Assembly: GCA_017456645.1 (NCBI GenBank)
Contig: JAFTIZ010000007.1
Span: 1-40,305, forward strand
Length of the DNA: 40,305 bases
Direction of reading: 5' to 3'
Source: Oscillospiraceae bacterium
GTDB taxonomy: Bacteria > Bacillota > Clostridia > Oscillospirales > Oscillospiraceae
Part shown: positions 1-40,305 of the stretch, in pieces
Numbering within the stretch: position 1 is the first letter of the stretch
How the letters are laid out: every line of letters starts with the position of its first letter
The notes under the pieces: generated by a model
Seen by the model: only the letters and a program-made list of their open reading frames with translations
What the model was told of the DNA's origin: nothing
Database searches by the model: none
Made by a program: the position numbers and the translations under genes

Positions 1-99
1 GGGATTTGTCGCCCATACTGGGCGACAGTGCCGCTATGCGGCACAATATCCCCCAGTCACCGCCTCGTGGCGGCGACAGCCCCCTTTAGGCAAGGGGGC
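1..99. repeat. Cluster of four palindromes (extragenic structured repeat)
   Basis: Four perfect or near-perfect hairpins lie back to back: 7-27 (9-bp stem, 3-nt loop), 28-44 (7-bp stem, 3-nt loop), 56-77 (CCGCC/GGCGG core with GTC/GAC outer pairs) and 79-99 (8-bp stem, 5-nt loop). GGGAT at 1-5 can pair with ATCCC at 48-52, so the first two hairpins could form the arms of a three-way junction. No coding potential was recognised. This is what extragenic palindromic repeats look like; the last hairpin could also end transcription from a gene left of the window, although the T-tract after it is short. Confidence 0.6.
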
Positions 100-146
100 C
101 TTTGCGGGTGCGTCACTAATCATATAAACAATCATTTATCTCCCAA

Positions 147-175
147 GCATACCTTTCTCCCTCCAGGCATACACT
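147..175 (+). promoter_or_regulatory. Candidate SigE-type sporulation promoter for the YlmC-like gene
   Basis: GCATACCT (147-154) resembles a SigE -35 element and CATACACT (168-175) fits the SigE -10 consensus CATACAHT; the spacer is 13 nt. Transcription would start near 182, about 25 nt before the ATG at 207. No convincing vegetative promoter was seen here. The match to a sporulation-protein family gene makes it more credible, but it is a pattern match only. Confidence 0.5.
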
Positions 176-206
176 TGACCAAAACCACCTTGGAAGGAGC
201 CGGGTT

Positions 207-491
207 ATGAGCTGTATGAAATTTTCAGAGCTGCGCTGCAAAGAAGTGATCTGCGTCAACGACGGGGCGCGGCTGGGCTTTATCTGCGACGTTCGCGTGG
301 AGGTGCCCGAGGGTTGTATCGTAGCCATCGTGGTGCCCGGCCCTTGCCGGTTTCTGGGGCTGTTCGGCCGCAGAGACGACTTCGTGATCCCCTGGAACTG
401 CATCCGCCGCATCGGCCCGGACATCGTTCTGGTGGACGTAAAACCCTGCGATTGCCGTGTTCCCCGGGGAAAAGGCGGTTTTTGGGGCTGA
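207..491 (+). CDS. YlmC/YmxH-family sporulation protein (PRC-barrel)
   Basis: A 94-residue protein made of a single PRC-barrel-like fold. The start MKFSELRCKEVICVNDG, the GxxxDVRVE segment and the FxIPWxxIxxIGxDIVLVD segment are typical of the YlmC/YmxH family of Clostridia and Bacilli. Family members are annotated as sporulation-associated; the molecular role is not established. The first ATG (207) is preceded by GGAAGGAG at 192-199 with 7-nt spacing, which fixes the start. The C-terminus carries a small Cys/Gly-rich tail (DCRVPRGKGG). It is a single-gene unit: a SigE-like promoter lies upstream and a terminator hairpin follows at 497-518. Confidence 0.85.
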   Translation: MSCMKFSELRCKEVICVNDGARLGFICDVRVEVPEGCIVAIVVPGPCRFLGLFGRRDDFVIPWNCIRRIGPDIVLVDVKPCDCRVPRGKGGFWG

Positions 492-496
492 TTTTT

Positions 497-525
497 GGGC
501 AGGGAGTTTTCCCTGCCCGTACTTT
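497..525 (+). terminator. Intrinsic terminator after the YlmC-like gene
   Basis: A 9-bp perfect stem, GGGCAGGGA / TCCCTGCCC, has a 4-nt loop. It is followed after three bases by a run of five T. Confidence 0.75.
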
Positions 526-559
526 TTGGAATATTTCTTCATTTTTTTGAAAAAACTAC

Positions 560-588
560 TTGCAAAATGGATACACTTTCGCTATAAT
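560..588 (+). promoter_or_regulatory. SigA-type promoter of rpsB-tsf
   Basis: TTGCAA (560-565) and a perfect TATAAT (583-588) are separated by 17 nt. The predicted start near 595 leaves a leader of about 127 nt before rpsB. Confidence 0.85.
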
Positions 589-594
589 GGTTCG

Positions 595-721
595 GCATGG
601 TGAGTAACCATGACAATTATTACACCACACACCCGGTGATCGCGCCCCCAAGTGCCTGTTTTCAGGCGGGCAGCGCGAGATGATCGGGGTGGAGGAACAA
701 ACAAAAAGGAGAATATCAAAA
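595..721 (+). promoter_or_regulatory. Structured 5' leader of rpsB, candidate S2 autoregulatory RNA
   Basis: The 127-nt leader contains a hairpin at 596-612 (CATGGT/ACCATG, 5-nt loop). A second, longer domain has CGCGC (641-645) facing GCGCG (673-677), with an inner hairpin TGCCTG-TTTT-CAGGCG (653-668). GATC (638-641) and GATC (682-685) can extend this domain. There is no T-tract, so any control would act on translation or RNA stability. Ribosomal-protein operons are often autoregulated through such leaders; that S2 binds here is inference. Confidence 0.45.
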
Positions 722-1441
722 ATGGCTGTCGTATCTATGAAGCAACTGCTGGAGGCCGGTGTTCACTTCGGTCACCAGACCCGCCGCTGGAACCCCAAAA
801 TGGCTACCTACATCTACACCGAGCGTAACGGTATCTACATCATCGACCTGCAGAAGACCGTTAAGAAGCTGGAGGAAGCCTACAACTTCGTTCGTGAGAC
901 CTCTGCCAATGGCGGCAACATCCTGTTTGTCGGCACCAAGAAGCAGGCTCAGGATGCCATCAAGGAAGAGGCTGCCCGCTGCGGTGGTTACTACGTCAAC
1001 TCCCGTTGGCTGGGTGGTATGCTGACCAACTTCAAGACCATGCGTTCCCGTATCGACCGTCTGACTCAGCTGAAGAAGATGGAAGAGGACGGCACCTTCG
1101 CCATGCTGCCCAAGAAGGAAGTCATCAAGCACCAGGGCGAGATCGCTAAGCTGGAGAAGTACCTGGGCGGCGTTAAGGAAATGAAGAAGATCCCCGCCTG
1201 CATGTTCATCGTTGACCCCCGCAAGGAGCGCAACGCCATCGCTGAGGCTAAGAAGCTGGGCATCCCCGTTGTTGCCATCGTTGACACCAACTGCGATCCC
1301 GACGAGATCGATTACGTGATCCCCGGCAACGATGACGCCATCCGCGCCATCCGCCTGATCGCCGCTACCATGGCCAACGCTGCCATCGAGGGCCGTCAGG
1401 GTGAGGACGCCGGTGTTGAGGCCGAAGTCGCTGCTGAGTAA
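722..1441 (+). CDS. rpsB: 30S ribosomal protein S2
   Basis: A 239-residue ribosomal protein uS2, a component of the small subunit. It starts [20 protein letters not shown] and contains the family hallmarks RRWNPKM, the IYIIDLQKT strand, [19 protein letters not shown] and [12 protein letters not shown], ending with the [11 protein letters not shown] segment. Length is normal for the family. The ATG at 722 is chosen over in-frame codons further upstream because AAGGAG lies at 706-711 and the conserved N-terminus begins exactly here. It is first in the operon with tsf, behind a strong promoter and a structured leader. The C-terminal tail is acidic and Ala-rich. Confidence 0.98.
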
Positions 1442-1461
1442 TTTACAAAAATAAACTGTAT

Positions 1462-1483
1462 GGGCGGATGTCCCCATCCGCCC
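1462..1483 (+). other. Intercistronic hairpin between rpsB and tsf
   Basis: A perfect 9-bp stem GGGCGGATG / CATCCGCCC with a TCCC loop sits in the 69-nt gap between the two genes. No T-tract follows, so it is more likely an RNA-processing or stabilising structure, or a weak attenuator, than a terminator. Confidence 0.6.
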
Positions 1484-1510
1484 CATCCAAATATTTAGGA
1501 GGAAAACAAA

Positions 1511-2440
1511 ATGGCTTTTACCGCTCTGGACGTTAAGAAGCTCCGTGAAATGACCAACGTCGGCATGATGGACTGCAAGGCAGCCCTGACCGCTACCGAC
1601 GGTGATATGGACAAGGCCGTGGACTGGCTGCGTGAGAAGGGCCTGGCCAAGGCTGCTAAGAAGGCTGACCGCATCGCCGCTGAGGGCGTTGCTTACGCTA
1701 CTGTCGTCGGCGGCGTGGGTGTCGTCATCGAGGTCAACTCCGAGACCGACTTTGCCGCTAAGACCGATGCTTTCATGGATCTGGTCAAGCATCTGGCTCA
1801 GGTCGTCGCCGAGCAGAACCCCGCTGACGTGGAGGCTCTGAAGGCCTGCACCTACCCCAACTCCAACCTGACCGTCACTGAGATCATGCAGGAGAAGGTC
1901 ATGTCCATCGGCGAGAACATGCAGATCCGCCGCTTCGACCGCTTCGCTGAGAACACCAACGTTGCTTACGTGCACGCCGGCGGTTCCCACGGTGTTCTGG
2001 TCAACCTGGCCGTTGAGGGCGACATTGATGTCACCGAGATCGGCAAGAACGTGGCTATGCAGATCGCTGCTATGAACGCCAAGTACTGGGACAAGACTCT
2101 GGTCCCCCAGGCTGAGGTCGACAAGGAGCTGTCCGTCCAGCTGGCCCTGATGGAGAATGACCCCAAGATGGCTTCCAAGCCCGCTCAGGTCAAGGAGAAG
2201 ATCGCTGCCGGTAAGATCAACGCCTTCTACAAGGAGATCTGCCTGCTGCAGCAGGACTTCGTCCGCTCCGACCTGTTCCAGGGTGACGTGGCCGGCTACA
2301 TTGCCGATGCCGCTAAGAAGCTGGGTGGCAAGGTCACCTTCGTGAATGCTGTTCACTACATTAAGGGTGAGGGCATCGAGAAGAAGGTCGATGACTTCGC
2401 TGCCGAGGTCGCCGCTCAGGTTGCCGGCGCTGGCAAGTAA
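1511..2440 (+). CDS. tsf: Translation elongation factor Ts
   Basis: A 309-residue nucleotide exchange factor for EF-Tu. The N-terminal UBA-like domain carries the variant signature LREMTNVGMMDCKAAL and the helix AVDWLREKGLAKAAKKADR. The core has the signature VIEVNSETDFAAKT and the dimerisation region follows. Length matches the usual 290-310 residues. AGGAGG at 1497-1502 with 8-nt spacing supports the ATG at 1511. It is co-transcribed with rpsB and ends in a strong terminator. The pyrH-frr genes that often follow rpsB-tsf in Firmicutes are not here. Confidence 0.98.
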   Translation: MAFTALDVKKLREMTNVGMMDCKAALTATDGDMDKAVDWLREKGLAKAAKKADRIAAEGVAYATVVGGVGVVIEVNSETDFAAKTDAFMDLVKHLAQVVAEQNPADVEALKACTYPNSNLTVTEIMQEKVMSIGENMQIRRFDRFAENTNVAYVHAGGSHGVLVNLAVEGDIDVTEIGKNVAMQIAAMNAKYWDKTLVPQAEVDKELSVQLALMENDPKMASKPAQVKEKIAAGKINAFYKEICLLQQDFVRSDLFQGDVAGYIADAAKKLGGKVTFVNAVHYIKGEGIEKKVDDFAAEVAAQVAGAGK

Positions 2441-2453
2441 TTCAAACCAAACA

Positions 2454-2486
2454 AAAGCTCCCCGACAGATGTCGGGGAGCTTTTTT
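2454..2486. terminator. Bidirectional terminator between tsf and the thioredoxin-like lipoprotein gene
   Basis: A long stem with GCTCCCCGAC / GTCGGGGAGC at its core and an AGAT loop is flanked by A-run and T-run. It serves tsf on the plus strand and the convergent 5345-2514 operon on the minus strand. Confidence 0.9.
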
Positions 2487-2513
2487 ATACCTATTCGGAA
2501 GCTATATGCTCGT

Positions 2514-3104
2514 TTAGCGCAGCAACTCGTCAAGTTTTCCGTAGACCCGGCGCTGGTAATCCTCGCCGGTGAAGGTATCGAAGATCGCATCCCAATCCTC
2601 AGTAGTGGTAATCGCTCCGGTATGGATCAGACAGACCACACCATCCCGATCAATAAAGATCGAGGTCGGATAGGCGCGCACGCCGCACTCCACCGCCCAA
2701 GATCGTGGGCAGGCCGCCATCAGGAAGGAAAGTCCCCGTCGCTGCTGAAAAGCCTCCACGGCCTCCGCTCCGTCCACAGGATTCAACGCAACGACCTCCA
2801 CATCCTGCCGGTATCGCTGGTAGGAAACCTCCATCACCGAAAACTCCTGCACACACCAGGGGCAATCTTCAAACCAGTAATTCAGCACCACCAGTTCTTT
2901 TTCCTCCAACAGCTGAGAAAGTGTCTGCGTCTCTCCGTCGCCGATGTTGAAGGTCATTTCCGGCATCACGCCGCCCAAGCCGGGAAACCCGTTTGCCGTG
3001 GGCTGCTCAGGCTCCGTAGTCGGCACCGATGCCGGTGGCACATTGGCAGCGCAGCCTGCCAGCAGGAAAACCAGCAACGCCAGCGCGACCCATCTTTTTC
3101 TCAT
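2514..3104 (-). CDS. Thioredoxin-like (TlpA/redoxin) lipoprotein
   Basis: A 196-residue predicted lipoprotein. It has an N-terminal MRKRW, a hydrophobic segment and the lipobox LAGC (Cys18), then a TQPE-type linker and a thioredoxin fold. The redox centre is C81-P-W-C84 in NYWFEDCPWC, and the cis-proline segment is AYPTSIFID. These fit extracytoplasmic TlpA/ResA-like thiol-disulfide oxidoreductases or thiol reductases. The start at 3104 is set by the signal peptide; its ATG overlaps the galactokinase-like stop as ATGA, so translation is probably coupled. It is the last gene of the minus operon. No dedicated partner such as CcdA is visible, so its electron donor is unknown. Confidence 0.85.
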   Translation of the reverse strand: MRKRWVALALLVFLLAGCAANVPPASVPTTEPEQPTANGFPGLGGVMPEMTFNIGDGETQTLSQLLEEKELVVLNYWFEDCPWCVQEFSVMEVSYQRYRQDVEVVALNPVDGAEAVEAFQQRRGLSFLMAACPRSWAVECGVRAYPTSIFIDRDGVVCLIHTGAITTTEDWDAIFDTFTGEDYQRRVYGKLDELLR

Positions 3105-4306
3105 AAATCGGCCTCCATTTCTACGCCGCCCTCGGCTCGGATGGACAGAACATGGCAGCTCCCCTGCCCCAAAACAGCTTCCATGCCACTTTGGAACATT
3201 TCCAGCCGTTCGAAGGGCACAAAAGCCTGCACCGTACCGGCAAAGCCGCCGCCATGGACGCGGAATGCACCCCGGCCATCCAGCAGCCGGTCGCACAAAG
3301 CCAGCACCAGCGCCACATCCTGATTGCGGCGACTGCCGCCGACGAGAACATTTTGCAAATACATATACGAGGAGCGGCCGCTTTCTTTAACCATCTCCAA
3401 AAACGCGGAAAAATCTCCTTGCTCCAGCGCAGCGGTCTGAGTAAGCACCCGATCATTTTCCGCAAAAAAGTGCATGGCTCGAAGCACCGCCCGATCACCG
3501 CAGGCCTTTCGCAGCGCAGGAATTTCGGCATAAAACGCCCTTTGGTTCACCTTCGACAGCACCTCACAGCCGAAATGCGCCGCCACGGACTTCATTTCCG
3601 ACGGCACGGCAGCATATTCCTCCGTCAGATCCGCATGGCTGGCGTGGGTATCGATGATGCACAAAGCATGTCCGCAGGCAGAAAGATCAAATGTCACGGG
3701 TCGGATCACCGGTGATGCCGGATCTGCAAAATCCATAGCCACCAGACCGCCCACAGCTGAGGCCATCTGATCCATCAGGCCGCAGGGCTTGCCGAAATAT
3801 TCATTTTCCGCCTGCTGACCAATGCGCGCAATGTCCGGTGCGGCAAGGCTGCCGCCGCAGAACAGGGCATTGAAAACCGTGCCCAGCAGCACCTCAAAGG
3901 CCGCCGAGGAGCTCAAACCCGACCCCGGCAAAACCGTAGATGTCACATAGGCATCAAAGCCCGCCACCGGATAGCCCATCCGGACAAATTCCGCCGCAAC
4001 GCCACGAACCAGCGCGGCGGTGGTATTCCGTTCCTCAGCTTTGGCCTGCAGGTCGGACAGCTCCACAGCGCACAGCGGATAGCCCTCAGACAAGATTCGG
4101 ACAGTAGCCGTGCCGTTGAGCGCCACCGCAGAGCGGGTATCCAGATCCACCGCAGCCGCCAGCACCCGACCACGCTGATGATCCGTATGATTTCCGCCGA
4201 TCTCCGTGCGTCCCGGAGCGGAAAAATACCGCAGCGGAGCTGTGCCAAAGGCCGCGAAAAATCCGTCATCCAGTATTTTCTTCTCTTCCAACGTCAGCTT
4301 CAGCAT
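3101..4306 (-). CDS. galK: Galactokinase-family (GHMP) sugar kinase
   Basis: A 401-residue GHMP kinase. The galactokinase signature occurs at residues 30-44 as APGRTEIGGNHTDHQ, the ATP-binding motif as VLPGSGLSSSAAF (125-137), the catalytic-Asp region as GLMDQMASAVGG and the third GHMP motif as RVHGGGFAGTVQAF. Canonical galactokinases read GEHTD where this protein reads GNHTD, so the Glu that contacts the sugar is replaced by Asn. The sugar specificity is therefore less certain than the family. No galT or galE is nearby. It lies between two small membrane-protein genes and a lipoprotein gene in one operon. The family assignment is secure; D-galactose as substrate is inference. Confidence 0.85.
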   Translation of the reverse strand: MLKLTLEEKKILDDGFFAAFGTAPLRYFSAPGRTEIGGNHTDHQRGRVLAAAVDLDTRSAVALNGTATVRILSEGYPLCAVELSDLQAKAEERNTTAALVRGVAAEFVRMGYPVAGFDAYVTSTVLPGSGLSSSAAFEVLLGTVFNALFCGGSLAAPDIARIGQQAENEYFGKPCGLMDQMASAVGGLVAMDFADPASPVIRPVTFDLSACGHALCIIDTHASHADLTEEYAAVPSEMKSVAAHFGCEVLSKVNQRAFYAEIPALRKACGDRAVLRAMHFFAENDRVLTQTAALEQGDFSAFLEMVKESGRSSYMYLQNVLVGGSRRNQDVALVLALCDRLLDGRGAFRVHGGGFAGTVQAFVPFERLEMFQSGMEAVLGQGSCHVLSIRAEGGVEMEADL

Positions 4307-4324
4307 GGTTTTCCCTCCGAAAGC

Positions 4325-4846
4325 TTACAGAATCTCGTCAAAATCCACCTGCGGATCGCTCAGCTCCGGCGTACTCTCCATGGCCTGCAGCTTTTTCGCT
4401 GCTGAAATAGCCTTGACCAGACTCACCATGATCCATCCATGGATCAAAATATCAAACAGGGCGCCGCCGAAGTTGCCGGTCATGATCAGCAGACCCAGCA
4501 GCGCAAGGCAATCCACAGCAAACAGTACCAGCGCCACCGTATACCAGCGGCTGTCGCGCTTGCAAAGCAGCCAGCAGGCAACATAGGCCAGCACCAACGG
4601 AACGGCCAAGACCATGCCCGTCAGGGCATAGGTTCCCACCGTGTAATGGTCAAACATATAGCCAAAAAACGTCAAATAGTACGGAATTGTGGCAGAAAAC
4701 AGAAAATATGTATCGCTTTGCACCAAGATCATCACCAGGTTCAGCACCGTAAAAATGATTAGCACCAGCAGGTTATACCGGGCTGTTTTCACCAGATTTT
4801 CCTGATACTGAGGTGACTGCTTGTCCACCGCTGTGTTGTTCATCAT
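4325..4846 (-). CDS. Small integral membrane protein, function unknown (paralogue of next gene)
   Basis: A 173-residue protein with four or five predicted membrane segments, about residues 25-45, 48-66, 72-95, 101-122 and 130-147, and a short acidic C-terminal tail (SDPQVDFDEIL). It shares the pattern FLFSAxxPYYL and the segment YxACWLL with the protein encoded at 4773-5345, so the two are tandem paralogues. A GTG at 4852 is possible, but the ATG at 4846 has AAGGAAGG about 5 nt upstream and is preferred. The gene overlaps the 3' end of its paralogue by 74 nt. No known family was recognised. Confidence 0.7.
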   Translation of the reverse strand: MMNNTAVDKQSPQYQENLVKTARYNLLVLIIFTVLNLVMILVQSDTYFLFSATIPYYLTFFGYMFDHYTVGTYALTGMVLAVPLVLAYVACWLLCKRDSRWYTVALVLFAVDCLALLGLLIMTGNFGGALFDILIHGWIMVSLVKAISAAKKLQAMESTPELSDPQVDFDEIL

Positions 4847-5345
4847 ATGCACCTTCCTTGTTCCGATTTTTTCTGTTGCGAGGCATTCGGCTCAGGCGCT
4901 CAGCCGCCTGCAGCGACACCCAAAGCACCACCAGCCCCACAATGTGTGTCAGGATCTCCAGAATGCAGCTGGCCGGATTTTCCAGCATGGTAAAGGCAAA
5001 CAGGACCAGCAGCAGGGTATCGGCGGTATAAAGCCCCAGCCCCGCAGCCAGCCACCCCCGCTTACGCTGCGACAGCAGCCAGCAGGCAGCATATGCCACA
5101 TACAAGCCCAGAGTCACCAGCGTCGCCAGCACACTCAGCACACCATGCACGTTCAGCTTCGCGCAGCACCAGTTCAAATAATATGGCACCGCCGCCGAAA
5201 ACAGGAAATGATAATTGACATTCAGCGCCAGCAAAAGCTGATTGATCAGCGACACCGCCATGATAATCAGCAGGCTCTGCCTGCCCCACTCTGCCCGCCT
5301 GCGCAGGCGGGTACGCATTTGCCGCTCAGATCTCGTACGTTCCAT
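4773..5345 (-). CDS. Small integral membrane protein, function unknown
   Basis: A 190-residue protein. It has a basic N-terminus (RTRSERQMRTRLRRR), four or five predicted membrane segments between about residues 23 and 145, and a hydrophilic, Lys/Asn/Ser-rich C-terminal tail. It is the paralogue of the gene just downstream (shared FLFSAxxPYYL and YAACWLL). The start at 5345 is supported by GGGAGGG with 7-nt spacing. It is the first gene of the operon running to the thioredoxin-like lipoprotein. The last 74 nt overlap the next gene in another frame, so part of the tail composition may be dictated by the overlap. Function unknown. Confidence 0.7.
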   Translation of the reverse strand: MERTRSERQMRTRLRRRAEWGRQSLLIIMAVSLINQLLLALNVNYHFLFSAAVPYYLNWCCAKLNVHGVLSVLATLVTLGLYVAYAACWLLSQRKRGWLAAGLGLYTADTLLLVLFAFTMLENPASCILEILTHIVGLVVLWVSLQAAERLSRMPRNRKNRNKEGAYDEQHSGGQAVTSVSGKSGENSPV

Positions 5346-5377
5346 CCGGTTTCCCTCCCAAATCAGGTTGTCAGTTC

Positions 5378-5406
5378 ATTATAATACAAGCCCGTGTCGA
5401 AACCAA
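5378..5406 (-). promoter_or_regulatory. Promoter of the membrane protein-galK-like-redoxin operon
   Basis: On the minus strand TTGGTT (5401-5406) and TATAAT (5378-5383) are 17 nt apart. The start would be near 5371, about 26 nt before the ATG at 5345. Confidence 0.75.
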
Positions 5407-5487
5407 ACCGGTCGATGGCTGTTACTTTGTTTTTTGATTATACCACGGCTTGCGCATTGAAGTCAACAAGACGGCATACCGCCGCAC

Positions 5488-5516
5488 TTGACAATTTCCC
5501 CTCCGGATGGTATGAT
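5488..5516 (+). promoter_or_regulatory. Promoter of the preQ1 riboswitch-queT unit
   Basis: A perfect TTGACA (5488-5493) and TATGAT (5511-5516) are 17 nt apart. The start near 5523 lies about 10 nt before the aptamer. Confidence 0.85.
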
Positions 5517-5530
5517 GTTGCAAAGTAAAT

Positions 5531-5571
5531 AGGACAGTTCGTGACCATCCTGTCGGTAAACAAAACTAGGA
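5531..5571 (+). promoter_or_regulatory. preQ1-I riboswitch aptamer
   Basis: Stem P1 is formed by GACAG (5533-5537) and CTGTC (5550-5554), enclosing TTCGTGACCATC. It is followed by the A-rich tail GGTAAACAAAACTAGG. The arrangement of short stem, CC-containing loop and AAACAAAAC-AGG tail that folds back as an H-type pseudoknot is that of class I preQ1 aptamers, and the tail is very close to that of the Thermoanaerobacter aptamer. The downstream gene is a queuosine-precursor transporter, the expected regulon. Ligand binding is inferred from sequence. Confidence 0.85.
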
Positions 5572-5580
5572 TTTTTCTTG

Positions 5581-5637
5581 ATGGGCGCATTGCGCTCATT
5601 TTTTACGTTTTGTGGGCGCGAACTGCGCCCATTTTTT
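5581..5637 (+). terminator. Tandem terminator hairpins, expression platform of the preQ1 riboswitch
   Basis: Hairpin 1 (5581-5599, ATGGGCGC/GCGCTCAT, loop ATT) and hairpin 2 (5613-5631, TGGGCGC/GCGCCCA, loop GAACT) are each followed by six T. The 5' arm of hairpin 1 (5581-5589) is also perfectly complementary over 9 bp to the 3' arm of hairpin 2 (5624-5632), so an alternative long-range pairing is possible. Both lie between the aptamer and the queT start, consistent with transcriptional attenuation by preQ1. Confidence 0.75.
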
Positions 5638-5655
5638 CACTTTTCGAGGTTCTTT

Positions 5656-6168
5656 ATGAGAAAACAAATCCGACATCTGGCTCACGGCGCCATCATCGCC
5701 GCCGTTTACGCCACTTTGACCCATCTGCAAAATCTGCTGCTGCCCGGCAGCGCCAGCTGGGCGATTCAGTTCCGAATTTCCGAAGCGCTGTGCGTGCTGG
5801 CCTTTTTTACACCAGCTGCCATCCCCGGTCTGGCGGTGGGCTGCCTGCTGTACAATGTCACCAGCGCCGCGGTGCTGCCGCTGGATTTTCTGGTGGGCAG
5901 TCTGGCATCGCTGCTGGCGGCATGGGGCATGTGGCGTAGCCGAGGCGTAACCATCAAGGGCTATCCTCTTCTGGGTATGCTGCTGCCCGCTGCTGCCAAT
6001 GCCGTTCTGGTGGGCTGGGAGCTGGCGGTCTACGTTGGCGGGGGCTTCTGGCTCAACGCCGCCTATGTGGCCATAGGCGAGGCCGCCGTACTGCTGACTC
6101 TGGGCACTGCGCTGTACTTCGCCATAAACCGCCGCAATCTGCAGCGGCATTTATTTGACCGTAACTGA
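5656..6168 (+). CDS. queT: QueT-family queuosine precursor transporter
   Basis: A 170-residue membrane protein with about five to six hydrophobic segments. It starts MRKQIRHLAHGAIIAAVYA and contains FRISEALCVLAFFTPAAIPGL, the family-typical SEAL and GL-x-VGCLLYN region. QueT (formerly DUF988) proteins are ECF-type substrate-binding components thought to import preQ1 or related queuosine precursors. The ATG at 5656 is used rather than upstream in-frame codons because these lie inside the terminator hairpins and because GAGG (5646-5649) is 6 nt away. Expression is expected to fall when preQ1 is abundant. No queuosine biosynthesis genes are in the window. Confidence 0.9.
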   Translation: MRKQIRHLAHGAIIAAVYATLTHLQNLLLPGSASWAIQFRISEALCVLAFFTPAAIPGLAVGCLLYNVTSAAVLPLDFLVGSLASLLAAWGMWRSRGVTIKGYPLLGMLLPAAANAVLVGWELAVYVGGGFWLNAAYVAIGEAAVLLTLGTALYFAINRRNLQRHLFDRN

Positions 6169-6234
6169 CGGACTTTTGTATATTTTACCCAACCAATTCC
6201 CGGTTCGCGCTGTATTTTTATACGGCGGCGCATC

Positions 6235-6263
6235 TTGCTTTTTTTCAAAAAAAACGCCATAAT
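6235..6263 (+). promoter_or_regulatory. Candidate promoter of the GMP-synthase homologue
   Basis: TTGCTT (6235-6240) and CATAAT (6258-6263) are 17 nt apart. An 8-bp hairpin at 6208-6227 precedes it; that hairpin lacks an adjacent T-tract and is at most a weak terminator for queT. Confidence 0.55.
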
Positions 6264-6298
6264 GATACTAATAATCTGGTTATACCCGGAGGTATCCT

Positions 6299-7789
6299 AT
6301 GCAAAAGGTTTTGATCCTGAATTATGGCGGACAGTACGACCAGCTGATTGCCCGGCGGATTCGGGAATGCCACGTTTTCTGCGAGGTCATCAGCGCGGAG
6401 TCTACTGATCTGGACGCTCTGCGTTCTCTGAATCCCATAGGAATCATTTTGACCGGCCGGCCCAGCCGCCCCATTGACCGGCGCATTTTTGATGCAGGTG
6501 TTCCTGTGCTGGGCGTGGGCAGCTGCTGCGCACCCATGGCTCATGCTCTGGGCGGACAGATCCGGCAGGTAGACCCCGTTCACGGGCGGACGCTGACCAA
6601 GCTCAGCGAGCAGGCGGATCTGTTTGTGGGCTTCCCGCCTGTGACCATCAGCTGGATGGACTACGATCAGGAGATCACCTCCCTGCCCGATGGCTTCTTC
6701 GCCACCGCCAGCACCTCCGACAGCCCCATCGTTGCCTTCGGCTGCACCCAGCGACACATCTACGGCACTCAGTTCCACCCCGAAGCCTTCCACACCGAGG
6801 GCGGCACCCAGATCCTGAAGCGGTTCCTGAAAGAGATCTGCGGTGCAGAGGAACAGTGGCAGATGGATAACGTGATCAGCCACTCCATCAGTGAGATTCG
6901 CCGCCGAGTCGGTCAGCGCAAGGTGCTTCTGGCGCTCAGCGGCGGCGTGGACTCCTCCGTGGCCGCGGCTTTGCTGAGCCGTGCCGTAGGCAGCCAGCTG
7001 ACCTGCATTTTTGTGGATCACGGCATGCTGCGCAAGGACGAAGGCGATCAGGTGGAGCATTACTTCTCCCGCATGGATCTGAATTTCATTCGTGTCAACG
7101 CCCAGGAGCGGTTCCTGCGCCGGCTGGAGGGCGTATGGGATCCCGATGAAAAGCGCCGTGTTGTGGGCGAAGAATTTGTTCGCGTATTTGAAGAAGAGGC
7201 CAAAAAAATCGGCCATCTGGATTTTCTGGCTCAAGGCACCATCTACCCCGACATTCTGGAAGACGGTCAGGGCTATAACGATGTCGTCCGCAGCTCCCGG
7301 GATATGGGCAGCCTGCCAGCACACATCGGATTTCAGGAGCTGATCGAGCCCCTGCGTCTGCTGTTTAAGGACGAGGTTCGCCAGTTGGGTCGCACCATGG
7401 GTCTGCCGGAGTTCCTTGTAGGTCGTCAGCCCTTCCCCGGCCCCGGTCTTGCGCTGCGCATTGTCGGCCCCATCACCCGGGAAAAGATCACCCTGCTGCG
7501 GCAGGCGGATCACATTTTTGCCAGCGAGCTGGAGCGGGCGCATATGCACGAGCACATCGGCCAGTATTTCGCCGTGCTGACGGACACCCGGCTGGGTCGT
7601 TCCGGTCAGGAATACTGTCTGGCTCTGCGGGCTGTGAATACCGACGATTTCGCCACCGCCAAGTGGACACGGCTGCCCTACGAGCTGCTGGATCGCATCT
7701 CCGCCACCATCGTGCAGGAGGTTCCCGGTATCAGCCGCATCGTCTACGATATCACCTCCAAGCCCCCCGCAACCATCGAATGGCAATAA
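6299..7789 (+). CDS. guaA: GMP synthase homologue with altered active-site motifs
   Basis: A 496-residue protein with the full GMP-synthase architecture: class-I glutamine amidotransferase (about 1-185), PP-loop ATPase (LALSGGVDSS at 211-220) and dimerisation/XMP domain ending YDITSKPPATIEWQ. GMP synthase converts XMP, ATP and glutamine to GMP. Several key elements differ from the family. The nucleophile elbow GxCxG is G72-V-G-S-C76, so the catalytic Cys position is Gly74. The oxyanion GGP motif is GRP. The lid motif KSHHNVGGLP is RSSRDMGSLP. The loop SVGVMGDxR is replaced by a shorter LGRSGQ. The HPE (160-162) and PFPGPGLALRIVG motifs are kept. It may use free ammonia or a different substrate. 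GGAGG at 6288-6292 fixes the start. Confidence 0.8.
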   Translation: MQKVLILNYGGQYDQLIARRIRECHVFCEVISAESTDLDALRSLNPIGIILTGRPSRPIDRRIFDAGVPVLGVGSCCAPMAHALGGQIRQVDPVHGRTLTKLSEQADLFVGFPPVTISWMDYDQEITSLPDGFFATASTSDSPIVAFGCTQRHIYGTQFHPEAFHTEGGTQILKRFLKEICGAEEQWQMDNVISHSISEIRRRVGQRKVLLALSGGVDSSVAAALLSRAVGSQLTCIFVDHGMLRKDEGDQVEHYFSRMDLNFIRVNAQERFLRRLEGVWDPDEKRRVVGEEFVRVFEEEAKKIGHLDFLAQGTIYPDILEDGQGYNDVVRSSRDMGSLPAHIGFQELIEPLRLLFKDEVRQLGRTMGLPEFLVGRQPFPGPGLALRIVGPITREKITLLRQADHIFASELERAHMHEHIGQYFAVLTDTRLGRSGQEYCLALRAVNTDDFATAKWTRLPYELLDRISATIVQEVPGISRIVYDITSKPPATIEWQ

Positions 7790-7792
7790 ATC

Positions 7793-7823
7793 CACCCCCT
7801 CCGTGTCGGAGGGGGTGTTTTTT
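7793..7823 (+). terminator. Intrinsic terminator after the GMP-synthase homologue
   Basis: The stem CACCCCCTCCG / CGGAGGGGGTG has a TGT loop and is followed by a T-run. Confidence 0.9.
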
Positions 7824-7887
7824 CGTGAAAAATCCTCGAAAAAGCGGTGATTTAGCACGTATAACCTTAAAAAGCCTTAAAAAAGGG

Positions 7888-7916
7888 TTGCAATTTACAG
7901 ATAACCAATATATAAT
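7888..7916 (+). promoter_or_regulatory. Promoter of the RiPP-type cluster
   Basis: TTGCAA (7888-7893) and a perfect TATAAT (7911-7916) are 17 nt apart; the start would be near 7923. The 17-nt string AAAAGGGTTGCAATTTA around its -35 recurs identically in the promoter at 39902-39930. Confidence 0.85.
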
Positions 7917-7989
7917 GTAAAGTGAAGTATATTTGGTAGTATCCTTTATTTTAAGTTCCATTTTATGGTACTGTATTTGGGAGGACAAC

Positions 7990-8271
7990 ATGCACATCGT
8001 ACCAGGCTTCGTCGTTCGCCAGATTGCGGGCGAGACCATTGCGATTCCGGCCGGCCCGGCCGCCCGTGAACTGTCCGGTTTGCTGGCACTTAACGGAAGC
8101 GGAAAAGTTCTGTTTGACCTGCTGCAGACCGAACAGTCAGAAGCAGATTTGGTTCAAGCGCTGCTGGACAACTATGAGATCGACGCCGATACCGCACAGG
8201 CGGACGTAGCCGAATTTCTGGGCATCCTGCGCAGCAACGGTGTGTTGATCGAGTCTGAAGCGGAGGTCTGA
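7990..8271 (+). CDS. PqqD-like peptide recognition protein (RRE)
   Basis: A 93-residue protein of the PqqD size and pattern. An N-terminal beta region (FVVRQIAGETIAIP) and the segment LNGSGKVLFDLLQTEQSEADLVQALLDNYEID lead into a winged-helix-like half ending VAEFLGILRSNGVL. PqqD-type domains act as RiPP recognition elements that bind a leader peptide and present it to a modifying radical SAM enzyme. GGGAGG at 7979-7984 with 5-nt spacing sets the start. It is first in a four-gene unit ahead of a small Cys-containing peptide, a kinase-like gene and a radical SAM gene, which is the expected setting. The family call is by pattern and context. Confidence 0.85.
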   Translation: MHIVPGFVVRQIAGETIAIPAGPAARELSGLLALNGSGKVLFDLLQTEQSEADLVQALLDNYEIDADTAQADVAEFLGILRSNGVLIESEAEV

Positions 8272-8309
8272 CCCCCTCTGCCAACTCCACTAAGGAAGGG
8301 TTGAGATTA

Positions 8310-8576
8310 ATGAAAATGAAATATGAGAAGCCTATGGTCGCTGTTGAGCACTACGAGCTGAGTCAGGCCATCGCAAGCTGCATCATTAAGATCGGCCCCA
8401 ACGGCTCCAACATCTGCGTCCGTACCGATGCTGACACCCCCGGCGAAATGCGCTCTTGGGCGAATAACGGCTGGTTCGCTGATTCTACCTGCCAGCCCAA
8501 CTCTCTGGTCTCCATCGGCCAGACCTTCGACGGTGTTTGCTATCACACCCAGGGCAATGCCGCTTTCCAATCCTGA
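8310..8576 (+). CDS. Candidate RiPP precursor peptide, 88 residues with four Cys
   Basis: An 88-residue peptide. The leader-like N-terminus MKMKYEKPMVAVEHYELSQA runs into IASC, followed by a Gly/Asn/Ser/Thr-rich region with Cys at 24, 36, 61 and 77, two Trp (50, 55) and a C-terminal Ser. The start with KYEKPxVxVExYELSQxIASC resembles small peptides of gut Clostridia that sit beside radical SAM genes (recollection, not searched). The ATG at 8310 is preferred to the in-frame TTG at 8301 because GGAAGGG lies at 8294-8300. It lies 38 nt after the PqqD-like gene and its stop is 2 nt before the kinase-like gene. The mature product and cleavage site are unknown. Confidence 0.7.
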   Translation: MKMKYEKPMVAVEHYELSQAIASCIIKIGPNGSNICVRTDADTPGEMRSWANNGWFADSTCQPNSLVSIGQTFDGVCYHTQGNAAFQS

Positions 8577-8578
8577 TC

Positions 8579-9454
8579 ATGAACACAGGATTTACCTTCT
8601 GCCTGCGTTTTTCCGGTATCACTGTTCGCTTTCTTCTGCCCACGGCCATCGAACTGCCCGATAACTTTGCCCCCTTCCGGTGCGAAGACACGGCCACCGC
8701 GGACGAAGAATACCGTGTACATCTTTTGACCACCCCCCTGCGCCCCACGGAGCCTCTGCTCCATCGCGAGGGCGATGCCCATATCTACCACACCCAACAA
8801 GGCTGGCTGCACATCTATCCCTCTCTTTCGGACGAAAGCGGATGTCAGGTAGCCTGTCTTTTCTGCTCTGACGGCCACCATACAATCTATTACCCCGCCT
8901 CCAAATGGGAGTATTACTCCAAAACCTGGCGCTGCGGACACCTGATCTGCGCCGAGCGGTTGCTCCTGCGCCACGATGCCTTCCTGCTGCACAGCTCCCT
9001 CGTGCGCATCCACGGCAAGGCCGTTCTATTCTCCGGCCCCTCCGGAGCCGGCAAATCCACCCAGGCGGAGCTATGGCAGACCCATCTGGGCGCCGACATT
9101 CTCAACGGCGACCGCACCATCGTGCGCTGGAGCCGTGACGGCTTCACCGGCAGTGGCTCCATGTGGAGCGGCACCTCCGGTATCTACCGACCGGAGCAAG
9201 CCCCCATCGCCGCCATTTTCCTGCCGGTCAAATCTACAGAAAATCGAGTGGAGCGGCTTCGCCGCGAAGCCTTTGCTCCCCTGTTTAGCCAGACCATCCT
9301 CAACAGCTGGGATCCTAAATATATGGATCACGCTGCCGCCCTCCACGCCGCCCTGCTGGAGCAGGTTCCCGTATACCGGCTTTACTGCCGCAAGGATCGG
9401 GAGGCAGTGGAGCTGGCTTATACCACTGTGTTCGGAAAGGAGTTCGCGCCATGA
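8579..9454 (+). CDS. HPr-kinase/PEPCK-fold ATPase, putative peptide-modifying kinase
   Basis: A 291-residue protein. Its C-terminal half has an HPr kinase-like nucleotide site: LLHSSLVRIHGKAVLFSG leading into the P-loop GPSGAGKST (153-161) and then ILNGDRT (174-180) as the Walker-B-like acidic element. The N-terminal about 110 residues have no recognised domain. HprK homologues of this kind occur in RiPP clusters; in some lasso-peptide clusters such a kinase phosphorylates the peptide's C-terminal Ser. The ATG at 8579 has no obvious Shine-Dalgarno but lies 2 nt after the precursor stop, so it is probably translationally coupled. Its 3' end overlaps the radical SAM start as ATGA. The substrate is inferred from context. 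Confidence 0.8.
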   Translation: MNTGFTFCLRFSGITVRFLLPTAIELPDNFAPFRCEDTATADEEYRVHLLTTPLRPTEPLLHREGDAHIYHTQQGWLHIYPSLSDESGCQVACLFCSDGHHTIYYPASKWEYYSKTWRCGHLICAERLLLRHDAFLLHSSLVRIHGKAVLFSGPSGAGKSTQAELWQTHLGADILNGDRTIVRWSRDGFTGSGSMWSGTSGIYRPEQAPIAAIFLPVKSTENRVERLRREAFAPLFSQTILNSWDPKYMDHAAALHAALLEQVPVYRLYCRKDREAVELAYTTVFGKEFAP

Positions 9455-10533
9455 GTGCCGACATTCGCCGCGTACTGTGCCGCAAATGCGCTGAGCTGGG
9501 AATACCGGTCAGCGGTGTTTTTGAGCTGACTCCCCGATGCAACCTGCAATGCAAAATGTGCTACGTGCGCCTGACTCCGGAGCAGATGGCACCCATCGGT
9601 CGGGAACGCACCGCCGAAGAATGGCTGGATCTGGCCCGCCAGGCACGGGATGCCGGAATGGCTTTCCTGCTGGTCACCGGCGGTGAACCCACCCTGCGCA
9701 CCGACTTCTGCCAAATCTGGGAAGGTCTGGCCGGCATGGGTCTTTCCATCAGCATCAATACCAACGGCACCCTGCTGAGCCCTGAGATTCGCCAGCTGTG
9801 GCACCGGCTGCCGCCTGCCCAGGTCAACATCACCCTTTACGGCACCTGCCGGCAGGATTACGAAGCCCTGTGCCGCAACGGCAATGCTTTCGATGCCGTG
9901 GTGGACGCGCTGGATTGGCTGAAGCAGGAGGGTATCCTTGTCCACCTGAACACCACCATGGTGCCCACAAACTATGACAAATGGATGCTGCTAGAGCAAT
10001 TCGCTAAAGATCGGGGTTTGGAGCTTCGAATGACCACCTATTGCTTCCCTCCCAACCGGCGGGATTGCAGCTGCTTCGAGCGGCTGACCCCCGAGCAGGC
10101 CGGTCGGCTGATGGTGCAGGATTGCTATTTCCGGGAAGGTGCTGAGGTGATCAAAACCAAGGCTCTGGATCTGGACGCACCGCTGCAGCGAAGTTGCGAT
10201 TTAGACAACGGCGAGCCCATGTCCTGCCTTGCAGGGCGCAGCCAGTTCTGGCTCACATGGGACGGAAAGCTGACCCCTTGCGCTATGCTTCCCTGCCCCG
10301 CCGCCCATCCCTTTGCCGACGGCTTCCCCGCCGCATGGCAGCAGCTGATGGAGCTGTGCGAGCCCATTCGCCTGTGTCCTGAGTGCGTGGATTGTCCCGA
10401 CCGGCGTTCCTGCATGAACTGCGCCGCCGTGACCTTTGCCGAAACCGGCCGCTTTGACGGCAAGCCGGAGTACATGTGCCAAATGAACCGAACCTACCGT
10501 CAGGCTCTTGCAGAGCTGGCAAAAAACCTATAA
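9451..10533 (+). CDS. Radical SAM/SPASM peptide maturase
   Basis: A 360-residue radical SAM enzyme. The [4Fe-4S]-SAM motif is C30-NLQ-C34-KM-C37, followed by TGGEP (76-80) and an NTNGTLL segment. A C-terminal SPASM-like region has cysteines at 259, 277, 282, 309, 312, 315, 321, 324 and 343, enough for two auxiliary clusters. Length and layout match enzymes that install thioether, C-C or epimer modifications in ribosomal peptides. It overlaps the kinase-like gene by 4 nt (ATGA) and completes the PqqD-precursor-HprK-radical SAM unit. The reaction type cannot be read from sequence; a thioether role is attractive because the precursor has four Cys. Confidence 0.88.
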   Translation: MSADIRRVLCRKCAELGIPVSGVFELTPRCNLQCKMCYVRLTPEQMAPIGRERTAEEWLDLARQARDAGMAFLLVTGGEPTLRTDFCQIWEGLAGMGLSISINTNGTLLSPEIRQLWHRLPPAQVNITLYGTCRQDYEALCRNGNAFDAVVDALDWLKQEGILVHLNTTMVPTNYDKWMLLEQFAKDRGLELRMTTYCFPPNRRDCSCFERLTPEQAGRLMVQDCYFREGAEVIKTKALDLDAPLQRSCDLDNGEPMSCLAGRSQFWLTWDGKLTPCAMLPCPAAHPFADGFPAAWQQLMELCEPIRLCPECVDCPDRRSCMNCAAVTFAETGRFDGKPEYMCQMNRTYRQALAELAKNL

Positions 10534-10573
10534 CAAAAACCGGAGCTGTGCCCAGCGCACAGCTCCGGTTTTT
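10534..10573. terminator. Bidirectional terminator between the RiPP cluster and the polysaccharide operon
   Basis: A 12-bp perfect core stem (CCGGAGCTGTGC / GCACAGCTCCGG, loop CCAGC) is flanked by A5 and T5 runs. It ends the convergent radical SAM and nucleotidyltransferase genes. Confidence 0.92.
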
Positions 10574-10575
10574 AA

Positions 10576-11760
10576 TTAATCATCGTCATCGCCGCAATCA
10601 AAATTCATGCCCATCATCTTCATAGCACGCTCGCGATGCAGCAGCTTTTCATCGCTCATTTGCCCAACCAGACGCAGCTTTCTGGAAATATTCTGCCTGC
10701 GATGGATCAGCACATCCACCCACCGAACCGGCCAGAACAACGGCAGCAAAATCGGGAACTTGATCAAAACGTAGTAAGACGCCTGCATCAAGCGCAGCGG
10801 CGGGAACAGGGCATCCATCAGTGAGTGGAACTTCGTGTTTTTCACGCTCTTCTTTTGGCTTGCCTTGGTCAGCTCCTGATAATAGAGCTTGTTTTCCATA
10901 GTGCCGAAGCTGCCGCTGTTGAAGGTGTAATCGGTGATCATCTGCGTCACCTCATCGCTCTGCCGACCATCAAACCAGACCTCCAAAGTCCGGCTGACAT
11001 TGCGGTAGAAATCCAGCATATGCAGCTTTTTCATAATGCGCTCGATCCGCTTTTCATCCAGAACGGGGTATGCATTGCGGAATACATAAAGGTCGATAAA
11101 ATGGCGTACACCGATACCGCAGATTCGGAAATGCTTGGCCATATGGCTGAAGATGTAGGCATATTCCACTTCTTTGCTCATGCCGTAGCGGTGACCTTCC
11201 TCCACCTGCGCCTTCTCCCAGCCCACGCCGAAATAGTCGCACAGCAACGTCTGCGTCGGCGCGTACAGCCGCTTATGCAGCTCCAGATACAGCGACGGAG
11301 TCTGCCAGACGTAATCGTAGATGGATTCCTTTGTATTCTTATATTGCAGCGCTTGCATAACGGGCTTGATCTTATCATACTGATCCATGCGAATCAGCAC
11401 ATCCGCATCGCCCATGCCACGCATTTCCGGCTTCGGATACAGGCGCTTCATATTGCAGCCCTTCAGCAGCATATAATCGATGCCGTTTTCCTCAAAGGCA
11501 TCGCACAGCTGCTTGACAGCCTGCATCTGCCGCTCGCTGATGACCAGATGCTGAAAATAAAGAACCTGATACTTCTGCATCAGCTCCGATTTCGGCGAAA
11601 TGCCGCAGTTGATCGCGCCGGGGTAGATCAGTGGAATCAGAGATTGACTTCGGATCAATCCGTCCGCCTTTTCCAGCGCGAAGCCTTCCGGCAACGCAAG
11701 TTTCTGACCCGTCAGCGCGCTTTTCACAAGCGTCAGCAGACCCTGATATATGATATTCAT
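10576..11760 (-). CDS. Nucleotidyltransferase-family protein (NTP_transf_5-like)
   Basis: A 394-residue protein. The region around IDYMLLKGCNMKRLYPKPEMRGMGDADVLI has the G...D.D catalytic pattern of the PF14907-like nucleotidyltransferase fold, followed by a YxLELHKRL-type strand. Such proteins are widespread in RiPP and polysaccharide clusters, where their role is largely unknown. The start at 11760 (MNIIYQGLL) has GGAGG about 7 nt upstream; the in-frame ATG at 11781 would overlap the previous gene and lacks a good site. It is the last gene of the polysaccharide operon and converges on the radical SAM gene. The C-terminus ends in an acidic Asp run (CGDDDD). Confidence 0.75.
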   Translation of the reverse strand: MNIIYQGLLTLVKSALTGQKLALPEGFALEKADGLIRSQSLIPLIYPGAINCGISPKSELMQKYQVLYFQHLVISERQMQAVKQLCDAFEENGIDYMLLKGCNMKRLYPKPEMRGMGDADVLIRMDQYDKIKPVMQALQYKNTKESIYDYVWQTPSLYLELHKRLYAPTQTLLCDYFGVGWEKAQVEEGHRYGMSKEVEYAYIFSHMAKHFRICGIGVRHFIDLYVFRNAYPVLDEKRIERIMKKLHMLDFYRNVSRTLEVWFDGRQSDEVTQMITDYTFNSGSFGTMENKLYYQELTKASQKKSVKNTKFHSLMDALFPPLRLMQASYYVLIKFPILLPLFWPVRWVDVLIHRRQNISRKLRLVGQMSDEKLLHRERAMKMMGMNFDCGDDDD

Positions 11761-11780
11761 CGGAATTCCTCCACCGGACA

Positions 11781-12935
11781 TTATTTTCTCAAAAGCCGTT
11801 TGATCGTCCGCTTGCCAAAGGACAGCAAACGCCGATACCAGCTTCTACGGGTCAGCTTGCACAGCTGTTCCACCGTTGCGCCTTGCGATAGGGCGACGAA
11901 AAATTTACTTCTGTTGGGATGGGGTTTTACGGATTTTCGGGAATCGGCCGTCTTCGGCAAAAGGGTATCCACCTCGCCCTGACGGCTGACCAGCGCAGGC
12001 GCAACCGTTTCCCACAGGACTTTGCCTTTTTCCGAGTTGACCAAGACCACCGAGGTGCCCCGGTTATCGTCCAGCTCAGGCATATGTTTCTCGATGCCCC
12101 ATGCGTCACCGATGGTCAGATCGGACAATCGGGGAACATCTTTAAACCGGCAGCTGTGGCAGGACGGCCGCAGGCAAATATCGCTGAGGAACAGCCGCAT
12201 ATACGGATCGGTCGCATTGCGCTGGCAATACGCCTCACCGCCGGAAAAGTCCATGGCAATGCTTGCGCTTCGCCAGCCGGTGCGCTTGTCCCGAAAGCGG
12301 ACCCGCTCCAACTTTGAGGCGCGCTTCGCCTCCTGCTCTCGGCAGTATTGCTGCCAGACCGCAGGTGACGGTACGCCGTGGCACAAAACGTCCACCGTCC
12401 AGAGATTTTCATAATCTTTGCGCAAAAAAGCTTTCAGGCCGGCAATCTGGCAGCTGACGCCGGTGAACAGCACCGTCCGCCCCTGCTCCAGCAGCTCTTT
12501 GACCTGTCGGTAGGTATCGCCGATCCGGCTTTGGACATACTTGCTGCCCCGCAGCCGACTCAGCTGCTCACTCTTTTCCACCATAACGTGGCCAACGGAA
12601 AGATCCTCCGCGAAGGCCGCGCCAAAGACCACGCCGTCCCGCCGCAGGATCTCATGCGCCAGCACGGAAAACACACCTCCGGAGGAGCTGTTTTCCCGCA
12701 GCTCGGCATCTGGGGTGTAGGCGGCAAAGGCCAGCACATCGTCAGACTCCGGCTTGGCATTTTTCAGAACAGGGCATACTTTTTCGCAGATGCCGCAATT
12801 CACGCAGCTGTCCGCATCCACCGCCGGGTACAAAAAACCCTCGGAATCCGGTATCATGGTTATGCACTTTTTCGGGCAGGCCTGGGCGCACGCACCACAG
12901 CCGCAGCAATCCGCTTTTTGACTCAGCTTTAACAT
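11781..12935 (-). CDS. FrhB-like iron-sulfur protein (F420 hydrogenase/dehydrogenase beta-type), copy 1
   Basis: A 384-residue protein. The N-terminus has two [4Fe-4S] ferredoxin motifs (CCGCGACAQACP and CVNCGICEKVCP). An FrhB N-terminal segment (SSSGGVFSVLA) and FrhB C-terminal segments (RGSKYVQSRIGDTY, LFTGVSCQIAGLKAFL, DVLCHGVPSP, RPSCHSCRFK, LTIGDAWG) follow. Homologues are common in Clostridial exopolysaccharide clusters beside pyruvyl transferase-like genes; they are named after the coenzyme F420 enzyme subunit, but F420 synthesis is not expected here, so the redox partner is unknown. It follows the flippase gene by 4 nt. A second homologue lies at 17749-18945. Confidence 0.85.
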   Translation of the reverse strand: MLKLSQKADCCGCGACAQACPKKCITMIPDSEGFLYPAVDADSCVNCGICEKVCPVLKNAKPESDDVLAFAAYTPDAELRENSSSGGVFSVLAHEILRRDGVVFGAAFAEDLSVGHVMVEKSEQLSRLRGSKYVQSRIGDTYRQVKELLEQGRTVLFTGVSCQIAGLKAFLRKDYENLWTVDVLCHGVPSPAVWQQYCREQEAKRASKLERVRFRDKRTGWRSASIAMDFSGGEAYCQRNATDPYMRLFLSDICLRPSCHSCRFKDVPRLSDLTIGDAWGIEKHMPELDDNRGTSVVLVNSEKGKVLWETVAPALVSRQGEVDTLLPKTADSRKSVKPHPNRSKFFVALSQGATVEQLCKLTRRSWYRRLLSFGKRTIKRLLRK

Positions 12936-12939
12936 GAGA

Positions 12940-14457
12940 TCACTTCACTCCGGGTAGCTTGCGCAAGAATTTCTTGACAAGCTGTTTTTCATAATCGTTC
13001 AAACCGATCAGCCACATCGCTGCGGCATACACCGCCGCAAAGGCCGCCACAGACACCAGCAGCATCAACCAGCTGCCAACCGGAACAAACCGGACATAGA
13101 CCCAGCCAAACGCACAGGCAATGGCCGTGGCAGGGATCAGCTTTCCGATCTCCTTCCAGAACGCCACCATATCTAGCCCGATCTTGTAATGGTAGTACCA
13201 GTTCATAAACAGGATATTGCCGACCACCAGCGAGATCGCCGTACCGGCAGCTGCGCCCACGCTGCCCCATCGGGGAATCAGTAGAATGCTCAGGCCAATA
13301 TTGGCCACCGCCAGGCAGGCATACACCACAGAGCGAACCCGGTGCTTATTCTTCGCCCGTTGGATCTCGATGCCTAAGTTTTGCACCAGCGAAACCGTCA
13401 CCGGCACCATCAGCAGCAGCGCCACCAGATAGGCTTCATCGTAACCGGCTCCAACCCAAAGATGGACAAAAGACTTACCGAAGAAAACAAAGCCGGTCAA
13501 AATCAGCATCAAGATCAAAAATTGCACGCGTCCGACCTTGGTCATCAGCTGGGTCAACGCCTGATTGTCATCGGATTTTGCCACGATTTGATTGACCTTG
13601 GGAATAAATACACTGGATACCGCAGTGGACATCTGAATGTACAGCGAATTGATCTGACCGCCCACGCTGTAGATCGACACCATGGCCGGGCCGATCATTC
13701 GCAGAAGCAGGAATTTATCCACCGCCCAATTCACCTGATCGATGATCTGGTTCAGGAAGATGAAGAAGGTGAAAGCACCCATTTCCTTCAGCAAGGAGAA
13801 TTCCAAGCCGCGGAAACAGAATTTCATCTTCAGCCGTTTCAGGCAGAAGAACAAATTGGACACAAATACCACAGCGGTCAACGCCGCGGAGACCGACACC
13901 ACCGCCACAGAGCCGTAGCCCAGCATCAGCAAAGGCAGCGTCAGGCAGGGATTGAGCAGGTTTTGCACCACGATGAGCAGCTTCTGGAAAATAAACTTCT
14001 CATGCGCCGTGACATAGCAGTTAAACACGCTGTTGGGGAAAGTCATCGCCATGCTGAGAATGAGGATGATCATCAGCAGCTTGGAGCGCTCCAGCTCCGC
14101 CGCCGTCAGCTTATCGCCGAAAATCGCGCGGGCATTTCCGATCATGGCACCGCCGCAGATCAGGCACACCAGACTCATGGTGCCAAACACCAGCATGAAC
14201 ATACCGTTGAGTCGGGCGATGCCGTTTTCGTCGCCCTTCACATAGTACTTGGAATGGTAACGCACATAGGCGCTGCCGAAGCCCAAACTCAGCAGGCTCA
14301 GATAGGCCACCGTGGAGCTGACCGTCTGGTAGATACCATGTTCGCTGTCACCCAGCAGCTTCAGCAGCAGCGGCGTATACACCAGCGTAGTCAATATTTT
14401 TATGGCCTCGCTGACGTAGGTCAGCAAAACACCCATTTTACGTTGATCCAATCGCAT
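12940..14457 (-). CDS. Wzx-like polysaccharide flippase
   Basis: A 505-residue polytopic protein with about 12-14 predicted membrane segments, of the MOP/polysaccharide-transporter superfamily. The N-terminus (LLTYVSEAIKILTTLVYTPLLLKLLGDSEHGIYQT) is typical of O-antigen and teichoic-acid type flippases that move lipid-linked repeat units across the membrane. AAGG before the ATG at 14457 is a modest ribosome site. It lies 6 nt after the pyruvyl transferase-like gene. With the Wzy-like gene and the glycosyltransferases it suggests a Wzx/Wzy-dependent polysaccharide pathway; the exact substrate is unknown. Confidence 0.88.
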   Translation of the reverse strand: MRLDQRKMGVLLTYVSEAIKILTTLVYTPLLLKLLGDSEHGIYQTVSSTVAYLSLLSLGFGSAYVRYHSKYYVKGDENGIARLNGMFMLVFGTMSLVCLICGGAMIGNARAIFGDKLTAAELERSKLLMIILILSMAMTFPNSVFNCYVTAHEKFIFQKLLIVVQNLLNPCLTLPLLMLGYGSVAVVSVSAALTAVVFVSNLFFCLKRLKMKFCFRGLEFSLLKEMGAFTFFIFLNQIIDQVNWAVDKFLLLRMIGPAMVSIYSVGGQINSLYIQMSTAVSSVFIPKVNQIVAKSDDNQALTQLMTKVGRVQFLILMLILTGFVFFGKSFVHLWVGAGYDEAYLVALLLMVPVTVSLVQNLGIEIQRAKNKHRVRSVVYACLAVANIGLSILLIPRWGSVGAAAGTAISLVVGNILFMNWYYHYKIGLDMVAFWKEIGKLIPATAIACAFGWVYVRFVPVGSWLMLLVSVAAFAAVYAAAMWLIGLNDYEKQLVKKFLRKLPGVK

Positions 14458-14463
14458 AAAACA

Positions 14464-15543
14464 TTACCTTTCGGCGCTTCCCAGCACCTGAGCTAAATAA
14501 GCAGCGGCTTTCTCCCGCTCCGTCCGCAAGGCCGCGTAGCCCGCGTCATAGTCCGGCTGCGCGGGAATTGGCGGCAAGCGATCCCCATCCGCCACGCATT
14601 CCTGCAAAGAGAATTTCGACACAAAGGTTTTCAGCCGGCTGCCCATGTTGGGTCCCTTACCCTGTCGGCCAAACACCGCAAAGGGGCGGCCATACAGGAA
14701 GGAAAACACGCTGCCATGGAAAGAATCCGTGCAGACAAGCTGCGCATGCTTGATCAGGTACACAAATTCATCCGGCCCCACACAGTGGAAGGGGCTGGCA
14801 GGATCCATGATCTCAATGAGTTGGCACCCCATTTTGTGCGCCTGTTCCTGCATAGCGGTTCGGCGTTGTTCGGACACCTTTCCCAAAAAATACGTCAAAA
14901 CATATTTTTCCGGCACAGGTGCCTTAGGCAGAGCAATCACCTGATCCCATTCTTCGGCGGTCAGCAGCATAGTCGGATCCACCAGCACCTGCGCATCCCG
15001 TCCGGTCAGATCCTTCACGATCTGCTGACCCGCATCCTCACGAACAGAAAGATGCCCCACGTGCTCCAGACCCTGACGCACCGCGTCCGCATGCTCCGGA
15101 GCCACCGCATCGACGCCGAAGCTGGCGGCATAGGAGAAGGTCTGCTCCTTGAGGGCGAAGCGCAGATAATCAAAGCTGCCACCCCGACCCATGGTGGGGT
15201 TCCAGATTTGATCGCTGCCGGCACAGTACAGGTCGCATTGATCTGCCTTGCGCAGCTTTACATCGCCCTTGTCATACCAATAGCAGCCCCGGCTGAGCCG
15301 GATATTGCGATTGGTAAACCCCACGATCCGGGCACGGCGCTCCATGCCCAGCAGCCGGTTCAAAAACTCGGATTCCGCCAGAGGCAGCATCCGGGCAATG
15401 CGGCTCTTTTTGCTGTAATAGGGCTTATTTTTAATTGTAACAACTTGATCCGCATATTTGAGGAGAACCTGCTGCAAAGCAAAATTCTGCAGTCGGTTTC
15501 CCAGATTGTTGTTGTCAAATATGCTTACAATTCCAACTTTCAT
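14464..15543 (-). CDS. Polysaccharide pyruvyl transferase-family protein, copy 1
   Basis: A 359-residue protein. It begins MKVGIVSIFDNNNLGNRLQN, the usual N-terminal strand and loop of the CsaB/PssM-like family, and contains the segments GSDQIWNP, SYAASFGVD, LSVREDAG, VLVDPTMLLT and, near the end, CTDSFHGSVFSFLYGRPF. The family adds ketal pyruvate to sugars; some members have other activities. AGGA precedes the ATG at 15543. It sits between the GT2 and flippase genes in the operon. A homologue is at 18952-20112. Confidence 0.85.
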   Translation of the reverse strand: MKVGIVSIFDNNNLGNRLQNFALQQVLLKYADQVVTIKNKPYYSKKSRIARMLPLAESEFLNRLLGMERRARIVGFTNRNIRLSRGCYWYDKGDVKLRKADQCDLYCAGSDQIWNPTMGRGGSFDYLRFALKEQTFSYAASFGVDAVAPEHADAVRQGLEHVGHLSVREDAGQQIVKDLTGRDAQVLVDPTMLLTAEEWDQVIALPKAPVPEKYVLTYFLGKVSEQRRTAMQEQAHKMGCQLIEIMDPASPFHCVGPDEFVYLIKHAQLVCTDSFHGSVFSFLYGRPFAVFGRQGKGPNMGSRLKTFVSKFSLQECVADGDRLPPIPAQPDYDAGYAALRTEREKAAAYLAQVLGSAER

Positions 15544-15556
15544 AGCAGTATCCTAT

Positions 15557-16453
15557 TTATTTGTATTTTCGGCTCAACACCCAGCCTGCCGGATACAGCA
15601 CCGCGCACACGGCTTTTTTCCAGCCCCGGTTGGGAATGGCCATGATCTGGCCGAACTTCTTGCCCAGCAAAATATGATCCCGGCTCAATCCCACAAAGGC
15701 TTTGATGAACACTCCGGGCTTATCCCAGAAATGATCCATGGTATCGTTGACGTAGTGAGCCCACAGGTGTACATTTTCCCGGAAGCGGGGAGTCTTGACG
15801 TGGGTCAGGGCATTGTCCTGATCCCGAAAATACTCCCGCAGGGGATCATCGATATAGCGGGTCTTATACTTGCGACCCATGCGCTGCCAGACTACGGTTT
15901 CCGGGAAGTATTTCAGCCCCTGACCCTCTCCGGGGAACGGGAACTCCTTCATCACATCCGTGCGCAGCAGCATCCACTTCTCAAAATTCAGGTTATGCTT
16001 AAAGTAACCGTCCACATCGTTGCTGTCGAACTCCTTGGCGGGAAAGGTGCCGATGGGCTCCTTGGTCTGGCTGTCGAAGCAGCGGCAGATGATGCCCTTG
16101 TAGTCCTTCTTCTCCCCGTCGGGAATGGAGTCCCACGCCTCTACCAGCCGCTCCAGTGCGTTGGGGGTGAAAGCATCGTCAGAGTCCGCGATGACAAACA
16201 GCTCCGAGTCCGTCATGGCGACCGCCCGGTTGATGGCGATGTGCTTGCCCTGATTTTTCTGGTAGACGTATTCTACATCAAACTGGGCGGCAGCCACAAA
16301 GGCATCCACCACGGATTTGGTATCGTCAGCAGAGCCGTCATCCACGATCAGCCACCGAAATTCCCGGTAAGTCTGAGCCGCAAGGCTGTCAAATACGCGA
16401 TACAGGACGTTGGCTCGGTTGTAGGTTGGGGTAAAGACCGTTACTCGTTTCAT
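15557..16453 (-). CDS. Family 2 glycosyltransferase
   Basis: A 298-residue GT-A fold glycosyltransferase. It begins MKRVTVFTPTYNRANVLYRV, has the nucleotide-binding LIVDDGSADDT, the DxD-containing FVIADSDDAFTP and an acceptor segment DYKGIICRCFD. It is expected to be cytoplasmic or membrane-associated and to add one sugar to a lipid-linked repeat unit; donor and linkage are unknown. The ATG at 16453 has GGAAGG-type sequence upstream and begins exactly at the family N-terminus. Its first 65 nt overlap the 3' end of the Wzy-like gene. Confidence 0.9.
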   Translation of the reverse strand: MKRVTVFTPTYNRANVLYRVFDSLAAQTYREFRWLIVDDGSADDTKSVVDAFVAAAQFDVEYVYQKNQGKHIAINRAVAMTDSELFVIADSDDAFTPNALERLVEAWDSIPDGEKKDYKGIICRCFDSQTKEPIGTFPAKEFDSNDVDGYFKHNLNFEKWMLLRTDVMKEFPFPGEGQGLKYFPETVVWQRMGRKYKTRYIDDPLREYFRDQDNALTHVKTPRFRENVHLWAHYVNDTMDHFWDKPGVFIKAFVGLSRDHILLGKKFGQIMAIPNRGWKKAVCAVLYPAGWVLSRKYK

Positions 16454-17702
16454 CAGGTTCCCTTCCTTCCAGTGTCTTTTGATCTTCCTCAAACAGCAGC
16501 GGCAGCAGGAAGAAGATACCCACCGTAACAAAATGGAAGAACGTTGCGGTGGCAATACTGGCAGAGATCTGCGTAATACAGATAAACAGTGCCGCCAGAT
16601 AAGCAAACTTATTATTTTTCGCCTTCATGATCAGATCCCGCGCCCAGCAGAAAACGATCAGAAGCATGATAATCATGCCGAAGAAACCGAACTGCGCCAT
16701 AATGGCAGGCCAGTAGGTATCGTGGGCGAAGATCGGGTTGCTGGGACTCAGGCCCCAAACCTTGTGGAAACCAAAGTAATAGTACAACCTGGAATAGTAC
16801 ACCACCGCCGCGTCCGTGCCGTAGGTGGCAAAGCCGGAGCCCAGCGGGAAATAGCCTTGCATTGTGTAAATACCGAAGCGCACGAAGTAGGCACGGGCAT
16901 TCTTCGGCGAGTTGAAATACAGGTCGATCTGATCCGCGCTGAGAATATACAAAACCGCTACCAGAAGCAGAGCCGTTTTCCAGTTCAGCGTGATCTTGTA
17001 GTCCTTCACAATAATCAGCCAGTACAGCACGATGTAAATCAGCGCATACATAAAGGCTCTGGTTCGCAGGGTGGTTAGCCAAACGAGCAAAGTTAGGCCG
17101 ATAAACACCAGCTTCTTATTCTTCCGCTTGGAATACCGCAGATCCACGGTCTGCAGTGTGAGCAGAGCATAAAACATCAGACTCAGCTGACCTGCGCCGC
17201 GGTTAATAAACTGGAAGGATTTCAAACCATAGCGGACGTCATTGCCCTGTACATATATGCCCGCAAAATGCAGCAGCATAAAACCGAAAAGCACCAGCAC
17301 AAAAACACGAATCACTGTCGCAAGCACGGAAACGATTCGCTTTTTGCTGCCAACAGGCTTTAGATACAACGATGCGCCGATATAGGTAACAAACACCTTA
17401 AACGTGTTGCCAATATCCGTCAAAATAGCCTTCCAGTTAAGCTGCAGTCTTTTGTCATAGGTGCTGACCAGTCCCAGACTCAGCAGCAGCAGCATCAGAA
17501 GAAGCATATAAATATGCATTCTGTCCAATCCCTTACGCAAAGCCACGGACAGGATCTTCGCGAGACACAAAACCGCAATGATTTCATCTGTATATCGAAG
17601 AACGTTTACCAGCTCCATCAGATAGATCTCAAAGATCACCAGCACTGCGGCGAAGATATATAGGATCTCTCTTAAGGATATCATTAGCTTTGTTCTTTGC
17701 AC
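16389..17702 (-). CDS. Wzy/O-antigen ligase-like membrane protein
   Basis: A 437-residue polytopic protein with about 10-12 predicted membrane segments and a large loop in its second half (about residues 270-330, with YYSRLYYYFGFHKVWGLSPSNPIFAHDTYW). This is the topology of O-antigen polymerase/ligase (Wzy_C-like) proteins; sequence in this group is poorly conserved, so the call rests on topology and operon position. The GTG at 17702 has GGAG about 9 nt upstream; the ATG at 17684 is an alternative. The C-terminal about 22 residues are encoded in the overlap with the GT2 gene. Confidence 0.7.
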   Translation of the reverse strand: MQRTKLMISLREILYIFAAVLVIFEIYLMELVNVLRYTDEIIAVLCLAKILSVALRKGLDRMHIYMLLLMLLLLSLGLVSTYDKRLQLNWKAILTDIGNTFKVFVTYIGASLYLKPVGSKKRIVSVLATVIRVFVLVLFGFMLLHFAGIYVQGNDVRYGLKSFQFINRGAGQLSLMFYALLTLQTVDLRYSKRKNKKLVFIGLTLLVWLTTLRTRAFMYALIYIVLYWLIIVKDYKITLNWKTALLLVAVLYILSADQIDLYFNSPKNARAYFVRFGIYTMQGYFPLGSGFATYGTDAAVVYYSRLYYYFGFHKVWGLSPSNPIFAHDTYWPAIMAQFGFFGMIIMLLIVFCWARDLIMKAKNNKFAYLAALFICITQISASIATATFFHFVTVGIFFLLPLLFEEDQKTLEGREPDETSNGLYPNLQPSQRPVSRI

Positions 17703-17748
17703 TTACCTTTTCTCCTTTCCCTGCAATCAGCGCAAACAGCCGACGCTG

Positions 17749-18945
17749 TCACAGAGAGCGCTTGATTTTCTTTTTCATTTTCTTGGCCAGTTGCACCAGC
17801 CCGGCCTTGTGGAGCACACCTTTGACTTTTTCGATGGCATGATCCTTGGCGGTGATGGGACTGGTCTTTTCCATGGCCACATCGATGGGCTCACTCTGAG
17901 CCAGCCGATAGAATTGCTCCCGCTTGGGATTGGGCTTGGCGCTGCGGTAGACCATGATGCCATTGGCCTTTACCAGCTGATCCGCCTGCGCCGGGATCAC
18001 GGTCAGCCGATCCCGCACGGCTTCAAACAGCTCCGCACCCTGCTCCGATTGGATCAGCACGGAGGAATAGCCCTTATTGTCATCGGGCATTCCGGTGACG
18101 GAGGTAAATTCGTAGCAATCAAACATGGTGATGTCGCTTTTTCTGCCCAACTGCTTGAAATTACAAGCGCCGCAGGAGGGTCGGGAGGCCAGCTCCGACA
18201 CAAACGCCTTCATCATAGGATCCACACGACCGGAGCCGTACCAGCTCTTGCCGTTTTCAAAGTCCACCTTCATGGTGGTGGCATGATAGCCGTAGGTTTT
18301 ATGCTTAAATCTGGCACCGACCATTTTGGAGCCAAACTTTTTCTCCATCATCTGCACATAGTTGGCCCACAGACCGGGGGAGGGCACGCCACGGCACACA
18401 AAATCGATACAGATCAGATTGTCGGGCTTTTTGCGCAGGTAGGAAAGCAAACCCTCCACCTGACAAGGCGTGCCCACAAACAGCAGCTTTTTGCCCTCTG
18501 CCAGCTCCCGCTTGATGCGGCGGAAGGTGTCGCCCAGATGGCTCTGGACGAATTTGGAGCCTCGCATTTCCGCAAGCTCCTCCACCGTGGTGGCCTTTTT
18601 GCAGACCACACGCATATTCGCGTCGTAGCCCGTTCCGTAGACCGCGCCACCTTGGCCGATCACATGGGAGGCCAGCGCCGTAAAGACACCGCCGGAGGTG
18701 CTGTGCTCCACAATGGCCGCATCGTAATAGCGGACGATATAGCCCTGCACATCCTTTTTTTCCGCCTTGGGCTTGCCGATGGGGCAAACCTTTTCGCACA
18801 GGCCGCAATCCACGCACTTGTCCGCCAGGATTTGCGGATAGAGGAAGCCCTCTGCGTCCGGTGCCATGACGATGGCATCCTTAGGGCAAGCATTTGCGCA
18901 GGCGGTGCAGCCGCAGCAGAGTTCATTTTTCGTAATCTGTATCAT
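17749..18945 (-). CDS. FrhB-like iron-sulfur protein, copy 2
   Basis: A 398-residue protein with the same layout as the copy at 11781-12935. It has two ferredoxin motifs (CCGCTACANACP and CVDCGLCEKVCP), TSGGVFTALASHVIGQGG, MRGSKFVQSHLGDTF, LFVGTPCQVEGLLSYL, FVCRGVPSPG and RPSCGACNFK. The ATG at 18945 is preferred over the TTG at 18951; there is no strong Shine-Dalgarno, but the start lies 6 nt after the upstream stop, so coupling is likely. The C-terminus is strongly basic (KKMKKKIKR). It directly follows pyruvyl transferase-like copy 2, suggesting the two work together. Confidence 0.85.
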   Translation of the reverse strand: MIQITKNELCCGCTACANACPKDAIVMAPDAEGFLYPQILADKCVDCGLCEKVCPIGKPKAEKKDVQGYIVRYYDAAIVEHSTSGGVFTALASHVIGQGGAVYGTGYDANMRVVCKKATTVEELAEMRGSKFVQSHLGDTFRRIKRELAEGKKLLFVGTPCQVEGLLSYLRKKPDNLICIDFVCRGVPSPGLWANYVQMMEKKFGSKMVGARFKHKTYGYHATTMKVDFENGKSWYGSGRVDPMMKAFVSELASRPSCGACNFKQLGRKSDITMFDCYEFTSVTGMPDDNKGYSSVLIQSEQGAELFEAVRDRLTVIPAQADQLVKANGIMVYRSAKPNPKREQFYRLAQSEPIDVAMEKTSPITAKDHAIEKVKGVLHKAGLVQLAKKMKKKIKRSL

Positions 18946-18951
18946 AAGCAA

Positions 18952-20112
18952 TCAGGCGATGCCGTCGAAGGCATCATTGAGATATTGATCGGTTTCTACT
19001 TTCAGCTTGGCGAATTTCTCCGCCACGGCATCCCAGTCCACATTCGCCGCCAGCTGGCTTCCCAACTCCTGCACCGTGCGGAATCGCCGATCCTGCAGGC
19101 CCAGATTGCCGCAGAGAGTGTCGATTCGGGAATTTTTGGAGTGGCCGGAATTTTCATCATAGCGGCTGAAGGTCACGAAGGGAATGCCATGAATGATGGC
19201 AAAGCAAGAGCCATGGAAGGAATCCGTGCAAACATACTGTGCGCCACGCAGCAGGTTCAGGAACTTGTCCGGGCCCACATCGTAAAGCCGGTAATCACCG
19301 AAATCCTCATCCGCAGCCACATACTGATCCATGTGGGGCAGGGTCACGATCTTGCAGCCAAGCTCCTTGGCGGCCTGCTTCACCGCCTCACGGTGAACGG
19401 GGTTGGCGCCCAGAAAATAGGCCAGAATGTAGGGCTCTTCCACGATTGTTTCCGCAGGGATCAGCTTCTCCCAGCCGGCCTTGTCAAACATAAACACCGG
19501 ATCTAGGATAGTGGGCACTTCCCTGCCCGTCAGTTCCTTGACCAGCTGGGCACCCTTATTTTCCCGCATGCTGACAAATTCGATGCGGTTGAGATACTGG
19601 GCGGTGCGCTTCTTCTGATACCAGGGAATGTAGCTGACGCCGAAGCTGGAGGCATAGGAGATCTTGCGAATCTCCTCCGGCACGAACATCAGGTTGTAGT
19701 AATTGGTGGGCAGGCCTGCCGGTGACCACAACTGGTCGCTGCCGGTGACCACAGCGGAATACCGCTTCGCCCCCTCGCACAGGGCGTCATAGCCCTTGAA
19801 CACCGGCGACAGCCGGGTAAAATGACTCTCTTTAAAAACCTTGAAGCTCTGCATCCGCACAGCGTCCATTTCGGCAAACTCCGGATGTGCCTTCATGCCC
19901 TGCTTTTTCAGAAACGCCTCATACTTATCGTTCAGCAGCACCCGGTTCAGAAGCCGAGGCAAGCTGCGGATCATGCCGGGAATGGTGCGCTTTTTCTCAT
20001 ACTGAATCAGCTCATACTCCAATCCCCGTGCCTCCAGCATGGAGGCGGTGGCATAGGCCTGCAGCATTCCGCCGTAATTTTCATGGAAATATTTGATGCA
20101 GACTCCGATCAT
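18952..20112 (-). CDS. Polysaccharide pyruvyl transferase-family protein, copy 2
   Basis: A 386-residue protein. It begins MIGVCIKYFHENYGGMLQAY and carries the family segments VVTGSDQLWSPAG, ISYASSFGVSYIP, VSMRENKGAQLVKELTGR, ILDPVFMFDKAGW and CTDSFHGSCFAIIHGIPF. It is more like family members that pair with FrhB-like proteins than like the short CsaB type. AAGGAG lies before the ATG at 20112. It is 12 nt downstream of the radical SAM gene. Pyruvylation of a sugar in the exported polymer is the simplest role, but activity is inferred from family. Confidence 0.85.
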   Translation of the reverse strand: MIGVCIKYFHENYGGMLQAYATASMLEARGLEYELIQYEKKRTIPGMIRSLPRLLNRVLLNDKYEAFLKKQGMKAHPEFAEMDAVRMQSFKVFKESHFTRLSPVFKGYDALCEGAKRYSAVVTGSDQLWSPAGLPTNYYNLMFVPEEIRKISYASSFGVSYIPWYQKKRTAQYLNRIEFVSMRENKGAQLVKELTGREVPTILDPVFMFDKAGWEKLIPAETIVEEPYILAYFLGANPVHREAVKQAAKELGCKIVTLPHMDQYVAADEDFGDYRLYDVGPDKFLNLLRGAQYVCTDSFHGSCFAIIHGIPFVTFSRYDENSGHSKNSRIDTLCGNLGLQDRRFRTVQELGSQLAANVDWDAVAEKFAKLKVETDQYLNDAFDGIA

Positions 20113-20124
20113 GCAAATTACTCC

Positions 20125-21297
20125 TTATTTCATCTGTGCGGCGATATCCGCATCCACGATCTCCTCGCCGCTTCTGTCCTTCAGCTGGGCGCGGGAGTCA
20201 TCAGAAAGACCGTCGTTAATGGTAGCGCGCAGGTCACAGGTGGAGCACTTATCCAGATCCTCCTTGGTGACCTTGCCGTCCCGATAGTCCCGAACGATCT
20301 TGTTTTCGTACATGGAATAGGGCTTTTTGGTAAACAAAGCCTTGAATTTATGCCACACCACCCAGAAGCCGGGCTTCCAGATGTACTTGTGCATGGCAGG
20401 TGAAACCGAGCCGATCATCCAGCAATCCCGATCGCAGCAGCGAACCTTGGCGCGGACTTGTTCGGCTTCCTTGCTGCTCCACAGCTCGTCCCAGGTCTGG
20501 CGGTTCAGGTTGCCCATGACCTCCTTATCCTTGGTGCCGTTGCAGGGCATCACATCGCCGTAGGGGTCGATGAAGAAGGTATCGAAGCTCATGTCGCACT
20601 TCAGCAGGCGCTTCTGGCCGTAAATGTAGTTGATCAGGCCGTGGTTGAAGTAGGCACGCATCCACTTCTTGGGGCTGTTGGAGCGCAGCAGCTCGTTGAT
20701 CAGATCCTCAAAGTGGCCGGCGACCATGGGCCGGTCGTGGATGATATTCTTAGCCTCCACGAAGTAGAAGCTGTTGTGCAGGGATGCGGTGGCAAACTCC
20801 ATGCCCATCTCGTTGGAGATCTGATACAGAGGCACCAGATCCGGGGCATTCTTATCCTGCACGGTCATGCCGAAGCCCACATCCTTCATGCCCATTTCAC
20901 GGAGCTTCTTCAATGTGGTGTAGCCACGGTTGTAGCCGTCGGACAGGCCACGGATCTCATTGTTGGTAGCTTCCAGACCCTCAATGGAGATGCGGATGCC
21001 GATATTAGGGAACTCCTTGCACAGATCGATGATCCGGTCGGTGAAGAAGCCGTTGGTGGAGATGACGATGCGGTCGCTCTTCTTGTACAGTTCCCGAACG
21101 ATCTCCTTCAGATCCGTGCGGATGAAAGGCTCGCCGCCGGTGATGTTGGTAAAATACATCTGGGGCAGCTTACGGATGGTCTCCACAGAGATCTCCTCCT
21201 CCGGCTTGGAGGGGGCTTTATAACGGTTGCACATGGTGCAGCGGGCGTTGCAGCGGTAGGTCACGATGACGGTACCGTTCAGTTTTTTACCAGCCAT
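20125..21297 (-). CDS. Radical SAM protein of the polysaccharide operon
   Basis: A 390-residue radical SAM enzyme. It has C-NAR-C-TM-C in the N-terminal TYRCNARCTMCNRY, TGGEPFIRTDL, VISTNGFF and RISIEGLE. The C-terminal half has Cys residues near MPCNGTKD, VRCCDRDCW and KCSTCDLR that could hold one auxiliary cluster (SPASM-like). AAGGAG precedes the ATG at 21297. It lies between GT4 and pyruvyl transferase-like genes, so it may modify a sugar or polyprenyl-linked intermediate rather than a peptide. The reaction is not deducible; it is not closely similar to the radical SAM enzyme at 9451. Confidence 0.85.
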   Translation of the reverse strand: MAGKKLNGTVIVTYRCNARCTMCNRYKAPSKPEEEISVETIRKLPQMYFTNITGGEPFIRTDLKEIVRELYKKSDRIVISTNGFFTDRIIDLCKEFPNIGIRISIEGLEATNNEIRGLSDGYNRGYTTLKKLREMGMKDVGFGMTVQDKNAPDLVPLYQISNEMGMEFATASLHNSFYFVEAKNIIHDRPMVAGHFEDLINELLRSNSPKKWMRAYFNHGLINYIYGQKRLLKCDMSFDTFFIDPYGDVMPCNGTKDKEVMGNLNRQTWDELWSSKEAEQVRAKVRCCDRDCWMIGSVSPAMHKYIWKPGFWVVWHKFKALFTKKPYSMYENKIVRDYRDGKVTKEDLDKCSTCDLRATINDGLSDDSRAQLKDRSGEEIVDADIAAQMK

Positions 21298-21317
21298 AGT
21301 TCGTTCTCCTTTTCGTT

Positions 21318-22505
21318 TCAGCCGTAATAGGCCATCAGCTTCTGGACGTACTGCTCCAGAGTCATAAATCGGTCGGGGCGGCAGTTGGCGGACATGGCCT
21401 CCAGCCTATCCCGATCGTTCCACAGGTTTTCGATCTCCTGCTTCAGATCCGCGGCGTTGCCGCTTTCAAACAGCTCGCCGGTCTTGCCGGGCTCGATGAG
21501 CTCCGGAATGCCGCCGATATCCGCACCCAGCACGGGAGTGCCATACATCTGGCTCTCCATAACGGAGAAGGGGCAATTCTCATACCATTCGGAGGGGTAG
21601 ACGGAGAACTGAGCCTCCCGGATCAGCTTTTCCAGGGCCTCGCCCCGCTGGAAGCCCACATTTTTAATGTTAGGAACGCCATTAACCTGCTCCTCCAGGG
21701 GGCCGGAGCCGGCAAAAACAAACTGCACATCCGGCAGCTGCTTTGCCACCTCAATCAGAGTGCCGATGCCTTTTTCCTGAGAAAAACGGCCGAAATACAG
21801 CACATAATTCTGCTTCCGCACGTCTTTTTCCGCCACCGGCTCCACAAAATTGTGAAGCGCCACGGTCTTATCCGCCAGAACAGGATAGGTATCCAGCTTG
21901 GTCTTCATAAACCGGGAGCAGCAGATAATGGTATCCAGCTGCTTGTACACGCCCTTGAGCTTCCAGAAGGTGCCCTCCAAAGTGCCGATGACGCTCTTCG
22001 CCAGAGAGCCGTGGATGCACTTGTTTTTGGTGCAGTTCAGGAAGTGGCCACCCAGACATTTTTCGCAGTTTTCATTGGTGGTCGCCGTGCGGCACATATG
22101 GTTGGGACACACCAGCTGATAATCGTGGGCGGTGTAGAGAATCTTGCAGGTTTTGCTCCACTTGCGGATCTCCAGAATGATACTGGGGGTCAGCTGGTAG
22201 TTGAAATTATTCAGATGGCACACATCGGGCTGGAAATCCTCCAGCACCAGACGCAGCTTTTTGCGTGCCTCGGAAGAGTAGATGGTCTTGATGGGATAGG
22301 TCAGCTTGGCCAGCTTGGAGCCGCCATGGAAATCCATATCAGAGGTGTAGGCCTCTACCCGGTTGCCCACGGTGCGGCCCTCGTGCTCCATGCCGAAATA
22401 CTGCACCTCATGACCCTGCGCCATAAGCTGCTCGCCCAGCTTGAAAATATAGGTTTCCGAACCGCCGTTAGGATACAGAAACTTGTTGATCAGCAAAATT
22501 TTCAT
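21318..22505 (-). CDS. Family 4 glycosyltransferase
   Basis: A 395-residue GT-B glycosyltransferase. The N-terminus MKILLINKFLYPNGGSETY is the GT4 acceptor-domain start; a Cys-rich stretch in the middle (CPNHMCRTATTNENCEKCLGG) is typical of a GT4 subgroup. The donor domain has LYFGRFSQEKGI and the E-x7-E region YPSEWYENCPFSVMESQMYG. The ATG at 22505 is chosen because the family N-terminus begins there; GGAGC lies upstream. It overlaps the upstream GT4 gene by 38 nt. Donor and acceptor sugars unknown. Confidence 0.9.
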   Translation of the reverse strand: MKILLINKFLYPNGGSETYIFKLGEQLMAQGHEVQYFGMEHEGRTVGNRVEAYTSDMDFHGGSKLAKLTYPIKTIYSSEARKKLRLVLEDFQPDVCHLNNFNYQLTPSIILEIRKWSKTCKILYTAHDYQLVCPNHMCRTATTNENCEKCLGGHFLNCTKNKCIHGSLAKSVIGTLEGTFWKLKGVYKQLDTIICCSRFMKTKLDTYPVLADKTVALHNFVEPVAEKDVRKQNYVLYFGRFSQEKGIGTLIEVAKQLPDVQFVFAGSGPLEEQVNGVPNIKNVGFQRGEALEKLIREAQFSVYPSEWYENCPFSVMESQMYGTPVLGADIGGIPELIEPGKTGELFESGNAADLKQEIENLWNDRDRLEAMSANCRPDRFMTLEQYVQKLMAYYG

Positions 22506-23616
22506 GGTAAAGCTCCATCGTTTTATTGGCGACTGCATTCCAGTCGTATTTTTCGCAGATGAAATCCCGGGCGCCGGCCTTGTAACCGGCCACCAGCTCC
22601 GGCTCGTCGCTGAGCTTCTGCAGCATTCGTGCCAGCTCCGAAACATCGCCCTTTTGGAAGGCAGCAGCCTTGTCTTCCACCACCTCGGTGCATTCGGGGA
22701 TGGTGGAGGTCAGGCAGCAGTTGCCGTAGCTCATGGCCTCCAGCAGACTCAGGGGCATACCCTCCACATCCGAGGGCAGAACATACACATAAGCATTGGA
22801 GTACAGCTCCTCCAGCACCCGACCCTGAACGAAATCCGTAAAGATGATGCGATCATCCTCCCTTGCCAGCTCCTTCAGGCCACGGATGTAGCCATCCGTG
22901 CCGGAGGTGCCACCGGCGATGACCAGCTTTTTGTCGGTTTTGGTTTTCAGAAAGGCATCCACCAGATAATGAACGCCCTTTTCAGGCACCAGTCTGCCGA
23001 GGAACAGGAAATAACCATCCTTCTCCAGACCGAACTTTTCGGTAATCTCTTCGGCGCTTTTGACCTCCGGCTTGGTGACGCCGTTGGGAATGAACACCGT
23101 TTCCCGGCCGTATGTATCCCGGAAATAATCCCGGGTGTTGCTGCTAAGCACGATCAGCTCGTCCGCCCAGCGGACAGCCATCTTCTCACCGGCGTGGATG
23201 TACTTGGAGCCGAAGCCGTTTTTCCACTTCTCCCGCTGCCAATCCAGCCCGTGGACAGTGACGATGACCCGCTTGCCGAACAGCTTGGGCAGCCAGCACA
23301 TGAAGGCAGGACCCTCCGCATGGATATGAACCACATCCGCCTTGCTGAAGGCGCACAGAAACGCCGCCGACAGGCTGGCGGTCATAGCAGCCAGACCCTT
23401 CTTATCCAGCGTCCACACGGATTTCAGCTTGACGCCCTCAAAATCCGATTGCCGCTTGGTGTCAAACTTGGCACCGCTGACATGGTGACCCCGGCGGTTA
23501 TAGCAGGTGACCTGATGCCCCTGAGCAGCCATCCGGCGGCTCAGCTCCTCCACCACGATCTCCACGCCGCCCTCACGGGAGGGCACGCGCTTATGTCCAA
23601 ACATGGCAATTTTCAT
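22468..23616 (-). CDS. Family 4 glycosyltransferase, first gene of the polysaccharide operon
   Basis: A 382-residue GT-B enzyme. MKIAMFGHKRVPSREGGVE opens the acceptor domain, ADVVHIHAEGPAFM follows, and the donor domain carries FLFLGRLVPEKGVHYLV and the E-x7-E motif in LPSDVEGMPLSLLEAMSYG. It resembles rhamnosyl- or galactosyl-type GT4 enzymes that act early in repeat-unit assembly; the sugar is not determined. The ATG at 23616 has only a weak ribosome site (GAGAG). It is the promoter-proximal gene of the 11-gene operon running to 10576. Confidence 0.88.
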   Translation of the reverse strand: MKIAMFGHKRVPSREGGVEIVVEELSRRMAAQGHQVTCYNRRGHHVSGAKFDTKRQSDFEGVKLKSVWTLDKKGLAAMTASLSAAFLCAFSKADVVHIHAEGPAFMCWLPKLFGKRVIVTVHGLDWQREKWKNGFGSKYIHAGEKMAVRWADELIVLSSNTRDYFRDTYGRETVFIPNGVTKPEVKSAEEITEKFGLEKDGYFLFLGRLVPEKGVHYLVDAFLKTKTDKKLVIAGGTSGTDGYIRGLKELAREDDRIIFTDFVQGRVLEELYSNAYVYVLPSDVEGMPLSLLEAMSYGNCCLTSTIPECTEVVEDKAAAFQKGDVSELARMLQKLSDEPELVAGYKAGARDFICEKYDWNAVANKTMELYHENFADQQVSVS

Positions 23617-23711
23617 TCTCTCAACTCACATTCCACGGCTTCGGACAGCCAAAATCGAGTGATTCTGATTTTAACTGCAATCTGCGGCCTATTTTACGCA
23701 TTCTACAGGAT

Positions 23712-23740
23712 ATTGTAACATATTAAGTCCCAATCCGCAA
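23712..23740 (-). promoter_or_regulatory. Promoter of the polysaccharide operon
   Basis: On the minus strand TTGCGG (23735-23740) and TACAAT (23712-23717) are 17 nt apart, and a TG dinucleotide one base before the -10 makes it an extended -10. The start near 23705 leaves a leader of about 90 nt in which I see no terminator. Confidence 0.75.
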
Positions 23741-23795
23741 CCCCGGATTGTAAGTTTTGTATAGCCCAACTATGGCAATTCATGGTCACAAGCAG

Positions 23796-23826
23796 AAAAA
23801 GCACGGCTCCGCAGAGCCGTGCTTTT
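23796..23826. terminator. Terminator after the GH13 gene
   Basis: The stem GCACGGCTC / GAGCCGTGC with a CGCA loop is flanked by A5 and T4 runs. On the minus strand it ends the glycogen/oligosaccharide operon just before the polysaccharide operon promoter. Confidence 0.88.
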
Positions 23827-23829
23827 ACA

Positions 23830-25452
23830 TCAATCTTCGTAATAGAACATCGCCGCCTGATAAGGACGCAGCATATCGCCAAACTCGGCGTAATTGCCCA
23901 CCAGAACCTTCGCGCCGCGGTAGCTCTCGGGGAAATCAAAAGCCACTTCCTCACCGGTAAAGTTGCACACCACCAGCAGGTGCTTGCCGCCCAGATCCCG
24001 GGTGTAAGCAAAGACCTTCTCATCCTCAGGACACAGCAGTGTGAAGCTGCCGGAGCGAATCACATCGTGGCTCTTGCGAATGGCAATGAGCTTCTGATAG
24101 TAATAGAACACACTGTCAGGATCCGCCAGTGCGGCCTCGGCATTGATCTCGGCCTTGTTGGGGTTGACTGTGAGCCACGGCGTGCCGTCGGTAAAGCCGG
24201 CATTCTCCCCTGCCGTCCACTGCATAGGCGTACGGGCATTGTCACGCCCCCGCTTCCAGATGGACTCCATCACAGCATCCGGGCTGTAACCCATGGCAGT
24301 GCGATCCCGGAACAGATTGTGGATCTCCACGTCCACATACTTTTCCAGAGGCAGCTTGATATTGGTCATGCCCAGCTCCTCGCCCTGATAGATGTAGGGC
24401 GTGCCCTGCATACCGTGGAGCATGGTGGCCAGCATTTTGGCAGATTCCACCCGATATTCGGTGTCGTTGCCCCAGCGGGAAACGATTCTGGGCAGGTCGT
24501 GATTGTTCATGAACAGACTGTTCCAGCCATTTTCGCCCAGCTCCTGCTGCCAGCGGCGGTAGCATTCCTTCAGCTTCACCAGCGGCAGGGGCGCAAAATC
24601 CCACTTCTCCCAAGTGGTAGAATCCAGACACATATGCTCGAACTGGAACACCATGCTCAGCTCGCTGCCGTCAGGATTGCTGTACAGCTTGGCTCGCTCC
24701 ACATTGGCGCCCCAAGCCTCGCCCACAGTGACCAGCCCTTCCTCAATGAAGGCATTGGCAGACAGCTCCCGCAGGAACTCATGGAGTCGGGGGCCGTTGG
24801 CGGTGATTTTCTCATCGGGAACCTTAGCGATCTGGTCGATGACATCCAGACGGAAGCCTTCCACGCCCTTATCCACCCAGAAGCGGATGAAGCCGTACAG
24901 CCCCTGACGTACCTTGGGATTATCCCAGTTCAGATCCGGCTGCTGGGGGACAAACTGATGGAAATACCACTGCCCCAGCTGGGGCACATAGGTCCACGCA
25001 GGGCCGCCAAAAACGGAGTTCATGTCATTGGGGCGCACATCGGCGGTGCCGTCACGCCAGATGAAGTAGTCATGGTAGGGGTTATCCTTACCCTTGAGGG
25101 CTTCCTGAAACCAGATATGCTGATCGGAGCAGTGGTTCAGCACCAGATCCATAATGATGGAAATGCCCCGCTTCTTGGCCTCAGCAATGAGCGCCTCCAT
25201 ATCGGCCATGGTGCCGAACATAGGGTCGATGGCACAGTAGTCGGACACGTCATAGCCGTTGTCCACCTGAGGGGATTGGCACACCGGGGACAGCCAGATG
25301 CCGTCGATGCCTAATCTTTGCAGGTAATCCAGACGGGAAATGATGCCCCTCAGGTCACCGATGCCATCGCCGTTGGTGTCCTGAAAGCTTTTGGGATAAA
25401 TCTGGTACAAAACGGCGGATTTCCACCAGCCGCGCTTGGTCTTATCGAGCAT
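23830..25452 (-). CDS. GH13 alpha-glucosidase, oligo-1,6-glucosidase type
   Basis: A 540-residue cytoplasmic glycoside hydrolase with no signal peptide. The start WWKSAVLYQIYPKSFQDTNGDGIGD is that of subfamily 31-like enzymes. Catalytic residues: nucleophile D203 in EGFRLDVID, acid/base E245 in VGEAWG and D319 in NNHDLPR. Val204 directly after the nucleophile is the residue found in alpha-1,6-specific members, so isomalto-oligosaccharides or panose are the likely substrates. RTPMQW is also present. AAGGAG lies before the ATG at 25452. It is 36 nt downstream of the debranching-enzyme gene, so the two likely degrade branched alpha-glucan together. Confidence 0.9.
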   Translation of the reverse strand: MLDKTKRGWWKSAVLYQIYPKSFQDTNGDGIGDLRGIISRLDYLQRLGIDGIWLSPVCQSPQVDNGYDVSDYCAIDPMFGTMADMEALIAEAKKRGISIIMDLVLNHCSDQHIWFQEALKGKDNPYHDYFIWRDGTADVRPNDMNSVFGGPAWTYVPQLGQWYFHQFVPQQPDLNWDNPKVRQGLYGFIRFWVDKGVEGFRLDVIDQIAKVPDEKITANGPRLHEFLRELSANAFIEEGLVTVGEAWGANVERAKLYSNPDGSELSMVFQFEHMCLDSTTWEKWDFAPLPLVKLKECYRRWQQELGENGWNSLFMNNHDLPRIVSRWGNDTEYRVESAKMLATMLHGMQGTPYIYQGEELGMTNIKLPLEKYVDVEIHNLFRDRTAMGYSPDAVMESIWKRGRDNARTPMQWTAGENAGFTDGTPWLTVNPNKAEINAEAALADPDSVFYYYQKLIAIRKSHDVIRSGSFTLLCPEDEKVFAYTRDLGGKHLLVVCNFTGEEVAFDFPESYRGAKVLVGNYAEFGDMLRPYQAAMFYYED

Positions 25453-25488
25453 AGATAAACTCCTTGTAGGTGTAGTTGGTGCGATAAA

Positions 25489-27426
25489 TCAATTCTTCTC
25501 AATGGCCTCGAAGACACGGAGCATTTCGCCCACACTCCAGGCCTGACCGAAGCAGCCCTTGCTTTCCGTGGGGAAGTCGCCCTCGTAGATCTCCGGCAGC
25601 TGACCGGCGCAGCCCTCGCGGAGCATGGGCTCCAGAGCATCCAGCTGGCTGCGAACGTAACCGGCAGCCTCCTTGCCGTTGACTTTCAGGTAGGCCAGAT
25701 AGTAGGCGCCCATAGGGAACACCCAGGTAGTCCCCTGATGGTAGGCCATGTCGCGGCTGACCATATCGCCGCCGTAGTTAGGATGGTACTCCGGATCCTC
25801 GGGGGACAAAGTCCGCAGGCCGCAGGGGGTATACAGGTGGCGGCGGACGGTATCCACAACACTGCGCTCCTGCTCTTCATTCAGCATGGTAAAGGGCATG
25901 GAAACCGCCCAGATCTGGTTACAGCGCAGCTGCTCATCATTGTAAGTGCCGGAGATCACATCCTTCAGGTAGCCCTTATCGGCCATATAGAAGGTCTTAA
26001 CAAAGGAATCCTTCACCTTTTCCGCCAGCTCGCCGTAGAAGGAAGCATCGCATCCGGTGATGGCGCAGAAGGTCTCCATGATCTTCAGGGCGTTGTACCA
26101 ATAGGCGTTGATCTCAACGGGCTTGCCGTGACGGGGGGTGGGCAGGATGTCGTTGACCCGAACGTCCATCCAGGTCACCTGATCCAGACCGCCGCCGGCG
26201 CGAATCAAGCCGTCGGTATCCATGGAAATGGAGTGATCCGTGCCGTTTTTGTAATTGGTGATGATGCTCTCCATGACCAGCCATGCTTCCTTGACAAATT
26301 CGGCATCGTTGGTACGGGTGTAGTACTGCCACACCGCGTCCACCAGCAGCAGCGCCGCATCCACCGTGTTGTACATGGGCTGGCATTCGCCCTCAGGGAA
26401 CAGGTTAGGCACCAGACCATTGCGCTCGTAAGCAAGGAAGGTGCGCAGGATGCTCTTGGCGTCCTCGAATCGGCCGGTGGACAGGCAGCAGCCGGGCAGA
26501 CTGATCATGGTATCCCGACCCCAGTCGCTGAACAGCGGATAGCCGGCCAGAATGGTCTTGCCATTGGTAGAATCCCGACGGGCGATATAGGCATCGGCAG
26601 CCAGCACCAGCTGACGGGCCATGGCATCCTTCAGGCCGGCGGCCTTCAGCAGCTTCTTGCAGCGGGCATTATGGAGCTTGACCAGATACTCACCGGAAAC
26701 CTTCTTGCTGTCCATGCTGAAGGAAACCTCAAACTCCACCTTTTCGCCGTGAGCGACAGTGCGGATCACATGGCACACAGCGCCGGCCATGCCCTTCTCC
26801 GGGCGGCCATCCTTGGCATCCTCGGGGTAAGCCAGCCACTGCCAGAGGGGCTTTTTCAGCTTCTCCAGCTTGGCGCCGGTGCGGACGTACAGGGTGTAAC
26901 CATCGGCGCTGATGGCGCCCCGATTGTAAGCGAATTTCTTCTCCGCCTCCACGATGTTCTCTCTGGGCACGAACTTCAGGAAGGGGGTAATGTCCAGACT
27001 TACGTCCTTGCCGGAGTTATTCTCGATAGAGTACAGCACCACGGTGGTGTTCTTCTCCTGCTGCATGACGCAGCGGCGAACCACACGCACGCCCCAGACA
27101 TCATAGGTCCAGCAAGGCAGCGTTTCATATTCAAAACAGGCGATATGGCGGTGGCCATCCTCAGCAGGAGTGCCGTCGGCAAACTCCTGCGTAGACAGGA
27201 ACAGCTCCTTGTCACCGATGGTCAGCTTCTCCATAAGCCGGTGAACCATATTGATGCGGACGTTGGGGGCTTTCACCGCGGCCACAAGAATACCCTGATC
27301 GCAGCGGGGCACACCGAAGCCGGCCATGACGGAAGCGTAGCCGCCCAGACCGTTGGTCAGCATGAAGCCATTTTCCTGCGCCCGGGTCAGGGTACGCATA
27401 TCCTGTTTTCCGTATACAAATCGCAT
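25489..27426 (-). CDS. Amylo-alpha-1,6-glucosidase / glycogen debranching enzyme (GH133-like)
   Basis: A 645-residue protein. The N-terminal GDE-type beta domain (NGFMLTNGLGGYASV, VNxxHR-like NMVHRLMEKL) is followed by an (alpha/alpha)6-barrel with SDWGRDTMISLPG, YNTVDAALLLVDAVW and a YHQGTTWVFPMG segment, all typical of the family. It should hydrolyse alpha-1,6 branch glucose of glycogen or limit dextrins in the cytoplasm. The ATG at 27426 (MRFVYGKQDM) has AGGAG 9 nt upstream; an in-frame ATG at 27459 lacks a ribosome site. It is first in the two-gene operon. Confidence 0.9.
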   Translation of the reverse strand: MRFVYGKQDMRTLTRAQENGFMLTNGLGGYASVMAGFGVPRCDQGILVAAVKAPNVRINMVHRLMEKLTIGDKELFLSTQEFADGTPAEDGHRHIACFEYETLPCWTYDVWGVRVVRRCVMQQEKNTTVVLYSIENNSGKDVSLDITPFLKFVPRENIVEAEKKFAYNRGAISADGYTLYVRTGAKLEKLKKPLWQWLAYPEDAKDGRPEKGMAGAVCHVIRTVAHGEKVEFEVSFSMDSKKVSGEYLVKLHNARCKKLLKAAGLKDAMARQLVLAADAYIARRDSTNGKTILAGYPLFSDWGRDTMISLPGCCLSTGRFEDAKSILRTFLAYERNGLVPNLFPEGECQPMYNTVDAALLLVDAVWQYYTRTNDAEFVKEAWLVMESIITNYKNGTDHSISMDTDGLIRAGGGLDQVTWMDVRVNDILPTPRHGKPVEINAYWYNALKIMETFCAITGCDASFYGELAEKVKDSFVKTFYMADKGYLKDVISGTYNDEQLRCNQIWAVSMPFTMLNEEQERSVVDTVRRHLYTPCGLRTLSPEDPEYHPNYGGDMVSRDMAYHQGTTWVFPMGAYYLAYLKVNGKEAAGYVRSQLDALEPMLREGCAGQLPEIYEGDFPTESKGCFGQAWSVGEMLRVFEAIEKN

Positions 27427-27473
27427 AAGTAAACACTCCTGTTCTTGGGCCTTGCCCATTCTATTTCACAGTA

Positions 27474-27502
27474 AGTATATCTTGTTTTTGCCGGTTCGTC
27501 AA
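27474..27502 (-). promoter_or_regulatory. Promoter of the debranching enzyme-GH13 operon
   Basis: On the minus strand TTGACG (27497-27502) and TATACT (27474-27479) are 17 nt apart. It is back-to-back with the MATE promoter 65 nt away. No operator-like palindrome stands out. Confidence 0.75.
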
Positions 27503-27566
27503 TGAAAAATCGGCTTGCCTTCCTGTTCCTGCGCATTGTTTGGATAATACTGGCTGCACTTCGCCG

Positions 27567-27595
27567 TTGCGCTTTCATCTAACATCTGCTATACT
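27567..27595 (+). promoter_or_regulatory. Promoter of the MATE exporter gene
   Basis: TTGCGC (27567-27572) and TATACT (27590-27595) are 17 nt apart. The start would fall near 27602, leaving a very short leader before the ATG at 27616. Confidence 0.7.
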
Positions 27596-27615
27596 CAAAC
27601 AATAGAGGTGTTTTT

Positions 27616-28959
27616 ATGGAAAATAACAGATTATCTTCCCGGCGGCAGCTTTTTTCGCTGACCTGGCCGATTTTTCTTGAAGCGGTGCTGTTTTCTATCA
27701 TCGGCAGTATAGATACCCTTATGCTTTCGGGCTACGCCGACAATGCCGTTGGCGGTGTAGGTGTCGCAAACCAGATTCTGTCGCTGTTTCATGTCATTAC
27801 CAATATCATCACCGCCGGCACGGGCATTTTGTGCGCCCAGTACATCGGCGCAGGCAAGTCCACCAAAGAAAAGCAGCCCCTAATCATGGGCGCGCTGCTG
27901 TTCAACGGCCTTTTGGGCATCCTCTTCAGCATCATCACCGGCGCCGGCGCCGGACTTCTGCTGCAGCTTATGGACGTGGATCCCAGCCAGTACGGCTACG
28001 CCCGGGAATACATGACCATCGTCGGCAGCTTCATGTTCGTGCAGACCATCGCCGTAACCATTTCCGCCCTGATCCGTGCCCACGGCAAGACCAAAACCAG
28101 CATGGTATTCTCCGTGATCATGAATATCATCAATCTTGGCCTGAATTACATTCTGATTTACGGCAAGCTGGGGCTTCCGTCCATGGGTGCACAGGGCGCT
28201 GCCATCGCCACGGTCATCAGCAAATGTGTGATCTGCGTGGCCGCGGCGGTCTATCTGTTCCGTTTCGTTCTGCCGGATCTGTCCTTCCGTCCTCAATGGC
28301 GCACCATGCGCACCGCCATGGGTCAGATCCTTGCCATCGGCAGCCCCGCCGCCGGCGAGCAGATCTCCTATACTCTGTCCAAGCTGGTGGTCATGGCCAT
28401 GGTGACCCAGCTGGGCCCCGTGGCGGTGAATACCTATTCCTATGTCAACATCGTAGTGGGCTATGTGTATCTGTTCTCCATGGCCATCGGTCAGGGAACC
28501 TCCATTATGGTGGGCTGGGATGCCGGCCGGCGGGAGGTGGACAAGGCCAAAGAGCTTTGCCGCTTCTCCACCAACGTGTCTACCCTGATCGCCTTGGGCG
28601 TTCTGGGAATTTTGTGCCTGCTGCGCCGGCAGGTCATGGATCTGTTTACCAACGATCCCGCCATCATTACCATGGGTGCGGCGGTGATTCTGTCGGATCT
28701 GGTGCTGGAGGTAGGACGCAGCCGCAATCTGGTGCTGGTGAACGCCCTGCGCGCCGCAGGCGATGTGCGGTATCCGCTGTATATTGGTCTGTTCTCCATG
28801 TGGTTCTTCAGCGTAGGCGTGTCCTGGCTGCTGGGCATCGGCCTCGGTTGGGGTCTGGTGGGCATCTGGATCGGTCTGGGTCTGGACGAATGCTTCCGTG
28901 CCGCCCTGCTGCAGGTGCGCTGGGAGAAAGGCCGCTGGATCGAATTTGTAAAAGCATAA
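27616..28959 (+). CDS. MATE-family efflux transporter
   Basis: A 447-residue polytopic membrane protein with about 12 predicted segments in two homologous halves. The N-terminus (FSLTWPIFLEAVLFSIIGSIDTLMLSGYADNAVGGVGVANQI) is characteristic of MATE exporters, which use a Na+ or H+ gradient to expel cationic drugs or metabolites. GAGGTG before the ATG at 27616 supports the start. It is a single-gene unit, the only plus-strand gene between 10.5 and 40.3 kb, transcribed away from the debranching operon and ended by a bidirectional terminator. The substrate is unknown. Confidence 0.93.
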   Translation: MENNRLSSRRQLFSLTWPIFLEAVLFSIIGSIDTLMLSGYADNAVGGVGVANQILSLFHVITNIITAGTGILCAQYIGAGKSTKEKQPLIMGALLFNGLLGILFSIITGAGAGLLLQLMDVDPSQYGYAREYMTIVGSFMFVQTIAVTISALIRAHGKTKTSMVFSVIMNIINLGLNYILIYGKLGLPSMGAQGAAIATVISKCVICVAAAVYLFRFVLPDLSFRPQWRTMRTAMGQILAIGSPAAGEQISYTLSKLVVMAMVTQLGPVAVNTYSYVNIVVGYVYLFSMAIGQGTSIMVGWDAGRREVDKAKELCRFSTNVSTLIALGVLGILCLLRRQVMDLFTNDPAIITMGAAVILSDLVLEVGRSRNLVLVNALRAAGDVRYPLYIGLFSMWFFSVGVSWLLGIGLGWGLVGIWIGLGLDECFRAALLQVRWEKGRWIEFVKA

Positions 28960-29009
28960 TGCTTGCCGCCGTGGTTCTCCAGGTTGGTATTGCTTGATAC
29001 GATAAGCGC

Positions 29010-29043
29010 AAAAAGACCCGTGCCGGGTGGCACGGGTCTTTTT
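29010..29043. terminator. Bidirectional terminator between MATE and the OB-repeat lipoprotein
   Basis: The stem AAAAAGACCCGTGCC / GGCACGGGTCTTTTT has a GGGT loop, with A5 and T5 runs on either side. It also ends the ABC-transporter operon on the minus strand. Confidence 0.92.
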
Positions 29044-29058
29044 ATGTAGGTGAAACGA

Positions 29059-31089
29059 TTAGGCAAACACAGCGGTGCAGCCGGAGTCGAACTCGATGGT
29101 GCCGTAGTGGTTCTTGATGAGGCCGGTGACGGTGATGGTGTCGCCAACAGCCACGGAGCCAGCGGCATCGCCCTTCATGCGGTAGCACATCAGCGACTTA
29201 GCGCCGTTGCTACCCTCGACCTCAATGTACAATGTCACATTCTTGTACTGCTCGGAGTAAGCTTCCTTGATTTCCGTGACCTTACCGGTCAGGGTTGCGA
29301 AGTAAGCCAGAGACTCGCCTTCAGCCAGAGCAAAGCCGGCATCAACGATGGCCTTGGAGCTGGTGGGCTTGGTGGTGCCACCGGAGACGATGTTGCTGGC
29401 GATGCAGCCGGAGTCGAACTCGATGGTGCCGTTGTAGTTCTTGATGGTGCCGGTGACGGTGATGGTGTCGCCCACGCACAGGTCGTTGCTCAGGCCGTCG
29501 CCCTTCATGCGGTAGCACAGAATGGGCTTGTCTTCCTTGCCGGCAACGGCGATGGTGACGTTCATGTTCTTGTACTCGCTGTCATAGGGAACGTTCAGCT
29601 TCACGATCTTGCCGGTCAGGGTAACCTGGTAATCCAGCTGCTTGCCGCTCTCCAGAGCGTAGGCGGCATCCACGATAGCCTTAGGATCGGTGGGAGCCTT
29701 GGGGCCTTCCACGACCTTATCCAGGTTGCCAACATTGAACTGAACCTTGCCGTTATAGTTGATCAGGTCGCCAGTGACGGTAATGGTGTCGCCAACAGCC
29801 AGCTTCTCAACGCCGGTACCCTTCAGGCGGTAGCACTGGATGGGCTTGCTATCACGGCCGGAAACGGCAATGGTGACGGTAATGTTATTGTACTGATCGC
29901 TGTAGGGGGTGTCGACCTTGGTGATCTTACCGGTCAGGGTGTAGGGGCCTTCCTTCAGGGTAGCGCCCTTCTCCAGAGCGTAAGCGGCATCCACGATTTC
30001 CTTGGGGGTGGTGGGCTTTACGAAGGGAGCATCGGGATCAGCGGGCTGCTCATCGCCGCCCTCGCCCTTGGTGTCGATGACGACCTTGCCGCCGGCAGTA
30101 AATTCAATAGTGCCGTTGTAATTGATAATAATACCGGAAACGGTAACGATATCGCCCTCAGCAACATTGGCAGCGTCATCGCCCTTGGCGCGGTAGCACA
30201 GGATGGGCTTATCCTCGCAGCCTTCGACCTCGATGGTAAAGCTTACGTTCTTGTAGCCGGAGTCGTAGGGAGTATCAATGGTGGTGACCTTACCGGTCAG
30301 GCTGCAGCTATAGGGCAGGGAATCGCCGGCGTTCAGGGCATAAGCGGCGGCTACGATCTCCTTAGGATCGGTGGGAGCGGTGACGCGATCACCGGGAACG
30401 ACCTTATCCAGATTACAGCCGGCATCAAATTCGATGGTGCCGCTGTAGTTCTTCAGTGTGCCGGTGACGGTGATGGTGTCGCCGGCGCACAGATCCGCAG
30501 CGCCGTCGCCGGTCAGGCGGTAGCACTCGATGCGCTTGTCGGTCAGATCGCCGACCTGGATGATGACGGTGATGTTCTGATAGCCCTCGTCATAGGGGGT
30601 CTTGACCATGGTGATGACACCGGTCAGGGTGGCAACGCCATCCATGATCTCGCCGTCTTCCAGCTCGTAAGCCTCGTTGACGATATCCTCGTCGGACTTG
30701 CCGGCGGAAGCGGAAGCGGGCACGCGGCGGTTGAAGGTAGCGGTGGTCTTGTTGCCGTCCGCATCGGAGATGGTGGCGGTCAGGACATACTTGACAGCCT
30801 CAGCCTCACCGGCGGGCACATCGATGGTAACCATCTTGTTCTCGCCGCGGGTGATGACGATCTTGTCATAGTCGGTAGTCCACTCTACGGTGTATTCAAC
30901 ACCCTCGATGGTGACAACACCGGCCAGAGTGTAGTCAGAAGCGGTATCCACGGGATCGGACTGGTACATAGCCTCCAGATACTTCTTGGCGGCTTCCAGA
31001 TTGGAGGTGCTGGGCTTTTCCTGATTGCAGCCCGCAAACAGGCTCAGGCACATGGCCAGCAGCAGCACGACAGAAAGAATTCTCTTCAT
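29059..31089 (-). CDS. Lipoprotein with one Ig-like domain and five OB-like tandem repeats
   Basis: A 676-residue predicted surface lipoprotein. The signal peptide ends in the lipobox FAGC (Cys21). Residues about 40-124 look like an atrophied bacterial Ig-like domain (VDTASDYTLAGVV ... FNRRVP). Then come five repeats of about 100 residues at 132-231, 241-339, 361-460, 467-568 and 577-676. Each has IVxAAYALxxG, LTGKIT, PYDxxYKN, CYRxKG, GDTITVTG and NYNGTIEFDxG, an OB-fold-like pattern. A linker (GEGGDEQPADPDAP) separates repeats 2 and 3. It is the last gene of the ABC operon; the repeats suggest binding of nucleic acid or glycan, which is inference. AAGGAG precedes the ATG at 31089. Confidence 0.8.
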   Translation of the reverse strand: MKRILSVVLLLAMCLSLFAGCNQEKPSTSNLEAAKKYLEAMYQSDPVDTASDYTLAGVVTIEGVEYTVEWTTDYDKIVITRGENKMVTIDVPAGEAEAVKYVLTATISDADGNKTTATFNRRVPASASAGKSDEDIVNEAYELEDGEIMDGVATLTGVITMVKTPYDEGYQNITVIIQVGDLTDKRIECYRLTGDGAADLCAGDTITVTGTLKNYSGTIEFDAGCNLDKVVPGDRVTAPTDPKEIVAAAYALNAGDSLPYSCSLTGKVTTIDTPYDSGYKNVSFTIEVEGCEDKPILCYRAKGDDAANVAEGDIVTVSGIIINYNGTIEFTAGGKVVIDTKGEGGDEQPADPDAPFVKPTTPKEIVDAAYALEKGATLKEGPYTLTGKITKVDTPYSDQYNNITVTIAVSGRDSKPIQCYRLKGTGVEKLAVGDTITVTGDLINYNGKVQFNVGNLDKVVEGPKAPTDPKAIVDAAYALESGKQLDYQVTLTGKIVKLNVPYDSEYKNMNVTIAVAGKEDKPILCYRMKGDGLSNDLCVGDTITVTGTIKNYNGTIEFDSGCIASNIVSGGTTKPTSSKAIVDAGFALAEGESLAYFATLTGKVTEIKEAYSEQYKNVTLYIEVEGSNGAKSLMCYRMKGDAAGSVAVGDTITVTGLIKNHYGTIEFDSGCTAVFA

Positions 31090-31108
31090 AATTTACTCCT
31101 TCAATATT

Positions 31109-32431
31109 TTAATGAACGGTAATATCGTCTACAGACATCACGCGGATCTGGTAGTTTCCGTCGTAGCAGTCCACGATACCCTGAACGTCAATGGTCTTAC
31201 CGGCGTAAGCATCCTCAGTGATCAGGTTGCCGTCGGCATCCTTCAGCACTTCGGTGCGCACGGAGATGCGCTCACCGTCGACCATGCAGGTCAGCGTCAT
31301 GGCACCCACGTCGCTGGCGCTGGGATTGGTGGTGGTGTAGGTATCCACGACCTGAAGGTTCTTCATGGAGATGGAGGTGGAAACAGCCAGCTCTGCATAG
31401 CTGAAGGTCTTCTCCTCCTCGCCTACCATCACGGTCTTAGGGCCGTTGAAGTCATAGGCAGAGACCTCCGTAAAGGCGATGGGATTGTCCTTGCTGATCT
31501 GGGCGGTGTTAGCAGGATCCTCAGGCTTCATGCGGTTGTAGGTCAGGCCGGAGATCTGGTAGGTACCATAGAACTCGGAAACCACGCCCACGATGCGCAC
31601 CTCGGCGCCCTGAGCCAGCACATTGATCAGCTGGGAATTGTAGCCGTAGAAAATCTGCATGCCGTAGTACATCTCAGTCTCGGCATCGTAGCTCTCCAGA
31701 TAGGCGGTGTAGTCGCTGTTGTAGGTGATAATGCCCTCAACGGCCACCTTCTTACCCTCGTAATCCTTCACGTTGGTGCGCAGCTCACGGAGGGTGACGC
31801 TGGCAGCCTCGCCGTAGGGGAACTCGGGATCCTTCTTGCCGGAGAAGATGTACAGCTTTTCCTGAGTGGCCTGGTTGATGGCTGCCACGGCAGCGGTGCC
31901 ATAGCGACCCTCAGAGGCGCTGGAGCCAACGCCCAGACCGGCCTGCAGCAGCTCGATATTCAGGCAGCGGTAGTCCTCGCCCTCTGCGGGCTGGTACCAG
32001 ATCCAAACCAGATATCTGCCGTTGCCGTCAAAATTCCAGCTGTTATCATCGGATTCGATCACGATGGAATGAGCGGTGGACAGCTTCTCCTTGGTATAGC
32101 GGGAAGCGGCCTTGCCCCACTCCTGAATCTGACCGGTGGATTCGGGGGTATTGACGGCCAGGTATCTGGCCTTGACCGTGCCGGAAACATCAAAGGATTT
32201 AGGGACTTCAAAATGGCTGGTATCGCCATCGATGTGGCTGTGCCGACCCCACTGGACTTCCTGCTTCAGGGTGTCGCTGTCCATATCCAGCTTGGTCTGA
32301 GCCACATAGTCCACATGGATGGGCTCCGTGCTCTTAGGCTCATCTTCCTTGGGAGTGCAGGCGGCGAACATTGCCGCCACCATGCACATAAGAACGAGCA
32401 CGGAGATCACGCGTAAGCTAAATTTCTTCAT
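31109..32431 (-). CDS. Staphylococcal-nuclease-like lipoprotein with OB-like domains
   Basis: A 440-residue predicted lipoprotein with lipobox FAAC (Cys25). Residues about 55-175 form a thermonuclease (SNase) domain: D70 in HIDGDT, R89 and E97 in ARYLAVNTPES and R139 in GNGRYLVW match the catalytic Arg, Glu and Arg of staphylococcal nuclease; the metal-ligand Asp is Asn94 here. The C-terminal half has two OB-like modules (VTLRELRTNVKDYEGKKVAVEG and a second near 370-440, DVQGIVDCYDGNYQIRV). It is likely a surface nuclease for DNA or RNA. GGGGAG precedes the ATG at 32431; it follows the binding-protein gene by 24 nt. Confidence 0.82.
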   Translation of the reverse strand: MKKFSLRVISVLVLMCMVAAMFAACTPKEDEPKSTEPIHVDYVAQTKLDMDSDTLKQEVQWGRHSHIDGDTSHFEVPKSFDVSGTVKARYLAVNTPESTGQIQEWGKAASRYTKEKLSTAHSIVIESDDNSWNFDGNGRYLVWIWYQPAEGEDYRCLNIELLQAGLGVGSSASEGRYGTAAVAAINQATQEKLYIFSGKKDPEFPYGEAASVTLRELRTNVKDYEGKKVAVEGIITYNSDYTAYLESYDAETEMYYGMQIFYGYNSQLINVLAQGAEVRIVGVVSEFYGTYQISGLTYNRMKPEDPANTAQISKDNPIAFTEVSAYDFNGPKTVMVGEEEKTFSYAELAVSTSISMKNLQVVDTYTTTNPSASDVGAMTLTCMVDGERISVRTEVLKDADGNLITEDAYAGKTIDVQGIVDCYDGNYQIRVMSVDDITVH

Positions 32432-32455
32432 AGCGTTCTCTCCCCAACGGTCAAA

Positions 32456-33859
32456 TTACTGACCGGACTGGTACTTACACTCTTCCACAGCTTCCTTGAA
32501 GGCCTTCTTGATGGCGGCATCCACATCGGAGCCCTCTATAACCAGGCACTTCTGCACCAGCAGACCCACCTGATCACGGGCAACGGAAGAACCGTTGAAA
32601 GCGGGAGAAACGTAGTAGGCATCCGCCTGCTCCAGACCGACCTTCACGACGTAAGCCTGAATGTTGGCGGTGCTGGCGGTCTGCAGGAACTCTGCGTAAA
32701 CAGGGTTGTCCTCAACGGACTTGATAACGGGAACGTAGCCGTTGTTCATGGAAATAGAGCCCTGGAAGACCACATCGGTGGTCAGGAACTTGGCGAACAG
32801 CCAGGTAGCCAGAACTTCCTGAGGATCCTCGTTCTTGAAGATGCAGATGGAGGGGCCCTGAGAAATGACCTTGGGGTTCTCTACGTCGATCTGGGGAATG
32901 GAGGTGATGCCCACCTCAAACTCAAAGACGCCGTTGGTCTGGTTGGGCTGCTGATAGGTAGCGCCACCGGAAGAACCGATGCACATATAGCAGCGGGTGC
33001 TGACGGTGTCGCCGCCGCTGCTCTCGCCGGTGAACAGAGCGGAGGTGTAGCCGCCGGACAGAGCCTCGGTGGTCACCCACTTGTTCTGATACCAAGTGCG
33101 GAAGCGCTTGATAAAGTTGTGGTTGGTCTCGTTGTCGAACAGGAAGTTCTCGCCGGAGGCGCTGGTGTAGTCAGAGCCGTACTGCTCGCACATGGTGATG
33201 AACCAGTTTGCCTCGGAGTCATAGCCCAGAGGAATGCAGGTGGGCTCCAGCTCCTTGATCTTGCGGCAGGTCTCTTCCATCTCGTCCCAGGTAGTGGGAA
33301 CGGTCAGGCCGTGCTTTTCGAAGAAGGTCTTGTTGTAGTACAGAACCTCGGTGGACTTGGCGATGGGCAGGGAGTACATCTTGCCGTCGCCGAAGGCCTT
33401 GCCTTCGTTGTAGTAAGCGGGGATGAAGTCATCGATCTGCTCCTGGGTGTAGCCGTACTCACTCTCGATCAGCACATCCAGAGTCTGGACAGCGCCGGCC
33501 ACGTTGTACAGCGCCACATGGTCAGGGTAGCAGTAAGCCAGGTTGGGCTGGCCGCCGACGGTGATCTCGGTCTTGATCTGGTCGCGGACACCGTCATAGT
33601 CGCCATAGGACTTGTGGGTGATCTTAATGTTGGGATAGATCTCGTTAAAGTCGGCGATGGCGGTGTTCAGGATCTCCTGCAGCGCAGCGCCCATGGAGTG
33701 GTAGAAGGTGATCTCGACTTCCTTAGTGGTGTCGAAGCCGCCCTCGGGCATCTCGAACTCGACAGCCTTGGAACCGGGCTTCGTACAGCCGGTCATCGCG
33801 CCGAGGCACAGAGCCAGCAGCATGGCCACCAGCAGAACGGAGGAAATGATCTTTTTCAT
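32456..33859 (-). CDS. ABC transporter solute-binding lipoprotein (family 1)
   Basis: A 467-residue lipoprotein with a signal peptide and lipobox MTGC. The mature part is typical of family-1 extracellular binding proteins for oligosaccharides or glycerol-phosphate-type solutes (EITFYHSMGAALQEILN, YGDYDGVRDQIKTEI, LPIAKSTEVLYYNKTFFEKHGL, VPTTWDEMEETC, GPSICIF). It captures a solute outside the membrane for the two permeases encoded upstream. AAGGAA precedes the ATG at 33859. The ligand cannot be told from sequence; the neighbours raise the possibility of a nucleic-acid-derived or unusual sugar ligand. Confidence 0.93.
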   Translation of the reverse strand: MKKIISSVLLVAMLLALCLGAMTGCTKPGSKAVEFEMPEGGFDTTKEVEITFYHSMGAALQEILNTAIADFNEIYPNIKITHKSYGDYDGVRDQIKTEITVGGQPNLAYCYPDHVALYNVAGAVQTLDVLIESEYGYTQEQIDDFIPAYYNEGKAFGDGKMYSLPIAKSTEVLYYNKTFFEKHGLTVPTTWDEMEETCRKIKELEPTCIPLGYDSEANWFITMCEQYGSDYTSASGENFLFDNETNHNFIKRFRTWYQNKWVTTEALSGGYTSALFTGESSGGDTVSTRCYMCIGSSGGATYQQPNQTNGVFEFEVGITSIPQIDVENPKVISQGPSICIFKNEDPQEVLATWLFAKFLTTDVVFQGSISMNNGYVPVIKSVEDNPVYAEFLQTASTANIQAYVVKVGLEQADAYYVSPAFNGSSVARDQVGLLVQKCLVIEGSDVDAAIKKAFKEAVEECKYQSGQ

Positions 33860-33874
33860 GGGATGTTTCCTTTC

Positions 33875-33915
33875 TTGATGTGTATATTTTTATTTTGCTT
33901 ACAAAAAGACATCAA
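33875..33915 (-). other. Possible intercistronic hairpin before the binding-protein gene
   Basis: TTGATGT (33875-33881) and ACATCAA (33909-33915) are complementary around an A/T-rich loop in the 52-nt gap between the second permease and the binding-protein gene. It is a weak structure and could adjust relative expression. Confidence 0.3.
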
Positions 33916-34805
33916 CCCTTGATGCCGCTTCTGGAAACGCCCTTCATAATATACTTACGAAGGAAGATGAACACCAGGAACAGCGGCAAAGAAACGACAG
34001 CGACCGCGGCCATCTGCACGGGGATATCCGTAACGCCTTCGGCATTGGTAAAGGCGGTACGCAGACCGTTGGTGATGAGCCGGTGAGCATCGTCGTTGGC
34101 CACCAGACGGGGCCACATATAAGAGTTCCAAGAACCCATCATCTTCAGAATGGTGATGGAGATGATGGTGGGCAGCGCCAGAGGGATCATGACCTTCCAC
34201 AGATATTTCAGGTCGCTGCAGCCGTCTACCTTGGCAGCCAGATACAGCTCATTGGGGATCTGCAGGAAGTTCTGCCGCAGCAGATAAATATAGAATACGC
34301 TGACCATGAAGGGAATGATCAATACCCGGTAGGTCTCGATCCAGCCCCACATAAATACGGTCTGATAGTTGGTAATGGTGAACAGCTCGCCGGGGATCAT
34401 CATGGTGGCAAGCAGGGCTGCGAACAGGGCGTTCTTGCCCTTGAACTCCAGCCGGGCGAAGGCGAAGGCCGACAGCACCGTGATCACCAGACCACCGGCT
34501 GTAGACACGACACCGACCAGCACTGTGTTGTAGAACAGCTGACCCAGCAACAGATCCTCATTGGTGAAGACCTCCACATAGTTCATAAAGTCGATGACTT
34601 CGGGGAACAGCGTGGGAACAGAGCGGCGGTATTCGTTCATTTCCTTCAGAGAGGAGATGATCATCCAGTAGAAGGGGAAGATGACGATGATGGCCATGAT
34701 GATCAGGAAGGCATAGACAACGATCTTGCCCAGCACCTTCATGACGCTCTGCTGTGCCGACACCTTCTGCATATCTCTATCGCGCATGGTTTTGATTTCA
34801 GACAT
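33912..34805 (-). CDS. ABC transporter permease (MalG-like)
   Basis: A 297-residue inner-membrane permease with six predicted membrane segments and the EAA-type loop (ELYLAAKVDGCSDLKYLWKVMIPLALP) that contacts the ATPase. It belongs to the MalG/UgpE carbohydrate-permease group. The ATG at 34805 has GGAGG 8 nt upstream; the in-frame GTG at 34814 overlaps that site and is unlikely. It lies 13 nt after the first permease gene. Confidence 0.93.
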   Translation of the reverse strand: MSEIKTMRDRDMQKVSAQQSVMKVLGKIVVYAFLIIMAIIVIFPFYWMIISSLKEMNEYRRSVPTLFPEVIDFMNYVEVFTNEDLLLGQLFYNTVLVGVVSTAGGLVITVLSAFAFARLEFKGKNALFAALLATMMIPGELFTITNYQTVFMWGWIETYRVLIIPFMVSVFYIYLLRQNFLQIPNELYLAAKVDGCSDLKYLWKVMIPLALPTIISITILKMMGSWNSYMWPRLVANDDAHRLITNGLRTAFTNAEGVTDIPVQMAAVAVVSLPLFLVFIFLRKYIMKGVSRSGIKG

Positions 34806-34818
34806 GATCGGCACCTCC

Positions 34819-35757
34819 TTAATAGTGAGTGGACTTCTTGCTGACAGCCAGATTGATCATGGTCACCACGAAGATGATGGCGAACAGGATCAGAGCCGCC
34901 GCACTGGCGGTACCTTCCTGGTTGCCGATGGCGCGGTAGATGAAGCCGACCATGGTATCCAGCGCGTAGTCATTGCCCACAGGGCCCATAGACTCGCCGA
35001 AGATACCGACGATGCTGGAATACTCCTTAAAGCCGCCAATAAAGCCGGTGATGATAACGTAAGCCAGCATAGGGGACAGCAGCGGAATGGTGATGCGGGT
35101 GAACACACGCCACTTGGGAGTGCCATCGACCCGAGCCGCCTCGTAGTACTGCTTGTTGACGCTCTGCAGGCCGCCCAGCAGAATCAGGATCTTGAAGGGC
35201 AGGGCGTTCCACACGATGTAGACCACCATAACCACGATATTCGCCCAGTACTCCGAGCCGGCGTTCATCCAGTTGATGTACTCAAAACCCAGAGCTTCCA
35301 GTACATTGTTGATGATACCCACCGAGTCCGGACGGGCGCTGCCGCCGATGATCATGTTAAACATGGCCGCGAACACCATGCCGATGGCGATGGAGTTTGT
35401 CACGTAGGGCATGAAGAAGATGGTCTGCAGCAGCCGCTGCAGGGGCTTGATGGAATTCAGCGCAACCGCGATCAGCAGCGCCAGGAAAGTAGAGATCGGA
35501 ACCGTCAGAACACACAGCAGAATGGTGTTCTGCAGGCAGGTCATAAAGCCGGGGTATTGAATGACCCGGACAAAGTTGCCGATGCCAACCGTAAATTCGT
35601 AATCAATGAAAGGGTTGGCTTCCTTTGCGGTGGTGTAGCCCTCAAGGAAGGCCATCCGCAAGGTGTTGATAATGGGCCAGACAGTAAAGATCAGCAGCAG
35701 CACAATGGCCGGTGCCAGATACAGCCAGGCTTTCCATTGATGTTTGCTATCTACCAT
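34819..35757 (-). CDS. ABC transporter permease (MalF/UgpA-like)
   Basis: A 312-residue inner-membrane permease with six predicted segments (WLYLAPAIVLLLIFTVWPI at the start) and the EAA loop EAARVDGTPKWRVFTRITIPLLSP. It pairs with the MalG-like permease to form the import channel. The ATG at 35757 lies 1 nt after the ATPase stop, with GAGGTG in the end of the ATPase gene serving as ribosome site, so translation is likely coupled. Confidence 0.93.
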   Translation of the reverse strand: MVDSKHQWKAWLYLAPAIVLLLIFTVWPIINTLRMAFLEGYTTAKEANPFIDYEFTVGIGNFVRVIQYPGFMTCLQNTILLCVLTVPISTFLALLIAVALNSIKPLQRLLQTIFFMPYVTNSIAIGMVFAAMFNMIIGGSARPDSVGIINNVLEALGFEYINWMNAGSEYWANIVVMVVYIVWNALPFKILILLGGLQSVNKQYYEAARVDGTPKWRVFTRITIPLLSPMLAYVIITGFIGGFKEYSSIVGIFGESMGPVGNDYALDTMVGFIYRAIGNQEGTASAAALILFAIIFVVTMINLAVSKKSTHY

Positions 35758-35758
35758 A

Positions 35759-36862
35759 TTACTTCACCTCGAAATAGATGCGCTCCTCAGTTTCCTTGTT
35801 GAAGAGGAAGATCTTGTGGGGCTTGATGCTGTAACGAACGATGCCGGCGCCCAGATCCACCTTGTTGTCCGCATCGATGATGGAGCGGACGGAGGGGTTA
35901 ACGGAAGCCGGATGGGTGGAGACCACGCTGACATCACGACCCATGACCTCCACGTTGCTCAGCTGGCAGGTCAGACCGCCCGCGGGATCCAGCTCGAAGC
36001 CCTCGGGACGGATGCCGATGGTCACGTCCTGATCCGCTACGCCGCTGATCTCCAGTACCTTATCCTGACCGATGTAAACCTTACCATCCTTGACGCAGCC
36101 GTCGAAGACGTTAATGGGAGGGGTGCCCAGGAATTTGGCGACGAACAGGTTGGTGGGATCGTCATACACATCCTGAGGCTTGCCTGTCTGCTGGACAACG
36201 CCCAGCTTCATAACTACGATCATATCGGAGATAGACATAGCCTCTTCCTGATCGTGGGTAACGAATACGGTGGTAATGCCGGTCTCCTTCTGGATGCGGC
36301 GGATCTCCTCACGGGTCTGCAGACGCAGACGGGCATCCAAGTTGCTGAGGGGCTCGTCCAACAGCAGGACACGGGGCATCTTAACCAGCGCGCGAGCAAT
36401 GGCCACACGCTGCTGCTGACCGCCGGACAGCTCGCTGGGCTTGCGCTCCATAAGCTCGTCGATCTGAACCAGCTTGGCAACGTTGTAAGCACGCTCCAGC
36501 ATCTGATCCTTGGTCATCTTGTCCGCGCCCTTCAGGTTCTGCAAGGGGAACAGAATGTTCTGCTTGACGGTCATGTGGGGGTACAGCGCATAGTTCTGGA
36601 ACACCAGACCGATGCCGCGGTTCTCAGTGGTCAGCTCGGTCACATCATCCTCACCGAAGAAGATCCGGCCGCCGGTAGGCTTCTGCAAGCCGCTGATCAT
36701 GTACAGCGTGGTACTCTTGCCGCAGCCGGAGGGGCCCAGCAGGCCGACCAGCTTGCCGTCGGGGATCTCGAAGGTGAAGTCATTGACCGCCACCACTTCC
36801 TTGCCCGCCTTTTTGTCGCGGCTGGGGAAGATTTTTGTCAGGTTCTGCAATACAACTTTCAT
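35759..36862 (-). CDS. ABC transporter ATP-binding protein (MalK/UgpC/MsmK-like)
   Basis: A 367-residue cytoplasmic ATPase. It has Walker A GPSGCGKST (43-51), a Q-loop in VFQNYALYPHM, the signature LSGGQQQRVAIARAL, Walker B VLLLDEPLSN and the H-loop VFVTHDQEEAM. A C-terminal TOBE-type regulatory domain follows (IGIRPEGFEL). It powers the two permeases encoded downstream. GGAAGGG precedes the ATG at 36862. In many Firmicutes this ATPase is encoded elsewhere and shared; here it is in the operon. Confidence 0.95.
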   Translation of the reverse strand: MKVVLQNLTKIFPSRDKKAGKEVVAVNDFTFEIPDGKLVGLLGPSGCGKSTTLYMISGLQKPTGGRIFFGEDDVTELTTENRGIGLVFQNYALYPHMTVKQNILFPLQNLKGADKMTKDQMLERAYNVAKLVQIDELMERKPSELSGGQQQRVAIARALVKMPRVLLLDEPLSNLDARLRLQTREEIRRIQKETGITTVFVTHDQEEAMSISDMIVVMKLGVVQQTGKPQDVYDDPTNLFVAKFLGTPPINVFDGCVKDGKVYIGQDKVLEISGVADQDVTIGIRPEGFELDPAGGLTCQLSNVEVMGRDVSVVSTHPASVNPSVRSIIDADNKVDLGAGIVRYSIKPHKIFLFNKETEERIYFEVK

Positions 36863-36895
36863 AACGTTCCCTTCCTATATCTAAATTTTTGTTTA

Positions 36896-37657
36896 TCAAT
36901 AGTTCTGCCGGCGAGCCTGCTCGGCAGCAATTTGCTTCTGATACTCCAGCAGATCCTGCGATGTGCGGAAGATCTTCTGGCTGGAAATGTCCACCACCAC
37001 GGTGCCGGACAGCAGGTCGTGGATCATGGAGTTGGTCCGAGTCACCGCCAAGCAAATGATCTGGGTGATCAGGATACCACCGATCACCAGCGGGCCGGTG
37101 ATGCCGATGGAGTTGAAGAAGATCAAAATCAGGATATACACGCTGATCATGATCTCGATGGTGAATTTACCGAGGATCGCGCGGGCGAACAGCTGCACCG
37201 GCGTTACCTGCACCGCGTCGGTGCGCATAAGGCCGAGGCTGAACACCTTTTTGCCCACGGTCTGGCCGTTTTTCAGCAGCAGCGGAACCACAAATTCCAG
37301 CACCACGATGGCCAGCAGGATGCTGAAGGTGGTGACCAGCAGCGTCAGATTGACCACCATGTTGTAGTGATACATGGCATCGTCATCGTGGATCAGCGCT
37401 TCGTAGGCCGCGTTGAAGTTGGCCTGCTGGGAAGCGTCCATAGCGTCAAACTGCTCCTGGCTGATGTTGAATTCCACGCCGTATTGCGTTTCGTAATGAT
37501 TGTACGCCTGCTCCAGCGCCGTGCTATGGCCTTCGTAGCCGAACAGCCATGTCAGCAGCGCCGCGGCACCTACCGCCAGCACGCACAGCAGCATGGCATC
37601 CAGAATGCCGGCGGCAATGCGCTTGGACAGACTTGCTTTTTGAAGATCGGTGGTCAT
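36896..37657 (-). CDS. RDD-family membrane protein
   Basis: A 253-residue protein with the RDD domain (LSKRIAAGILDAMLLCVL at the N-terminus, then further segments and GQTVGKKVFSLGLMRTD). An extended hydrophilic loop (about residues 45-95) separates the first two segments, which is longer than usual. RDD proteins are poorly characterised; some are linked to ion or metabolite transport. The ATG at 37657 is preceded by GAGGGG with 7-nt spacing. It is first in the operon with the ABC importer; whether it contributes to transport is unknown. Confidence 0.8.
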   Translation of the reverse strand: MTTDLQKASLSKRIAAGILDAMLLCVLAVGAAALLTWLFGYEGHSTALEQAYNHYETQYGVEFNISQEQFDAMDASQQANFNAAYEALIHDDDAMYHYNMVVNLTLLVTTFSILLAIVVLEFVVPLLLKNGQTVGKKVFSLGLMRTDAVQVTPVQLFARAILGKFTIEIMISVYILILIFFNSIGITGPLVIGGILITQIICLAVTRTNSMIHDLLSGTVVVDISSQKIFRTSQDLLEYQKQIAAEQARRQNY

Positions 37658-37709
37658 GAGGTATCCCCTCTTTGCGGTATTTGCGTCAGAAAATTCTTTT
37701 GCACAAGAC

Positions 37710-37738
37710 ATTATAACACATCACAAAGAAAATTTCCA
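37710..37738 (-). promoter_or_regulatory. Promoter of the RDD-ABC-nuclease operon
   Basis: On the minus strand TGGAAA (37733-37738) and a perfect TATAAT (37710-37715) with 17-nt spacing. TGT directly before the -10 makes it an extended -10. Confidence 0.75.
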
Positions 37739-37796
37739 TATCCATTTCTAATATTTTGTACAATTTCCAAGGATTTTGCCGCTATTTTTTCAGCCG

Positions 37797-38651
37797 TTAC
37801 GCCATCGCTGCGCGCCGCTTCAGCTCATCCAGAAAGGATACGGGCACTTTCAGGTCTCCCCTGCCCCTGCCCATACAAATATCTGGCTTGTTTTCGCCAT
37901 GGAAATCGCTGCCGCCGCTGCTCAGCAGACCGTACTGCGCCGCCAGCTGCTCCGCCAACCGAGTCTGATCTTCATCAAATTTGGAGTAGCGCACCTCCAT
38001 GGCATCCAGCCCCGCTTCCCGAGCCTGAACCAAAAATTCCCGCAAATCACTTTCTTCCTTCAGGCTTAAAAACGGATGCGCCAGCACCGTCACCGCGCCC
38101 ATGGATTTCAGCACCCGGATCATTTCAAAGGCGCCGATTCGCTCCGGCGGCCGGTAGAAACCACATTTCGGCGACAGCAATTTGGAAAACGCCTCCTGCC
38201 GGTCGGCAGTGTAGCCCAGACGGGTCAATTCGCCTGCGATGTGCGCCCGATTGATCAGGCCGCTGGGAGAGCTGGCCTTCAGGCTTTCGTAATCCAGCCG
38301 GTAGCCCGCTTGCGCCAACGCCTCCACCAGCTGCCGGTTGCTTTCCTCCTTGCGGCGGTGCGCCTCCTCCATCATGGCGGTCAGCACGTCATAATGCTCC
38401 GAACGGATAAACAAGCCCAGAATGTGCAATTCCGTCCCCTCATAGTCTGTGGAAAATTCCGCACCGGGCACCGCCTCTACCCCACTATTGCGAGCAGCCG
38501 CCAGAAAACGGGGCAGACCCAGCACCGTGTTGTGATCCGTCAGCGCCACCGCCGCCAGCCCCGCCTCACGGGCGCAGGTGATCAGCTCCTCCGGGGTGCA
38601 GCTGCCATCGGAATAATTTGAATGGGTGTGCAGATCGCAAAATCGTTCCAT
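37797..38651 (-). CDS. PHP-domain phosphoesterase
   Basis: A 284-residue PHP-superfamily hydrolase. Metal ligands are intact: H8 and H10 in CDLHTHSNYSDG, D39-H40 in ALTDHNT, E65 in VPGAEFSTD, then LAHPF and GSDFHG near the end. The layout matches TrpH/YciV-like proteins, some of which are 5'-3' exoribonucleases acting on short RNA; a specific substrate is not known here. The ATG at 38651 has GGAG upstream; an in-frame ATG at 38675 lacks a ribosome site. It lies 60 nt after the nucleotidase-kinase gene, separated from it by a hairpin. No clear terminator follows, so transcripts may run into the RDD operon. Confidence 0.85.
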   Translation of the reverse strand: MERFCDLHTHSNYSDGSCTPEELITCAREAGLAAVALTDHNTVLGLPRFLAAARNSGVEAVPGAEFSTDYEGTELHILGLFIRSEHYDVLTAMMEEAHRRKEESNRQLVEALAQAGYRLDYESLKASSPSGLINRAHIAGELTRLGYTADRQEAFSKLLSPKCGFYRPPERIGAFEMIRVLKSMGAVTVLAHPFLSLKEESDLREFLVQAREAGLDAMEVRYSKFDEDQTRLAEQLAAQYGLLSSGGSDFHGENKPDICMGRGRGDLKVPVSFLDELKRRAAMA

Positions 38652-38666
38652 AATTTCTCCTTTTAT

Positions 38667-38700
38667 GCAAAACAAGCCCTGTCGAACGTTCGGCAGGGCT
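38667..38700. terminator. Hairpin between the nucleotidase-kinase and PHP genes
   Basis: AAGCCCTG / CAGGGCTT pairs around a CGAACGTTCG core, giving about 13 bp in all. On the minus strand it is followed by GTTTTG, so it is an imperfect terminator that could allow partial read-through to the PHP gene. Confidence 0.6.
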
Positions 38701-38710
38701 TGCTGTACGA

Positions 38711-39811
38711 TCAGATGTCCAGCGTAAGGCAGATCTCCTCTGCCGCCTGACGACCGTTTTCAAATTGCACCACATAGTCGCAGATCTGGGCATTGCGGGT
38801 CTCGCCGTCGATGGCCAGAATACGATTGACCTTTTCCTGCGTGGGCATTTTCTCCTCCAGCACCGCCGTCAAAAGATCCTTTTTATCCCGCTTAACGTAC
38901 ACAGTGATCACATTGTCGAAATGGGTCTTCAGCGCCATGGCGCCGCAGATGTCCATCACCGTCAGCACGTGCTTGCCGCGAGCCAGAATATCCTCCACAT
39001 CCGCCTTCCGGGAGCCGTAGCAGCGGTTGGCATAGGTAGTGGATTCGAAGATCTCTCCGTTTTCCTGCATGGTTCTAAACAGCTCCAGATCCACGTAGTG
39101 ATATTTTCCGTCAGCCTCCTGATCCGTGGTGTAGCTGACCAGCTTTTCAAAGCGGTCGCTCATGCCCATCAGTTCCTCGGCCACAGCATTTTTGCCGCTG
39201 CCGGAAGGGCCAACCAGCACCAGAATGCCGGGCTCAGAGCCGCAATGCGTCTGCCGGCGCACCGTATAGCTGCCGGCGATGACCTCCACCAGCTTCAGGA
39301 ACTCATCGTAGTTGTTCACCGCCAGAATGCCGGTGGCTTCCTTGTTCCAGGGGCGGCGCATAAGGATGGGATAGGTGGCATTGGATTTGAAGATGTTGTG
39401 CATGCCGTCATCAAAGAGGATGTCCACATCGATCTTGTCCTTGCGGGAGCCCATAAGGATATGATCCGCGGGAATCTCCGGAAATTCCTCCACGATTCTC
39501 TGATGGCGGATGCTCATATACTGGGGCCACACGGCGGTGGACACAAAGACCTCCGTCATGGTGGACAGCTTTTTGACAAACTCCCGCGCACCCTTGATGG
39601 CAGGCTGGTTGCGGAAAAATTCCGGATCGTTGAAGAACTCAAAGATCACATCCGCGCGGGTGCCCAGCTTGCCCCAGCGATCCACCTCATAGATGGTCAG
39701 CGGAGGGTCGAATTTGTATTTTTCATTGGCCAGCCGAATGGCATGGGGAACGCATTCCAGCAGGACATCGTCGATGTCCAGTGCCACGGAAAGTCTGAAT
39801 TTTCTGTTCAT
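38711..39811 (-). CDS. Fusion of NT5C-type HAD nucleotidase and guanylate-kinase-like domain
   Basis: A 366-residue two-domain protein. Residues 1-175 are HAD-type of the 5'(3')-deoxyribonucleotidase group: the nucleophile pair is D12-I-D14 in ALDIDDVLLE, motif II is VSTAVW, and D134-D135 occur in LFDDGMHN. Residues 195-350 resemble guanylate kinase: P-loop GPSGSGKN (201-208), the SYTTD segment, YxxxxYxSR-type ANRCYGSRKADVEDIL and VMDICGA. The GMP-binding signature SxTTRxPRxxE is shortened to SYTTDQEAD, losing its Arg residues, so GMP kinase activity is doubtful. The fusion suggests a nucleotide repair, salvage or sensing role. The start at 39811 has only a weak GAGAG ribosome site. Confidence 0.8.
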   Translation of the reverse strand: MNRKFRLSVALDIDDVLLECVPHAIRLANEKYKFDPPLTIYEVDRWGKLGTRADVIFEFFNDPEFFRNQPAIKGAREFVKKLSTMTEVFVSTAVWPQYMSIRHQRIVEEFPEIPADHILMGSRKDKIDVDILFDDGMHNIFKSNATYPILMRRPWNKEATGILAVNNYDEFLKLVEVIAGSYTVRRQTHCGSEPGILVLVGPSGSGKNAVAEELMGMSDRFEKLVSYTTDQEADGKYHYVDLELFRTMQENGEIFESTTYANRCYGSRKADVEDILARGKHVLTVMDICGAMALKTHFDNVITVYVKRDKKDLLTAVLEEKMPTQEKVNRILAIDGETRNAQICDYVVQFENGRQAAEEICLTLDI

Positions 39812-39846
39812 AATATACTCTCTTTCTGCGCGAAGGCATCAGGGGT

Positions 39847-39891
39847 AAAAAAGCAGCCCTTCGTGTTTGACTCAGAAACACGGAAAGCCGC
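39847..39891 (-). terminator. Terminator-like hairpin in the leader of the nucleotidase-kinase gene
   Basis: On the minus strand a stem (CGTGTTT / AAACACG with loop CTGAGTC, 39862-39882) is extended by a further eight pairs after one mismatch (39853-39891) and is followed by six T (39852-39847). It lies about 4 nt after the predicted transcription start and about 35 nt before the ATG. Confidence 0.6.
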
Positions 39892-39901
39892 TGATGATTT
39901 T

Positions 39902-39930
39902 ATTATATCGGAACATAGCATAAATTGCAA
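39902..39930 (-). promoter_or_regulatory. Promoter upstream of the nucleotidase-kinase gene
   Basis: On the minus strand TTGCAA (39925-39930) and a perfect TATAAT (39902-39907) are 17 nt apart. The start would be near 39895. Confidence 0.8.
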
Positions 39931-40060
39931 CCCTTTTCCGGCAGAATTCCGCAGATTTCCACGCCGTGTTTCCCGACGGCATACACCCGCGAAAACTTCC
40001 TGTTCTCTCCCCCGCAGGATCTTCATTTGTAAGATAAATGATTATTTAGCGGCGGGACGT

Positions 40061-40092
40061 GTTACTTTCTTGTTTCCGAACAAGAAAGTAAC
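40061..40092. repeat. Perfect 14-bp inverted repeat
   Basis: GTTACTTTCTTGTT and AACAAGAAAGTAAC flank a TCCG loop. No T-tract follows. It opens a non-coding, hairpin-rich stretch to the window end and looks like one unit of a dispersed extragenic repeat. Confidence 0.7.
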
Positions 40093-40305
40093 CAAAGAAA
40101 TCGGCATAGGGGAGGCGCTAGTTGCTTCGCAAAAGCGAGATCCCCTAAGAACCCCTCCCGCAACCTAGGATCTAAGGCGAAGCCTAGAAACTAAGGCGAA
40201 AATGTTCCGATTTTCGCCCTGCCGGGTGTTATCTTTCGAACTTCTTACCGAGTGCGCGACGGGAGATCCTTAAGAGGGCGTCTTTGGCGCGCGGGAGCGC
40301 GACAC
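40093..40305. repeat. Non-coding palindrome- and direct-repeat-rich region
   Basis: It contains a 9-bp hairpin GGCGAAAAT / ATTTTCGCC (40195-40218), two copies of CTAAGGCGAA (40172-40181 and 40191-40200) and complementary AGGGGAGG / CCCCTCCC stretches. The right end is GC-rich. No gene, terminal repeat or attachment site was recognised; the element probably continues beyond the window. Confidence 0.5.

Follow-up and report, generated by a model that had tools for sequence, protein, structure and literature searches.

A conserved four-gene cluster of Oscillospiraceae with features of a RiPP module that may pair radical SAM chemistry with C-terminal Ser phosphorylation

What is produced by a cluster in which a PqqD-type protein, a small Cys-containing peptide, an HprK-like kinase and a radical SAM/SPASM enzyme are encoded side by side? 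The question was raised by a stretch of 40,305 nucleotides from an Oscillospiraceae bacterium (contig JAFTIZ010000007.1, assembly GCA_017456645.1; the whole stretch is referred to as the window), in which the first-pass annotation had placed four tightly coupled genes between a promoter and a terminator. This layout was borne out by the reading of open reading frames, a promoter scan and hairpin folding. A sigma-70-like promoter (TTGCAA-17-TATAAT, 10/12 matches, 7888..7916, + strand) precedes the genes, the stretch containing five promoter-like sites versus 1.4 expected from shuffles. The + strand then encodes the PqqD-type peptide recognition protein (93 aa, 7990..8271), the precursor peptide (88 aa with four Cys, 8310..8576), the HprK-like kinase (8579..9454), whose gene starts 2 nt past the peptide stop, and the radical SAM/SPASM enzyme (9451..10533), which is joined to the kinase gene by an ATGA overlap. 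A 17-bp terminator hairpin (10535..10573, + strand, -30.3 kcal/mol) separates this enzyme from a convergent gene (10576..11781, - strand) for an NTP_transf_5 nucleotidyltransferase, a possible tailoring partner. The folding z-score of the hairpin is -10.3 and 0/200 shuffles were equally good; it is not among the + strand terminators of the pattern scan, we think because that scan prolongs the stem into the A/T flanks. The window has no match in Rfam.

The cluster of four genes is genuine, intact and conserved. Genomes of the same genus show the order PqqD - peptide - HprK-like kinase - radical SAM/SPASM again, which is the conservation that the first-pass annotation had proposed to look for, and other gene orders also occur across the family. 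Within 8 kb of the 62 family peptides collected, HprK was found for 47, the radical SAM enzyme for 42 and PqqD for 39, with all three present for 35; some of the 15 peptides with no HprK within this distance in the DNA examined lie on short contigs. Matches to PqqD, HprK, the family radical SAM enzyme, NTP_transf_5, the S26-like, “lipo” or fibro-slime models, all built from module proteins, were found in 0/20 control regions, which came from 8 genomes of our choice (nine regions from one genome). The co-occurrence of the module families exceeds chance. The 62 peptide sequences are distinct, with some near-copies (L108/L109). Three of the first 23 places were excluded (L058, which contains an internal stop, and G039:C127 and G073:C30, short matches inside frames of 305 and 955 aa), L015 and two C37 peptides of the window's own genome were added, and the 46 places outside that genome were all fetched, L119 being cut by a contig end.

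The peptides have in common a leader-like stretch with YxKP at the N-terminus, four Cys in most cases (45/62) and a C-terminal Ser. In the window peptide the leader-like region comprises residues 1-24 (Y5-x-K-P8 ... L17 ... I21-A-x-C24; 8310..8381, + strand), and the codon of Ser88, the proposed phosphorylation site, lies at 8571..8573 (+ strand). Residues Y5, K7 and P8 are invariant in 21 aligned rows and the middle part is variable, so that the family shows the short precursor, conserved leader-like N-terminus and variable core of a RiPP. YxxP is present in 62/62 peptides, a count biased by the fact that the peptide profile found its members through the N-terminus. Complete peptides are 74-100 aa long among the first 62 and 132 aa in L181, and no signal sequence was seen in them by eye. 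The window peptide belongs to no NCBIfam family, and the further members scanned gave either no match there or only matches far below cut-off. A Pfam match of the window peptide to Pox_F17 (13.9 bits, cut-off 25) was dismissed as due to chance, and an AlphaFold model of the precursor was of low confidence (pLDDT 62) and was not used. The family was found in 13 of 106 genera sampled from one family of gut Clostridia; an order-wide search gave matches in 4/295 genomes, all in the window's own family, to which an unstated share of the 295 belongs, so that this search sets no firm limit to the peptide family.

The last residue of these peptides follows a rule. Ser is terminal in 64 of 68 complete homologues (59/62 complete ORFs, and 5/6 examined after the rule was set) and penultimate in the remaining four, against a background of 14/226 genes ending in Ser. 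In 11 complete first-batch members the profile match stops no later than model position 62, and the C-terminus thus had no influence on their detection; 10 of these 11 end in Ser, and the L042 peptide ends in Ser as well. The rule fails or weakens in distant modules, which carry other short YxKP peptides: that of L160 ends in GS, those of L161 and L171 end in ST, and L174 has two candidates, with E and A as their last residues.

The proteins encoded around the peptide agree with the identities given in the first-pass annotation, and its idea of a RiPP module also holds. The PqqD protein scores 52.4 bits with Pfam PqqD (cut-off 23.4). It remains below the cut-offs of the lasso PqqD models (NF033530, 35.7 of 70 bits; NF033536, 26.5 of 80 bits) and of the PQQ biosynthesis equivalog TIGR03859 (22.1 versus 46 bits). 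Its best, although weak, matches among solved structures are TfuB1 (E 0.014) and TbiB1 (E 0.037), which we take to be B1 proteins of lasso systems. About 300 such PqqD-type proteins outside lasso clusters have been noted in one paper, and the window protein probably belongs among them; the main text of that paper does not contain the term “HPr”, and the kinase is not mentioned there under that name. The radical SAM enzyme scores 86.9 bits with Pfam Radical_SAM (cut-off 29.5), and the CX3CX2C motif (C30/C34/C37) together with seven Cys at SPASM positions, as expected of a maturase, is invariant in 42 aligned proteins.

Sequence matches of the kinase to the HprK family are weak (Hpr_kinase_C of Pfam, 14.4 bits versus a cut-off of 33.3; HprK/P at E 0.5 in a search of the PDB), but its AlphaFold model (pLDDT 95) matches PEPCK and HprK/P structures, the similarity to HprK/P 1kkl being moderate (TM 0.32 by model length, 0.52 by target length). 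Judging from this model, the protein appears to have the PEPCK/HprK-like fold with P-loop (residues 154-161), His and Asp that characterises the homologues acting on C-terminal Ser. H138, G158, K159, T161 and D178 are identical in 45/45 module kinases and 7/7 lasso-cluster kinases compared. The two groups nevertheless form separate subfamilies, since with the module model the lasso kinases reach about 25-40 bits, and most of its own members 250-370. Full-length kinase matches (at least 200 bits) were obtained in 13/14 peptide-bearing versus 0/7 peptide-free genomes, the latter chosen by us from search listings; the positive genomes include five of genus g79, where, in the DNA fetched, no kinase accompanies the peptides. 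In G223 the peptide is present on a contig of 4.7 kb and no HprK match was found. HPr-kinase homologues that phosphorylate the C-terminal Ser of lasso precursors have been described (PMC8498205), and 8/8 lasso precursors found in kinase-bearing clusters end in Ser. Their WxxP motif is not independent evidence, because several of them had been selected with a [YW]xxP filter.

Other partners are less constant. NTP_transf_5 was found within 8 kb of only 9/62 peptides, and the model built from this protein also matches proteins in lasso clusters. In some larger relatives the module also includes an S26-like protease and an ABC transporter, and in distant Clostridia the order PqqD-radical SAM-peptide-HprK-S26-ABC was observed. 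The protease occurs in 9/71 loci versus 0/20 controls and the transporter in 12/71 loci (ten above 400 bits, the other two, the window at 105 and L113 at 90 bits, being unrelated low-scoring matches) versus 3/20 controls, all below 120 bits; four of the 71 loci repeat DNA that is already included (L014/L043, L016/L046, L017/L047 and L009/L042), and some have no family peptide. A C39 transporter was dropped as a constant exporter, since the C39 peptidase PF03412 matched in 9/22 peptide-bearing genomes and had no match in 13/22, including G000 and the one-contig G303. The window's own genome is 53% complete, and partners missing there therefore mean little.

We consider it probable that the cluster is a compact RiPP-type operon, in which PqqD feeds a SPASM cross-linking enzyme and the kinase phosphorylates a C-terminal Ser. 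To judge from its family and the YxKP motif, the PqqD protein would bind the leader of the precursor and present it to the radical SAM/SPASM enzyme, which might introduce at least one cross-link, with the conserved Cys as the most likely sites. The kinase would place a phosphate on the C-terminal Ser hydroxyl, in the manner of its homologues in phosphorylated lasso peptides, a step that we infer from homology, the catalytic residues and the Ser rule. The adjacent NTP_transf_5 protein might perhaps extend the Ser phosphate, and leader removal and export could fall to proteins encoded elsewhere, an S26-like protease and an ABC transporter, which some relatives have in cis. The coupling of radical chemistry with a kinase step, already suggested by the first-pass annotation, finds support, at the level of sequence, in the Ser rule and in the homology to lasso-cluster kinases.

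The lasso-like PqqD protein, the aromatic-xxP leader, the C-terminal Ser and the HprK and NTP_transf_5 homologues are all common to kinase-bearing lasso clusters, and in one genome (L160) a module and a lasso cluster lie side by side, which might point to a degenerate or split lasso-peptide cluster with its peptidase and cyclase elsewhere. We regard this as very unlikely. Neither a B2 leader peptidase nor a C cyclase was recognised by Pfam among the seven proteins encoded at 7990-14457; Transglut_core3 (PF13471, the B2 peptidase family) had no match in G000 and exceeded its cut-off in only 2/22 peptide-bearing genomes, its matches at E of 0.001 or less in 13/22 all covering part of the model; and the lasso precursors seen have 43-50 aa, far from the longer module peptides with their usual four Cys. 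The module fails these lasso tests. A sactipeptide or ranthipeptide, with Cys thioethers formed by the radical enzyme and a kinase of peripheral importance, would suit the SPASM-type enzyme with all its cluster Cys and the prevalence of four-Cys peptides, but it accounts neither for the C-terminal Ser nor for the frequent kinase and is in our opinion unlikely; its Cys-thioether half fits the cross-linking step of the operon reading. HprK proteins classically phosphorylate HPr, and the genes might on this basis serve a regulatory phosphorelay with incidental radical SAM pairing, which is scarcely credible in view of their operon coupling, the absence of all the families from the control regions, and the conserved PqqD and leader motif.

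Another phenomenon observed in this study concerns the neighbours of the peptide genes. A non-overlapping giant ORF (at least 1000 aa) lies within 2 kb of 40/62 peptides versus 1/20 control midpoints, when only ORFs are counted that are signal-like, or that lie just upstream and are truncated by the locus end; at control positions this strict definition gave 28/460. A first count of 46/62 was based on ORF length alone and also took in an antisense frame that overlaps and ORFs whose start is not signal-like. For 25/62 peptides the start lies no more than 30 bp from the end of a same-strand ORF of at least 1000 aa, and the fibro-slime domain was above cut-off in 5/5 giants scanned. Since many relatives encode the peptide together with a giant secreted-looking protein, the product of the proposed operon probably acts at the cell surface. 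The same data could mean that, instead of being a free product, the peptide serves the giant fibro-slime-type proteins as a small partner and is modified so as to assemble with them at the cell surface. We hold this to be possible rather than probable, as such a neighbour is missing from the DNA examined for the window module, L043 and L044, the fibro-slime model matches only 21/62 peptide neighbourhoods (within 8 kb), and the peptides lack a visible signal sequence. Equally tentative is the proposal of a new RiPP class in which a single leader-binding protein serves both a radical SAM/SPASM cross-linking enzyme and a C-terminal-Ser kinase, and in which phosphoserine is a handle that the nucleotidyltransferase extends or glycosylates, attaching the peptide to a surface polysaccharide or to the co-encoded giant fibro-slime adhesin; if so, the kinase/nucleotidyltransferase pair would be a general C-terminal tailoring cassette used across unrelated peptide scaffolds.

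Should the operon reading be true, C-terminal Ser phosphorylation would extend to another class of peptides, made by radical SAM enzymes and often encoded next to giant surface-type proteins. The purpose of this phosphorylation in lasso peptides is said to be unclear (PMC7533575), and it would become testable in a second system, which could also yield enzymes for selective C-terminal phosphorylation of peptides. No paper combining PqqD, radical SAM, HPr kinase and a precursor peptide was found among the best 30 of 34 matches listed, and the term “fibro-slime” is absent from the papers listed in a separate search (10 of 41). The literature searched contained none on HprK with radical SAM and RiPP, on HPr kinase with SPASM and RiPP, or on “SynChlorMet”.

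With regard to known systems, ScmC, ScmE, ScmF, HprK_rel_A and PqqD_rel_X of NCBIfam, presumably components of the SynChlorMet and HPr-rel-A cassettes, are among the weak matches. The module differs from both, its scores being far below the cut-offs for SynChlorMet (ScmC 14.6 of 125, ScmE 51.3 of 400 and ScmF 51.7 of 400 bits) and for HPr-rel-A (HprK_rel_A 16.8 of 200 and PqqD_rel_X 16.1 of 35 bits). With phosphorylated lasso peptides of the paeninodin and pseudomycoidin type it shares an HprK-homologous kinase with the same His, P-loop and Asp, a C-terminal Ser, an aromatic-xxP leader, a stand-alone PqqD and a homologous nucleotidyltransferase. Unlike their clusters, it has a radical SAM/SPASM enzyme instead of a B2 peptidase or cyclase, a longer, Cys-containing precursor, and a PqqD protein below the lasso PqqD cut-offs. 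Sactipeptides and ranthipeptides resemble it in the SPASM radical SAM enzyme, the multi-Cys precursor and PqqD-type recognition, but the module is set apart from them by its kinase and by the C-terminal Ser.

The four genes form a true RiPP-type cassette that is conserved in relatives, and the candidate peptide-modification module proposed in the first-pass annotation is supported by its genes, their order, the precursor pattern, the catalytic residues, the homologies and the co-location of its members. Four plus-strand ORFs, read from the sequence, encode a PqqD protein (7990-8271), a precursor peptide (8310-8576), an HprK-like kinase (8579-9454) and a radical SAM enzyme (9451-10533); Pfam matches to PqqD and Radical_SAM were above the cut-off, and that of the kinase was below it. 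ORF reading, a promoter scan and hairpin folding placed these ORFs, their couplings (a 2-nt peptide-kinase spacing and an ATGA overlap of the kinase and radical SAM genes), the upstream promoter (TTGCAA-17-TATAAT) and the terminator hairpin (10535-10573; -30.3 kcal/mol versus a shuffle mean of -7.9) where that annotation had them. Convergent with the module, minus-strand genes for nucleotidyltransferase, FrhB-like and polysaccharide-flippase-like proteins (Pfam) occupy 10576-14457, and a second, 390-aa radical SAM protein is encoded on the minus strand at 20125-21297 (a distant match to the module model, 219 bits).

A lack of conserved gene order in relatives had been named as grounds for rejecting the module. 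The order PqqD-peptide-HprK-radical SAM recurs in six loci searched by tblastn with the window proteins as queries (L043, L044, L046, L048, L049 and L050), and is identical in L015, a goat-caecum record. Outside the genus it shifts, often to peptide-HprK-radical SAM-PqqD. Within 8 kb of 62 complete homologous peptides, models built from the window proteins detected HprK near 47, radical SAM near 42, PqqD near 39 and all three near 35, and none of these families was found in 20 control regions. The peptide occurs at 23 places in 11 of 101 same-genus genomes (protein search). In a family-wide search, a profile built from 21 aligned rows had matches in 13 of the 106 genera sampled (32 of 400 genomes), with five members in the window's own genome (53% complete); in an order-wide sample it matched 4 of 295 genomes, all four from the window's own family. 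One genome carries a second copy (L041:6602-8218) that looks decayed: peptide and radical SAM are present, but HprK is reduced to a short fragment and PqqD gave no match. Outside the main peptide family, the window's own genome also has a cluster that encodes, in this order, PqqD, a 135-aa ORF with a WTKP start and C-terminal Ser, radical SAM and HprK (L013:164-2933).

The precursors share a leader-like N-terminus, in which Y5, K7 and P8 are invariant in the 21 rows and L17, I21 and C24 nearly so. YxxP is present in 62/62 peptides and Yx[KR]P in 57/62, counts biased by the use of this same stretch to find the members; four Cys occur in 45/62. The C-terminal halves are little alike apart from one rule: 59 of the 62 complete ORFs end in Ser (the exceptions in SG, SY and SA), against 14 of 226 genes of the control regions. 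The penultimate residue is variable, and the antepenultimate is Phe in 40. Six remaining places from the family-wide search, short N-terminal matches, add five peptides ending in Ser and one in SY, so that 64/68 end in Ser and 68/68 have it last or next to last, although these cases are not independent because the sequences are related. Peptides of distant Clostridia cassettes end in GS, ST and ST, and two candidates at locus L174 in E and A; the rule therefore weakens with distance.

CX3CX2C, seven SPASM-position Cys and Cys141 are invariant in 42 aligned radical SAM proteins, the nearest solved relatives by sequence being cytosylglucuronate decarboxylase, SkfB, MoaA and PqqE. The enzyme would cross-link the peptide. 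The PqqD protein, for its part, would bind the leader: its best PDB matches, all weak, include TfuB1 and TbiB1, both lasso B1 proteins. Nanomolar leader binding is reported for the paeninodin B1 protein (PMC5067487). RRE-Finder described some 300 stand-alone RREs of the lasso type whose partners are radical SAM enzymes rather than lasso enzymes (PMC7470986); the module studied here probably falls into that group. No description of the PqqD/peptide/HprK/radical SAM combination was found in the literature searched, where subscription papers were mostly absent.

Another feature of the family is its large neighbours. A giant, defined as a non-overlapping ORF of at least 1000 aa, secreted-looking or else immediately upstream and truncated where the locus ends, and at most 2 kb from the peptide, adjoins 40/62 peptides versus 1/20 control midpoints and 28/460 control positions; a looser count gave 46/62, and the contrast with controls is maintained under the stricter one. 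A same-strand ORF of at least 1000 aa ends within 30 bp of 25/62 peptides. The fibro-slime domain TIGR02148 was above cut-off in all five giants scanned, and our own fibro-slime model reaches 21/62 peptide neighbourhoods. A 172-341-aa protein with a hydrophobic N-terminus (by eye) accompanies 26/71 loci versus 0/20 controls; the one member scanned (L044) hit no Pfam family. This setting suggests a surface role for the product; in the fetched DNA, the window module and L043 have neither a giant or fibro-slime neighbour nor the smaller protein.

Giants also adjoin peptides without a neighbouring kinase. In five genomes of genus g79 no kinase accompanies the peptides in the DNA fetched around them, and a full-length kinase is encoded elsewhere; genome-wide, full-length kinase matches were found in 13/14 peptide-bearing versus 0/7 peptide-free genomes. 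Ten solitary peptides (L045, L051, L101, L104, L113, L118, L120, L121, L123 and L128), with no HprK, radical SAM or PqqD match in the fetched DNA, are possible substrates in trans. Several of these ten adjoin giant ORFs.

Export might proceed through ABC transporters, which occur in 12/71 loci (ten strong matches), the larger ones, versus 3/20 controls, all weak. An S26-like small protein, a candidate for leader removal, is encoded in 9/71 loci, likewise larger, and one member matched Peptidase_S24 below cut-off. Distant Clostridia cassettes combine both in the order PqqD-radical SAM-YxKP peptide-HprK-S26-ABC. The lasso B2 and C39 peptidases are not constant partners in the module genomes searched. 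In the window's own genome, L012:5646-9207 encodes HprK-PqqD-S26-like-ABC without radical SAM, and an upstream 50-aa ORF may be its peptide.

An AlphaFold model of the kinase (mean pLDDT 95), made from a 45-sequence alignment, best matched ATP-dependent PEP carboxykinases in the PDB, with HPr kinases from rank 28 and modest TM-scores; the two enzyme groups have a common P-loop fold. The enzyme would phosphorylate the peptide. Among the best loci of a lasso PqqD model in 398 phylum genomes, the module kinase model matches a protein in 8/10; lasso cluster L167 gave no kinase match in the fetched stretch. H138, G158, K159, T161 and D178 are identical in 45/45 module and 7/7 lasso-cluster kinases compared, whereas L165, W166, G198 and C270, invariant in the former, differ in the latter. 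The common His, P-loop and Asp residues and the differing positions suggest two sister subfamilies that share their catalytic core. All eight precursors found in these lasso clusters, whose choice was partly guided by a WxxP motif, end in Ser. The window NTP_transf_5 model scored about 46-80 bits on lasso-cluster proteins versus 262-517 bits in module loci. At L160:3794-9257 a lasso cluster (a cyclase-like ORF by eye, a precursor ending in Ser, kinase, PqqD and a small peptidase-like ORF) comes immediately before a cassette of the order PqqD-radical SAM-peptide-HprK-S26-ABC.

On the criteria tested, the module is not itself a lasso cluster. It is best read as a mixture of a SPASM-modified peptide system and the functions that tailor the C-terminus in phosphorylated lasso clusters; like the module, such clusters have kinase and NTP_transf_5 homologues and a precursor with a C-terminal Ser.
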